From positions 3,348,001-3,412,000 of the forward strand of contig JAPNXP010000002.1 in the NCBI GenBank assembly GCA_028753945.1: a stretch of DNA of 64,000 bases, in the 5' to 3' direction. Numbering within the stretch: position 1 is the first letter of the stretch; each line of letters starts with the position of its first letter. A program made the translations under genes and the position numbers. This stretch comes from Hexactinellida sp. DTS-2022. Lineage: Eukaryota > Porifera > Hexactinellida. Positions 1-64,000 of this stretch are shown one piece after another. Under the pieces are notes generated by a model. The model was not told the DNA's origin, made no database searches, and was given only the letters and a program-made list of their open reading frames with translations.

Positions 1-68
1 ACAGAGATCCTATCTCATTACTCGAGGAAACAGCTGATGGGTTTGGTATTGAGCTTACGTTGTATTAA
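1..68 (+). pseudogene. 3' end of LRR gene, left-arm copy (partial)
   Basis: The first 68 bases encode the last ~21 codons of a leucine-rich-repeat protein, ending in TAA after residues reading GFGIELTLY. The same end lies on the opposite strand at 13232, inside the right arm of the inverted duplication. The rest of this copy lies before the window, so whether it is intact cannot be judged; it is listed as pseudogene only because its sister is broken. The two copies are oriented tail to tail. Confidence 0.6.
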
Positions 69-990
69 CTTATCATTTCTGCTAATAAGGTTTGTATTCA
101 CTTTATTATCTGTTAATAAAGTCTACTCTACTTAATCGAGTGTCTTTGGTCCGAGGATAATATGACAAGATTGGGCGGAGAAGTAGATAAATCGAAAATC
201 TATTATTTAGAGGTACCTATTTATTCGTATAAGTATAATGACAGAATATGAATAGAATATGCTAGAATATCTATATTATCTGCACGAGTGAAACATAAAT
301 GCATTTAGGAGTCACAATGCATGTAGTGACAATCTAACCTCTTAATTAGTTTTGTCAGCGAATATTTTACAAATTAAAGAAAATATTGGCAATATTACCA
401 AATTTAAACTTGAATAACATAACTTTAACTAAATTAACAGCTAATCTATTGTCTTTGCTAAAATATTTTGTATTTGCAACTATTATTCCATAAAATTTAC
501 TCTATTAAGCAGTTGAGTCCATTAATCGGCGAAGTTGAATGCATTTGTATATCAACTTTATATAGTTTGTTGTTGTTACAACATTCTAAACCGAATTTCC
601 TTGTAACTCTAAGTGATATTTAACTTCCAATAACAGTTCTAGAAGAGCTATTAACCACTGAATCTATATTTACCTAACAACTGTTATATAGATAGTTATT
701 AGCCACTTGGTTAACCACTCCCTCTGTTTGATACCTTCTCTGTCTCCTCTAGACTACACCTCGTATTCCTCTCCTCTCCAGTCTCCCTCTCGTTCTCATC
801 TGTTTATTCGTATTTGGAACTAACTTTAGTGTTTATTTGTGTATTCTCTTGTTTGTACTTATCAATAAACACTCTTTCAATTGAATTGTGTTCGATCTTA
901 CTGAGTCTGCTTTCATTAATGCAATCCTTTACATAACTAAACTTTACATCTATGTACTTGAATCTGCTTAAATATCAGTTTTCACTTATA

Positions 991-1075
991 CAGTGAATTG
1001 CTTTATTAGCAACATTGCTCTATTAGCAACCAAATTTCATGCAAAATAGGAGGGGCTAATAAAGCAATTCCACTG
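991..1075. mobile_element. 85-bp pogo-type MITE (left arm)
   Basis: Almost pure terminal inverted repeat: starts CAGTGAATTGCTTTATTAGC, ends in the reverse complement GCTAATAAAGCAATTCCACTG, and is flanked by TA on both sides. The CAGT ends and TA duplication are typical of pogo/Tigger elements. The same element sits at 12225-12309 in the right arm, so it was present before the duplication. Confidence 0.85.
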
Positions 1076-1923
1076 TAATTAAATCTAATTCCTTATATAG
1101 TATCTGTTTTGGGACTTACATACGAATTATTTCCATTATTTGCAACTTACTGAGTCTACTCTATAGAATACTTTAACAAAGGACTGTAAGCTGTCAGCTA
1201 GGGCCCTGGTACTTGGATCAATTGTGTACTTATTGATATTTCGTAATCCGCTAATGCTAGACACTGGAAATGTATTATTGTCTTACAGGAAGTCATATTT
1301 TGGGAGTCCATCAGTCATATTGCATCATCTCAAATATTTGTGGAATGTGATTTTTGCGGTTTTCACACCATTTCCATGTACGTATGGTAATAATCTCAAG
1401 TTCTCTACTTCATTTAGAGTTAGACATAAGAAATGTATTATTGTCGAATAGGAAGTCTATGGTCTACTCTAAAACAATCACTGGACTAAGTATACGTTAA
1501 TGCTAATGTAATCACCACACATTCCAAATCTATATATTGGATGGATTGGACGTGTTTTTGGCTATTAGAAAGAACCTATTTGACAGAACCAAACCCGTAT
1601 AAGCGAAATCTTAACATTTGCACGTTAACTCTAACTAACAGCATTACAAATGGTTTCACTGCCCATAACTCGATACAAATCCAATTCTAACTCAATTGTT
1701 ATTATTTGTAACAGCGACGTTAGTCACGAGAGCTCAAGTGTGGAATCTGAAGTTAATATAATAGCTGTTTCTCTGGGAATAGGCAGAGCATTAATCGCTT
1801 CTCAAACTTGGAAAGTGGAGCGAACCTAAATTTAATTGTAGCCAGCTTCCGTCGTCGTAAATGGAGCGCTCTTTTTCGGTTCCTTTGTACTATCAATAGG
1901 GGCATTATTCGTTAGAAACAATA

Positions 1924-2470
1924 CAGTGTACTCCGCTTAATTGGGACACCGGTTAATCGGGACAGCCGCTTAATTGGGACAACTCCCCAAGAACAGAATC
2001 CTTTCCATAGATGCTAATACAAAAATATTCGGTTAATCGGGACAAACTTCGCTTAATTGTGACAAAATCAACAAATTGGGTACAAAATTGTGCTCGAAAA
2101 ATATAAAGTTAATATTGATCAAAACAAATTTAAATAATCTTGGTCAATTCTCATTAAGGCATGACAAAATATCTAAATAGGGCCAATTATATTATTTAAT
2201 TGTGTAAATCGAAATTCACATGGGATTATGAACTTTGGTTCAGGCATAATTTAAAACGGTCCACAGAATATTAAGGGTCATACTATGCGTTTGAGTAGAA
2301 TCAAGTTTCCGCAGGCATTGGTGGAATAGTTATAACATGTTTAAAACTAAAATTGTTGTAAATCGTAGGTAGATCACTACTTTACAGAATATTTTCGGTT
2401 AATTGGGATCTCCGCTTAATTGGGACAAGAGGCCTGGAATAAACGTGTCCCAATTAAGCGGAGTAGACTG
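1924..2470. mobile_element. 547-bp pogo-type MITE, absent from the other arm
   Basis: Ends are CAGTGTACTCCGCTTAATTG and its complement CAATTAAGCGGAGTAGACTG, flanked by TA. The right arm near 11380 reads straight through with a single TA, giving a perfect empty site. Several further GCTTAATTGGGAC-like motifs occur inside each end. A second copy of the family is at 9729-10274. No coding capacity. Confidence 0.93.
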
Positions 2471-2565
2471 TATATGAAAAGGTTTCTACCATATTAATTA
2501 TCAATTAATGCACTCATACTGTATTTGCCAACCTAAGATAGCTAAATCCCGTCACTTTCAGACTA

Positions 2566-2730
2566 CAGTAGAACCTCGTTAGTACGAACACGGTTAATAC
2601 CTATGTCCGGATAAGACGAACAAACAGTTCCACAAAAACAGGTTCCTACAATGGCTATTCAATGGGTATTAATCTGGATAAAGCGAACAATTTACCTTCT
2701 GTCTGTATTCGTATTAACGAGGTTCCACTG
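2566..2730. mobile_element. 165-bp pogo-type MITE (left arm)
   Basis: Ends CAGTAGAACCTCGTTAGTAC and AACGAGGTTCCACTG, TA on both sides. Matched by 11118-11282 in the right arm, so older than the duplication. The CAGTGGAACC-type end resembles the full Tigger element at 60265. Confidence 0.85.
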
Positions 2731-4082
2731 TACTTTAATTTATAAGTTTTCGCTCACTCGGTGTTTATATGAAGGCCTAACATTAAATTGAGAAATGGCT
2801 TATACTGCCTGACCATGATATACAGTCTGCTTACCCAATGCTTGCGTTGTTATTTGAATATTTCTAAAGTTGCTGGTTATTAATTGTGCGAGAGATCATA
2901 CACTTTCCAAATTAGCCAACTGATCAATAGAACCTTTCAAAAGTAGTCGATAACATAGGACTATGATCCAGAAATTAGTTAAATTAACTTTACTAATACG
3001 TCCAAGAAAACAAAATAATCTCCTTATTAGGCAGAATATGTTAACACTAAATCTTAATAGAAGTCCACCATCTTACGTTATTAAATTAGAGACGAAATGA
3101 ATATTCGAAATGAAACCAAGTAATTATCCAGGATCGCGACACGCTCCTTTGGAGTATGATTAGGAAAATAATTGATTAGGAGCGGGAAAATTTGGATTCC
3201 TAGCCTAAACTGTAACATTAATTTGTTATTTAGGCGTATGAAATTGGATCAAACCAGGATTAGGAGCATATTTACAAATGGCATTGAATGAAACGAATAT
3301 TCGAAATGCAACGAATGCATTTTCGAATATTCGATCGTTGAGATGGCAAATAGTCCAGCCGCTTACAACAATAATCATGCATTTTTACATAGAATTTTCA
3401 GACTTTGTAGGTTTGTTCTTTCATGCAAATAGTGTATTTTTGGATATACTAGTGCCAACTCCAAATTCCAATGTGTCGGCCACAATTGACAACTTAAGGG
3501 ACACATTTTGAAGCTGTTAGAACTCATCTAACTACCTCAAATCAAGTCCAATCCAATTTCTATGCCGATATTCGTAATCAACATTAAATTTTGCGTCATT
3601 TAAGTGGTCACCTGAGACATTTTTTCCTTGACGACGCTGGAATGTTGTAGGAATTTAACAACATTCCAATCTCAAATTTTTTCTAAGCCTATCGAGTGAC
3701 ACCTTGTTCGACTCCACTCAGCTTCCTGAAGCTAGTTAGACACATGTGGACCCTCTCAAAAGTCATTTGATGCAATTATACTGTTCTGACATTTGTTCCG
3801 GGTGCAAAATGGTTCTCTTCGGTACCATTTTGTCATCAATTGTTCATTTAACAAATTTGTTCCGGGATGTTAATCATTTCTATGGGTTTGTCTATTCCAT
3901 AGCAAATTCGTTCCGGCTTAATTTATACCAGTAATCACACTTAGACGGGTTCCTTATGCGACACTTAAGTAACATTTATGTAGTCACCACCCTTGCTTAG
4001 TAACATTATATTAAAAACCATGCATCCTCGGCTTCTGGGAATTAGTAAATTTGTGTACTATCCTACGTACTAATTGAATTAA

Positions 4083-4955
4083 GGTTCAGGTATACTCTAG
4101 AGCACTTCTACCAAAACTATTTACCCGAATTAATTAAATTTTTACAGCGGATTTACTTCATCTTCTAACCGGCAAAAATGCAATAATATTCGATCTTGGT
4201 AACTCAGTGAAAAATATTTTTTCTAGAAAATCGTATTTTGCGGAACGGATAGGTTTTACCTGCTAATGATTAGGAGTAGATTGTTGCTGCATTGCATTAA
4301 GAAACTCCTAAACTATCATATGAGTGCAAGAATTCTTTTAATCACGTATGAATCAAATTTTTCATCAATAAATGTGGACATCACTTTTTTCATCATCAAT
4401 AAATTAAATAAAAATAAAAATAAAAGTTAAAAATGAAATCGCTGCACTCATATGATAGAACTAATTGAGATCTGTCCAAAACCGTTGAGATTTTGTATCT
4501 AGGTGGTATATGAGTCATAATATGACTTCCGCAATGGCAATAATTGTGTTTGGAGATAGCGAGGTTTGAAAAAAAGTGTCCCCTATGGCAGTGGCTTAGG
4601 TAGAGGACACTAAAAAGTCTGTATCATTGAGGGTTTTCAATGTTCTTCCATAATATTTGAAATTAAGATGCGATATATGCTGTTCTATCCAAATATAAGA
4701 TAAAACCTATATGTGGCAATGTCCCGAAATTATCAAGTTTCCATGGTATACTGCAACCGGCAACCAAAACCAGAACCCAAATATTTCTTTCAAAACTCGA
4801 AGTGAGTCAAACTGGAGAAATAATTGGAATTTTTCTTTGAAATTTCGTCAAAGTCCACATGGGTATCCACACAATCCGAAAATGCAATAAAAACGATATT
4901 TACCATAGTTTGGGGTTTATCGAAATTTTGGGATTTTGTAGAGTATACCTGAACC
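4083..4955 (+). mobile_element. TTAA-flanked MITE, family GGTTCAGG, copy 1
   Basis: Begins GGTTCAGGTATACTCTAGAG and ends with the complement TAGAGTATACCTGAACC, with TTAA on each side (4079-4082 and 4956-4959). A TTAA target is characteristic of piggyBac-type elements, but no transposase is present, so the superfamily is inferred. A near-identical copy in the other orientation is at 44476-45349, and a much older relative lies around 27060-27715. Confidence 0.88.
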
Positions 4956-4959
4956 TTAA

Positions 4960-5657
4960 GGTTCAGGTATACTCTAGAGCACTTCTACCAAAAATATTTA
5001 CCTCATTTACTTGAAATTTTTACTGCGGATTTGAATCATCCTTCTATTTGCAAAAATGCAATAATATTTCAATGACAAGTAACTGGGAAATTTTAGGTTT
5101 TCAAATTTTACTCATTTGTGTAAGAGATTTTTTAGTAATAATGAACCTTACAAAAGTAAATACTGTTTAAATGCGTTTATCTATATCTTGTTTATCCTGC
5201 ATCGTCTGGGATTGTTCAAATTTAATATATTTTTAATTTTCTTGATTATTACGTGATGTCAACTTTTTAATCGAAATTTTCCTATTAAAAATCCGCAAAG
5301 CTCTGCAAATATTTCTAATTTAATAAATCGCAAACGTTACAGGATGGATCTAGACGAGATCTATCCGAAACCGTTGAGATTTCGATTCTACGTGCAAAAC
5401 TGAAAAAGTTTCTTATCTACACAAATCTGAATATGTTAGTTTTGCGATAGCGGGTTTAAAAAAAAAAAATTACATCAATTATTCCTAGATTGAGGTGACC
5501 AAAGTGTGTTAAACTGGAAAAATAATAGGAATTCTTCTTAGAAATCTCTTGAGAGTACTTATTGGTATCAATACAATCCAAAAATGCAATAAAAGAGAGA
5601 TAGACAATGATTTGGATTTTATCTAAATTTTCGAATTTTGTAGAGTATACCTGAACC
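4960..5657 (+). mobile_element. TTAA-flanked MITE, family GGTTCAGG, copy 2 (tandem)
   Basis: Same terminal repeats as the element just before it, same orientation, and the two share the single TTAA at 4956-4959; the far TTAA is 5658-5661. The interior differs from copy 1 and belongs to the subfamily seen at 45627-46030. The long open frame at 5456-5752 is non-coding by context. Confidence 0.87.
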
Positions 5658-5700
5658 TTAACCTTAGAAATAGACCTTATAGTCTCAGGATTTCGAATTA

Positions 5701-6100
5701 CAGTACATATTGGATATAGTGATAATGGTGGGGACATCTGATTAGTGGCCAAATTATCACTATATCCAATCTATCAAAAACCCATTATATCACTATATCC
5801 ACTGTATCACCGCATCTCATATATGACTGTATACATTGTCAATACTTATATTCTGAAAAGAATAATCAAATTCCTTATCAAATTCAAGTGGTAACGATAT
5901 TTATACTGAAGAATATGAAATTATGGGGTCCAAAGAAGGTCAAAAATCCAATATTCTTGCGTAATCTGTACACAAATTATCACTATATCCAATAATGATA
6001 TCACTATAACCAATAAAATTTGTTTGGGATTTGCTCGGGGACTCACCTAAAGCTGCAAAATCATCACTATATCCAATATCACTATATCTATTATGTACTG
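5701..6100. mobile_element. 400-bp pogo-type MITE with sub-terminal repeats
   Basis: Ends CAGTACATATTGGATATAGTG and ATATCTATTATGTACTG between TA dinucleotides. The motif TATCACTATATCCAA recurs at least four times inside (around 5757, 5785, 5985 and 6062), a sub-terminal repetition that may be transposase binding sites. Confidence 0.82.
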
Positions 6101-6148
6101 TAGATGTTATCCAATCTCGTGATTATTAATACAAGGTATGTATCAGAT

Positions 6149-6247
6149 CCGGTGGAAGCAGTTATAGCGGTCAGGCCATGGCTTTACCGGCCTAACTAGT
6201 GATGTATGAGTGGTTAGGCCATTGGCCTGACCGCTTCTGCCGGCCCT
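6149..6247. repeat. Short fold-back repeat
   Basis: GGTGGAAGCAGTTATAGCGG followed by GTCAGGCCA pairs with TGGCCTGACCGCTTCTGCCGG about 60 bases downstream, giving ~35-bp arms. Probably a tiny MITE; no clear target duplication seen. Confidence 0.6.
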
Positions 6248-6295
6248 GTGTATGATATTTACTGGATTATTGTTAAATATAGTCGTCTTTATTAT

Positions 6296-6736
6296 CAGGG
6301 GCGGAGCCAGCCTTGGCGACCTAGGGGCGCCAAGGGGCTCCACATTTTCTATAATTTGTGACATTATTTAAAATTATGTCAATGAATACATTGGTAGAGG
6401 TTGGTTGATAAAATTATATTGTATGGTTGTTATGGTTGTTCAAACACCCAGGGTCGTGACTTCTTTTAGACAATTGTTAGTTAACCTAAACATATTCTAA
6501 ATGTGAACAACCATAGTCTTGCATTTATCTGTTTGTTATTTCTATTTAGTAGCATTCATAGTTATAACTTTGGAGAAGATTATTCTATTAATCCTTAACA
6601 TGTCGTCCTAATCAAAATTTATGTTTATGATATTTTGATGTTGAATTAATTGAAAATTGGCGCCCCCTAAGGGGGCTCCAATATTTTCACAAGGGGCGCC
6701 ATGGCGCCCCTTGGAGCCACCCTGGAGCCGCCCCTG
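6296..6736. mobile_element. hAT-type MITE with GC-rich ends
   Basis: Starts CAGGGGCGGAGCCAGCC, ends GGAGCCGCCCCTG. Flanks TTTATTAT and TTTATTTA agree at 6 of 8 positions, consistent with an old 8-bp hAT duplication. The GGGGCGCC-rich ends stand out against the AT-rich surroundings. Confidence 0.72.
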
Positions 6737-6815
6737 TTTATTTACTAGCTTGATTCTTAAACAGTAAGTATGAAAACGAATTTCGCATTTACAAATTTTT
6801 CTTATCATATGAATA

Positions 6816-7137
6816 CAGTAAACTCTCGTTATAACGAAGTGCTTGTGACCTGTAAATTCTTCGTTATATCCTTGGTTGCCAATCCAATCCAATCGATAAA
6901 AATCGAAGCAAACCAATCGACAATCCAATCGATGAAAAATGCAGCAATCCAACCGATAATCCAATCGATGAAAAATGCAGCAATCGGCAATCGAAAATCT
7001 TCTCGATTGCATTGGATTGGCAACCCTGGTTATATCCGGATATTCGTTATAAGCGGATAATAATTAATGCATTTAGTGCTCCATTAATAAGCGGGTATTT
7101 GGTTATATCCGAGTTCGTTATAACGGGAGTTCACCTG
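6816..7137. mobile_element. Pogo-type MITE carrying a nested fold-back
   Basis: Outer ends CAGTAAACTCTCGTTATAAC and GTTATAACGGGAGTTCACCTG between TA dinucleotides. Within it 6879-7026 is a second inverted repeat (GGTTGCCAATCCAATCCAATC against GATTGCATTGGATTGGCAACC) containing direct repeats of AATCCAATCGATGAAAAATG. Open frames here on both strands are repeat artefacts. Confidence 0.8.
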
Positions 7138-7852
7138 TATTTATTGTTGCTGTTATAGAATAATCAAAAAGTTGATAAATTCGAAATGCACATACGTAGA
7201 GGCCAGCTTTCAACGGGGTAATAGGTAGACAAGGATGAGATTTCCAATTTAGAATCGGAATATTTCTAAAATGATATTCATTGTTGTCTTTGACACTTTG
7301 TGGCAAATAGGATAGCAAGTTGTCAAGTATTATACTTCGCCTAAAGACTAGCCTTCGACAAATATACTGGTTAATACATTTGCTGAATAGAACTTGTTTC
7401 CTGGCAAATAAGAAAATGTTTGTTGTTAAGTTGAATCAACTAATAATGAGCCATAATTTAATGATTAAACGAGAGCGCTGCGCGTTGCGGTTGAGTGATC
7501 TTACAATTGAGATTTTGAATACTTAGTCAATATTCTAACTGTTGTTAGGTCAATTAAACCCTTTGTTCCCTGGGGTAAAAGGTATAAATAGAAAATACCA
7601 TTTCAATTCAATTGAAATTTAATTGAAATTTAATTTAGTTTCAGTTTGACATTCACATACCGCGGCAACGAAGGGGTATATACGTATGTACCATAATCCA
7701 GAAAAACTATTAACAAATGAAGTATTGAAACCTGGGATTTAGAAAGAATTCCCGGGATTCAAATGCCAGAAAGATATCCGGGCTCGGGATTCTAACCCCT
7801 ATTTACATAAAAATATATTTGTATTTGCCTTCTATTTGGTAAACTTGGTTTA
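7138..7852. other. Unannotated spacer between MITE and right arm
   Basis: About 700 bp of AT-rich sequence with no gene or repeat that I recognise. The open frame at 7320-7526 has no ATG and no family resemblance. Confidence 0.5.
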
Positions 7853-8681
7853 AAGTGTTACTTAAGTGTTGCATAAGGAACCCCTCTAAGTGTGATTACT
7901 GGTATAATTTAAACCGGAACGAATTTGCTATGGAATAGACAAACCCATAGAAATGATTAACACTTTAAATTTAGCTCGGAGCTAATTTGTTAAATGAACA
8001 ATTTATGACAAATTGGTACCGAATAGAACCATTTTGCAGCCGGAACAAATGTCAAAACAGTTCAATTGCACCAAATGACTTTTGAGAGGGTCCACATGTG
8101 TCTAACTAGCTTCAGGAAGCTGAGTGGAGTCGAACAAGGAGTCACTCGATAGGCTTAGAATAAAATTTGAGATTGGAATGTTGTTAAATTCCTACAACAT
8201 TCCAGCGTCGTCAAGGAAAAAATGTCTCAGGTGACCACTTAAATGACGCAAAATTTAATGTTGATTACGAATATCGGCATAGAAATTGGATTGGACTTGA
8301 TTTGAGGAAGTTAGATGAGTTCTAACAGCTTCAAAATGTGTCCCTTAAGTGGTCAATTGTGGCCGACACATTGGAATTTGGAGTTGGCACTACACTAACC
8401 GGCCAAAAGTATTTGAACAGCAATAATTTGTATTTATACATTCAAGCCTCTAGCAGCATAATAGCATTAGTAGATACATCAACACTGCTATTTACATAAA
8501 ACGATAAATAAAGTGTAATAAAATAGCAATTGTTTTGAATTTAAAATATATATGGAGGTGTTAAACTCATTAACTATATAATTAGCTAATTAATTATATT
8601 ATTTCCCATTATAAAGATTGAATGTGAATATCGAAGTTCTGATTCCAGATTTGAATTCCACAAGATCGAATTACTCTAGTT

Positions 8682-9561
8682 CAGTGGCGGATTAACTGCA
8701 CTTGGGGCCTGAGGCTAATTGCCTTTGAGGCCCCTCTTAAATACTGACACATTTCTTGCTAATCTATCAGTTGCTATATATAACACCGATTATGTGCATA
8801 TTAATTTCCTGGACAAGCGAGCGAGAAAACTTTGGCAGGTGTACAGGGATTTTGGCCAATGTACAGGGATATACTTAAATAGGTTGGCAGGTAGGTATTA
8901 AGTTAAGGAATCAAATGAAGTGTTCCTTCCTTGCTTGCAAATTCATGATTACGTCATGAAGAAACTACACATTCTAGAAATAACCGGAAATTTCCAGAAT
9001 ATGATTTCACAAAAATGAGCAAATTACATTACACACTGTTGTCTCTAATAGTCCACCAGTTGGCAATTGGCCCAAAGTGGACTATTAGAGTATATGGACT
9101 ATTACAGATATATTAATAGTTGATTTAGACAAGTAAATAAGTGGACAATTAGAGATAACAGACTGTATTATAAATTACAGACAATCTTAACATTATGAGT
9201 AAATATAATTTAAGAAACCCTCATCACAGTTTATTGTACAACGACGCAGTATAATTATCTAACCGGGGGGCAGGCTGAATAGTCTAAATAGTATGGGGTT
9301 TTAGACTCATCATATTATTTGGAGGCCCCCCCAAATTATGAGGCCTGAGCAGGGGCGGTCGCAGGATCTGGCCAACCCGGGGCAAAAGAGCAGCTTTTAA
9401 TATAAATCCGGGGCATGCTCCATGTAATTATACTACCAATTGGGTTGGAATCCGGGGCAAAATATTTTGACCCGGGGCATTTGTCCCGGATGCCCCCCCC
9501 CTGGGACCGCCACTGGGCCTGAGGCTTCAGCCTCATTAGCCTCAATGATAATCCGCCACTG
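8682..9561. mobile_element. hAT-type element nested in the Tc1-like repeat
   Basis: Ends CAGTGGCGGATTAACTGC and AATCCGCCACTG; flanks CTCTAGTT and CTCTAGAT (7 of 8). GAGGCTAAT / ATTAGCCTC sub-terminal repeats follow. It contains three smaller insertions: a fragment of the TTGGCAGGT / TGTACAGGGAT family (~8800-8897), a probable TA-flanked MITE (~9033-9168), and the GC-rich MITE at 9350-9515. No transposase. Confidence 0.83.
9350..9515. mobile_element. 166-bp GC-rich hAT MITE, perfect 8-bp duplication
   Basis: CAGGGGCGGTCGCAGGATC at one end and GGGACCGCCACTG at the other, flanked by exact GGCCTGAG repeats (9342-9349 and 9516-9523). It is the innermost of three nested layers. The end of a related copy is seen at ~51890-51912. 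Confidence 0.92.
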
Positions 9562-9728
9562 CTCTAGATGCATATTTTCAAATCAATACGTTTATTTTCT
9601 ACTGAATTAAAGCCACATTCCCATTTGTGCCACTTGTGCCACAAGTGGCACGTGGCAGAACACTTGTGGAATTTCATTGATATTTTCCAAAATGACGTGA
9701 ATTCAGAATATTTTTTAGTTTATAACTA

Positions 9729-10274
9729 CAGTGTACTCCGCTTAATTGGGACACCGGTTAATCGGGACAGCCGCTTAATTGGGACAACTCCCCAAGAATC
9801 GAATCCTTTCCATAGAAGCTAATACTAAAATATTCGGTTAATCGGGACAAACTCCGCTTAATTGGGACAAAATCAACAAATTGGGTACAAAATTGTCCTC
9901 GAAAAATATCAAGTTAATATTGATCAAAACAAATTTAAATAATCTTGGTCAATTCTCATTAAGGCATGACAAAATACCTAATAGGGCCAATTTTTTTATT
10001 GAAATTGTGTAAATCGAAATTCACATGGGATTATGAACTTTGGTTCAGGCATAATTTAAAACGGTCCACAGAATATTAAGGATCATGCTATGCGTTTGAG
10101 TAGAATCAAGTTTACGCAGGATTGGTGGAATCGTTATAACATGTTTAAAACTAAAATTGTGGTAAATCGTAGGTAGATCACTACTTTGCAGAATATTTTC
10201 GGTTATTTGGGATCTCCGCTTAATTGGGACAAGAGGCCTGGAACAAACGTGTGCCAATTAAGCGGAGTAGACTG
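9729..10274. mobile_element. 546-bp pogo-type MITE, second copy
   Basis: Same family and orientation as 1924-2470, TA on both sides, a few substitutions apart. It is nested in the Tc1-like repeat, so it landed after that repeat. Confidence 0.93.
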
Positions 10275-11117
10275 TATATCACTATATTTACAGTCATTTC
10301 AGAGTATTTTAAATAACCGTTTTTAAATTACCAGACGACTATTGTGTCTACATTCAAATTCAAATTGTTCAAATACTTTTGGCTGGTTAGTGTATATCCA
10401 AAAATACACTATTTGCATGAAAGAACAAACCTACAAAGTCTGAAAATTCTATGTAAAAATGCATGATTATTGTTGTAAGCGGCTGGACTATTTGCCATCT
10501 CAACGATCGAATATTCGAAAATGCATTCGTTGCATTTCGAATATTCGTTTCATTCAATGCCATTTGTAAATATGCTCCTAATCCTGGTTTGATCCAATTT
10601 CATACGCCTAAATAACAAATTAATGTTACAGTTTAGGCTAAGAATCCAAATTTTCCCGCTCCTAATTAATTATTTTCCTAATCATACTCCAAAGGAGCGT
10701 GTCGCGATCCTGGATAATTACTTGGTTTCATTTCGAATATTCATTTCGTCTCTAATTTAATAACGTAAGATGGTGGACTTCTATTAAGATTTAGTGTTAA
10801 CATAGTATTCTGCCTAATAAGGAGATTATTTTGTTTTCTTGGACGTATTAGTAAAGTTAATTTAACTAATTTCTGGATCATAGTCCTATGTTATCGACTA
10901 CTTTTGAAAGGTTCTATTTATTGATCAGTTGGCTAATTTGGAAAGTGTATGATCTCTCGCACAATTAATAACCAGCAACTTTAGAAATATTCAAATAACA
11001 ACGCAAGCATTGGGTAAGCAGACTGTATATCATGGTCAGGCAGTATAAGCCATTTCTCAATTTAATGTTAGGACTTCATATAAACACCGAGTGAGCGAAA
11101 ACTTATAAATTAAAGTA

Positions 11118-11282
11118 CAGTGGAACCTCGTTAAGTCGAATACCGACAGAAGGTAAATTGTTCGCTTTATCCAGAGTAATACCCATTGAATAGCCATTGT
11201 AGGAACCTGTTTTTGTGGAACTGTTTGTTCGTCTTATCCGGACATAGGTATTAACCGTGTTCGTACTAACGAGGTTCTACTG
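11118..11282. mobile_element. 165-bp pogo-type MITE (right arm)
   Basis: Right-arm partner of 2566-2730, with TA flanks and CAGTGGAACCTCGTTAAGTC at its left end. It shares its site with the left arm, so it is a duplicate and not a new insertion. Confidence 0.85.
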
Positions 11283-12224
11283 TAGTCTGAAAGTGAGGGG
11301 ATTTAGCTATCTTAGGTTGGCAAATACAGTATGAGTGCATTAATTGATAATTAATATGGTAGAAACCTTTTCATATATTGTTTCTAACGAATAATGCCCC
11401 TGATTGATTGTACAAAGGAACCGAAAAAGAGCGCTCCATTTACGACGACGGAAGCTGGCTACAATTAAATTTAGGTTCGCTCCACTTTCCAAGTTTGAGA
11501 AGCGATTAATGCTCTGCCTATTCCCAGAGAAACAGCTATTATATTAACTTCAGATTCCACACTTGAGCTCTCGTGACTAACGTCGCTGTTACAAATAATA
11601 ACAATTGAGTTAGAATTGGATTTGTATCGAGTTATGGGCAGTGAAACCATTTGTAATGCTGTTAGTTAGAGTTAACGTGCAAATGTTAAGATTTCGCTTA
11701 TACGGGTTTGGTTCTGTCAAATAGGTTCTTTCTAATAGCCAAAAACACGTCCAATCCATCCAATATATAGATTTGGAATGTGTGGTGATTACATTAGCAT
11801 TAACGTATACTTAGTCCAGTGATTGTTTTAGAGTAGACCATAGACTTCCTATTCGACAATAATACATTTCTTATGTCTAACTCTAAATGAAGTAGAGAAC
11901 TTGAGATTATTACCATACGTACATGGAAATGGTGTGAAAACCGCAAAAATCACATTCCACAAATATTTGAGATGATGCAATATGACTGATGGACTCCCAA
12001 AATATGACTTCCTGTAAGACAATAATACATTTCCAGTGTCTAGCATTAGCGGATTACGAAATATCAATAAGTACACAATTGATCCAAGTACCAGGGCCCT
12101 AGCTGACAGCTTACAGTCCTTTGTTAAAGTATTCTATAGAGTAGACTCAGTAAGTTGCAAATAATGGAAATAATTCGTATGTAAGTCCCAAAACAGATAC
12201 TATATAAGGAATTAGATTTAATTA

Positions 12225-12309
12225 CAGTGGAATTGCTTTATTAGCCCCTCCTATTTTGCATGAAATTTGGTTGCTAATAGAGCAATGTTGCTAATAAAGC
12301 AATTCACTG
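12225..12309. mobile_element. 85-bp pogo-type MITE (right arm)
   Basis: Right-arm partner of 991-1075; TA flanks, ends CAGTGGAATTGCTTTATTAG and GCAATTCACTG. Confidence 0.85.
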
Positions 12310-13231
12310 TATAAGTGAAAACTGATATTTAAGCAGATTCAAGTACATAGATGTAAAGTTTAGTTATGTAAAGGATTGCATTAATGAAAGCAGACTCAGT
12401 AAGATCGAACACAATTCAATTGAAAGAGTGTTTATTGATAAGTACAAACAAGAGAATACACAAATAAACACTAAAGTTAGTTCCAAATACGAATAAACAG
12501 ATGAGAACGAGAGGGAGACTGGAGAGGAGAGGAATACGAGGTGTAGTCTAGAGGAGACAGAGAAGGTATCAAACAGAGGGAGTGGTTAACCAAGTGGCTA
12601 ATAACTATCTATATAACAGTTGTTAGGTAAATATAGATTCAGTGGTTAATAGCTCTTCTAGAACTGTTATTGGAAGTTAAATATCACTTAGAGTTACAAG
12701 GAAATTCGGTTTAGAATGTTGTAACAACAACAAACTATATAAAGTTGATATACAAATGCATTCAACTTCGCCGATTAATGGACTCAACTGCTTAATAGAG
12801 TAAATTTTATGGAATAATAGTTGCAAATACAAAATATTTTAGCAAAGACAATAGATTAGCTGTTAATTTAGTTAAAGTTATGTTATTCAAGTTTAAATTT
12901 GGTAATATTGCCAATATTTTCTTTAATTTGTAAAATATTCGCTGACAAAACTAATTAAGAGGTTAGATTGTCACTACATGCATTGTGACTCCTAAATGCA
13001 TTTATGTTTCACTCGTGCAGATAATATAGATATTCTAGCATATTCTATTCATATTCTGTCATTATACTTATACGAATAAATAGGTACCTCTAAATAATAG
13101 ATTTTCGATTTATCTACTTCTCCGCCCAATCTTGTCATATTATCCTCGGACCAAAGACACTCGATTAAGTAGAGTAGACTTTATTAACAGATAATAAAGT
13201 GAATACAAACCTTATTAGCAGAAATGATAAG

Positions 13232-14779
13232 TTAATACAACGTAAGCTCAATACCAAACCCATCAGCTGTTTCCTCGAGTAATGAGATAGGATCTCTGTC
13301 AAGTTCAGAAAGTCTACTGACTATCAGTCTCTCCAGCTGTGAGACAGTTGGAATTAGGTTAGCTAGATGCCCATAGGATAGAGAAGTCAGCTTACAGCCA
13401 TATAATAGCTTTAGACTCCTAATAGCAGGATGGTATATCAGGCCTTTATAGAGAGATAATAATCTTGTGTCAGAGAGGAAGTTATTAACGAATTCCAATT
13501 CAACTATTGACTTCATTTGTTTAACAGCGCTACTCCAGTGAGTGAAGTCATTATATGGTAGAGTAATGAGCCATAGCTTTAGCTGAACTAAATTAGTGCA
13601 ATGTTCCAAACAATTGAGAAGCAAACTCCAATTATTCAATCCAATTCTATACAAATTCCACAATTCCATTCCTCTTAACGAGTGTCTGTTCCCATTAATA
13701 ATCTCTAACAAATAATCACAGAGAGTTGTGTCTTCTGTTGTATCATGTCGTATCTGTAGATAAGTTAGATTTTACAGATGAGTAATGGCAGGTAGCAGTG
13801 GGAACTTATCGAACCCAATCTCTTGTAGCTTAGAGAACTGAGGTAGCACAGCTGTTAGGCTAGAAATGTGTTCAGAAGGAATGTTATGGAGGTGTAATAC
13901 TCTTAATTGTGTCGCCTGACACAGAGCTGGAAACATAGTGCATATCTGCCAAATGTACAGGGATTCCCTGTACAGTACAGGGATTTTGACCATTTTGGCT
14001 GGACCGTACAGGGATTATTAAATTTGTACAGGGATTTTTAGCTAGGGAAAGATTATTGATTGTCAGTCTATTAATACCTAAACCTGTCTACACGATCTAA
14101 ATATAGCATTTTGTTTCGTTAAATAATCTGTTCCTATTCGAGCATACAGGAATTCCCTGTACAGTCTATATAAACTAATGTTTTGGGGGAAATAGGAGCT
14201 TCGTACAGGGATATATCTCAAATAGGTTGGCAGGTATGATAGTGTCGTATTTAGTTCCAGATGAAGATGTCTCAACACATAAGCATTGAATAGAAGAGAA
14301 TAGGTTGGTTAATTCCTGAAGAGCTTTATGTGAATATTTATTCCAAGTTAGTCTCAAGCTGTCGGTAATCAGATTGGTTGGTGTAGGAAAGAGAATTGCA
14401 CCTGTCTCAGCACTGAAATCACACTGGAATAGCTCAATACTAACTTTAGTGTTAGACTTAATTCCTGTCTCCCTAATTGTTTCAGTATACGATAGGACTG
14501 TAGTGGAGTCTTTCAGATCGAAGCGTAATGCTAATAAATTAATAGAACAGATTCCCATTTCCTGTGTTAAAGATTTGAACTGAATTGGATTGATGAGACT
14601 AGTGTCGATATAAATGAGTTGAATTCGACAAACGAGTTTGAGAGTCTGAATAAAACAAATCCATCCATTAGGAGAGACGGATACTCGTACATACAGGTAC
14701 ACTGGCATCGGAAAGTGTTGTTTGAAGTTATTGAACCAAAATGGAATTGAATCTGTGTTAGTTTCAGACAAAATTGAGG
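13232..14779 (-). pseudogene. Leucine-rich-repeat protein gene, broken (right-arm copy)
   Basis: The minus strand encodes a run of irregular leucine-rich repeats: L-x-x-L-x-L patterns such as TQLRVLHLHNIPSE, SKLQEIGFDKFPLL and AIRSLKLLYGCKLTSLSYG, ending in ISLLEETADGFGIELTLY. The style resembles the LRR tails of NLR-type innate immune receptors, but no NACHT or death domain is visible, so that link is an inference. Translation opens at ~14779 behind a plausible 3' splice site (CCAATTAG). The gene carries a ~295-bp transposon fragment at 13943-14237, and an in-frame TAA at 13772-13774, after which the same frame continues as good LRR sequence to the true stop. Upstream exons are not recognisable. 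A convergent sister copy ends at position 68. Confidence 0.72.
13943..14237. mobile_element. Insertion in the LRR gene, TTGGCAGGTAT family
   Basis: Bounded by ATATCTGCCAAATGTACAGG and AATAGGTTGGCAGGTAT and full of GTACAGGGAT motifs. Related pieces occur at ~8800-8897 and ~50925-51250. Inverted ends of ~11 bp; superfamily unassigned, no clear target duplication. It separates LRR reading frames that otherwise join naturally on either side. Confidence 0.7.
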
Positions 14780-16155
14780 CTAATTGGAAATAGATTTAGT
14801 GAACAGATTCCAACCATCATGGTGATACAAACCAGTGTACTTAATACAAGACTTTTCTTTATGTGGGGTAATTTAACCTTAACACAATACTGTTCTATAA
14901 TACAACATCCTATGCTGCTGGAGGGCCATAGCGTTAACTACTAAGAGTATCCGCATTTCAGTTCAACTTTTATTGTTCTATTTTCTGCATGCTAATGAAT
15001 TCTTTAGAAATAAGGCTTCCATAGCAATAACACTGTAGTGTTGAAATTGACTTAATTAATTTGAGGAAACTATAGAGCTAGAGTTTCAAAACTTCTGGGT
15101 TATTTCTTGACCACTATTAGAAAAAAGTGATGCACTTCTGGATAAATTGGGTCAGTATTATGTTTTTGGAAATAAAAACGAATGGAAATTGCCAAAAAGA
15201 GTCAAATAAATGCGATATTTTGCCTTTCTTGGGTCAAATATATATGAAACTATTGCACGATCAGTACCAAGTTGCATCATAAATTTACTTATGCTAAATA
15301 CAAGTATTCCAAAAATTTCAAAGCTCTAGACGTATTCTTTCCTTTAGAAAATATTCATCGAAGTGTAAAATTATGGGTTTTGAGATATTAGTGACTAAAA
15401 TTATATATATTATTCTTACAGACAATAGAAAAGATTCTTTGGTGTTTCATCCCGGTTTGGAATCTTCCGTCAACTACCGTTCGATAAATCATTTAAATAT
15501 ATAATTAGCAATAATTAACCGATTTCCATCAGTATTATCTGTGTCCGCTTTCATTTGGGACATCCTTTCCGGTAATAATACAGGGAACGTGGTGATTAAG
15601 GCATCACTTAATGAATTTCGTTGCAAAAGGAAGAAATATTTTAACTGGCAATATAAAATAGATAAAGTCCGAAAATATGTCAAGAAAACGAATCTGAAAA
15701 AAATTTCAAAAAAAATCACCTTTGAGGTCACTTTTGGGAAAAATTTAGAAAAAAATTAATTATGCTAATATTCAATAAAATTATGTGAGAAGTGAAATTT
15801 TTTGAAAAAATTTCTGCAGTCTTCAAAATGTAAATTTGTTCACGTCATTATTGATGATTTAACCGTAGACTGTCTAATCGCCACACAGTGTGGCAATGAA
15901 AAAAAACGTAGTAAATAAACTCCAAATTTCAAAAGATTTCTGATTTAAGCATGTTTTTATTTACTCTATCGATTTCGATCATTAAAAAGTTTTTTTGAAA
16001 TTTCAAACTGATGACATAGCATAAAAGTGTCATCTGCCACTTGAATGCCACCTCAATTAGAAATAATAAAATGTAAACTTAGTCTGTGCAAAACATGTTA
16101 GTTATGGAATTCAATGTATAGACCCTTTTTTGAATGTTTACTCGTATATTTAAAG
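14780..16155. other. Gene-free stretch
   Basis: Contains a ~60-bp end of the GGTTAAATTACCCCAC family (TTAA near 14877) and, at 15530-15860, a repeat (TGGGACATC, AAAGTCCGAAAATATGTCAA) also seen near 26760 and 53465-53900. A lone TTAACCGTAGACTG end lies at ~15859. No gene supported; open frames are AT-rich chance frames. Confidence 0.5.
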
Positions 16156-16529
16156 CAGTGGCGGCGCCAGGGGGGGGCCAGGGGGGGCACGTGCCCCCCC
16201 ACGGGAAAATGGTGCCCCCCCGCCAGGGGGGGCACACTTATGAAAGATTCTTTGGAAAACAAATATTCTCAGATATTTTTAGCGAAATATGAACAATATT
16301 GAACATGAACAACAAGATCCACCAGTTTGAAATGCGAACGGCTTGCGATTCTTGGAGTTTTGGGCAAATTGGGATTAGTTTTTTATACTCTACTGGGAAA
16401 ATATGTGGATTCTCGAGTCTCGACGGCAACTATGAATTCCTGCGATTTTTCTAAAAAGGTGTGCCCCCCCTGGGTTCAGGTTTGCCCACCTGGTGCCCCC
16501 CCAGCGGCGGCGCCCTGGCGCCGCCACTG
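16156..16529. mobile_element. GC-rich hAT MITE with perfect 8-bp duplication
   Basis: Ends CAGTGGCGGCGCCAGGGG and CCTGGCGCCGCCACTG, flanked by exact ATTTAAAG (16148-16155 and 16530-16537). Runs of G and C (GGGGGGGCACGTGCCCCCCC) form strong fold-backs at both ends. Confidence 0.93.
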
Positions 16530-16537
16530 ATTTAAAG

Positions 16538-17193
16538 AGTTGTGGGACATAACGGAATTTTCTAACATTTTTTCGTCATCCATGGTTCAAAAAAACAAAC
16601 TTTAGTGGTTTTTGAGTAGACTTTATTTAGCAATTGTTACTCGTCTATGCCTAAATCTGGGTTGACGAGCTTACAATGGAGGCAACGAATAACCTCATTT
16701 GCTAATGGGGTATTTGTTTTTGGGAGGGGTCAATTTCCTCCAAAAGATAGTCGCTGGGATTTGGAAATTAAGAAGGTCCAGCAATGTCCTATATATTTAT
16801 GTAGATTTAGTAGTATGCGTCCGAATCGTTTGAAATATGTTATCCAAAATGGAATATTATGGCACAAAATGATGTAGTTTTCGAAGAAAGACTAACTTCC
16901 TATATTCTCTGGATATTTCGTTTCAAAGAAAAATTGTTTGTCATCATTTTTTGGACAAAATATTGAACAAAATTTTGCAAAAATTTTTAATGTTGACAAA
17001 ATATGAATGTCTTGACGTCATTTAAATATAAAAGTTCATTCTTTTGATTCAAAAGAATTGTAGTGAATTAGAAATTCATGAAAAAGCTTTCGGCAGTATT
17101 CAGTTAACTTTTTTATATCGCAATTGACATTCCTTGGTTTTATTTGTACTATATCTTGCACTTAAATACTTTATATATATAAACTAAACTTAA
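16538..17193. other. Gene-free stretch
   Basis: AT-rich. The motif GAATTAGAAATTCATGAAAA followed by AGCTTTCGGCAGTATTCAG (~17060-17108) recurs at 21374-21420, marking an unassigned dispersed repeat. Confidence 0.4.
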
Positions 17194-17880
17194 CCGTAGA
17201 CTGCCGGTGTGATTTTCAGGAAAATAACTTAACCTGTAGTTCTTTGTATATAATATGTAGAACCTATAAATTTGAAATCCAACAAGAGCACAATAATTTA
17301 TTAATATTACGAAATTTTTGAGAAGATTTATTCGAGGATTTAGACAAAAAGTGATGACACATACTTTCTCTTTAAATCGATATAACGCCGTTAATATATA
17401 AGTAATCCTTTGTTTCTAAACACGAACAAATACTACCTTCTTATTAGTTATCAGATCTCAAAATTTGAACAATTCTGCATCAGGAAACTAGAGTTACGTC
17501 ATTTTCATAAAAATGATAAATCTGTATTCGATGAACATGGATTACGAAAATATACATACGTATATTTGAGTTATATCTGTCATAACTCTATATTAGTCCA
17601 CCCAAATATCGTAAACAAATAAGATTAGTCTAATATCTTCTTATGGGTATTCCCACGGTGAGATTTTCACATTTCTTATCTACAAAAGTAAGAGGGTGGC
17701 AAGTGGAGCATTTCACTTTTATGCTAAGTCATCATAACAAATTCTGAAATTTTTGATTTTTTGATTGAAATCGATTGAGAATCCCAAACAATGTCTAAAT
17801 CCGAATTTTCTCGAAATTTGAATGAATAGATCGACATGTTTCCCACCTGACACAACGTGTATCAGTTAGGCAGTCTACAG
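17194..17880 (+). mobile_element. TTAA-flanked MITE, family CCGTAGACTGCC, copy 1
   Basis: Starts CCGTAGACTGCCGGTGTG, ends GTTAGGCAGTCTACAG, with TTAA on both sides. A same-orientation copy at 22418-23102 matches closely along its whole length. PiggyBac-type by target only; no transposase. Confidence 0.9.
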
Positions 17881-17998
17881 TTAATAAGCACAAATATTTT
17901 TAGCATTTATTGCCAAAAATCAGTTGATCATGGGTAGAAATTCTGATTTGATTTTTTTTATATTTTTTATATTTTTTAATGCATCATAAGCAGATTAA

Positions 17999-18717
17999 GG
18001 TTAAATTACCCCACGGGAATGAAATCTCTTGTATTAATCTGTAATTGTTAGAAATAGATCAAGGTACGATACAAAGCAATAAACAAAAAAGAAAATGTCT
18101 CAATATATTATACTTTTTATTTTTTGTCGGTTTCAATATTTGGCTAATACAAATCTCCCATAGGGCGATTTCAAAAAGTGGTGGTCGATATTATAGTGTA
18201 ATTTGGCAATGCGGCCATCAATGTTTGTTATCAGAATCAATATTGAAAGATTATAAGCGTACGGAGTTGGTAGTCGGTTTACATTTTTGAATTATGACTC
18301 TGAAATTATTTTTCAAACATTTTATCAAATATCTCATAAAAAACATGACCTTTTTAATGATTTCTTTAGTTCAAAAGGTTGCAACTTTTTTTATTTAGGT
18401 CAAATCAAAATTCTAAACCAGTCACCTACAGCATATAACGATGATCTATGTGATATATCGCACATAATATGTCTTTAGATAATAATGATCTTGAGATCGA
18501 CACACTTATCAGGTGGAGTCTGAAGAAATCCCCCTATGGGACTTTTGTATTACCATAAAACTGCACGCCCCATAAAATCGAATTTATTCAAAATAATTCG
18601 ATTTCGTTTTCAGTTTCGATATAGCTATAATGTCTTCTATTATATATGTGAAAATTAAACATCTTACTTCAAAACGAAATTTATGTGTTTTTTACATGAA
18701 TCTGCCGTAATTTAACC
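17999..18717 (+). mobile_element. TTAA-flanked MITE, family GGTTAAATTACC, copy 1
   Basis: Begins GGTTAAATTACCCCACG and ends CCGTAATTTAACC, TTAA at 17995-17998 and 18718-18721. About 719 bp, non-coding. Followed directly by a second copy. Confidence 0.88.
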
Positions 18718-18721
18718 TTAA

Positions 18722-19441
18722 GGTTAAAATACCCCACGTGAATGAAAGTTCTTGTATTAATCTGTAATTGTGAGAAATATATACCTATACGATACAAATC
18801 AATAAACCAAAAAGAAAATGTCCCTATCTATTATACTTTATATTTTTTAAAGGTTTCAAAATTTGGCTAATACAAATCTCCCATAGGGCGATTTCCAAAA
18901 GTGGTGGTAGATATTATGCGGTAATTTGGCAATGCGGCCATCAATGTTTGTTATCAGAATCAATATTTAAAGATTATAAGCGTAAGGAGTTGGTAGACGG
19001 TTTACATTTTTGAATTATGACTTGGAATTTATTTTATCAAGCATTTAATCAAATTTCGCATAAAAAGATGACCTTTTTATTCATTTTTTGGTTTCAAAAG
19101 GTCGCAATATTTTTTATTTAGATCTTATCAAAATTCTAAACCGCCCACCAACCGCCCATAACGATGATCTATCTGATAGATCACACAGTACAGGTCTTTA
19201 GCAAATAATGATCTTGCAAACCACACACTTATCAGGTGGAGTCTGAAAAAATCCCCCTATGGGACTTTTGTATTAGCATAATACTGCAAGCCCAATAATT
19301 TCGAATTTATAGAAGATAATTAGATTTCGTTTTCAGTTTCGATATAGCTATAATGTCTTCCATCATATATGTGAAATTCAAACTCCCACCTTCAAAACTA
19401 AATTCATGTGTTTTTTTGGGTGAATCTGCCGTAATTTAACC
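18722..19441 (+). mobile_element. TTAA-flanked MITE, family GGTTAAATTACC, copy 2 (tandem)
   Basis: Same family and orientation as the preceding element, sharing TTAA 18718-18721; far TTAA at 19442-19445. The copies are similar along their length but differ by many substitutions. Confidence 0.88.
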
Positions 19442-19670
19442 TTAATTGACTATATTATATAATTCAACTCAATTGTCATATATATTCGCAAATTCAATGT
19501 GTATCCCAACTAGTGTCGACATATTATACATTTTGGAACATTAAGTTTTAGATTAGAGGGAATACTAATAGAGCATAATAAGGCTTCAACAGGTACATAA
19601 TTTGTTATCATAAATTACTAACCAACTTTATATCTCTATTCAGCCAAAACCTCCTCAAGAACTGACATAA

Positions 19671-19902
19671 TTAACAGCAATCTCTACTACGTTCCTATCT
19701 ACGGGGTATCGAGTCAACGAATACACAATTAACAGCAATCTCTACTAAGTTCCTATCTACGTGGTGTCGAGTCAACGAATACACAATTATCAGCAATCTC
19801 TACTAAGTTCCTATCTACGTGGTGTCGAGTCAACGAATACACAATTAACAACAATGTCTACTAAATTCCTAACTACGGAGTATCTAGTAAGCGAATACAC
19901 AA
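19671..19902. repeat. 58-bp minisatellite, four units
   Basis: Units start at 19671, 19729, 19787 and 19845 with TTAACAGCAATCTCTACTA and contain TCCTATCTACG...GTCGAGTCAACGAATACACAA. The fourth unit is the most diverged. Confidence 0.9.
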
Positions 19903-19946
19903 TTAAACCTATAATATTATTTACTTTTCTGTAGATGGATGAATGA

Positions 19947-20541
19947 ATGCCAACTTTCAGAAGTTGTTTTCCACATTCGCGAAACCAATGCGTGATCTGT
20001 AAACTAGGCTTTGGAGGTGAAAAATCTATCACTGTTTCTGAAAAAGCTATGTTGAGCCCTGTCTACTTTTGTAAAAAACGTGGGAGGTTAGATCTTATGC
20101 CCTATATAACTGACCGTCTCACCAAGATACCTATTGGAACCGTTTTAGTACATCAAAATTGCCGTCGAGACTCTACTGACCATAAAAGGGGAGTTCGAAG
20201 AAATGCGAAAGCTGTGATGGTGTGTCCAAAAAGATTGAGATCAAGTTTTTTTCCTTTCAACTGGAAAGAAGAATTCATGCTTTGTGGGAAATCTGCTGCA
20301 GTTCATACTCGCCATCGAAATAGAAGACAAGTACACACAGTGACAACACTCCCCAACGTGGCAAACTTCTCAAGTGTTGTGATAAGAGAGGGGACTTATG
20401 GCGTCCGATGTTAAGACTCGTCTACAAGGATGCATTGACTTAGTTGCGTCAGAGGCAGTCTATTATCATCAGTCTTTTTCACGATTTATGCATAATAATC
20501 AGCATAAGACAACGTCAATAGCTAAAAAAGATTTCAGGTAG
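19947..20541 (+). pseudogene. Cys/His-rich N-terminal domain of a transposon-like protein, broken
   Basis: An open frame reads CVICKLGFGGEKSITVSEKA near its start, then LVHQNCRRDSTDHKRG, then ...AAVHTRHRNRR. The spacing C-x2-C ... H-x3-C looks like a zinc-binding fold, and the pattern (C-x2-C, a TV.EKA/G stretch, then VH..CR) is one I associate with N-termini of poorly characterised, transposon-like animal proteins; that is recollection, not a search. The frame ends at 20414, but the neighbouring frame continues in kind (RLQGCIDLVASEAVYYHQSF, to ~20541), so a frameshift near 20400 is likely. No catalytic domain follows. Starts near an ATG at 19947; the true start may be upstream. Confidence 0.5.
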
Positions 20542-20630
20542 ATATAAAGATATAGGAATGCTGCATTGTTTCGAAATGCTATACATGTGGCTTGATTCCA
20601 AAGCAGATGCAGAATTATTCTCAAGAGACT

Positions 20631-20680
20631 TATTTCTCTAATATAGACCCACACTTCTGTGGGTCTATATTAGAGAAATA
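20631..20680. repeat. Perfect 23-bp hairpin with 4-nt loop
   Basis: Positions 20631-20653 and 20658-20680 are exact reverse complements around CTTC. The stem includes AATATAGACCCACA. No transposon ends or flanking duplication recognised. Confidence 0.9.
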
Positions 20681-20751
20681 TGTTATTTAACACAGGATAG
20701 GGATCTGAAATTTGGGTTATTATCAAAAGGATATTAAAGTCGTAATAGTTA

Positions 20752-20960
20752 CTACTAAGTAATAGCTTCCCTCAAATAGAGAGCTTTATTTAATCTATTG
20801 TTTACTTTTCACACTACTGGAGTGATCAGTCGGAATTTTTTGGAATGTTCTGGAATGTTGCATCATTCCAAAGAAATCCGAATAGTCACTCCAGTAGTGC
20901 TAAAAGTAAACAATATATCAAAAAAAGCTCTCTAGTTCAGGGAAGCTATTACTTAGAACT
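20752..20960. repeat. ~100-bp-arm fold-back element
   Basis: TAATAGCTTCCCTCAAATAG ... CACTACTGGAGTGA folds against TCACTCCAGTAGTG ... GAGGGAAGC-like sequence ending TATTACTT, centred near 20860. Probably a fold-back MITE. Confidence 0.75.
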
Positions 20961-21410
20961 GTTGCATGATATTTTGAGACGCGTGAGATTCTGAGACATT
21001 TTATTAGCAAACCATGGATGTGCTATGAGAAATGATAAAGTTATATTTTGAGACACTACTATAAACGTAATTTTTGGCTTATTTTACTTTTTATTATGAA
21101 TTTATGAACATTCTATGATTTTGACATCACAATATACTACATAAAGCCTATATTACATGCATTATCAAAAAGTTTTACTATATAAGAAACTTAATATAAA
21201 CATTTGCCTTAATCTGTTTTCCATCGGGTTTTTTTGCTTATTGGGTTTTTTTGGCTCCTTTTGTCGTGCAAAAATGTGATATCTTAATGTGTTTTCCATC
21301 GGGTTTTTTTGCTTATTGGGTTTTTTTGCCTCCTTTTATCGTGCATTTGGGGGGCAAAAAAACCCGATTTCGACTGTAGTGAATTAGAAATTCAAGAAAA
21401 AGCTTTCGGC

Positions 21411-21907
21411 AGTATTCAGTTAATAGTGTCATTCGTGATTGGCTCTGCCATGTATTGACGATACAGAACCCGGCGCCTGGAGGAGCGGCGGCTACTGTTA
21501 GAGGTTCCCCATCTGATTGAAGGGATGCACCGAATGGAGGCGAGGAGCATCGTTATAGAGAATAGCCTGGGCCTATTAATCGATCGGCTGGGGCAGTCAA
21601 CGGCCACCAAACTCCCCAGCCAAGATCTTACGCCAACCTCCGCCAACCTGGACAACAAACACCCTGGGCCAACCTCCGCCAACCTCGACAACAAACACCC
21701 TGGGCCAACTTCCGCCAACCTCGACAACAAACACCCTGCGGCAACCACCGCTAACCTCGATAACAAACACCCTGCGCCAAACTCCGCTAACCTCGATAAC
21801 AAATACCCTCCGCCAACCTCCGCCAACAGGTTCCACCTCAGCCAACAACCGCCTACCCCCCTCAGCTTCCGTCCACAACCTCCTCCTCCGCCCACAACCT
21901 CTTAAGG
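21411..21907 (+). pseudogene. C-terminal fragment with DNKHP repeat tail
   Basis: A frame open from ~21457 reads RRLEERRLLLEVPHLIEG and then RMEARSIVIENSLGLLIDRL, an amphipathic helix of the kind that follows Myb/SANT-like DNA-binding domains in transposon-derived proteins (inference). It runs into five to six 36-bp tandem units coding for SANLDNKHPGPT-like repeats and a proline-rich tail to a stop at 21903-21905. An upstream TGA and lack of a DNA-binding domain mark it as partial. The tandem units give long open frames on both strands, so openness alone is weak evidence. Confidence 0.4.
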
Positions 21908-22074
21908 GTAATCAATATCAACAAAAGATTTTGGTCTCAGCTTATCCATTGTTTTACCGTAGAACACATATACATAGTATATAATGAAACAACCATTGAA
22001 ATTTTGATTTGACAAATACTTTTTTTGATTTTTGATTTTTTAGATTTCGCTAATGTTAAATTCCTATACCCTAG

Positions 22075-22282
22075 AGCAGTGGTTCTCAAACATTTCACAG
22101 CCCGTACCACTTCATCAAATATTAGGGTCTCCGCGTACCACCATAATGATCGACAAAGAATTTACTTTGACAATGAAATTACAATATTTCTAAATACTAA
22201 TTTAAATGTTAGACCACAGGAGTAGGAGTGCTAAATGTATACTCAATAGAAGTAAGCCATAGTAATGAAAATATTGATTACC
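22075..22282 (+). mobile_element. hAT-Charlie-like end
   Basis: CAGTGGTTCTCAAACATTTC followed by a GTACCAC-rich region is the standard end of hAT-Charlie elements. The opposite end is not found, so this is a truncated piece. Confidence 0.5.
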
Positions 22283-23510
22283 AGGACACCGTTAATGCAA
22301 ACAGCAATAGTCGTCTGGTAACAAATTAGCGTTTGTTTAGACTACTCTGAAATGACTCTAAATATCTTGCTATAGATATACATTATAAAATATTTTGAAT
22401 TCACGCCATTTAGTTAACCGTAGACTGCCGGTGTGATTTTCAGGAAAATAACTAAACTTTTAGTTCTTTGTATATAATATGTAGAACCTATAAATTTGAA
22501 ATCCAACAAGAGCACAATAATATATAAATATTACGAAATTTTTGAAAAGATTTATTCAGGGATTTAGACAAAAAGTGATGATACATACTTTCTCTTTAAA
22601 TAGATATAACGCCGTTAATATATAAGTAATCCTTTGTTTCAAAACAGGAACAAATACAACTATCTTATTAGTTATCAGATCTCAAAATTTGAACAATTCT
22701 GCATCAGGAAACTAAAGTTACGTCATTTTCATAAAAATGATTAATCTGTATTTGATGAACCATGGATTACGAAAATATACATATATTTGAGTTATATCTG
22801 TCACAACTCTATATTAGTCCACCCAAATATCCTAAAACAGATAAGATTAGTCTAATATCTTCTTATGGGTATTCCCACGGTGAGATTTTCACATTTCTTA
22901 TCTACAAAAGTAAGAGAGTGGCAAGTGGAGCAGTTCACCTTTTTGCTACGTCATCATAACAAATTCTGAAAATTTTGATTTTTTGATTTAAATCGATTGA
23001 GAATACAAAACCATGTCTAAATCCGAATTTTCTCGAAATTTGAATGATTAGATCGACATGTTTCCCTCCTGACACAACGTGTATCAGTTAGGCAGTCTAC
23101 AGTTAATATCCATGAAGTGGCATAAGTGTATCTGCCACGTGACACTTGTGGCACAAGTGGCACTAATGGGAATGTGGCTGTATTTCAGTAAATACACGTA
23201 AGATTTGAAATTATGCTCCTAGAGTAATTCGTCCATGTGGAATTCAAATCTCCAATCAGAACTTATATATTCTCATTCCATCTTGATGATCTTACATTAT
23301 ATATTTAATTCGCTAATTATATATTTAATGAGTTTAGCACCTCCATATAAATGTAAATTCAAAAAATTTGCTATTTTATTATACTTCACATATCGTTCTA
23401 TGTAAATACCAGTGTTGATGCATCTACCAATCCTATTCTGCTTCTAGAAGCTTGAATGTTATATACAAACAGCTTGAATGTATAAATACAAAAATTGAAT
23501 TAGCTTTCAA
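22283..23510 (-). mobile_element. Second, diverged copy of the Tc1-like repeat
   Basis: Reverse-complement match to the body of 8393-10392: AGTCGTCTGGTAA, then GAATTCACG, TGTGGCACAAGTGGCACTAAT, then the AT-rich 3' region around GAGTTTAGCACCTCCATATA. A TTAA-flanked MITE (22418-23102) interrupts it. Termini are eroded. Confidence 0.72.
22418..23102 (+). mobile_element. TTAA-flanked MITE, family CCGTAGACTGCC, copy 2
   Basis: TTAA at 22414-22417 and 23103-23106; close match to 17194-17880. The uninterrupted relative of its host repeat (about 9640-9720) shows where it landed. Confidence 0.9.
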
Positions 23511-24690
23511 ATTTCTAATTGAATTAGCTTTCTAATTTCTTATTAAATTTGTTTTAGTGTTTTGGATCAAATTAGTGCAAGAAAACTTAATTAAGTCCTA
23601 AGTTCAAACTTGTTACTTAACTTATTAGTACTTACCGTCCCTGCCGATTAACTAACTAAAATCTATCGTATCGAGGCAATAAAGCCGTTTTATCAAAGGA
23701 GGAAATGCAATTAAAACATGAATAATGCAGATGAGATAATTTTAGATGACTGGGAAAATTATCTACGTATCATTTTATAAATTGAACTTAATCCTATAAG
23801 CCTGAAATTTATAGGGAATCTTATACATGTCACTTGGAATAAATGCAAGCATTTTCATTATTAACAAACATCTACATCATATGATCAGGACAGTGGAGTT
23901 TGGAAAAAGTTCAAAATTTGGTACCTTTTAGACGTGTAATCACGAATATCCTCGCTTGTGAGAAATTAGCATTATAGTACACCCTCAACAGCTTGCGTTT
24001 TTAAGTCAAGTGAATTTGAATATAAACAAGAGTTTTTGCAACTTGAGTTTATATACTAGTTTCTTAAGGATTGACTTATTGAATTCGTGTCTGTTTGCAA
24101 TGAATAATCTTTCTTTCTTTGCAGAATTTGCAGTATTTTAGGATCTCATTTATAAGCCAAAATAGATTGAGTTTCAAATATTGAACGATTTCGTTTATTC
24201 GAAGTTGAGTTGCAAGACTTTGTAGTTTCATAATGGATGGTCGTTTTAGTACAATTTCTCGATAACCTTTCAAGTTTTCCTTCTTAAATTTTCACCCACA
24301 GTCTTGATTGGTAGTATTGGCTTGGCAGATCAGTGTTTGTTATTAGTAATTTACTTGCAGTATAAACTCTCAGCATCATAAATTAGTTTATATAATCTTT
24401 TCTCTAAATCTATATTTAAAAAATGCATTTTTCGATATTTTTTCATAGAAATTGAAAATAACAAATTTCTTATTATAATGAGCTTCTTAATAAACCTATA
24501 ATCTATACTACCTTAAATGCTTTAAAGTAAAAAAAATTCATATTGTTAATATTTTGTGTTTCCGAATGAATAATGTTGTGTAAGTGCCACCGTCATCCCA
24601 ATGTTACTAGACCAATATCTCCTGACTTCTAACTAAGAAAATATACCACCGAATGCTCCCAAAATTGGAGTAGGTATTCATTGTAACTAC
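23511..24690. other. Gene-free AT-rich stretch
   Basis: No gene, repeat or transposon end that I can support. Confidence 0.4.
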
Positions 24691-24711
24691 CCTTAACTAA
24701 AATTTCTTTTA

Positions 24712-25515
24712 TTTATTAAATATTTAGCCACACATCAACATGAACTACCGTCCAGGCGAGGAGAAGTAGCACACTTTGGTTTAACCAAAATTTGTTTTGT
24801 ATATTTATTATTGAGTCGCACATCAACAGGCAGTACTGTCCAGGAGGAGGAAAAGAGTGTTCACTTATTGTATTATTTGTCTTAGCACACTTTGGTTTGC
24901 TTAAATTTGTGAAATTTATTAAATATTGAGCCACACATTAACAGGCAGTACCGTCCAGGCGGAGGAGCAGAGTGTTCACTTAGTGTATTGCTTGTCTTAG
25001 AACACTTTGGTTTAACTAAAATTTGTTATATTATTAAATATTGAGCCACACATCAACAGGAACCACCGTCCAGACGGAGGAGCAGAGTGTTCACTTAGTG
25101 TATTGCTTGTTTGCACACTTTGGTTTAAGGCCAAATTTCCCCGGTGTTTTCCTATAGCCCGACTGATTGTAGTTGATTTTATATGTTTAACTAAAATTTG
25201 TTTTATTTATTAAATATTGAGCCACACATCAACAGGCAGTACTGTCCAGGAGGAGGAGCAGAGTGTTCACTTAGTGTATTGCTTGTCTAAGCACACTTTG
25301 GTTTAGCTTAAATTTGTTTTATTTATTAAATATTGAGCCACACATCAACAGGAACTACCGTCCAGGCGGAGGAGCAGAGTGTTCACTTAGTGTATTGCTT
25401 GTCTTAGCACACTTTGGTTTAACTAAAATTTGTTTAATTTATTAAATATTGAGTCACACATCAATAGGCAGTACTGTCCAGGAGGAGGAGCAGAGTGTTC
25501 ACTTAGTGTATTTCG
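24712..25515. repeat. ~117-bp tandem array (first block)
   Basis: Seven units built on TTTATTAAATATTGAGCCAC, ACATCAACAGGCAGTACCG and TCCAGGCGGAGGAGCAGAGT. Core positions near 24727, 24814, 24930, 25045, 25218, 25335 and 25451. Unit lengths vary because of small deletions and a ~57-bp extra piece at ~25131. Confidence 0.9.
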
Positions 25516-26420
25516 AGGCTATTTCACGGTTAATAGGAAGAAAAAATTTCAATATCCAATATACAATATATAAAGTCCGAAAATACCGTATTTACTCGAA
25601 TAGTAGCCCAGGCGATTATTGTTTTTTACTCCATTTTTCGACCAATAATTTTGAGCAATTTTCTAGATTATCACATTTTATTACAATTTAATTATGATAA
25701 TCGGTTGATAATCGTATTGTGAGTTATATTAGATGTAAATGTTCACTCCGGGTAGCAATAATAAATTTTTATTTGCTACTTTAGGGGGGCAATTATTGGA
25801 GGTAGGCGATTATTCGAATAGAGGCTACTATTCGAATAAATACGGTATGTCAAGATACGAATCCGAAAAAAAATTCAGAAAATTTCTCCATTGAGGTCAC
25901 TTTTTGGAAAAAACAAAAAATATTATTAAATTTTTTTTTTTCTTCACAAATGTTGCTGTTTTTGACTAATTTGAAATATTTAGATAAAACATAAAAATAA
26001 TATATTTGAAATAAAGACACTTTTTACCAAATAAATTCCCGAAAAATATACATTTTTGGAATGGACTTACATTGTAAAAAGGCGGATAAGAACAAGTAGT
26101 AAATACGTTCCTCTCAAAATTTCAAATGTAATGAAGTTTTATTGAGAAATATTTTTTTTAGAACAAAAATATGTCTATTTTTTAACAAAAAATATTCATT
26201 ATTGAATTTATATAATTTTAATTAGAAAATCAAAAATCTAAATGGGCCAAATGTTTCTAAATAAAGTAAGGATCATTTCATAATTGATGTTACTATTCGA
26301 AAAAATAATTTTGATAGTGTATTTTCCATACTTGGCTAGTATGAATCAGTATAGTATAGAAATTTGATTAAGCTATAACCGAGGATATATGAATTCGCAA
26401 CTTCTAGTATTAAGGATATT
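25516..26420 (+). repeat. Duplicated unit A
   Basis: Follows the last array unit (TTTCGAGGCTATTTCACGGT) and ends near CGCAACTTCTAGTATTAA. The same sequence recurs as unit B at 26706-26920 plus 38966-39645, which is split by the 12-kb insertion. Unit A is therefore the natural empty-site control (CTAATTTGAAATATTTAGAT then AAAACATAAA, ~25968-25992). Confidence 0.9.
25586..25845. mobile_element. 260-bp TA MITE, family CCGTATTTACTCG, in unit A
   Basis: Ends CCGTATTTACTCGAATAGTA and ATTCGAATAAATACGG between TA dinucleotides. Unit B lacks it at the matching point (26768-26790), where a single TA remains. Confidence 0.93.
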
Positions 26421-26504
26421 TACTAGATAGGTATAGAGCAAATTAATGGCTATTTCAACTTTCTCAAATTCGAATGTTGAAAATTCACTAAGTGTCCCCC
26501 TTAA

Positions 26505-26705
26505 ATTTGTTTTATTTATTAAATATTTAGCCACACATCAACAGGCACTACCGTCAAGGCGGAGGAGCAGAGTGTTCACTTAGTGTATTGCTTGTCTTAG
26601 CACACTTTAGTTAAACCAAAATTTGTTTTATATATTTATTATTGAGCCACACATCAACGGGCAGTACTGTCCAGGAGGAGGAGCAGAGTGTTCACTTAGT
26701 GTATT
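26505..26705. repeat. ~117-bp tandem array (second block)
   Basis: Two further units of the 24712-25515 array (cores near 26529 and 26645), leading into unit B as the first block leads into unit A. Confidence 0.88.
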
Positions 26706-28223
26706 TCGGGGCTATTTCACGGTTAATAGGAAGAAAAAATTTCAATATCCAATATACAATAGATAAAGTCCGAAAATATGTCAAGAAAACGAATCCGAAA
26801 AAAAATTCAGAAAATTTCACCTTTGAGGTCACTTTTTGGAAAAAACAAAAAAAATATTATTAAAAAAAAAAAAATTCTTCACAAATGTTGCTGTTTTTGA
26901 CTAATTTGAAATATTCAGATCAGTGGTTCTTAACCGGTGGGGAATCACCCACTAGTGGGGAATTGAGGATCCTCAGGTGGGGAATGGAGCTTCAGGCTAA
27001 AAAGTTTACAAATCATTAACAGTAGTAAGGTTGCTTTATACCTTTAAGCACTTTTTCTACAGTTTTTTGCAGATTAGAAAGATCTTTTTTGTTTTAGATT
27101 CCTAGCGGCGAGATATATGCAAAAATGCAAAAATATTCGACCTAGGTAACACTGATTAAATTTTAAATTTTATAAAAACACACTTTTTGGAACACACAAG
27201 TTTTTTCCTCTTAATGATTAAGACTTGTTTCCTGTTGTATTACATAGAGAAGCTTCTAATCTATCATATGAATGTACAACTTCTTTTGATTACTTATGAG
27301 TCCAATTTTTCATCAATAACAGTGGACATCACTTTTTTATGATTAAGAAATCTAATAAAATTAGAAAGAAATGTTACTAATGAAATCTCTACATTGATAT
27401 GATATAACTAATTGAGAGCTGTCCAAAACCGTTGAGATTTTGTTTCTAGGTTGTATATGAGGCAAAAAGTGTCTCCCAAAACGACAAAAAGTTTGTTCCG
27501 AGGTAGCGGGGTTTGAAAGAATAACCCCCCCAAGGAAGTGGCTCAGGTGGAGGGCACTAAAAAGTCGATATCAATGAAAGTTTTCAATATTTTGCTATGT
27601 TATTTGGAATTGATATGCGGCATAGGCTGTTCTATCCAAAAATAACATAAAACCGATATGTGGCTGATTACCCGAAAGTGGAAATTTTTGTGGTATACCC
27701 CTACCTATAGCCAGTAATGGTAAATATTTTTTTTTTATAATAAAATCAAAATTAATATTCAATTGATTTAAAGTTGATTTACTATTTGAAAATGGTGAAA
27801 CCTATTTTAATCGTAGTTATTTCAACGTAATATTACAAAGTATACTTACTGCGAAATTCTCAATTGAATACCTATTATATAATTTGAGTTATGTTCATTC
27901 AAATCAATGAATATAATTTCCCAAAAAATCAAATAAATCAAATTTTCCTAGCCTGACTACAACACTCCAGTATACTTTCCAGGAACAAAATACATTGTAT
28001 CCATAAATAATTATAACCTCACAACTAATAAGAAGTTGATTATAACATAGAATGCAACATACATTCTATGCATAAATATTTCTAAACTGAAATTGCATAG
28101 AGGTCAACGCCACTGCCATCTCAAATTCGCCTCCGCCACCGTCCGCCTCCGCCACCACCGCCTCCTTGTTTAGGATTTATCTCCGCCACCAGAGGTAGCA
28201 TCCCCCTGCTAGACACAGGAGGA

Positions 28224-28453
28224 TCAGGGGATGCTAACCCCAAGGGCTATGGCAGCCTCCCGGAAGCTGCTGAGCTCTTTCCGGGCCTGCTCGCTCTGAT
28301 CTAAATATAAAGTATTGTGAGTGTGTAAAGGAAATCTCCATAGCTATAGTGAGTGAAATTACCTCTATACTGGGTGGCTTGGAGCCGGGACAGCCACAAC
28401 TGACATCGATAGTTGTACACGGCCTCCTCAAGAAGTATTATTGCAGTAGACAT
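28224..28453 (-). CDS. Small two-exon gene, 55 aa, function unknown
   Basis: Exons 28363-28453 and 28224-28300 flank a 62-bp intron (28301-28362; GTAATT...TATTTAG), and the frame is kept across it. The product starts MSTAIILLEEAVYNYRCQLW, passes through LSRLQATQYR, and ends in a charged amphipathic helix, SEQARKELSSFREAAIALG then VSIP. It could form a short coiled coil. No known family recognised. The second exon and stop context are clean. A tiny glycine/arginine-rich frame (28121-28201) lies just downstream on the same strand. It sits 0.4 kb downstream of the MULE gene's stop, inside the 12-kb element; the spliced model is inferred from sequence only. Confidence 0.45.
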
Positions 28454-28874
28454 GCTAATTGTTGTAGTGGGTATAACATTTCATTATTGTACAGAATAAA
28501 TGGTGACCGATTGTCTCAATTATTGGATCAGAGTGTATCTTTCCTATTTCTATAAAGGAAAGAAATATTCCATCATTTCCAAGGCAATTTTCACTATTTT
28601 TTTGTAGTTTTTTTGTTTTTTGTGTATTTTTTTGTAGTTTTTTTAGTTTTTTGTTCAACAATACATGCTACATAAATAATATAACAAACATAACTAATAG
28701 TTTCCGTACACATTCCGGTGCAATGTAATGTAACTAAGTTGTAGAATTAGGTTTAGCTTCTTCCAAACATACAAAAAACTAACAAAAGTTACAATACATA
28801 TAGGTTGAGACTAAGTATTATAAATTGTATAACAAATAATAACTTATAAACATACAAATAAAAAGTTTTAGTGA
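28454..28874. other. 3' flank of the MULE-like gene
   Basis: AT-rich, with T-rich runs (TTTTTTGTAGTTTTTTT, 28593-28645) on the plus strand. No gene. Confidence 0.4.
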
Positions 28875-31470
28875 CTAACAACAATTACATAGGGGGCATA
28901 TCCACAAATCATCTTCTCCGACATCTACAGCTACAACATTCATACTCCTCAAACAATTATTATGATGCCAACCATCACAGATATCACAACATAACCAGGC
29001 TACACTTACACTAATATCTTTACCAATACTACTACCCGCCTTGTACAATATCCCACTGTCTTCGCTCCCTCCACATATTTTACATTTTATGTCCATATCC
29101 CGTGGCACAGTTGCTGTTTGGGAATAGGCCCCGCTCTTATAGGTAGCTCCACGCTTCCGGGAGCGCTTTGCTTGTTTTAGGGACCACCTACGCTTAGTAT
29201 TATTTGCACATCTTAAACTATTTGTAATTCTCTCATTATCGAACTCTTTTACTAAATTATCTATTGAAATATAACCGTTCAATCCTAAAATATCGATGAT
29301 TTTTTGAATCCCAGCTATCCCCTCGTTGAAACGAAGAATTGATAAACTACAACCTAATTTCATCAAACTCAATTCTATTGGCTTAGTTTTACTAATACAG
29401 TTCCAAATCATCCCATGAAGGTTCTCATTCAAATTTGAGGTATTACCGCTCTGAACCTTTTCCAAAAATGACAGCGCAAAATATGGTGCTAAAATCTCTA
29501 AAACACGATCCCTACAGGCTAAACTGATGCACCTGGGATGTTTTGGAATGGTATCTCCTACAACTACCGCTTTCTGATACATGCAAAATGAATCAACACC
29601 CTTCTCACAATATTTATGCATTTCATGACAATTCTCATCATTAGCAGCTAAATGATAAACAATTCCCAACAATGCTTCACGTAATTCAATTAGATTACCA
29701 CCAATTCTACTTTTTACAACAAAGCCATAAAGTGATGTTATTTTATCAATTATATTATCAGCTAAAAGATTTATTTCAATAGATATATCCCCTAATTCTT
29801 CACTATCACCCCAATTATCTCTCCCTTTTTTCAAATCCCTAAGCGTAGATGGCCGATATAGATCCCTAACAGATCTTTTCTGCGCTTCTGTTTTACATTG
29901 CCCCAATTCGTGTTGCAATAGTGTCTTTTGAGAAGCAATAAATTATTTTTGTTTTTCAACTAAATGTATTCGTATACGCTTCTGAACATGGCTCAAACAT
30001 TCCTCCCTCCTTATTGTTATATTAAATTCCCCATAAATGTTATTTTCAGCTAATATATTGATACTTTTATCATCACCATCCGCAATAACTGTGGAGTAAA
30101 TTAATTTTTGATCTATTGACTTTCGAAAAATAACTGGTGCTAATTTAGATTCGAGCGCAACTGAACTATATTTGCCATATTCTTTGGCCTGGCAACTAGA
30201 TTCATGCATTTCTTTCCATATTTTATATTCAGCTAATTCTAATCGTTTGTCCCTAAGAGCTTGTTGCTTCTCAATACACAATTTGCAACTATTACAGGCA
30301 ATTTCATAGCTTAGTACTTTCCCAGTTTCCACGGATATAGCAGAAGCAACGCAGTATCTAGAGAATCCACCGCCCGCTTTGCCACCCCTTTTTTGATAGG
30401 CTCCGTCATAAGAAACAGTAACCTCTAAAAATTCTGAATCTGCCGTATTGTGGTTTTCTCTCAACTCTAAGGCTGCCCGCATACAGCTTGCTTGTGCTAC
30501 ATCCGTGGAAACCTTAGATAAATATGCTTGAACTTTGTAAAATGCTCTATTAGATAAAGTTGATGGCAAACCAATGAAAGTATTTACGAAATCAAGTCCT
30601 GATTTACCAATTCCCACTAATCTACCTTACAAAATTTCTAACAAGTTATGACCAAACTTTATTGTATTATCTGTGTCAGAATGGGGGGTACTATTCTGAG
30701 GGAGAGTAAAGAAAGGAGTAGCTGCAAAACATTGATCACAAACAATATAATAATGCAAGGCCAGTCCATGATTATAAGACGTTCGATAGAAAGTTAGCCG
30801 ACCTTTACGACAAAACTTACACATTGAAATTACATCTAGTGCTCCCTCTAAAATTCCTATATTCAAAAGTGCATTCCCTTCTACCCCTACATAAATTTAT
30901 TTTTTGACCCCTAGATTTGCCGACCTCAAAAATCTCCAGTTCCTCAAGTGGAAGATCTGGCAAAATGATTGGGGAGATTTTTGATTGGGCAGTTGTAAGT
31001 TTAGGCTGACTTTCAGATAACGAAGTTTCTTGATGTTCTTGGCTATCCAAAAATGGTATGGTCTCGTTTTGGGTCTCCACAGAAATTCTGGGGACCTTAG
31101 CGGATAGCTCAAGAACATCAAGAGACTCCGTTACACTTACTTGGCTGCTATTTGTAGGAGGGGAGCATACTCAGGAGCTAAGGCCACCTTTTCGCGCTTT
31201 ATGTGTCCACGGAATTTATGAGGACGCTTTTTAGAGCCAACAACAACTCTACGTTTTTCTGTTTTTATTATGGGAGTTATAGGAGCTGAAAACACAAATT
31301 TACCTCCCGAAGTTCCTCCAAAATCAAAACCTTTAGGCACCTCAATCTCTTCCTCAGAACTCGAACTGAGATCCTTTCGAGGATGTCCCGGGTGTTCCTC
31401 CACACCACCAATAATCAACAAAACAATTACAACCGCGAGCACCAGAAGTGTGGATATTCCCCACAAATAT
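28875..31470 (-). pseudogene. Phantom/MULE-like transposase with C-terminal PHD finger, decayed
   Basis: Reads N- to C-terminally on the minus strand. An acidic, lysine-rich first exon ends ...YAPLLQIAAK and joins ISVETQNETIPF across a 53-bp intron (31088-31140, GTAAGT...CCCAG) in frame. A zinc-binding module has CKFC and CDQC (30740-30830). The Mutator-like core has VSYDGAYQKRGG (first Asp), VIADGDDKS (second Asp), ECLSHVQKR, CEKGVDSF and NENLHGMIW (third acidic residue). A PHD-type finger closes the protein: CKICGG, CCDICDGWHHNNC, ICPLC (28878-29090). These motifs match the animal Mutator-like (Phantom) family. Lesions: a frame change near 30890 in an A-run and TAA codons at 30627-30629 and 29943-29945, the frame continuing after each. 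The 5' start is uncertain; the hydrophobic stretch LVLAVVIVLLII near 31430 may not be translated. Confidence 0.78.
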
Positions 31471-31562
31471 CCAATGTCTGCCCCAGTGAAACAGTGGCGC
31501 CCAAGTTTCCAAAATGTCGGGATGGGGACTCACTTGATTTGTGCAAATATTTAATAGGAAAA

Positions 31563-31708
31563 CACGGGCGTCGCACGGCTCTGAAAACTCTCCGGCCAAA
31601 CAGTTAAAGTGGTCCGGCCATAACCGGACCCTCCTATATAATATAGTAGAATAAATTAACACTGGTCCGGCCATTGCCGGACCAGCCGGACCGCGTGCTA
31701 CGCCTATG
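31563..31708 (-). mobile_element. GC-rich hAT-like MITE
   Basis: Ends CACGGGCGTCGCACGG and CGTGCTACGCCTATG are imperfect inverted repeats enclosing several GGTCCGGCCA motifs. A diverged reversed relative is at 38281-38434. No convincing target duplication on either. Confidence 0.55.
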
Positions 31709-32242
31709 TTATATATAACAGCATAACCACAATTCTCTAAATTTAAAATTTAAATTAGATATCAATAGTTTAAAATAGCCTAATAATGAATCCATACTCG
31801 TCAATATAAATTCTAGCTATTTACTCTATTTGGCGGAAGTTCTATTATAAGTGCAAGTTTAACTCTACTATATTATTAGAAGTAATTATGCCGCACAGAA
31901 TTTACGATATAGATTAAATTCTTTATTCTATAGATTTTCAAATAATAACTCGATATTATGAGAATTTTGCATTATATAATTATTAACTCTATAACTTTGT
32001 ATTAAAGTTGAAAATCGACACGGCATAATCACAAGAACAACTAATAAGGATCATTTTTTAGGGAAAGATTTCGCTCCACGACTTATGCATTTTGAGATAT
32101 GCTAAGATATTCAAAGGTCACTCCCAGGTAATTTTGCGGATTATTTTTTACAAAATGTCTGCGATTTTGACCTCTAGTGGCGTCAAAAGGTTAAAGAAAT
32201 GTCAGAATTAAATTTTTCTTTCGGATTAGGATAGATAGCATC
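31709..32242. other. Gene-free AT-rich stretch
   Basis: No gene or repeat recognised. Confidence 0.4.
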
Positions 32243-32820
32243 TTACAGTATATTCAGAAATAGTAATAGATTAAATGTTGCCATAGTTGATTTCCTGAAA
32301 TCGACATTCCATCTCCTTAATTGTGTTTGTAAGTAATCGCAGATTTCCTCCATTCGACAGATTCTCGGGATGGGAATCCATACATTCCCATCCCAGGAAA
32401 AATCTCGAGATGGGGCCCCCATCCCAGGTAGGCAAGTTGGGCGCCAGTGTGAAATATCAATTTTCGGGGCACTAGTCTTGGAAGACAGCCTCACTCTTCC
32501 TGCCCACACACCAATACAGCCTCTCCAGGCTTCTAGGGAAATCATTTCCAAATTCAAGAGAATAGAAAAATTAGAAATAAATTGAAAAACAAAAGAAATA
32601 AAGAACAAGCAGTAAGAACGAAGTTTTGAATAACAATTGAGTTTAGTGAAAGTATTATTTATATACACAGTAGTGCTATAATGTCATAATGGCAATGCGG
32701 GTGGTCTTATTCGTTACAAATATAGATGCACTTATTGCGTCTGAAGTGATAAGAATAGAATCATTATGGCATAATGAAATCTGCGCATGCGCAGATTTCA
32801 AAATAATAAACAGTGCATCA
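32243..32820 (-). mobile_element. LTR retroelement fossil: one LTR, primer-binding site and short internal start
   Basis: On the minus strand a ~373-bp LTR-like block (32820 to 32448) begins TG and ends CA, has a TATATAAATA box (~32655), a GCGCATGCGC palindrome near its start, and is followed by TGGCGCCCAAC (32446-32436), a usual tRNA-primer site. About 190 bp of internal sequence follows, then similarity ends. It is a truncated fossil; the second LTR is not seen. Family not assignable from so little. Confidence 0.4.
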
Positions 32821-33050
32821 AAGTTGACAAACAAACAGTATGAAAGGAACCATTATTATTGTAGGTAATTCACATCTGGGATTAGTTATTGAAGGGGTAA
32901 ATTTACCAGATAAAGGAATACCGACTAAGTTATTCTTTTATATGCATAAAATTTAGTTTACTCGTTGGGTTATTACGTATAAATAGATTCAATTATTGAA
33001 TAACAGTAGATTTTTGGAATATTATATTATAATAAATAATTGTTTGTATT

Positions 33051-33353
33051 ATGACATCCGCAATACGTACCGACATATTGTATATGAATGGCTGTTTGAG
33101 GAGGGCGCCTTCAACAAGAATACGCAATATATTACAAAATGTTATATTGTCTCTGCAAAGGGAAAAGCAGAGGATTCAAAAAGCTCTCCGCGCGGCACGG
33201 AAGATGAGGAGGATAAATGCGAGAAGTTGTAAGCGTCTCCCTAGATTTTATATCAATGACCTTCGCAGAAGACACGCACACGCTATGTGGGAAGGTAATG
33301 CCCAACTTCCGCAAGATGAGGCCCTGGAGTTCTACCAGATGTGTAAACAATAA
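33051..33353 (+). CDS. 100-aa basic helical protein, function unknown
   Basis: A complete open frame from ATG 33051 to TAA 33353. Residues ~25-65 are strongly basic and helical (SLQREKQRIQKALRAARKM then RRINARSCKRLPRF), and the C-terminal part reads RRRHAHAMWEGNAQL. It could bind nucleic acid or form a coiled coil; I recognise no family. A TATA-like GTATAAATAG lies ~70 bp upstream and an AATAAA at ~33501 downstream, which together make a compact transcription unit plausible. It lies between the LTR fossil and the P element within the 12-kb insertion. Overlapping frames on both strands are shadows. Codon bias does not settle whether it is real. Confidence 0.45.
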   Translation: MTSAIRTDILYMNGCLRRAPSTRIRNILQNVILSLQREKQRIQKALRAARKMRRINARSCKRLPRFYINDLRRRHAHAMWEGNAQLPQDEALEFYQMCKQ

Positions 33354-33747
33354 TAATATTAATAGTTAGATTTGTAGTAATAATAGTATTAGTAATGTAT
33401 TTAGTAAATAATAGTCCACTATACTATAGTATAGTGGCATATGAATAATAATAACACTTATATGATTTATACGCATAGACGGCATAGTCACAAACTCACA
33501 ATAAAGGAGTTTTTCAATTGAGGGAAAATCGATTATATTTTTATTGTCACAAGTTTCTGAGTTTCCAATTTGAAAAGAAATTGTTGAGAAGGATTGTGTT
33601 TGATTACGTAAGTGTTGTAGCTAGTCAATTTCGATAACTCTGTTTGACCCAATGAAGGATAAGTTGTAATTCCTTTATTGGTCTCAGAAACATTATTCGC
33701 GTGACTTGAATGCTCCAATGAATTTTTCTGAAGTAAAGGTCAGAAAA

Positions 33748-36315
33748 TAAGTTATAACATAGCCTACTATACATAAGGCCTCACAGTAAAATATGATATC
33801 TGGACCAGGGATGCGGTCGCCGCCGGGAAACGAAATTGCAATTTTTTATCAAATTTAGTGACATTTCGCTTGAAAACAGATATTCCGGTGACTAGCAACT
33901 GTAATAAAGTAATACGTATACTCTCATTATACCATTAATCTTATTACTTTGTGAGTTTGAATAACATACACAATACAAAACTACTAGAAAACCTCTATTT
34001 AGGTAGATATAGTTACTTCACATAAGACAACTAACTCGTATCTAAATAATCAGGAATCGAACTTTTTCAATTTCCGCTTTTCTAATCCCTTTAAAGTAAG
34101 GCTCGAATTGTAATTCTTGACAAGATTTGCAATTAGACAATTTGCTCACTCCGAACGAGACTTGATAGAATGGTTGAACCTTTCACATTACAAGAAGGAC
34201 AAGTAGTTCTCCAACCTTCAAAACCACTATCAAGACCAGTTAGGGAGCCAAAAGCAAGTGTTACTAAAATCTTTCTAGTTTGACCTTCTATCAACAGGGA
34301 CATAAGTTCACTATTACTTTGGATTATAGTTAGAATCTTCCAAACAATAATTAACGATTCCAATGCAAGCTCTGAAGGATACTTTAGACCACCACGATCA
34401 GAAAGCTGCAGTAGTTGGTACCGGAATTCGAAGGATTCCTGTTAGGAACACAAGGATGAGGTACACATGTTTCAAGCTTACCAACAGGAGAGAATAGTTT
34501 GAATAACTTGACGTTAAGAGGATAGTTATCTGTTGAGATTACATCCACACATAAACCACAAGTTTCGATATCTTTAATACAAGCGAGTATGATGGGGAAT
34601 ATCTCCTCAGCGGAAAGAGAGGCACATGGTAATAGACGAACTATAGTAGACCATTTTTTCTGGAGACTTGATACCATAATCTTTATTGGATCTTCTGGGC
34701 TTAGACTAGAGCCATATATCTTGCCTCCTTTATATGTGACATCAGATTTTACGTGAATTTCGTCCATTTGCATAACGATATGTTTCTCAGCTTCAGTGAA
34801 AGAATTTGTCGCTTGCTTGAGGAAAGGAAAGAATTCACACTCAAGTCCGAATGAAGAATACAACTTCTCCAAAGTGTTGACATGAGGCAGAGATAGACAA
34901 GCCATTTGTTGAAGATACTTATAACATGCTGGTGAAATTAAATGTGCTTTAAGTGCCATAAGCTGTGTGAGGATGTTGTACCTCCGCCTGTTTTTGGGTA
35001 CAATACTGTTTTCAAGCTGACATTGGATGAAATGAAGCCTGGATATTTCGGGGGAATCAGTTAGTTAATAAGTTATCTCTAATTCACCATTAGATAAAAG
35101 TACTTTGTTAATGAGTAGTTGGATATTGTCCTTCGCTAAAGATAAAGTCTCATTAACGGTCTTTGAAACAGATTCAGTGGACAGAACAGGACGAGGGGAT
35201 ATAGAAATCTCACAGAGAATTGATTCAAGGTGTCGTATATCGCTGATTGAGCAAATTGGAATTGGTAAAATTTCTCCATTACGATAAGCTCTAACTGACA
35301 AATCGAAGGACACTAATATATGGGTGTTGACAATGATATTGTGTTCTGTCAGTAGAGGTAGCATATAAATTAGACTATGATCATCTGGGTACCATAAAGA
35401 CCATGTTTTAGGTAGGGAAATCAAAGGTAACTTAGCTTGGGTATCCTGGAAACAATTGATCTGATATTTATCTTTCTCTTCGCTCTCAGATGCCAGGCTA
35501 AGTGTTAATGCTTCATTGAACATTTCCTCATCTTTTGATGTAGGTGACACACATCTGCGCTATTTGGAGCTAATAGATTGAGAACAGATTGAAGGGTGTC
35601 CTGGTAGAAAAACTGGAACGGCACCATCTTTTAGCTTTGGGTTGACTCTTGGAATTTCACGATAAGTACCATCTCCGTTTGGAACTTTGTGAATACTCAA
35701 CATCCTCCTGGCGAAAATGATTTACACTCACGTAAACCCCCTTGAATGATAGTAAATCGTCTCTCCGAAGAACCTGAAGCCATCTGTGTCTTAGGTCATC
35801 TGGTTTCGTAGGTAGTTTAAAAACTGGGACACGGTGATCGTCGTTGTAGTTGATTTTGCATCCGAAAATGGCACAACTGTTGGGCATCGTTAGAAAAAAA
35901 CTAATAAATTAATGGTAGTAGCATAAATCAAATTATAAGGTTAATTTTTAATAGGGAAATGGGCTCTGTAGGGGTATTGTACTAATGAGAATGAGATAAA
36001 TAAATAACAAGATGGATTATTTAGCTCTAGAGTGTAATAAAAGTATAAATTTGCTATGTATGTTATATACCATATACCACTTATTTATATTATGGGTGAA
36101 TAACAACACAAAATTCTAAAATTAGCTTTGTGGTTAATATGCATATTTTTCGATATATATCGACTGCTAGTCACCGGAATATCTGTTTTCAAGCGGAATG
36201 TCACTAAATTTGATAAAAAATTGCAATTTCGTTTCCCGGCGGCGACCGCATCCCTGGTCCAGATTTCATATTTTACTCTGAGGCCTTATGTATAGTAGGC
36301 TATGGTTATAACTTA
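33748..36315 (-). mobile_element. P-element-like transposon, ~2.57 kb, internally deleted
   Basis: Terminal inverted repeats of ~150 bp: 33748-33897 (TAAGTTATAACATAGCCTAC, ...GGACCAGGGATGCGGTCGCC...) against 36167-36315, with only a few mismatches. Between them lies a minus-strand THAP/P transposase relic. Flanking octamers (TCAGAAAA-like and CCAAATAG) do not match, so the 8-bp duplication expected of P elements is lost or the outer boundary is slightly off. Confidence 0.82.
34133..35887 (-). pseudogene. P-element / THAP9-like transposase, broken and deleted
   Basis: Starts at ATG 35887 with a THAP zinc finger: MPNSCAIFGC, then VPVFKLPTKPDDLRHRWLQV, and FRQEDVEYS; after a frame change the expected HKVPNGDGTYREIPRVNPKL follows. 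Then come a serine-rich linker (35550-35065) and the helix-turn and RNase-H-like region: MALKAHLISPACYKYLQQMA, QMDEIHVKSDVTYKGGKIYG (catalytic Asp in MDEIHVK) and VDVISTDNYPLNVKLFKL (second Asp region). At ~34440 the text jumps from CVPHPCVPNR to a C-terminal piece (RGGLKYPSELALESLIIVW ... stop 34133), so the middle of the catalytic domain and the insertion domain are missing. In-frame stop and frame changes are also present (after VEYS near 35670, in ISSK* near 35560, near 35060). It cannot encode active enzyme. Confidence 0.85.
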
Positions 36316-36476
36316 CCAAATAGTCAACTTAGAATCAATTTCTACTATGAGTGCTCACAAAAGGAAAACCTATTTAAAAATGCAATAAAACATAAATTGT
36401 TGATAAATGATATTTTTTCAAATTATCTATTGGTTAGTGGAACCATATTGTTTGTATACTGTTTTCAAAATTAGAC

Positions 36477-36814
36477 ATGACACGTCCTGCACCACCTAGC
36501 TATGATAGCTTGACACGTCCTCCGCCTCCGCCGCCTTCGGCATATGATGGGATTGATGGCATAAGTTGGAGCCGGTCAATGACTCGGCTCCACATTTCTT
36601 TGATGACATCAAAGAGTAAGTTCACACATTATAATTTACTTTACTGAAATCTTACAATTGTATAAATTTAGGAACTACATTGTACTGGTGGGAGGTCTCC
36701 AAGAAGATGGAGGCCCGAGCCAGGGCCTCCGAAAACCGGGAGACAGGTCTCCGCGAGGACCTGGAAAAGTCCGAGGAGAGGGCTATGGCCCTAGAAAGAA
36801 AAATTGAATTTTAG
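36477..36814 (+). CDS. Two-exon gene, 93 aa, proline-rich head and coiled-coil tail
   Basis: Exon 1 (36477-36615) begins MTRPAPPSYDSLTRPPPPPP and ends at GTAAGT; a 56-bp intron (36616-36671, ending ATTTAG) joins exon 2 (36672-36814) in phase. The head contains a PPSY motif, a form of the PPxY signal bound by WW domains (established motif; its use here is inference). The tail (SKKMEARARASENRETGLRE then DLEKSEERAMALERKI) is a clear amphipathic coiled-coil helix. No family recognised. Its architecture, a short two-exon gene ending in a coiled coil, echoes the 55-aa gene at 28224-28453, also inside the 12-kb insertion, but sequence similarity between them is weak. An upstream TATA-like element is not obvious. 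Confidence 0.48.
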
Positions 36815-37047
36815 AAATTTCTAGGGGCCATAACCCTCCCCATTATAACATTCTTCCTCACTTGTTGAGGAGAATTATTGTTGTGGAGGTTGGAGGAAAT
36901 AATGGAGGAGGAGGCAATAAGAAGGGGGAGACACGGAATATGTGAGGGAAATAATATGATATACCTTATAATTGACCAGTTGTAATATGCATATTATCTT
37001 TAGACCAAAAGGATTTAGTTCTGAAGCGGGTTTGACAAGTGTATATA
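36815..37047. other. Flank of the 93-aa gene
   Basis: Purine-rich sequence (GGAGGAAATAATGGAGGAGG) around 36890-36930; no separate gene supported. Confidence 0.35.
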
Positions 37048-37860
37048 ACTTGAAATATAACTTGATTTTTCCTAGTAATTACAAGAGAGGCTCAGAGGTT
37101 ATTATTGAAGCCAAAAATGCAATATTATCAAATTCATTAGGATTCATATTATATCGAATTTCTAGTGATCGATCGTACACTGCAACGTCAAGGTTGTGAC
37201 AAAAGTGTCTGTATTATGGAATATAATTTGTATTTTCCTAGCAATTTCGTTAGAGTTCTCAGAGGTAAACATAGATTCCGAAAATGCAATATAACCTAAA
37301 TTGATTTTGTTTCGATATTTTATCGTATTATTTCAGTGTTCAATCGTGTACAAGCAACCTGAGTGATGGTGACATAAGGGTCTAAAACTTGAAATTCAAT
37401 CTGTATTTTACCTAGTAAATTCGTGAGAGTGCACAGAGGTAAACATAGATTCGGAAATGCAATATAAGCAACATTGATTAGGGTTGATATTTTCGAATTT
37501 TTTCAGTGTTCGATCGTGTACTGTAACATAAAGTGATGGTCACATAAGAGTCAATAACTTGAAATTTAATTTGTATTTCACCTAGAAATTTCGTGTGAGT
37601 GATCAGAAGTAACCATAGATGTCGGAAATGCAATAAAATCAAAATTGATTAGGGTTGATATTTTCTCGATTTTTAGTGTTCAATCGTGTACTTCAACTTC
37701 AGGGGACGGTGACATAATAGTCTATAACTTGAAATAAAATTTGTATTTTACCTAGAAAATTCGTGAGAGTGATTAGAAGTAACCATAGAGGTCGAAAATG
37801 CAATAAAATCAAAATTGATTAGGATTGATATTTTATCGATTTTTTTCGGAAATTCTTAAA
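37048..37860. repeat. ~170-bp tandem array, about five units
   Basis: ACTTGAAAT anchors at 37048, 37387, 37557 and 37727, with a diverged unit at ~37225, give a period of 170 bp. Each unit has TTTACCTAG, AGAGGTAACCATAGAT-like, AATGCAATA and TTCAATCGTGTAC. The unit is longer than the minisatellites elsewhere in the window and its later units are the most alike. Confidence 0.85.
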
Positions 37861-38280
37861 TTATACTTGTACTAATTTTTAGACTTCTAGGTTGAACTCG
37901 TACTTATATTAAACAGGTATTATCTGCTTCCAGACCATAACTGCAGTGTTGTCCAGACAAATTCTGAACTTCTATTGGGTTCTAGCGCCAAAAATAATTC
38001 GCACGCTCGCTACGCTCGCCCGTTGTTCATTATAAACATTGATAGGAGAAATAGTTTGAGATTCCCTTGACATATCAAATATTAAAAAACAAAATGCTCA
38101 ATCAAAATTTAGTGTGGAAATCACGAATCAATATGATTCTATAGTACTGATTTGAGCACCTCTGGGAACTCCGTGCGAACGGAGTTACCTGGGGTGCTCA
38201 AATCCATATAGAATCAAATTGAAATATCGCCTTGACTTGCTTAGAAAATTTATATTGCCATTTTCAAGAAATATCCTTTG
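37861..38280. other. Gene-free stretch with a fold-back at 38130-38220
   Basis: ATATGATTCTATAGTACTGA and TTTGAGCACC...GGAACTCCGT pair with ACGGAGTTACC...GGTGCTCAAA and CCATATAGAATCA around GCGA, a ~42-bp-arm hairpin. Also GCACGCTCGCTACGCTCGCC near 38003. Confidence 0.6.
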
Positions 38281-38434
38281 CATAGGAATAACACGCTGTT
38301 CTGCTGGTCCGGCTATGGTCGGAGTAGTTTTCATTTGCTTAACTATGTTATATTATAGGATGGTCTAGTTTGGCTGGACTACAGAAAATCTTTGGCCGGA
38401 GAATTTCGAAAGCCTTATTTTCCCTTGTGTGAAA
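38281..38434 (+). mobile_element. Diverged relative of the 31563-31708 MITE
   Basis: Shares CTGGTCCGGC, TTTGGCCGGAGA and overall order with the reverse complement of 31563-31708. Ends eroded. Confidence 0.5.
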
Positions 38435-38457
38435 AAAAATGCTCAATGAACATATAG

Positions 38458-38604
38458 CAGGGCTGTAAATAAATAATTTATATTTTCTTAAATCAAATCA
38501 TTTGAATTTTCAAATAATATCAAATCAATTGCCACTCAATATTCCCGTGAATTAATTCAAATTAATTCAAATATTTGAAATATTTGGCTTGATTTACAAC
38601 CCTG
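38458..38604. mobile_element. 147-bp hAT MITE
   Basis: Ends CAGGGCTGTAAATAAAT and TTGATTTACAACCCTG; flanks ACATATAG and ATATATAG (7 of 8). Confidence 0.82.
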
Positions 38605-38638
38605 ATATATAGTTATGTATCTATAAGTGTCACTGGAC

Positions 38639-38796
38639 CAGAGGCTGCGCGTGGGTGGAACCAGGTGGGGCCTTTGTCCCACCTAAATTAGGAGTGCCCC
38701 ACCTCATTGATGTGAGTGTGCCCCAGTTTAACAGCCTGTGCCCCACCTTTGACGCAATTGTGCCCCACCAGTGGCTGCTGGCTAGCGCCGCCACTG
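38639..38796. mobile_element. 158-bp GC-rich hAT MITE
   Basis: Ends CAGAGGCTGCGCG and GCTAGCGCCGCCACTG; flanks CACTGGAC and CACTGAAC (7 of 8). Contains repeated GTGCCCCACCT motifs. Confidence 0.8.
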
Positions 38797-38965
38797 CACT
38801 GAACTAATAACAATAATATTAAAAGGGATATTATTAAGTGTACCATAAAGTATATGAACACAATTTACTTCATAAATTATGTTCATATTTAGGTGGCGAA
38901 TAGAGTAACAAGGTATTCCAAAGTGGGAAATGGCAGAGAAAAGGTTAAGAACCACTGATTCAGAT

Positions 38966-39645
38966 AAAACATAAAAATAATATACCGTATTTACTCGAAT
39001 AGTAGCCTAGGCGATTATTGTTTTTACTCCATTTTTCGACCTATAATTTTGAACAATTTTCTAGAATATCACATTATATTACAATTTAGTTATGATAATC
39101 GGTTGATAATCGTATTGTGAGTTATATTAGATGTTAATGTTTACTCCGTTTGGCAGTAATAAATTGTTATTTGCAACTTTAGGGGGGCAATTATTGGAGA
39201 CAGGCGATTATTCGAATAGAGGCTACTATTCGAATAAATACGGTATTTGAAATATAGACACTTTTTACCAAATAAATTCACGAAAAATATAAATTTTTGG
39301 AATGGACTTACATTGTAAAAAAGGCGGATAATAACAAGTATTAAAATATGTTCCTCTCAAAATTTCAAATGTAATGAAGTTTTATTGAGAAATAATTTTT
39401 TTAGACAAAAATATGTCTATTTTTTAAAAAAAAAATATTCACTATAAAATTTTAATTAGAAAATCAAAAATCTAAATGGGCCAAATGTTTCTAAATAGAG
39501 TGAGGATCATTTCATAATTGATGTTACTATTCGAAAAAATAATTTTGATAGTGTATTTTCCATACTTGGCTAGTATGAATCAGTATAGTATAGAAATTTG
39601 ATTAAGCTAAAACCGAGGATATATGAATTCGCAACTTCTAGTATT
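38966..39645 (+). repeat. Duplicated unit B, part beyond the 12-kb insertion
   Basis: Continues 26706-26920; together they match unit A (25516-26420). Ends at the same AACTTCTAGTATTAA. Confidence 0.9.
38985..39243. mobile_element. 259-bp TA MITE, family CCGTATTTACTCG, in unit B
   Basis: Same family as 25586-25845 but at a different position of the duplicated unit; unit A has a single intact TA there (~26001). Confidence 0.93.
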
Positions 39646-39960
39646 AATCCCATTGGAATTCCCAAGGGAATTCCAATATGGATTAGAATGGAAATTATTT
39701 TAACCTATGGGAATCCAGATAGAAACCAACTTGTGAGAATACTCGGGAATTCCCACAGAAAGGGAATTGTGTAGTGAAGGGAATTAAAAATCACTTCACA
39801 CCGCAACCCTACACCTTCAGGTGCTTCCCACAACCGAGTATCTCTGGTGTGAATAGTGAAGCAAATATGTATTCATTTGACCAATAATATATTTGGATGA
39901 ATTACTATACGACAAATACATATCCCTAACTATCTACTATCTCTAAATCATCATTTTTTT
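39646..39960 (+). repeat. Dispersed repeat TCCCATTGGAATTCCC, copy 1
   Basis: Matches 46424-46740 in the same orientation (GGGAATTCCCA palindromes, GAAACCAACTTGTGAGAATAC, ACCAATAATATATTTGGATG). Unassigned. Confidence 0.75.
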
Positions 39961-40059
39961 GTTTTTTTTTAATGTTTAATCGCTTTGTAACTTCTAAATC
40001 TTAAAAATTATAGAAAATGTCCATAAAAAATAGCTTTATTTGCATGAAAATCATAGATA

Positions 40060-40171
40060 AACCGCGTAAAACGAGTTTAGGACCGCGTAAAAAAAGTTTT
40101 GGTCATAAAAAATTGTTCCGCGTAAACGAAAACGCAAAAAAAAAAACGCGTAAAACGAGGTATTACTGTAT
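40060..40171. mobile_element. Pogo-type MITE end (CGCGTAAAACGAGG)
   Basis: Repeated CCGCGTAAAA motifs lead to CGCGTAAAACGAGGTATTAC then TG and TA, an end like that at 46201 (CAGGTATCCCTCTTTTACGC). The partner end is unclear. Confidence 0.5.
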
Positions 40172-41379
40172 TGATTTTAGGATTTTAATTTTCTAAAATA
40201 TATATTAGGACATTGGTCGGAAATAATCATACTTTTCCATTAAAAAAATATTTGCTAAAAAAAACATAAAAAGAATTGAAAAACTAAAAAACACAAACCC
40301 GGTTAAGGCCAAACTATACTGCATTTGAGAAATCGAGTTAAATTCGTTTTCCTGTTTGTTTCACACTGGTGAATAATCTGGCAATTTTTTTTTAATTCTG
40401 AGTTGATTTGAAGTCAGTAGGGCTCTGTGAACCAGGTATTTTTGGTTATATAGCCAATTTCGGACGAAAGTAGAAATTACTTCACCACAATGCTCTTCAG
40501 ATAAATTGATATTTGATTGTTTTTGGATAGTACCATGTAAAGTATACCTACATTTCTAATTTCAAGTGAATCTGACCAATAGTTTTGCTGTAGCGACCTT
40601 TATAAGATCCAGGAATGTGATGGACATCATGGAGGGTGACTTTTTCAAATGGGTTAAAAACTTTGTAGGCTGGCACAACCATATTGTACATCCAATTTCG
40701 TTGTTATTCATAGATTAGTATATTTGCATATATACTTATGGCGTAAAACCAAATTTTCAATATTTCAAAATAAAAATTCAGAGTTATAGACATTTGAAGT
40801 CAGTTTTGGACTGTCAATGTGCCAAGTCTGACTCCAAAGGGCTTTAACTCTGAAAGTTTGCATTGTAAAGTCTAGATCAAGGGTCATTCCTAAATTAAAT
40901 ATATATCCAATAGTTTACACTTGGTTTCAGACAATTTGGATAAAAACTGTGAACGCTCTAGCTATTAAAACTTTCTGACCTTTCAACTCATTGGGTGGTC
41001 CTTTCACATTTCAATTTTGAATCTCTGAAACCCGTTGGCCAATAAAGAAAATTTTTAGTTCAAAAGGCTCGCAATACCCGGTTTCCTATCCCTTCATAAT
41101 ACATTTTGTGACCCTAACTCGCACAATTTTTCCAAATGACCATATATGGGTTTAGAATGTGCCCATTTTTGATGATTTAGCAAATATTTTTCTCGAAAAC
41201 TATAAACGCTAGAGCTTAGCACTAACTTTGTATTCACATCTATGTACTATTACTAACTCTTATGAAAAACGGACGAAAGCATTTGCAAAATAGTTACAAA
41301 CATATAAATTCACTTGATTTGAGGCAAAATAGTGGTGTATGTATAAACCTACCATATTAACTTTTGGTCTAGATTTCAC
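40172..41379. other. Gene-free AT-rich stretch
   Basis: No gene or recognised repeat. Confidence 0.4.
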
Positions 41380-41683
41380 AAATTTGGTTCAATTTGTTTG
41401 AAACCAAGTTTAAATGAATGAATACTTATGTACCTATATAGAATCACGTTTTTCAACACTTCCGACAAAAACCTTCAGAGTTACAGCCCTCTGAAGTCAG
41501 TCTTCGAATGCCAGACAACGAAATGTTTTAGGTTTGCAGTAGAAATCTGAGTTCAAAGAACTGTAACTGTGAAAGTTTTTGTCGGAAGTGTTAATAAACG
41601 TATTTCTATAAAGGAACATGTATTCATTCATTTAAACTTGGTTTCAAACATATTGAACCAAATTTGTGAAATCTAGACCCAAA
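41380..41683. repeat. Fold-back repeat, ~110-bp arms
   Basis: AGATTTCACAAATTTGGTTC ... CACTTCCGACAAAAACC folds against ...TTTTGTCGGAAGTG ... GAACCAAATTTGTGAAATCT. Confidence 0.8.
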
Positions 41684-41826
41684 GTTATGATCGTCCATTT
41701 GAAAAATGACCTTTTGATGATGATGCACACATTCCTAAGCACTAAAAGTGTGCGACGTCAAAAGTATGAGTCAGATTCAGCTGAAATTTTCAATGCTTGT
41801 TCACTTTATATTGTTCCATCCAAAAA

Positions 41827-42290
41827 CATCTTAATAGTATAATGATCATTTTGCAAGCTCATTGAAGCAAACTAATGATTAGTGTCTGAGTAGAGACCAT
41901 GCAAGGAGCAAAAATACCACTTTCTGGCCTCTTCTTTGACGAATTTAAGGATTCGTAAGTTAAGAATTGGTTAAACTAGGATAGGCGTCTGGTGAGCTAA
42001 GCAAATGTAGTGCTAATATTACTGATCAATCATAAAAATTTTTGGAGCTCTATTGAATATATTTTATAAGAATTAATACATTGAAATCTTATAAAACAGC
42101 ATTACCCCTATGGGGAGGCAATTCCTAAATTATTTAATTCTACTCAAAAAATAGTTTGTACTTAGATATGCTGTATACATTTTAAGCTTAGTTATGCAAT
42201 TACAGAGCAGATTTGGAGAATTACACTTCATTATCTACAAAGGCGCTAAAACCACCCATAACGCTAGTACATTTTTCACCCTAAGCACCC
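41827..42290 (+). repeat. ~460-bp dispersed repeat, copy 1
   Basis: Pairs in reverse complement with 52737-53193 (GCGCTAAAACCACCCATA, TGAGCTAAGCAAATGTAGTG, ATGATCATTTTGCAAGCTCA). No terminal repeats or coding sequence seen. Confidence 0.8.
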
Positions 42291-43180
42291 TTAATGAAAG
42301 GATTATGGAATTGCGCTTATGTATCATAAATTGTAGTATTGCTTCAACCCCCCAATAGCATTACTTAGAAGTTATAAATAGACTCCTAGAACAAATTATT
42401 TTGGCTAAGTATAGATACTTTCAATGTAGTGAATATAGCGTCTATCCTGTATTACATATTTTATATGTGTTCGGAAACTTGCTAATACTTGTTCTAGAAT
42501 GTTCTAATTCACAACAGAGCTACTATTAGTTCTAAGGTAAAAATGGCTTTAGCCCAATATTTTATTTTCAACTTTTGAGAGCCAATAATTATTTTTGAAG
42601 CCTCCGACGAAGGAATTAGTTGAAATTACCTCGTTCTTAGTATTGTTTGTCAATTATCTTTATGTTTATTGATGATTAATGAAATTCCGAGGTAATAGTT
42701 CTAACAGATTAGTAACATAGAACGTATAAAAAAAATATCAAGGCTTAATGCAAAGTTTTAGAGTTAATAATTTTATAATGCCAAATCTCTGATAAAATCG
42801 AGTGATTATTTGAAAATCTATGATTTGAAAAAGAATCAAATCGATATCGAAGATTCTGTGTGGCAAAATCCCTTGTACTAATGTAGTAGATTTAAACTTG
42901 CACTATAATAGAACTTGTGACAAATAGAGTAATTCGCAGTGGGCCAGGAGCAGGAAGTGGGTTCCCAATTTTGACATCCTCTGATCAGTGCTGCCAAGTC
43001 TCCGTAAATTTACGTAGACTACGTAAATATGACCCCTATCTACGTGACTACGTGTGAAGACTTATTTCTACGTATTTCTAGAGAAACACATTTAAGGGGA
43101 ACACTTGGTGAATTTCACTTGAGCCTAATTCTCTAGTTAATCTAATACTATCATATAATGTTTGTTTCTAGTTAATTTAA
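42291..43180. other. Gene-free stretch with a hAT-like end
   Basis: CAGTGCTGCCAAGTCTCCGT at 42986 resembles hAT ends and leads into short palindromes (CGTAAATTTACG, CTACGTGACTACGTG). The rest is plain. Confidence 0.4.
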
Positions 43181-43795
43181 GGAGTCACAAAGTTAAATAT
43201 GGCCAGTCTCTATAGAACGTCTCTACAAAGTTAATCAGAACACTCCAATTTTTATTTCAGCATGACTGGAAGAACATAAAAGAAATTATTCAACAAATAA
43301 TTTCTAGAAGATTCTGAAGTATATTCTTATCAGGATAGCACTAAACGTCCCAAAATCCGTATGAAATTCGGACAAAAGGACACTAAACCACGTGGCACCG
43401 GTCATTTATAACGGGTCTAAATATCTTTGTTATATACCTATAATCCTGGTAAATAAGTCTAAAACCTGCAGCTTATAGTGTCCGGCTGTTAGAACTAAGC
43501 TCTAACGAAGATTGTATTTTGCTTACGTCATCAAATTGTGCCACATGACACATCCATATATGGTAAACAAAATCATAGAATATAAACTACATGGTATGTA
43601 GTCCAAATTTGTTGCCCAGTGAATTTATATTGATTAATTGACATCGTTACATGGTTAGAGCTAGTCGGAACGACTTCTCATCCGTGAGATAATTAATTGC
43701 TTCGTCATCAAAAGTGGCGCATCCATATTACCATATATGGTCAAAGAAATTATAATTTTCAGAAATAATAATTTTGGTTTCTCAACTGTTTAGAG
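43181..43795 (+). mobile_element. TTAA-flanked MITE, family GGAGTCACAAAG, copy 1 (3' cut)
   Basis: TTAA at 43177-43180, then GGAGTCACAAAGTTAAATAT; matches 49430-50045 until interrupted by the hAT-Charlie end at 43796. Confidence 0.85.
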
Positions 43796-44471
43796 CAGTG
43801 TTTCTTAACCTTTTCAGACTTCCGCACCCCCTCAACATTCAAAATCTACTCTCGCACCCCCTGCATAAATGAAATATATTTTTCTATTGTGTACTAACAA
43901 ATAAATACACATTCTCAAATTTAACAATAAATTACTTGAACTTTATAATTCAGAGAATTTATCAAGTAAATGTTTTGGCAGGCTTGCATTGAAATGAATG
44001 TATGTTTACTGACAGAATGAAATAAATAAGAAATATATACAGCAATCAATCAGTGGCTCTTCTGTTGCTGTTTTTTCTCAATAATTTCATTGAAACGAGG
44101 AACCGTCTTGGAAAGAGCCAATCTCATATCTTCCCCAGCATTAAAACGATTTCTTGCCTTCGTTTTTATGTGCAGAAGGGTTGAAAATCCAGTTTCACAT
44201 AGATAGGTTGTCACAAATGGGACAACCACATTTAGTGCTCTTTCTGTCAATAAAGGAAAGACATTTAGCTGGTGACACCAAAAGGTAGTTAGCTCCATGG
44301 AATCAAATTCCATTTTGACCTTTTGATTCCCCTTCAACTCTATTAGTTCATCCTTGGCCATATCTCCATCTTCAATTGAATCCAAGTTGAAAAGAAATGG
44401 ATCGCGAACTTATTTGGGATTTATATTGAATGATGAGCGATTCTTAATATCACATGACCTAATCTATAGTA
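43796..44471 (-). mobile_element. 3' end of a hAT-Charlie element
   Basis: CAGTGTTTCTTAACCTTTTC is a Charlie-type end. The other end has been lost; a TTAA MITE begins at 44476. The copy-2 site at ~50040 (CTCAACTGTTTAAAG) shows the pre-insertion sequence on the left. Confidence 0.75.
44050..44385 (-). pseudogene. hAT-Charlie transposase C-terminus, ZBED5-like
   Basis: The fragment reads ELTTFWCHQLNVFPLLTERA, VTTYLCETGFSTLLHIKTKA and RNRFNAGEDMRLALSKTVPR, the hAT C-terminal dimerisation region (W, then TYLCE.GFS..., KNR.R) found in Charlie transposases and the domesticated ZBED5/FAM200 proteins. Length ~110 aa against >550 for a complete transposase; BED finger and catalytic part are missing. 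It ends ...QQQKSH and the stop lies 250 bp from the Charlie end, as expected for such elements. Confidence 0.85.
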
Positions 44472-44475
44472 TTAA

Positions 44476-45349
44476 GGTTCAGGTATACTCTACAAAATCC
44501 CAAAATTTCGATAAACCCCAAACTATGGTAAATCTCGTTTTTATTGGATTTTCGGATTGTGTGGATACCCATGTGGACTTTGACGAAATTTCAAAGAAAA
44601 ATTCCAATTATTTCTCCAGTTTGACTCACTTCGAGTTTTGAAAGAAATATTGGGGTTCTGCTTTTGGTTGCCGGTTGCAGTATACCATGGAAACTTGATA
44701 ATTTCGGGACATTGCCACATATAGGTTTTATCTTATATTTGGATAGAACAGCATATATCGCATCTTAATTTCAAATATTATGGAAGAATATTGAAAACTC
44801 TCAATGATACAGACTTTTTAGTGTCCTCTACCTAAGCCACTGCCATAGGGGACACTTTTTTTCAAACCTCGCTATCTCCAAACACAATTATTGCCATTGC
44901 GGAAGTCATATTATGACTCATATACCACCTAGAAACAAAATCTCAACGGTTTTGGACAGATCTCAATTAGTTCTATCATATGAGTGTAGCGATTTCATTT
45001 GTAACTTTTATTTTTATTTTTATTTAATTTATTGATGATGAAAAAAGTGATGTCCACATTTATTGATGAAAAATTTGACTCATACGTGATTAAAAGAATT
45101 CTTGCACTCATATGATAGTTTAGGAGTTTCTTAATGCAATGCAGCAACAATCTACTCCTAATCATTAGCAGGAAAAAACCTATCCGTTCCGCAAAATACG
45201 ATTTTCTAGAAAAAATATTTTTCAATGAGTTACCTAGTTCGAATATTATTGCATTTTTGCCGGTTAGAAGATGAAGTAAATCCGCTGTAAAAATTTAATT
45301 AATTCGGGTAAATAGTTTTGATAGAAGTGCTCTAGAGTATACCTGAACC
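44476..45349 (-). mobile_element. TTAA-flanked MITE, family GGTTCAGG, copy 3
   Basis: TTAA at 44472-44475 and 45350-45353; near-identical reverse complement of 4083-4955, so a recent relative. The open frame at 44354-44641 crosses its edge and is spurious. Confidence 0.92.
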
Positions 45350-45419
45350 TTAAAGAGTCAACTTGGCCTAAACCCAGTTATGGATTTGACAAATCCATCT
45401 ACTCCACAGTTCTGCTCAA

Positions 45420-45596
45420 CTCTAGGTTTTGACTATACGTATGTGTATGATTTGTTGTGTAGGTGCTAACTAATTGTTTTAACCAAACATATAGGAGTTC
45501 TCTTAGAGTCCCGCATATCGGGGCACTCCCTCGTATCGGGACGCTGAGCGCTTGGACGGAGGTGCCCCGATACGCGGTGTTCCACTGTATCCTAAT
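45420..45596. mobile_element. Tigger/pogo end repeat, copy 1
   Basis: GGTGCCCCGATACGCGGTGT then TCCACTG and TA; the ~170 bp before it match 47020-47169. A CAGTGGAAC-type pogo end; no opposite end found. Confidence 0.6.
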
Positions 45597-45626
45597 ATGA
45601 TGCTGGAATAGAAACAAATCGTTTAA

Positions 45627-46035
45627 GGTTCAGGTATACTCTACAAATTTCGAATATTTTGATAAAATCCAAATCATTGTCTATTTCTCTTTTATTGCAT
45701 TTTGGGATTGTATTGATACCAATGAGTACTCTCAAGAGATTTCTAAGAAAAATTCCTATTATTTTTCCAGTTTGACACACTTTGGTCACCTCAATTTAGT
45801 AATATTTGCTGTAATTTTTTTTTTCCAAAGCCGCTATCTCAAAACTAACATTTTCAGAATTGCGGAAGCAGTCTTTTTGTCAATTTTGGTAGTAGAATCA
45901 AAAACTCAACGGTTTCGGAGATATCTCGTGAAGATACAACTTTTCAGTGCTGCGATTTACCCTAATATGTATAGTTCATCTGTTTTTTGTATTTTGGATG
46001 AGGAAAATATTCATTTGAAAATCGACATAACATAA
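45627..46035 (-). mobile_element. TTAA-flanked MITE, family GGTTCAGG, copy 4 (truncated)
   Basis: TTAA 45623-45626 followed by GGTTCAGGTATACTCTACAA; follows the subfamily of 4960-5657 in reverse and fades out near 46035 without the second end. Confidence 0.75.
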
Positions 46036-46201
46036 GAGTATTTGAAATCCAGAAAAATGTAGATATCACAATTCCAGGACTCAAAAGTTATATTACATCC
46101 AGCTAAACACATTTTATCAATAATATTCTTGGTATTGTGAATCTTTTCTGATTGATTAAGCAATGAAACAGTTCTTCACAGATTATTTAGTTGTAGCATG
46201 T

Positions 46202-46423
46202 ACAGGTATCCCTCTTTTACGCGGTAGATGCGTTCCTTGAAAAGCCCGCGTAAAACGAAATCGCGTAAAAAAAGGTCTATTCTCCTAGTATCACATATTA
46301 AACCAATAGATGCGTTTCCAAATATTATCAACATAGAATAATATTTTAAATACCTAGTGTTTAAACAATGAAACCTCCAACATCCGGACCTCTCAGATAA
46401 CCAAGGTTTCCGTGTGTATGTTA
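46202..46423. mobile_element. Pogo-like end (CAGGTATCCCTC)
   Basis: TACAGGTATCCCTCTTTTAC then GCGG, with further CGCGTAAAA motifs; related to 40060-40171. Incomplete. Confidence 0.45.
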
Positions 46424-46740
46424 ATCCCATGGGAATTCCCATGAGATTTCCAATATGGGATTGGAATGGAAATTATTTAAACCTATGGGAATCCTGATAT
46501 AAACCAACTTGTGAGAATACTTGGGAATTCTTATAAAGGGTATTGTGTTGTGAAGGGAAATAAAATTAGCTTCGCACCGCAACCCTACACCTTCGGATAC
46601 CTCTCACAACGGGTATCTTTAGTGTGTTTAGTGAAGAAAATATGTATTCATTTGACCAATAATATATTTGGATGAACTTACTATATGACAAATACAAATC
46701 CCTAACTATCTACTATCCATAAATCATCATTTTTGTTTTT
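46424..46740 (+). repeat. Dispersed repeat TCCCATGGGAATTCCC, copy 2
   Basis: See 39646-39960; same orientation, many substitutions. Confidence 0.75.
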
Positions 46741-47019
46741 ATGGAAATGTAGAACCGCTTTGTTACAACTAAATATTATATATTATCTAAATCTCCATAA
46801 AAGAGAGAATTAAGTAACATTTTTTTATATTTTGAGCAGCTTAGTATTCTTTGTCATGGCCGCTTAGCGTTACCACTCACGCTAGAGACTCGTGCTGAGG
46901 TTATCGAGGGAGTTTTTCAAAAAAAAAAAATTACGTGAATATCATGAATTTGTGACTCCTAGTGTAGGTAAAGTATAATGTGAAATTGTAATGTGGAGTA
47001 ATGCTTAAATATCATCCTT

Positions 47020-47169
47020 AACTCTAGGTTTTGACTATATGTGTATGATTTGTTGTGTAGGTGCTAATTTAATTGTTTTAACCAAACATATTGGAGTTCT
47101 CTTAGAACCACGCGTATCGGAGCGCTGAGCGCGTGGACGGAGGTGCCCCTATACGCGGGGTTCCACTGT
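47020..47169. mobile_element. Tigger/pogo end repeat, copy 2
   Basis: Ends GCCCCTATACGCGGGGTTCC then ACTG and TA; matches 45420-45596. Confidence 0.6.
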
Positions 47170-47171
47170 AT

Positions 47172-49425
47172 TACACATATTTATGAAAAATCTTTATAAA
47201 AAATGAATTAATTAAAAATTCAACAAAATCTTACTATGATCATTCAATCATATACTATTATAGTTGAAATACAACCTCAAACTAAGTTAGCTGTTTACTG
47301 TTGAATTGATATCACTGGGCAACGGCTATATGGATTCATATAGGAAAATTTATAATATAGTAATAACTTTATAATAATGCAAGGTAAATCAATTCTATTT
47401 TCCAGGTAAACTAATACTACATAGTACAGTCCAAAAACGCTATCAAACTTGAAATCAATTAACATTTTTTTTTCAAGGGGCTATCTCCTTATTAAAAATC
47501 TTAATAGTATTGATAGATTGATGAAAATATGGATAAGAAATTTCTAACTCAAGTTTGATCTGGATTGCTTAAAAAATGTATTATTTTGAAGACAATTACA
47601 TACAGTTGAACTCGGATATTTACTACTCGGCTTAATACGTGCTCTCGGTTAATAGGCACTATTCTCTAATATCGATTTTTCTCCCTATCAAATGCTTTAT
47701 AAATGATTCGGTAAATACAAAATTGGATAAGAAACCATCGGATAAGACCTACCGATTTTTATTATCTAGTAAATATATCTATAATATTTCGGTTGGTACG
47801 TACTTAAAAACTGAGCTAGACTCAGTTAGTATTTTGATTATGTGTGTACGTGACAACTATAAACTTCAACGCTAGTGCATACTACAAGCATGGGAAGCTT
47901 GTATTTTAGAGCAAAATCTATAATAGGCTGAAATCTTTTACTATGGGCACAATTTGGACAGTGTATTAAGAGTATATGAGGAATATCAGTATGCATTTAT
48001 CTTGTTTCTATAGTATGGAATTTTTATAAATTCTAAATATAGTTTCAATTCAAATTAATACAACAAAACCCTTGTTTTAAAGTGCTCTTACTACACTAAT
48101 TTAATCTTTTTTGAACATAGGACTAATCTATAATATCAAATACAACACGGTCATATATGTTTTTCTCTCTAAAATTCCCAAAACTTTTATTCGGGGCTAT
48201 ATGTCTTGAAAACACCACTTTTCATGTGTTTTTGACACTTTTTGGCACTAAACTTCTCACAAGAAAGTCTAAAAACAAGTAATCAAAATTATATCATTTT
48301 GATTTATAATTTCACTTGTTATGAACACTATGTCAAATTTTTGGACAAATTCATTGGCCAGTTTTTGAAGGAAAAATTGTCCCCCTGGGATCCTTTTCAC
48401 AAAATACGGTTTTTCAGTTGTGTCGAAGTTGCTGAGTCCAGAATTTGAAAATGCGAAGAAAAGGAGTTCCCAAGCTGTAATAGATATTGTCATTTGGAAT
48501 TGAATTAGGGTATTTTTAGCAATTTAGAGCTAAGCTCTATCTCATTTGGATCCGAAGTTGGATTTTTGTCAGCTTATTAAAGTATTGCAACTCTGCCACC
48601 ATCATAATGGTCATTTGAAATCAGAACACATCATTTGAATTAAAATATAATCCCAAAAGGTCATCCAATGAGTAAGAAATAGTATCATGATGTGATTAGA
48701 ATTTTTGAGCTAGCCACTGCTGTCCATAGATCAAGAGTTAGAAAATTTGCCTCGTCATCAAAATTGGTCACATAAAAATTACCATATATGGTCATGTTGA
48801 TAATTATGACTCCTAGGGACCAAAAATGTATAATATTCGTATAGAAAGTCAGATATTAACTCTATTTTATAATGGCTATGATCATTTTATCTCAAAGCGT
48901 TTGAGAAATATCAACAGGTGTGAAATGTGCGATTTTTTGCCCCATTCTGTTCAACAAAAGTCCCGAACATATCGAATAATGATTGGATCTTTTCGTTTAA
49001 TGTCTCATTTTTTGTGCAAATGCTATTCCATCTTTGTATTAACAAATTGGGGTGTTATATAATACTTTATTTTATATTTGAGGGCCTTGAGGTGTGAAAA
49101 TATGACAAAACAGACAAAACCATAGTCATAAATTGGTCATAACTCACGATATATTATTGGAAAAGTGTTGAAACCAGATGCTACGTATAGATAAGAAGCT
49201 GACGCTTTAATATGAAGATTAACAGAATTATTCTGGTGTTCAATTTCCCACAGCAATATAAGATCACTGGGTACTTGCATACCCTTCATCTTTTTTTATG
49301 CCCCTAATTTCCTAACTTTTGACATATTCCTGAACTTTTTGTGAACCTATATATTTTGACCTGTCGAGTCCGAATTTTTCTCATTTGGGACACAATATAT
49401 AGCTGTGCAGAATTTTATCATCTCT
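47172..49425. other. Gene-free AT-rich stretch
   Basis: CAGTTGAACTCGGATATTTA at ~47604 (after TA) looks like a lone pogo end. Otherwise nothing I can support; open frames have no family features. Confidence 0.45.
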
Positions 49426-49429
49426 TTAA

Positions 49430-50315
49430 GGAGTCACAAAGTTAAATATGGCCAGATGCTATAGAACATCTCTACAAAGTTAATCAGAACACTCCAATTT
49501 TTATATCAGCATGACTGGAAGAACATAAAAAGTCATCAAAAAAATATTCTAGAAGATTCTGAAGTATATTCTTGACAGGATAGTACTAAATGTCCCAAAA
49601 TCCGTATGAAATTCGGACAAAAGGACACTAAACAACGTGGCACCGGTCATTTATAACGGATCTAAATACCTTTGTTATATAATTATAATCCTGGTAAATA
49701 AGTCAAAATCTGCCGCTTATAGTGTCCGGAAGTTAGAACTAAGCTCTAAAGAAGATTGTATTTATGCTTACGCCATCAAATTGTGCCACGTGACACATCC
49801 ATATATGGTAAACAAAATCATAGAATGTAAACTACATGGTATGTAGTCCCAATTTGTTGCCCAGTGAATTTGTATTGATTAATTGACATCGTTACATGGT
49901 TAGAGCTAGTTGCAACGACTTCTCATTCGTGAGATAATTAATTGCTTCGTCATCAAAAGTGGCGCATCCATATGACCATATATGGTCAAAGAAATTATAA
50001 TTTTCAGAAATATGAATTTAGTTTCTCAACTGTTTAAAGTCATTCTAATAGGTCTAAATCCAAATTTGCTAAGCAATACGATTGAATTTGACGGACTTAT
50101 AGCTCATAGTCCATTTTCTGCCCCCTGCTGGCCCTGCAGGTGTTGGATTACGACGTTTTGATCTATCCTGACAAGAATATACATCAGAATCGTCTAGAAA
50201 TTTTTTTGATGACTTTTTTTGTGCTTCCAGTCATGCTGATATAAAAATTGGAGTGTTCTGATTAACTTTGTGGAGACGTTCTATAGAAACTGGAATTATT
50301 TAACTTGATGTCCCC
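49430..50315 (+). mobile_element. TTAA-flanked MITE, family GGAGTCACAAAG, copy 2 (complete)
   Basis: TTAA at 49426-49429 and 50316-50319. Long inverted ends: GGAGTCACAAAGTTAAATAT ... CATGACTGGAAG against CTTCCAGTCATGCTGATATA ... TTAACTTGATGTCCCC, ~150 bp each. 886 bp, non-coding. Confidence 0.88.
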
Positions 50316-50585
50316 TTAAATTTTAAAATTCGTTGAAATTCGTTGGCCGCAGCCCTAGAATGCTTATAAAAGCAAGAATAAGTATCAGAAAGTCACAAAG
50401 ATTTCTCAGGGGTAACACATCATCCATCCTCATACCTCTGATTAAGAATTGAAAGATTTCCTGCTAAAATAGATATTACGACTTAGAAAAAAAAGTCCAG
50501 TGCACTAGCGTCAATCATATCGTATATATGTCTCAGTCTTGTATTCCCTACATCGTGTTCATATCATCTACAAGTCCGTTTAGAC

Positions 50586-51320
50586 CAGGGGTGGGCAAAC
50601 CTTTTAGGCCGCGGGCCAAATTTGATAAATGTCATAGTGTTGCGGACCTGAGAGTGAATTTTTCCCATTTAGCAAATTTTTCTTTTGATTTGGAGTAGCA
50701 ATAATGGGAAATATACTATGATACTGAGGAAGTACAAATTTAATATGATATTAGGAAGTATAAAGAACTAGTGGGAATTGTGCAGTTGATCCTGCGGTTT
50801 TAATAGTTTATCAAATTTGGTTCTCTGACTGAAGTAGCAATACACATTAGCTGAGTAAGGTATTCATCTGTCAATGCTGATCTTGACATATTTTCGATGA
50901 ACTTTATCATCCCTGCCAATCGTACAGAGATTCCTGTACAGTAAATTTTGGCCATTCTGTACAGGCATATACAGGGATTTATTCCATTTATATAAGGATT
51001 TCTAATTTTCTAACTATGAGTAAATAATGCCTAAAATGTCACAGATATGATGGTATATTCTGCCATCCATTCTACATTGGCTACATAAAGGCACAACGTT
51101 GTTTCTATATTTATTCAAGTGTATCCTAATTCCCTGGACGATCGAGCGCAGCGAGCGAGACATTTTTTGGAAGGTGTACATGGATTTTGGCCAATGTACA
51201 GGGGGAAATTGGAACCTGTAGAGGGATATGATTCAAATAGGTTGGCAGGTATGCTTTATGTGTCCTAGACTACCAAAGATATGGACTTCTGTTGAGGTCA
51301 AGCGGGCCGGTTAAATATCG
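50586..51320. mobile_element. hAT-Charlie-like end and embedded repeat
   Basis: CAGGGGTGGGCAAACCTTTT then AGGCCGCGGGCC is a typical Charlie MITE end; GCGGGCCGG near 51302 may be the partner's remnant. A copy of the TTGGCAGGTAT / TGTACAGGGAT family lies at ~50915-51251. Confidence 0.5.
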
Positions 51321-51372
51321 TAGGCGAGCAACATATAAATTGATATAATCATTGATTTAGTAATGTTAATTG

Positions 51373-51615
51373 CAAAGGCGTCGGATCCACCAGGCTGCCC
51401 GGCACATTCCTAAAGTCCTAGTTCCGTGTAGATCAATGAAGCGTCCGGCTAACCCGGTCACCCGCCCGCATACACTAATGCACATATACCCTTGCATGAA
51501 CTAGCAGCGAGACGCATGCCGTGAACGTAGCGGCCCCTGAATCGATTGGGCCGTCCTGGAGATTTTGGCCCGGGGGGGCCGAAGTCTTGCGGGCGCATTT
51601 CCGACGCCTATGGAA
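51373..51615. mobile_element. GC-rich hAT-like MITE
   Basis: CAAAGGCGTCGGATCC against TTTCCGACGCCTATG; flanks GTTAATTG and CTTAATTG (7 of 8) if the right end is placed at 51615. Confidence 0.5.
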
Positions 51616-51912
51616 CTTAATTGGTATAAGTTTGGATATAAAAGATCTACGAACAGATTTTTGATATTCGCTTTTGTTCGATGAATTAAATTTAAGAGGT
51701 TCAAGTTCAAAAGAATCAATCAATTCGAATATTCCATCACAGGAATATTCTAAGTGCATCATGTAACAATAGTAAATTCTACAAAAGATTAGGATTGCAA
51801 TTCAACCCGATGTCTACCCGGGGCGAAAAACTTCTAAGAACCTGGGGCCGGTACCGGGGCAGAGTCTACTAGAACCGGGGCATCCCTGTTGAACCCCCTT
51901 GGGACCGCCAAT
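51616..51912. other. Flank with a GC-rich MITE end
   Basis: The end CCCCCTTGGGACCGCCAATG (51893-51912) matches the right end of the 9350-9515 MITE. It adjoins the OTU fragment and probably cut it. Confidence 0.45.
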
Positions 51913-51918
51913 GACTTC

Positions 51919-52254
51919 AGTTAGTTTCAGCAACACTTTAGTACCATGAGGCGTAATTATTCATGGGAGACTGTGAATCAACTTGATATGTTTGGAATTT
52001 TAGCTTTTAGCCGTTATATTAATGCTGCTGATACAGACCCGTCTAAATGGGTGAATACTGATGCATATAATGCAAATACTCTAGGTATACGCAATGATCC
52101 TATCTATTTAGGAATCCCTCCTATTGTTCTATTCCATAGTGTCAATTTTTCAGGATTTTGTTCTAGTCATCATGATGCGATATATGTTTCTCAGAAAAAT
52201 TACATTCAAGAGCATTGTCTAAATTGTTTAATTTTTAAAAGTAACACCTAACCT
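51919..52254 (+). pseudogene. OTU-type protease fragment, C-terminal half
   Basis: The frame reads QHFSTMRRNYSWETVNQLDM, FGILAFSRYINAADTDPSKW and ends with SSHHDAIYVSQ, whose His-x-Asp motif (52168-52185) is the usual catalytic histidine signature of OTU cysteine proteases. It aligns over its whole length with the minus-strand piece at 59600-59850 (DMRRSFS, SVNELIMYEILAGI, TNPSKWVITD, NHYDAL). The N-terminal half with the catalytic Asp/Cys is absent, cut at or near the MITE end at 51912. About 100 aa remain of a ~200-aa domain. Confidence 0.65.
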
Positions 52255-52299
52255 GTGTCCGAGTATATATGTGTATATTTGGCTTGTTAATTAAAAGCG

Positions 52300-52515
52300 T
52301 CTGTCTGTGAATTCCATGACTTGGATGCGAGGCAAGCGTCTTGGTTCACCTGGTTTGACATAGTCAAGCGTGAAGCGTCTGGTGTTCCTTGGCTTTAGCA
52401 AGCAATTTGGTTTGCCGGGCTTGAGATAATCAAGCGTCTCGTGTTACCTGGCTTGGAGCCGAGGGAAGCGTTTTGGTTCACTGGCTTGACTTAGTCAAGC
52501 GTTTGGTGTTGCCGA
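52300..52515. repeat. Degenerate tandem repeat, three units
   Basis: Irregular units of TTGGTTCACCTGG, TTTGACATAGTCAAGCGT and CTGGTGTTCCTTGG spaced ~60-70 bp. AGTCAAGCGT recurs near 52361, 52425 and 52494. Confidence 0.6.
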
Positions 52516-52736
52516 AAGCAAGTATACCACTTATTACTTCTTTTAATATTACCATTTACTCTGTGTGTAATTCGTTTATGTTTTATGATGTAATTTAATA
52601 TTACCATTTTCTCTGTGTGTAATTCGTTTATGTTTTGTGCTGTCCAGGATTGTTACTATCCTGCTCATGAGATCTATAGAGGATCGAAACAGCCCAAATA
52701 ATTTCCGAGAAATAGTTTCATGGAGGTAGTTGATTT

Positions 52737-53193
52737 AAGGGTGCTTAGGGTGAAGAATGTTTTAGCGGTATGGGTGGTTTTAGCGTCTTTGTAGATATTG
52801 AAGTGTAATTCTCCAATCTGCTCTGTAATTGCATAACTAAGCATAATATGTATATAGCATATCTAAGTCCAAACTATTTTTCGAGTAGCATTAAATTTTT
52901 AAGGAAATGCCTCCCCATAGGGAAAATACTGCTTACTAGATTTACTGAATTAATTCTTGTAAAGTATATTCGATATAGCTCCAAAAATTTGTATGATTGA
53001 TCAGTACTATTAGCACTACATTTGCTTAGCTCATCAGACGCCTATCCCAAGTTTAACCAATTCTTAACTTACGAATCCTAAATTCGTCAAAAAAGAGGCC
53101 AAAAAGTGGTGTTTTTGCTCCTTGCTTGGTCGCTACCTAGACACTAATCGTTGGTTTGCTTCAATGAGCTTGCAAAATGATCATTATAATATT
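52737..53193 (-). repeat. ~460-bp dispersed repeat, copy 2
   Basis: Reverse complement of 41827-42290. Confidence 0.8.
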
Positions 53194-54195
53194 AAGAACT
53201 AAATCTGAATTTTTGAAAGCAATCCCTTTTGAACTTTATTAGATAAAATTCGGGATATGTCAAAAAAACTACATTTGAGTAATTGAAGGCTGAAGTTTTT
53301 TGATTGTGAAATGCATATGTCTATTAAATTTGTCCGTATTACAACCGGATTTAGTTTAAATGTGCTAGATAAGTTTCATACTATATACTAAATATGCATT
53401 GAAACATCATAGTAAACAAACTCCTTGAATAAATCGAATTATAAGCAAAGTTTCTGTCGTATTAATGCAGTCCGCTTTCTTTTGGGACATCATTATCAGT
53501 GATTATATCATGGCTTACGTAGTGATTAATGCTCTAATATATATAATAAGTCTATACTAGTTGGGATACAGTATGAATATACTAATATATATTACAATTG
53601 AGTTGAATAATATAATGTAGTCAATTAATAAATTGATGATGCATACAGAAATTTAAAAAATATGCAGATCAGAATTTCTAGCCCATTATCAACTTGTTTT
53701 GACAATATATGCTAATTACTGAGATATTTGTGCATATTAATGTTAGTTTATATACAAAAAGTATATAGTACAAGATAAGGTACATATAAAACCAAGGAAT
53801 GTCAATCGAGATAATAAAAAAGCTACATCATCAACAATGACGTCACCAAATTGACATTTTGAAGACTTTGTAGAATATTTTTTCAAAAAAATTCACTTCT
53901 CACTTAATTTAATGATATATTAGCTTCATTTCACAGAATAAACTCGCATTTCAATTTTGTCACTAAAAGACCAAAGATCTCACTCGAAGCATCCTTAAAA
54001 TGGGTTAGTTGATGTTGGGTGATGACCCAACACTCACATAAAAAATGCTGACTCATCACTTAATATATTCAACTGAAACTTGAATATCTTTGAAATGAAG
54101 TGAGCTAAAACGAAACTTTCAACTCACTAAGGGTCGTTTCCTTTTGAAACACCTTTCGAAATAATTTAACACCTTCGTAGTGTTGATGACATGGC
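53194..54195. other. Gene-free stretch with old repeats
   Basis: 53465-53900 shares TCCGCTTTCTTTTGGGACATC and CATTTTGAAGACTTTGTAGA-like blocks with 15530-15860. No gene. Confidence 0.4.
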
Positions 54196-54440
54196 GAAAA
54201 AAAATCCAAAATTGTAGCCTGTGCCGAGAGCATGTTCCTATGGAGGCACTATCAATAAACCACCACCAAAATATAGTGCCACCAAAGGAACATGCGTCGG
54301 CACAGGCTGCAATTTTGGATTTTTTATTACTGTGCAGACTATACTATAGTGTAGTGGCCCAGTATTGGAATCACTGCCTTTATTACTGTGCCGACTATAC
54401 TATAGTATAGTGGCCCAGTATTGGAATCACTGCCTTTATT
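54196..54440. repeat. Hairpin followed by a 65-bp direct repeat
   Basis: 54200-54325 folds: AATCCAAAATTGTAGCCTGTG ... ATAGTGCC against GGCACTAT-like and CACAGGCTGCAATTTTGGATT. Then TTATTACTGTGC, GACTATACTATAG and CAGTATTGGAATCACTGCC occur twice (54327-54385, 54386-54440). CTATACTATAGTATAGTGG also occurs at ~33418. Confidence 0.75.
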
Positions 54441-56168
54441 TTTATTATTATTATTATTATTTCTCCGTAGACGGTACCCTGCCCTCACCTTTATACATTA
54501 AGGCCTAAAACTTGGCATGTAGGTGCGGAGTGACCGTCTAATTTGCACCTGGGGTTACGATTTTCGTTCAAAAATTATTAACATCTATTTAATCTAATTA
54601 AACCTCATAACATTAAATAATAAATAGTGAGCTTCATAAAATTTACATTTTTATAAACATCATGAATTTTTTAATCAGAATCACAAAATTTTCACACCTC
54701 TTTGAGATATGGTGACAAATGCTCTCGACTAATCAGATTTGAGGGTTTACTGCTATTGCAATTGATTAGCAAAATTCAGCCTCTAATATTTACCTCTCTA
54801 ATATGCATTGTTTAAATTAATTTTTGATACTGCTGATTGCATTTGATTGGTCCAATTCAACCACTAATATTAACCTCTCTAAAATACATTGTTCATCTTT
54901 GAATAAGTACCACAATCACAAAAATCATAATGAAAATATTTAATGGAACCATTTACAAACCCGTGTAACTCATCGAAGAAAACATAGACTTAAGACAATG
55001 TGTGCCATAAAGCGTAAATGTCTCAATAAAATGTTGAAAATAAAATACGCCTTAATCCTTAAGACATCCAAGGACAGCAAATGTAAATACACCCGAAATG
55101 TAGTGTAAATAATAAGCTTTGTAGAAGTGGGCTTGCTGTAATTACTAATTACCTATAATCAGTCCCCTGTACATAGCGACACATAGTGTATTCCCAGAAT
55201 ATAATATCAAATCTCAAATATATTTCATATTACGTAAGCAAACTACGTGCAACAAATCCTTCTAATGTTTTTGCTTCTTTAGAAGGTGGTAAATTTTGCT
55301 CTTTACTTGAAGTTCACCTAAGCCCATTTCTTTTCCTATAGAGGAATAATCCACCCCGTATTTATGGTGGAGTTGCAATACAGTTTCTTCCTCCTGGTCT
55401 GTCCAACGTCTCTTCTATATAAAACTCATAAACTAATTTGTGATGACTTGTTTGTTAGCTTTTACTTTGCCAACTACTGTGTAGTGGGACAGTACAGAAT
55501 TAACTACCTTGGTTAGTTAGTTAGTTAGTGAGTTTGTTTTACTTATCTTCTATACAGAGAAGAATTTGAACGATCCCAAGCTCGAATTCTTAGGACAGGT
55601 ATTTCATGGATTGCAGATGTGGCCCTGGGGTCACGATTTCTGAGAAAAATATTTTAAGACATACTTTGACAATTTGTAAAATATTTCTGGGCCATATCTC
55701 AAAATATGTTATGCTAAATACACATTTTCTATGCATTTTTGTAATCACAATAAAATTCTGCGTCTATTAGCAGTTCGCGATTTTTCAATTTGGGCTTAGT
55801 TTCTGCCACAATTGAGGTGTAAATTTCCTTGGTATACTAACACTTCAGATTCAATGAAACTGTTAAATCTGATTCCATTGTTTCAACTTGTAATACGTAA
55901 TTATATTGATTCAACTTGTTAAATCTAGGTTGTCTATTGTAGACACTATTAATATACATAATGTATTACATTTTCACGTTTCTACCTCTCATAGTGTTAT
56001 GAGCAATTAGGTCGATTTTCACACTTTCAAAAATGTGACAATGACGTAATAATTCTATGGTAGGTGTGAATTTTCCGAGCCAGACCCAAAATACCACTGC
56101 ATGCCAAAAATCAGCCCAGTGGGTATTGTAGTTTCTTCAATCAATTCTGTACATACAAACATATATAT
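54441..56168. other. Gene-free AT-rich stretch
   Basis: Starts with a TTATTA microsatellite (54440-54460). No gene or transposon supported. Confidence 0.4.
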
Positions 56169-56825
56169 ATCCTCACATCTCCTCTGAGAGTTCTCAACAG
56201 ATCTGAACCAAATTTTGTATGTCACTTAGAAGTTACCCCACCACCCTGAATAAGGAGTTTTTAAGAGATATTTACATTCCTCGCTAAGTTAACTCAAAAT
56301 ATGTGATTTTTTTGGCACCTTCCCATGCATTTCAATAGGAATTAGCAAAAGTCACAGTGCTGCTAGAAAAACATTTCAAACGTGCAATCTAGGTTTTAGT
56401 GTATGAGGAATCCAAATATGATATTTTAAAGTCAATAGAATGCATAATTTGCAATTTACCACATGCATATATTTCACACTTTGCGAGGGTACCGACCTTG
56501 ACCTATCAGATTGCCGAGTTCTCACATTATTCTGACTCGAGTTTTATTGGTCTATAATTCAATGGGTCAATTGTGTATGAAAGAAAACAACAATTGAATT
56601 TCCCTTGCTATAGCTGACATGATTTAACCAATAAAATTTCAGATTGCATTGAGTTGTCAATAGTCTCATTCCTATGGTGCCCGTAATATTAATACAACTG
56701 TTTACAATATTGTTAACTTCTGTCATATCCGTCATATTAGATATCCGTCATATTTCAAATCATAAACTCATTATAAGACATCCCGTGAATTTGAATACCG
56801 CGGCGAAGCGCGGGCACCCGGCTAG
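56169..56825 (+). mobile_element. Non-autonomous Helitron-like element
   Basis: Begins TCCTCACATCTCCTCTGAGA and ends CACCCGGCTAG|T. Just before the end is the hairpin CCGCGGCGAAGCGCGG (56798-56813), a common short GC-rich stem of Helitron/Helentron 3' ends, and CTAG is a CTRR terminus. TA and TG microsatellites follow, as often found at Helentron 3' ends. No coding sequence. Confidence 0.65.
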
Positions 56826-56864
56826 TATATATATAAAGTTGTTTGTGTGTGTGTGTGTATGTTT

Positions 56865-57860
56865 GTCCTCACATCTCCTCTGAGAGTTCTCAACAGATCT
56901 GAACCAAATTTTGTATGTCACTTAGGGGCTAACCAACCACCCTGAATAAGGCATTTTTAAGAAAAATATTCATATCTTCCCTCCCTAAAGGTGACAAAAA
57001 ACTTTAGCCTATTTAGCCAATTAAATTCGAGGGTTTTCCAGTATGGATTAGCAGCTAGCATTCAATTAGTATAAAATGATTTTAGTGCATCTATCAAATG
57101 TTAAGTGTGCATTATAGAATGCCATCTGAGACTGTGATTTAATTGGTCGAGAGGAAGTTCATTCATCCAATCAGTTATTTGTGTTCCGTGTGTCTACCCA
57201 TACATTTCTAACTACTAATCTGTCTATTTGATTTTCCAACTGGTCCAAGTAAAGGTATTCATAGTTCCTTAAAGAGAATTTTCTGTAGTTTAAGATAGCA
57301 TAGGTGTAATAATTGACCATATCCTACCATATAAGGTCGGGCACAAAATATACAAAAAGGATCATCGAAAACGAAATAAAATAAATGATACTGAATTCGG
57401 AAACCATAAGAGATGTACTAAGTATAGACACATATCTGGAAACTAGAAGAAAAACTGAAACTAGTATGCTTCAAATGCTCTAGAAAGCTTATTTTATGTT
57501 ATAAATTTAGCACTTGAAACTTGATACTATTTGAAAACTCGAGTTTTATCTTGGAAACCATAGTATATGATCGTAATTCAAATTATAATATCTTGACTTC
57601 CAGATGGAATTTGATAAAATAAATTATATTTCTATAGTCCTTGACTATCCTAGCAACACATGTTTAAGAAATTGAGCATAAACACAGACCTCAAAATTTG
57701 AGCTATGACCGCTGATTTGCCCACTGTGATCAGCTAGCATTCAATTAGTATAAATTGATTTTAGTGTCTCTATCAGTTGTTAAGTGCTCATTATAGAATG
57801 CTTATCTGAGACTGAAATTAATTGGCGAGATAAAAATAATATATCCAATCAATTATTTGT
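56865..57860 (+). mobile_element. Second Helitron-like copy, 3' part uncertain
   Basis: TCCTCACATCTCCTCTGAGA and the next ~85 bp repeat the start of the preceding copy, 39 bp after its end. Further on, a ~135-bp direct repeat (AGCTAGCATTCAATTAGTAT) occurs at 57050-57192 and 57731-57862. No CTRR end identified. Confidence 0.5.
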
Positions 57861-58044
57861 ATTTTAAATGTTTTAAAGGGTCGTAGCCGCTTGCTTCCAA
57901 CGACTATATATGGAGTAATCAATTTGCAGATTCCGAATATGATATTATTAACAACCCCATGTATATATATTTGTAGTTTGCATGTAGACGTTATAAGGAA
58001 GTTACAAAAGTAACTTCTGTTATATAAACAACCGTTATTAGTTG

Positions 58045-58135
58045 ATTGCGATATATGAGGCACCCGAAGGGTGCTTTCTGCGGACACGAAGTGTCTGCAG
58101 CCGCGCACCGCAAGCAAGCCAAGCGCGCTTGTATC
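58045..58135. repeat. Cluster of short GAA-loop hairpins
   Basis: GCACCCGAAGGGTGC (58060-58074) and CTGCGGACACGAAGTGTCTG then CAG (58078-58100) are stems with GAA loops, followed by CGCAAGCAAGCCAAGCGCGC. GC-rich island in AT-rich DNA, resembling Helitron-type ends. Confidence 0.6.
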
Positions 58136-59268
58136 TATGATGTGAAAATGATTTCTGTAAAGTTAATTTAGATCACATAGTAGTATTTATAGACACTAAA
58201 TTGTTTTGTCATATTACTAATATTAGCGTTGTGATCTATACTCACTGAAGGCAGTAGAGAGCGAGCAAAAAAGTTTTAGATTTTTGATCACACAAGAAAT
58301 AGTCTGCGACTTCATTCTGCAACCCCCCTCTTGCTGTTTAGTTAAAGCTTGTCCATTCAGTTTATTGTACACCAACACTATTCTCTCTTTCTTTCAGAAA
58401 ACTTATTTTAATATTCTCTAACCCAGCTAGCCTTGATTGATAGAAATTCTATTTTATTCACACAGGTGCTGTTAACAGCTAACAGCAAAATCGGCTGGTA
58501 ACAGCATTTCTACCACCCTATTTATAATTTTATAATTAAAATTACTGAATAAATAATATGGTTTGTATGTACCGTATACGCGGATAGCAGCCGGCATCGA
58601 TCTCCTTCCCAATTATATAAATTTCTTAATCTATATTGATACAATGTAGTCTAGTCATTAATTGTGTGATAGACAGCCTCGTAGGTAGAAAGAGATAGTA
58701 GGCAGGGCTATGAGAATTGTAGGTGGGGCTGAGTTTGAAAACGCATCATGACATCCAGGTCAGGGATGGATTTAATATTTGCTAGAAGGGGGATTGTGGT
58801 TTCAGAATGTGATATTCGTCCAAATTCCTGTGCCTAGAGCAAGATACTCACTATATCATTCGAGGTTCTGTATTTTAAATGTGAGCCCCCTCCCTGCCTA
58901 CGGACTTGGTGCGTTTCTACACCAGTGTGTACTTCACACACTAATATACCAGTGTGTGCGGATACACCGCTACAAAAATACATCTATTTAAATGCAAAAA
59001 CATTATATGTAGTATTAAAATTCAGATTTCGAAATAAACGAGGGAATGCTTGAACCTCGAGGGTTTATATTAATTCTAACACAAAATTAGTGATTCCAAA
59101 CGATTTCTAGTGCCCAAATACACCATAAAATTTGATTCTGATGAAAAAGGGGGAGGGAAATCTCGCGTGGCCCCTGGCACCAGGTTTGAAGGGGTGTAAA
59201 AGTTTCCTCACGGATTTGGGGTTGTCACTTTCTTCTATGTTTATTCGGACCTAGAAGAACACTCTGGT
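58136..59268. other. Gene-free stretch
   Basis: No gene or repeat recognised; short GC-rich patches only. Confidence 0.4.
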
Positions 59269-59341
59269 CGGGCATTCCATTTCCTATTCAGCCAATCAAT
59301 TATCCGACTCGGGCATTCCGTTTCCTATTCAGCCAATCAAT
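59269..59341. repeat. 32-bp direct repeat with CCAAT boxes
   Basis: CGGGCATTCCATTTCCTATT then CAGCCAATCAAT occurs at 59269 and, with one change, at 59310. Each carries an inverted-CCAAT-compatible CCAATCA; promoter role is speculative and no gene follows convincingly. Confidence 0.7.
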
Positions 59342-59931
59342 AACAATTTTATCGCATCTAAACAATGAGCAAGTTACACACTTGTGAACAGCTCAATTCT
59401 CAGACGCTTGAAATGCTACACACATTAAAAACAAGCCAGCTGTATATGCGCTTGTTATAACCTACATTGGTCCTATAACAATCTACTGAATTAGTCTGCA
59501 TATACTCTTGTTAGGTGTGTAGCAATGTAATCTATACTCATCTGACTTCTAAAACACAAGCCACATGTAACACACAAAGTTATATTCATAAACCAATTAA
59601 CCCGAGATAACGCATCATAGTGGTTAGCAGATGGTTCAGAAAATTGATGCTATCAAATAACACAATCAACGATTTACCACAAGATATTTTATTACTGGGT
59701 ATACCTATAGTATTCTCAGAATACACATCAGTTATTACCCACTTAGAAGGGTTTGTGTTAGCAACATTAATGTCACTCACATTAATACCAGCTAAGATTT
59801 CATACATAATAAGTTCATTCACAGATCCCTACGAAAAACTACGCCGCATATCACTAAATTGTAACGGGATAGTAACTGCATTATAGCCTTGGATTCCACA
59901 GAGAGCAGCAACATATGGACTCTGTACAAAT

Positions 59932-60144
59932 CAGGGTGTTATCCAGGCGTGCTGGGCGCTCCTAAAGGAGCGTAATTTGGCAGAATTTTTATCTAGGCGT
60001 ACAAAATCGAGTCTAGGCCTACAATATCGAGAGTTGCTCCCATAGACTTAATACAAGATGACTAATCTAGGCGTACAAAATGAAAACTGAACGAGCTCAA
60101 ACTAAATTTAGGAGCGGGGTAATTTTTTCCTGGATGAAAGCCTG
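59932..60144. mobile_element. 213-bp hAT MITE in the OTU gene
   Basis: Ends CAGGGTGTTATCCAGG and CCTGGATGAAAGCCTG; exact 8-bp duplication GTACAAAT (59924-59931 and 60145-60152). Confidence 0.93.
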
Positions 60145-60264
60145 GTACAAATGTTTCTATTAGAGAACCACGGATATTATGATGCTCAATTTCATCACCG
60201 ATGATTATGTGAGACAGTGTTCTAAATCTAAAGAAACAATTCCCATCACTTGTTACAGAAACTA

Positions 60265-62349
60265 CAGTGGAACCTCCCAAAGTGGGGCCTCCTAAAGTGG
60301 GGTACTTCGCAAAGTGGGGTGGGAGAAGGGATGTGTTTGGCAACTCACAGCCAAATGAACCTCCGAAAGTGGGGTATATGTCAGAAGTGGGGTTTGGGGT
60401 GCGCTCTAGGCTATTCTGAAAGAAATTGCATACAAAATTATGATATTAATTCCCAAAGTGGGGCACCCAAAGTTGGATAAACTATCATGAAACACTCAAA
60501 CAGAATAACACAACTATTGAATACTTCTAAAAATACTGCGCAATGACAATTGCGAATCCTTCCGACATTAGTCAGCTTTTTCCTCGCTCTTCTTCATCAA
60601 AAAAGCTTCTATTGATGGCTGTATTAGATTAGCATGCACTCTTTACAGAATCTTGTCTTGAGCTGAGACAACCAAAGTTGCTTCTTCCGCCATTCCTTGG
60701 TTTTCAAAGTACTTTTCAAGTTCAGATAAATGAAAGATAGCTTCTTTAGTATTTATTTGAGGAATCTGAGGTTCTAGGTTCATAGGTTCTACACTTGGTT
60801 GAGGTATCGCACCACTCTCACCCTGTTCTTCGACACTATCAACTTCCTTATCTTCTCTAGCGGAGAATAACTCATACATTTCTAAAACTTGATCGGCATC
60901 TTCAACAATAGGTGGACCAGCTATCAGAGCTTCTTCATCGAGGATTTCCTGTTCATCTAAATTTACGACATCTAAAGCTGGATCTGGGATCACTTCATCT
61001 TCTGCTTCAAAGTGGAAACCAGCTTTCTCAAAACAACGGGAGACTGTGGAAGTGTTGTGTAGAGAATTCCAAGCCCCACCAAGCCAAGTACAGGCGCGGA
61101 ATATATCAACACCTACCATAGGTGGTTTATCAATGAAAATAATCTTATACATGTGTTCGTGCAGATATTTGCGATATCTAATTTTCAAAGCGTTCCCAAT
61201 CCCTTGATCGACAGGTTGTACTAGAGATGTACAATTCGGTGGAAACCATTCAACACGGACGTGGGTTAAATGTTCCTTGACAAACTCGAAACCACATTGA
61301 TGACCGGAAAAGTCATCAAGAAAGAGTAAGACATCACGGTTCTGTGTCTCAATCGTAGTATTCAAATTCAAAAGCCACTCACCGAATATAGAAGAATTCA
61401 TCCAACCTTTGGCACTCGCTTTCCATTGCATGCATTTCGGAAGTTTGTTCAAGTCGTAATGAATTCAACTGAATGCTCTTGGTTTCAAATGCTGATTAAT
61501 AACTACCATCTCCTCCATATGTCCATCCATAGCAGCAACAATATACACAGTGATGCGCTTCTTGGTGACCTTGTTTCCTGCCGGATCCATGCCTTGCTGA
61601 AGCAATGTTCTTCTTCCAGTTTGTTCCCAATAAAGGCCGACCTCGTCACCATTAAGAATATCTTTCTTGTCGTAACCATTCAGGAGAGTAGGCAATTTCT
61701 TCTTAAAGTCTTCGACAATATTAATAGGAGCTGACGCTCTTTCACCTTCGAGAGCTCTGCAAATAATCTGATTGCGTTTGCGGAACTTTTCCAGCCAACC
61801 ATTAGAAGCCATGAAACCTTCCAAATTGGGCAGTGTCTTTGCAATTATTGTGGCAATATTTTGTAAAATTGGTCCAGTTATGATAGCATTAACATCACGG
61901 GCTTTTATAATGAACTTAACGAGCTTGTCATCTAAATCAATAGTCTTCACTTTGATTTACGCTTTCGTTCCTTACCTTTTCGAATGCTACTATTCAAATG
62001 TTCAGAAGAAACAACTACCCATTATTCTTTTTCTTTACCAAAACGAGAAACAGTGCCTTTAGATGTCTTGTACTTCTTGACAGCATCTTGCTGGGTCATA
62101 CCTTTTGTTAGATCATGAGCTATTTCAACTTTTCTCTTCAAAGTAAGCTGGGTTCGGAGATCGGTAGCTCTATTGGCCATATTGGTGAAATACAATCAAA
62201 ATTAATTATCTAGGGACAAAGTCATTAATTAAAGTGAACAAGTGGGGGTTGTGTACATAATTATAATGTCAGAAGTGGGATATTTTCCAAAGTGGTGCGC
62301 CGAATTTAGCAAATGCTTCCCGGACACCCCATTTCGGGAGGTTCCACTG
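60265..62349 (-). mobile_element. Tigger/pogo transposon, full length with decayed transposase
   Basis: 2,085 bp. Ends CAGTGGAACCTCCCAAAGTG and TTTCGGGAGGTTCCACTG between TA dinucleotides (60263-60264 and 62350-62351). CAAAGTGGGG-type motifs repeat several times inside both ends. It carries its own transposase on the minus strand and lies inside an OTU gene, whose frame is restored when the element and one TA are ignored. Confidence 0.95.
60643..62180 (-). pseudogene. Tigger/pogo DDD transposase
   Basis: From ATG 62180: a CENP-B-type helix-turn-helix (LTLKRKVEIAHDLTKGMTQQ, AVKKYKTSKGTVSRFGK), then the second DNA-binding part (ASNGWLEKFRKRNQIICRAL), and the DDE/D core: NGDEVGLYWEQTGRR (first Asp), VLLFLDDFSGHQCGFE (second Asp), PPNCTSLVQPVDQGIGNALK (third Asp), followed by an acidic C-terminal tail to TAA at 60643. 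That is the pogo/Tigger layout, also seen in domesticated JRK, TIGD and CENP-B proteins. Lesions: TAA after FGKEKE (62022-62024), a frame change near 61950 before VKTIDLDD, and TGA at 61465-61467 after KPRAFS, the frame continuing after the stop as IHYDLNKLPKCM. All three catalytic Asp are kept, so the damage is recent. Confidence 0.92.
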
Positions 62350-62694
62350 TATACCGAAAATAAACCGATCTCTTACATTTGTACGCATAAAATCAAAAGA
62401 ACCAGTAGCAGAGACTCTAGACCCAGTATAGTTAGTCGGTCTAAAAGGTATTCTCTGTATATTAATGCATTGTGCTAATGACTGTCTCATTGCAAATGTG
62501 AATGAATTAGCATTGTCATGTAATTACAGGAGGCAGCAATGGAGTTGGGATGTACACGTGGCCAACAATTAAATCCTGAATATCCTTAGTTATATTATCA
62601 TTTGGTATTTGGTCAATATCAATACTATCATGTTGACAAGTAGCATTTAAAAAAATTGGTTGATTATCCACATTACTAGTCACTAACAACAGTT

Positions 62695-63230
62695 CCAAGA
62701 GAAATCCTCATTGGCTTATGATCACTAAGGTATGATTCATTAAAACCAGATGAACAGGCCAAGTTTCTAGTGAATACACAATCCAGCAGAGATCCATAGT
62801 TAGTGGATACTCCAGATAAAGATTGCATCATCCCTTTATTGGCAAAATACTTTTATCACGGTGTCTCTCTTAGGTCATCGGGCAAATAAATCTATATTGA
62901 AGTCCCCAGTATTATCAAGTGATCAGAGTTATCAATTTACCTAGGACCTGATCAACTTCCGAGTAAATTCCTTCATTGGGGATTGGGGTGATCGGTATAT
63001 AGACATTACGACGACAGGCTTATCGATAATCATGGGATCATAGATCTGGATAATCAATATCTCGATCCTAGCGCCATTATGACAGACTGAGTGTGATATT
63101 AAAAACATACACAAAGCTGGATTTCGGGAGTATATGTGTATACCAGAACCAGGAAGTCTAGCTATCAATTCCACCAATGAGTGTATAACCAGTGATAATA
63201 AAGTTATCAGTGGCTAAAGTCATTGTCTCC
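62695..63230 (-). pseudogene. APE-type (LINE or Helentron) endonuclease, broken
   Basis: Pieces in minus-strand order: GSGIHIYSRNPALC, VVVMSIYRSPQS, then (other frames) LGDFNIDLF with the GDFN motif, then TNYGSLLDCVFTRN and SYLSDHKPMRISL with the catalytic SDH motif. These are the ordered motifs of apurinic/apyrimidinic-type endonucleases used by non-LTR retrotransposons and captured by Helentrons. At least three frame changes or stops separate them. It ends (GTVVSD, TAG) about 0.2 kb upstream of the OTU gene on the same strand. No reverse transcriptase or Rep/helicase was seen, so LINE against Helentron origin is open. Confidence 0.7.
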
Positions 63231-64000
63231 AGAAAGATTAACACTTGGGATTGTCAAATCTTCCCAGTGTTTGTTCAATGAACGAACAATGTGTATATAG
63301 ATATATGGACTAGTTAGTGCGATAGACCACATAATAGCACAGTGTTCTCATAACCGCTTAATACAAAATGTGAGCTTGAGGAAATTGAAACTCTAATAAT
63401 ATGCAATTCAACATCAAATCCAAATGTCAGATAACCTAGCTAGCGAGCCTCCCCCTAAAGACTGGCCTGACATAAGGATGAATAAATGGGGGACCATGTA
63501 CATTGCACTATGGAACTATGGCCGGTGCATGCCAGCCTAGAAGTAGTACAAGTACAAAGACATGTTCTTGCGGCTTTTTCTGTGATCAAAGAGCAGAAGT
63601 GCTCCTTCAAGCAATTAGAAAATTTTTGATCTTGTATAAATCATGTCTTTGAGCAGGAATTTGATAAATACATACTTTTGGCTTGACAATTAATATTTAG
63701 AGTGTTTCTAATAGTATATTCGCACTCAGTACGCACACCCGAGAAAAACAAGGGGTCACTCGATATGGTTACTCCAAATTGGGAGATCGGACTGTTATCA
63801 CATTCATACCGTTGCTATGGAAAACGAAAAGTATTCTCACCAAATATTGTCAATATACCTAGCAAAATGCTGGAAATTAAGTGGTGAGCACGAATCTGAC
63901 AATATAAGGTCGTTAAGAATGGATTTGAATGATCTATCTTGTATTCATACAGCCTGCGATTTCGATTGGGCACCAATTTTTGACCCCCTGAAAACAAATT
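63231..64000. other. Gene-free end of window
   Basis: A 38-codon frame at 63425-63541 (MSDNLASEPPPKDWPDIRMN) starts with ATG but is too short to support. Nothing else recognised. Confidence 0.35.

Follow-up and report, generated by a model that had tools for sequence, protein, structure and literature searches.

The C/DxxH motif that lies between the second D and the last E of DDE transposases is common to Kolobok, hAT, P, MuDR and Dada elements, and their target duplications include those of 9-11 bp that are made by MULEs and of 8 bp that are made by the P superfamily. Plant MULEs also have anti-silencing systems. For the Kolobok superfamily, the published account gives, in the parts drawn on here, 5'-RR and YY-3' termini as a criterion and KolX, DEDDh, lambda-exonuclease-like, His-Me and RecQ as accessories (PMC9587614). 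hAT copies that have been enlarged through other insertions are described, in the part of the source used here, for BuT2 of Drosophila (PMC3942097). The locus analyzed here brings several of these groups together. In the window (the whole 64,000-nucleotide stretch of hexactinellid sponge DNA that was analyzed), two hAT ends enclose a transposon that in turn encloses two further insertions, and the arrangement was very probably built by nesting: a small hAT, then a Kolobok that arrived by its own transposase, then a P element and a 957-bp piece. Nesting of this kind is ordinary; any novelty concerns the Kolobok.

The hAT boundaries are firm. A 15-bp inverted repeat, CAGTGGTTCTTAACC, is found exactly at 26921-26935 (plus strand) and 38943-38957 (minus strand); with up to two mismatches allowed, it has four matches in the window versus 0.07 expected. 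Directly outside lies a perfect 8-bp target duplication, ATTCAGAT, at 26913-26920 on the left and 38958-38965 on the right. That 8-mer is itself common (five in the window, 5.08 expected), so that only its placement beside the hAT ends is informative. Short terminal inverted repeats and an 8-bp target duplication are features of the hAT superfamily. A paralogous empty site, ATTTAGAT, one base off ATTCAGAT, is located at 25978-25985; the joined hAT flanks align with this paralogue in pieces at 89.6-93.1% identity, the alignment of the right flank being broken by another repeat of ~265 bp. Ends, 8-bp duplication and in-window empty site had all been part of the original prediction and are borne out. 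The left 106 bp of the hAT (26921-27026, plus strand, including the terminal repeat) agree at 100% with positions 1-106 of a C17 copy that is 1,022 bp long; the right part (37856-38957, plus strand) resumes at TTAAATTATAC, which corresponds to hAT position 147, and closes with the other terminal repeat. The two ends are of the same family, share the same 8-bp duplication and belong to one element.

Elsewhere in the 112-Mb genome, the other end pairs of this family (25 of 25) span 1,022-1,925 bp by matched pieces (one of them reaches 1,971 bp from one end to the other, owing to a 726-bp insertion), and among the pairs found the 12-kb span is confined to the window copy; the genome searches for ends and junctions scored the best candidates and could have missed long copies. 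A further 21 ends, seven left and 14 right, are without partners, and four of these were looked at. The distance from the left end to hAT position ~148 is 129-308 bp in all 24 measurable copies (30 in the search) versus ~10.9 kb in the window. Scanning 12 distinct loci (16 fetched stretches, some of them from the same locus) for target duplications yielded nine whose fetched stretch included both ends; each of the nine has a perfect 8-bp duplication, and no two of these are the same. Identities of the window hAT parts to six short copies (the C14, C9 and C1:9.13-Mb copies being left out of this comparison) are 98.5, 97.9, 97.9, 97.8, 96.2 and 92.5%. The window hAT is read as a non-autonomous, MITE-like element that would measure ~1.25 kb without its cargo. 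One of the two possibilities originally offered, a MITE-sized hAT with nested cargo, is the one supported by the short spans of the other pairs, by the short distances to hAT position ~148 in the other copies and by both ends belonging to one element.

The cargo, a Kolobok-like transposon (27027-37855, minus strand), is a member of a separate copy family. It has two full-length relatives, at C11:9763399-9774676 and C11:5487779-5477208 (the 9.77- and 5.48-Mb copies), to which it is ~98% identical in most pieces and 84-99% in 27025-28752, and it is also present in part at six further fetched loci. The ends of the family read TTAA-GGTTGC...GCAACC-TTAA. The TTAA target duplication is present on both sides of the 5.48-Mb copy and on the right side of four others, those at 9.77, 8.97 and 6.76 Mb on C11 and that at 4.12 Mb on C12. 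The 9.77-Mb copy has GGTA on its left, and at the window the sites are degraded. The two full copies do not represent separate transpositions. Over 1,333 bp of left flank they agree at 99.8%, and the transposase of each contains the same pair of small MITEs, so that a single insertion has been duplicated. Tandem repeats of 170 bp (~4.8 copies, 37037-37847) form a subterminal array that is found, whole or partial, in all seven other fetched copies reaching that point. This array had been predicted as a satellite; it is real, and is the cargo's own subterminal repeat. Equal MITE copies number 29. A C12 hAT copy near a Kolobok MITE was considered as a precursor and rejected, the hAT being uninterrupted and the MITE lying outside it.

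The cargo transposase (28875-31491, minus strand) is broken in the window; it has a DDE core with CxxH and a PHD-like C-terminus. The Pfam Mutator model (PF20700) matches the core within 29943-30626 (minus strand) at 5e-28, and the PHD match is weak (4.6e-4, below the Pfam cut-off). The DDE and CxxH motifs (SYDGAYQKRG, VIADGDD, ECLSH and NENLHG) were picked out by eye, without alignment to a reference Kolobok, and such a core is not diagnostic of Kolobok alone, since hAT, P, MuDR and Dada share the motif. Despite the name of the Pfam model, the transposase fits Kolobok and not MULE as far as its target and termini indicate: cargo copies show TTAA and no MULE-type duplication of ~9-11 bp. Of the MULE-PHD transposase that had been predicted, the transposase domain is real, and the MULE identity is rejected on its TTAA target and GGTTGC...GCAACC termini. 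The N-terminal part (31137-31491, minus strand) could be mistaken in the window for a small ORF of its own, and the first codons (MISLEAW..., 32449-32545, minus strand) are cut off by the 957-bp insertion. In the 5.48-Mb copy, these codons run straight into the transposase, and N-terminal part and core are one frame; a separate "gene A" at 31137-31491 is rejected on this ground. At C1:14.81 Mb, this frame gives ISLEAW..., with no M. Near the N-terminus the copies read GGVEEHPGP, GGVEVNPGL and similar; this is 2A-like, but the 2A consensus, D(V/I)ExNPGP, is found in none of the copies compared, the D and mostly the N being different.

The P-superfamily element (33758-36304, minus strand) has 140-bp inverted ends (33758-33897 and 36165-36304) that are 98% complementary, and a 7-bp duplication, GTTATAA. 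It had been predicted as a P element and is confirmed as one by its Pfam domains, THAP (5.8e-8) and TNP-like RNase H (4e-13). Over the first 643 bp, the part compared, five other P copies agree with it at 100% (a rounded figure), and it is probably the youngest layer. The 957-bp piece (31492-32448) has inverted ends, CAGTGGCGCCCAAG / CACTGGCGCCCAAG, and a TGAAA duplication. An LTR fossil had also been predicted; the general searches applied to the cargo did not show one. Both insertions are absent from the two full Kolobok copies, and in the 9.77-Mb copy their target sequences are uninterrupted.

We infer the following order of events. A non-autonomous hAT of ~1.25 kb would have inserted at the locus, generating the ATTCAGAT duplication. 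A Kolobok-type transposon, of which ~7.3 kb of own sequence is found here, would later have entered the hAT by its own transposase, not through the hAT ends; the most likely target is the TTAA found at position 147 of the hAT. Entry of the P element and the 957-bp piece into the Kolobok would then have brought the material between the hAT parts to 10.8 kb. The ages of the layers agree with this order, nearest-copy identity being 98.5% for the hAT, ~98% for the Kolobok and ~100% over 643 bp for the P element. The window Kolobok now lacks 17 bp at its right terminus, and next to its left end 40 bp of the hAT are missing, conceivably through a failed excision; with these losses, the window Kolobok is probably immobile.

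No intact TTAA insertion of textbook form is seen at this locus. At the left junction, GTAA stands at 27025-27028 where TTAA is expected, and 40 bp of the hAT are gone. At the right junction, the Kolobok stops after 37855; the cut lies at GGAAATTC, where two bases, TC, overlap, and the 17-bp terminus that is present in other copies is missing. Eight other right ends match as far as the equivalent of 37855, and a ninth stops 9 bases short of it. A variant of the nesting reading, unlikely but deserving to be kept in mind, takes the Kolobok for an end-trimmed fragment that was captured in the repair of a hAT break, without TTAA transposition. Capture would account for both missing stretches and is in keeping with the absent left TTAA and the overlap at the right cut, as well as with the C1:14.81-Mb copy, whose own cut lies no more than about two bases away from this point. 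Against it, the right side adjoins the TTAA of the hAT exactly, as for a TTAA insertion followed by small losses.

Far less probable is that the composite was built elsewhere and moved here as one 12-kb hAT unit by transposase acting in trans, although a single movement after the arrival of the Kolobok has to be judged from this one locus. Perfect ends and a perfect duplication are what such a movement would leave, and the genome has many matches to the hAT dimerization domain (150 of 638 candidates were scored), which may mean that transposase is at hand. However, a 200-bp query across the left junction has its full match at the window only (best 40 of 102 candidates), and so does a query across the right junction (best 40 of 64). 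Two cargo-family matches (C11:6171570 and C6:3009952) do extend into the hAT, by ~11 bases beyond the left junction and with 88-89% identity; this is taken for chance. None of the other 25 hAT end pairs is long, and cargo is at this hAT position in no other measured copy. The other original proposal, that hAT ends moved a gene-bearing segment, is left unsupported by these junctions and by a cargo with its own ends and target site; the same ends with the same cargo, which it had been proposed to look for at other loci, occur in 0 of those 25. That the two hAT ends come from two separate insertions can be dismissed: no point supporting it was found, and the same 8-bp duplication on both sides, collinearity with short copies and the empty site all speak against it. 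Returning to the nested history, its lesson is that firm hAT boundaries do not make a mobile 12-kb cassette; comparison of sibling copies resolves the layers.

Three small genes had been predicted within the element, their ORFs unspecified. Accessory genes B and C stand, one small ORF is the transposase N-terminus described above, and a possible gene D (28090-28560, on the transposase strand, minus) is decayed in the window and uncertain. Gene B (33051-33353, plus strand) specifies an arginine-rich, predicted helical protein of 100 aa. It has 18 homologous loci in the genome, the window's included, and at 13 of them a related transposase lies opposite it. Relative to the window, the transposase is 95% identical and gene B only 44% at C1:14.81 Mb; the corresponding values at C11:13.85 Mb are 97% and only 39%. 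This disparity suggests cassette exchange of gene B between copies. Neither B nor C has a Pfam match up to E 1, and the best PDB sequence match of B is at E 0.47. A single-sequence structure model of B has moderate confidence (pLDDT 73.6, pTM 0.47), and a fold search of the PDB gives 32 matches with E values of up to 10, none of them at 0.001; in viral contigs, 19 stretches match a pattern and none encodes a relative. dN/dS among close copies is 0.45-1.07, which counts against function; purifying selection is seen at depth only (0.25 for c5/c3, c5 having an internal stop), with dS saturated in the other deep pairs. A pairing of gene B with the 170-bp repeats, in the manner of plant MULE anti-silencing, gets no support from the C1:14.81-Mb copy: its gene B is very different, but its pieces over the repeat region still align, at 90.5% (36305-37674) and 81% (37203-37855). 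Gene C (plus strand) has a proline-rich exon 1 with a PPxY-like start, MTRPAPPSYDSL... (36477-36615), and a coiled-coil-like exon 2 with a hydrophobic C-terminus (36672-36869), the exon limits being set by eye from GTAAGT...TTTAG; exon 2 has a premature stop in the window copy. Both exons are open in four of nine aligned copies (C11:9.77, C11:5.48, C12:4.12 and C11:6.76 Mb, the first two being one duplicated insertion); a stop or frameshift in the other five counts against function.

We tentatively put forward, at somewhat less than even chances, that the cargo represents an undescribed Kolobok lineage with at least two accessory genes: B, arginine-rich and helical, swapped as a cassette between copies, and C, proline-rich, of PPxY type, with a coiled coil and a tail anchor. 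"Undescribed" is a guess from literature searches by superfamily and domain features; those searches found no Kolobok with a PHD finger and no 2A-like ribosome skipping in the transposase of a DNA transposon. If this reading is true, B would be a fast-changing or exchanged factor, acting, for example, against host silencing or in end recognition. Confirmation of the accessory genes would give the Kolobok superfamily another lineage with its own helper proteins, and exchange of B among nearly identical transposase backgrounds would offer a way to ask what helpers do and why they change. The extra small genes may merit a separate look.

Set beside known systems, the outer element resembles non-autonomous hAT elements in its short inverted ends, 8-bp duplications and many copies of similar length, but its inserted material is large, 10.8 kb in three layers. 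The cargo transposase shares the Pfam Mutator match (PF20700) with Mutator/MULE elements, whereas its target is the 4-bp TTAA. With the Kolobok superfamily, as far as the parts of its account drawn on here describe it (PMC9587614), the cargo shares TTAA duplication, RR...YY termini (GG...CC in the cargo), a DDE core with CxxH and, by eye, zinc fingers that follow the first D and precede the last E; it differs from that description in its PHD-like C-terminus, its hydrophobic and degenerate 2A-like N-terminus, its 170-bp subterminal repeats and its accessory genes B and C.

The compound element at 26921-38957 is, in all probability, a nest of transposons that is ordinary in kind: a hAT element, in two parts (26921-27026 and 37856-38957), encloses a cargo (27027-37855) that is a Kolobok-like transposon on the minus strand. 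The features that first drew attention to it are all real: the 15-bp ends, the duplication of 8 bp and the paralogous site that stands empty. Of the two histories in the original prediction it is the short hAT element with nested cargo that is supported. In the 112.4-Mb genome (18 contigs, designated C1, C11 and so on; the window is C11:3348001-3412000), the element's first 200 bp match a hAT end at 33 of 40 scored places (the best 40 of 102 candidates); the seven places left out are members of the cargo family whose matches begin at query position 95-108. The last 150 bp yielded 41 rows (best 40 of 47 candidates scored), of which 40 were used; the remaining one is an incomplete match to a copy included under another row. 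When ends on the same strand and no more than 30 kb apart are paired, the scored candidates provide 26 pairs, the window's spanning 12,037 bp and all 25 others 1,022-1,925 bp, with 7 left and 14 right ends lacking a partner. Among four of these 21 that were inspected, one is part of a 1.25-kb copy, two match hAT over 206 and 482 bp only, and one is broken by ~1.1 kb and cut by the end of the retrieved stretch. Nine copies at 12 distinct scanned loci have perfect 8-bp duplications, all different (the retrieved stretches of the other three do not include both ends). The pair lengths and differing duplications thus identify a short, non-autonomous hAT family of ~1.25 kb. Other copies have also received insertions: 726 bp at C11:9979887, a Kolobok-type MITE inside C11:7330768-7332692 and ~1.1 kb in a copy on C18.

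The 1,022-bp hAT copy aligns to window 26921-27026 and from ~37854 to 38957; its positions 107-146 are absent from the window copy. The window's Kolobok lacks its right 17-bp terminus, and a hAT TTAA follows directly. Insertion at that TTAA, beside the right junction, would have been followed by loss of both edges, perhaps through failed excision; alternatively, a trimmed Kolobok fragment may have been captured. Movement of the whole gene-bearing segment by hAT ends is not supported, the right-junction query finding a full match at the window only (best 40 of 64 candidates scored). In that search, the match of eight cargo right ends runs as far as the base equal to 37855, that of a ninth ends 9 bases earlier, and hAT copies begin at 37854-37858. 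Among the 30 other hAT places, 24 have a known left end, which lies just 129-149 bp (23 copies) or 308 bp (one) from where hAT resumes, so that none of these 24 carries the cargo at the window's position.

Nesting also accords with recurrence of the cargo at loci of its own. C11:9763399-9774676 and C11:5487779-5477208 each have its pieces together, and at least six further loci have some of them (C1:14.81 and 12.74 Mb, C11:5.07, 8.97 and 6.76 Mb, and C12:4.12 Mb; these are retrieved loci, a few weaker places being listed besides). The Kolobok copy at C1:14805444 is likewise without its right terminus, the cut falling no more than about two bases from the window's. Complete termini read TTAA-GGTTGC and GCAACC-TTAA. 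Since their left flanks are 99.8% identical, the two full copies are a single insertion, duplicated; independent full-length loci are therefore two, this one and the window. With the left 400 bp of the cargo as query, 29 of 42 rows have one equal score (best 40 of 226 candidates); a young non-autonomous relative has the same left end, because five of these 29, read out, are identical across 689-691 bp. A 115-bp tandem repeat adjoins the hAT element (24767-25512 and 26491-26720). This satellite also borders the duplicated Kolobok copies and, on its right, the C11:6.76-Mb copy, and may be a landing pad. Short stretches at 4079-5661 and 44472-45640, bounded by related ends TTAAGGTTCAGGTATACT, are perhaps further Kolobok-type non-autonomous families. 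A ~265-bp repeat starting ACCGTATTTACTCGAATAGTAGCC lies in both flanks (38984-39247 and 25580-25853), its position relative to the duplicated segment differing between the two sides.

In both full copies, window base 33757 is followed directly by 36305, and 31491 by 32449, without the inner inserts. The first of these, at 33758-36304 with 140-bp inverted ends, is the P element originally reported. Its family is a recently active one, judging by the near-identity of its first 643 bp at five other places (100% as rounded; bit scores 1145-1156 vs 1160 for the window itself). The other, 957 bp with inverted ends (31492-32448), splits the N-terminus of the Kolobok transposase, whose frame runs from MISLEAW through a hydrophobic stretch, a degenerate 2A-like GGVEEHPGP and the core to a PHD-like finger. 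Its 5' part is a single frame in the C11:5.48-Mb copy, where two small MITEs interrupt the transposase; relatives with open frames have 879 and 912 aa. The same two MITE-like inserts (~180-190 bp, CAGTGT-type ends, roughly 9-10 bp duplications) are present in the C11:9.77-Mb copy, at 9769640-9769827 and 9770436-9770617.

What is worth following is this Kolobok family with its accessory genes, which have no Pfam match up to E 1. Counting the window's own, there are 18 loci with gene B (33051-33353, plus strand). At 13, both duplicated full copies among them, the opposite strand has a transposase match of at least 60% to the window's no more than 11 kb away; four have none within 13 kb and one has only a distant match (46%, same strand, 12 kb). 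This count used 34 of ~150 listed transposase rows, the rest being checked by eye for the five misses, of which one (C11:8.97 Mb) holds other Kolobok pieces and another (C11:6814336) adjoins a Kolobok right end. Transposase and gene B identities to the window are in step at C11:5.07 Mb (94/86) and 6.76 Mb (92/90); at C1:14.81 Mb they are 95% and 44%, and at C11:13.85 Mb 97% and 39%. Between the C11:5.48- and C1:14.81-Mb copies the N-part of the transposase has dS 0.118 and dN 0.05; for gene B, dS is saturated and dN is 0.66. That two genes of one element differ so in depth suggests recombination between element lineages. A strong functional claim for the accessory genes is weakened by gene B dN/dS of 0.45-1.07 among close copies and by gene C (36477-36869, plus strand, with two putative exons) being open in only four of nine copies.

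According to Kojima and Bao (PMC9587614), Kolobok elements are marked by TTAA duplications, by termini that read 5'-RR and YY-3', and by a C/DxxH motif. The cargo family has all three, the motif as judged by eye only.
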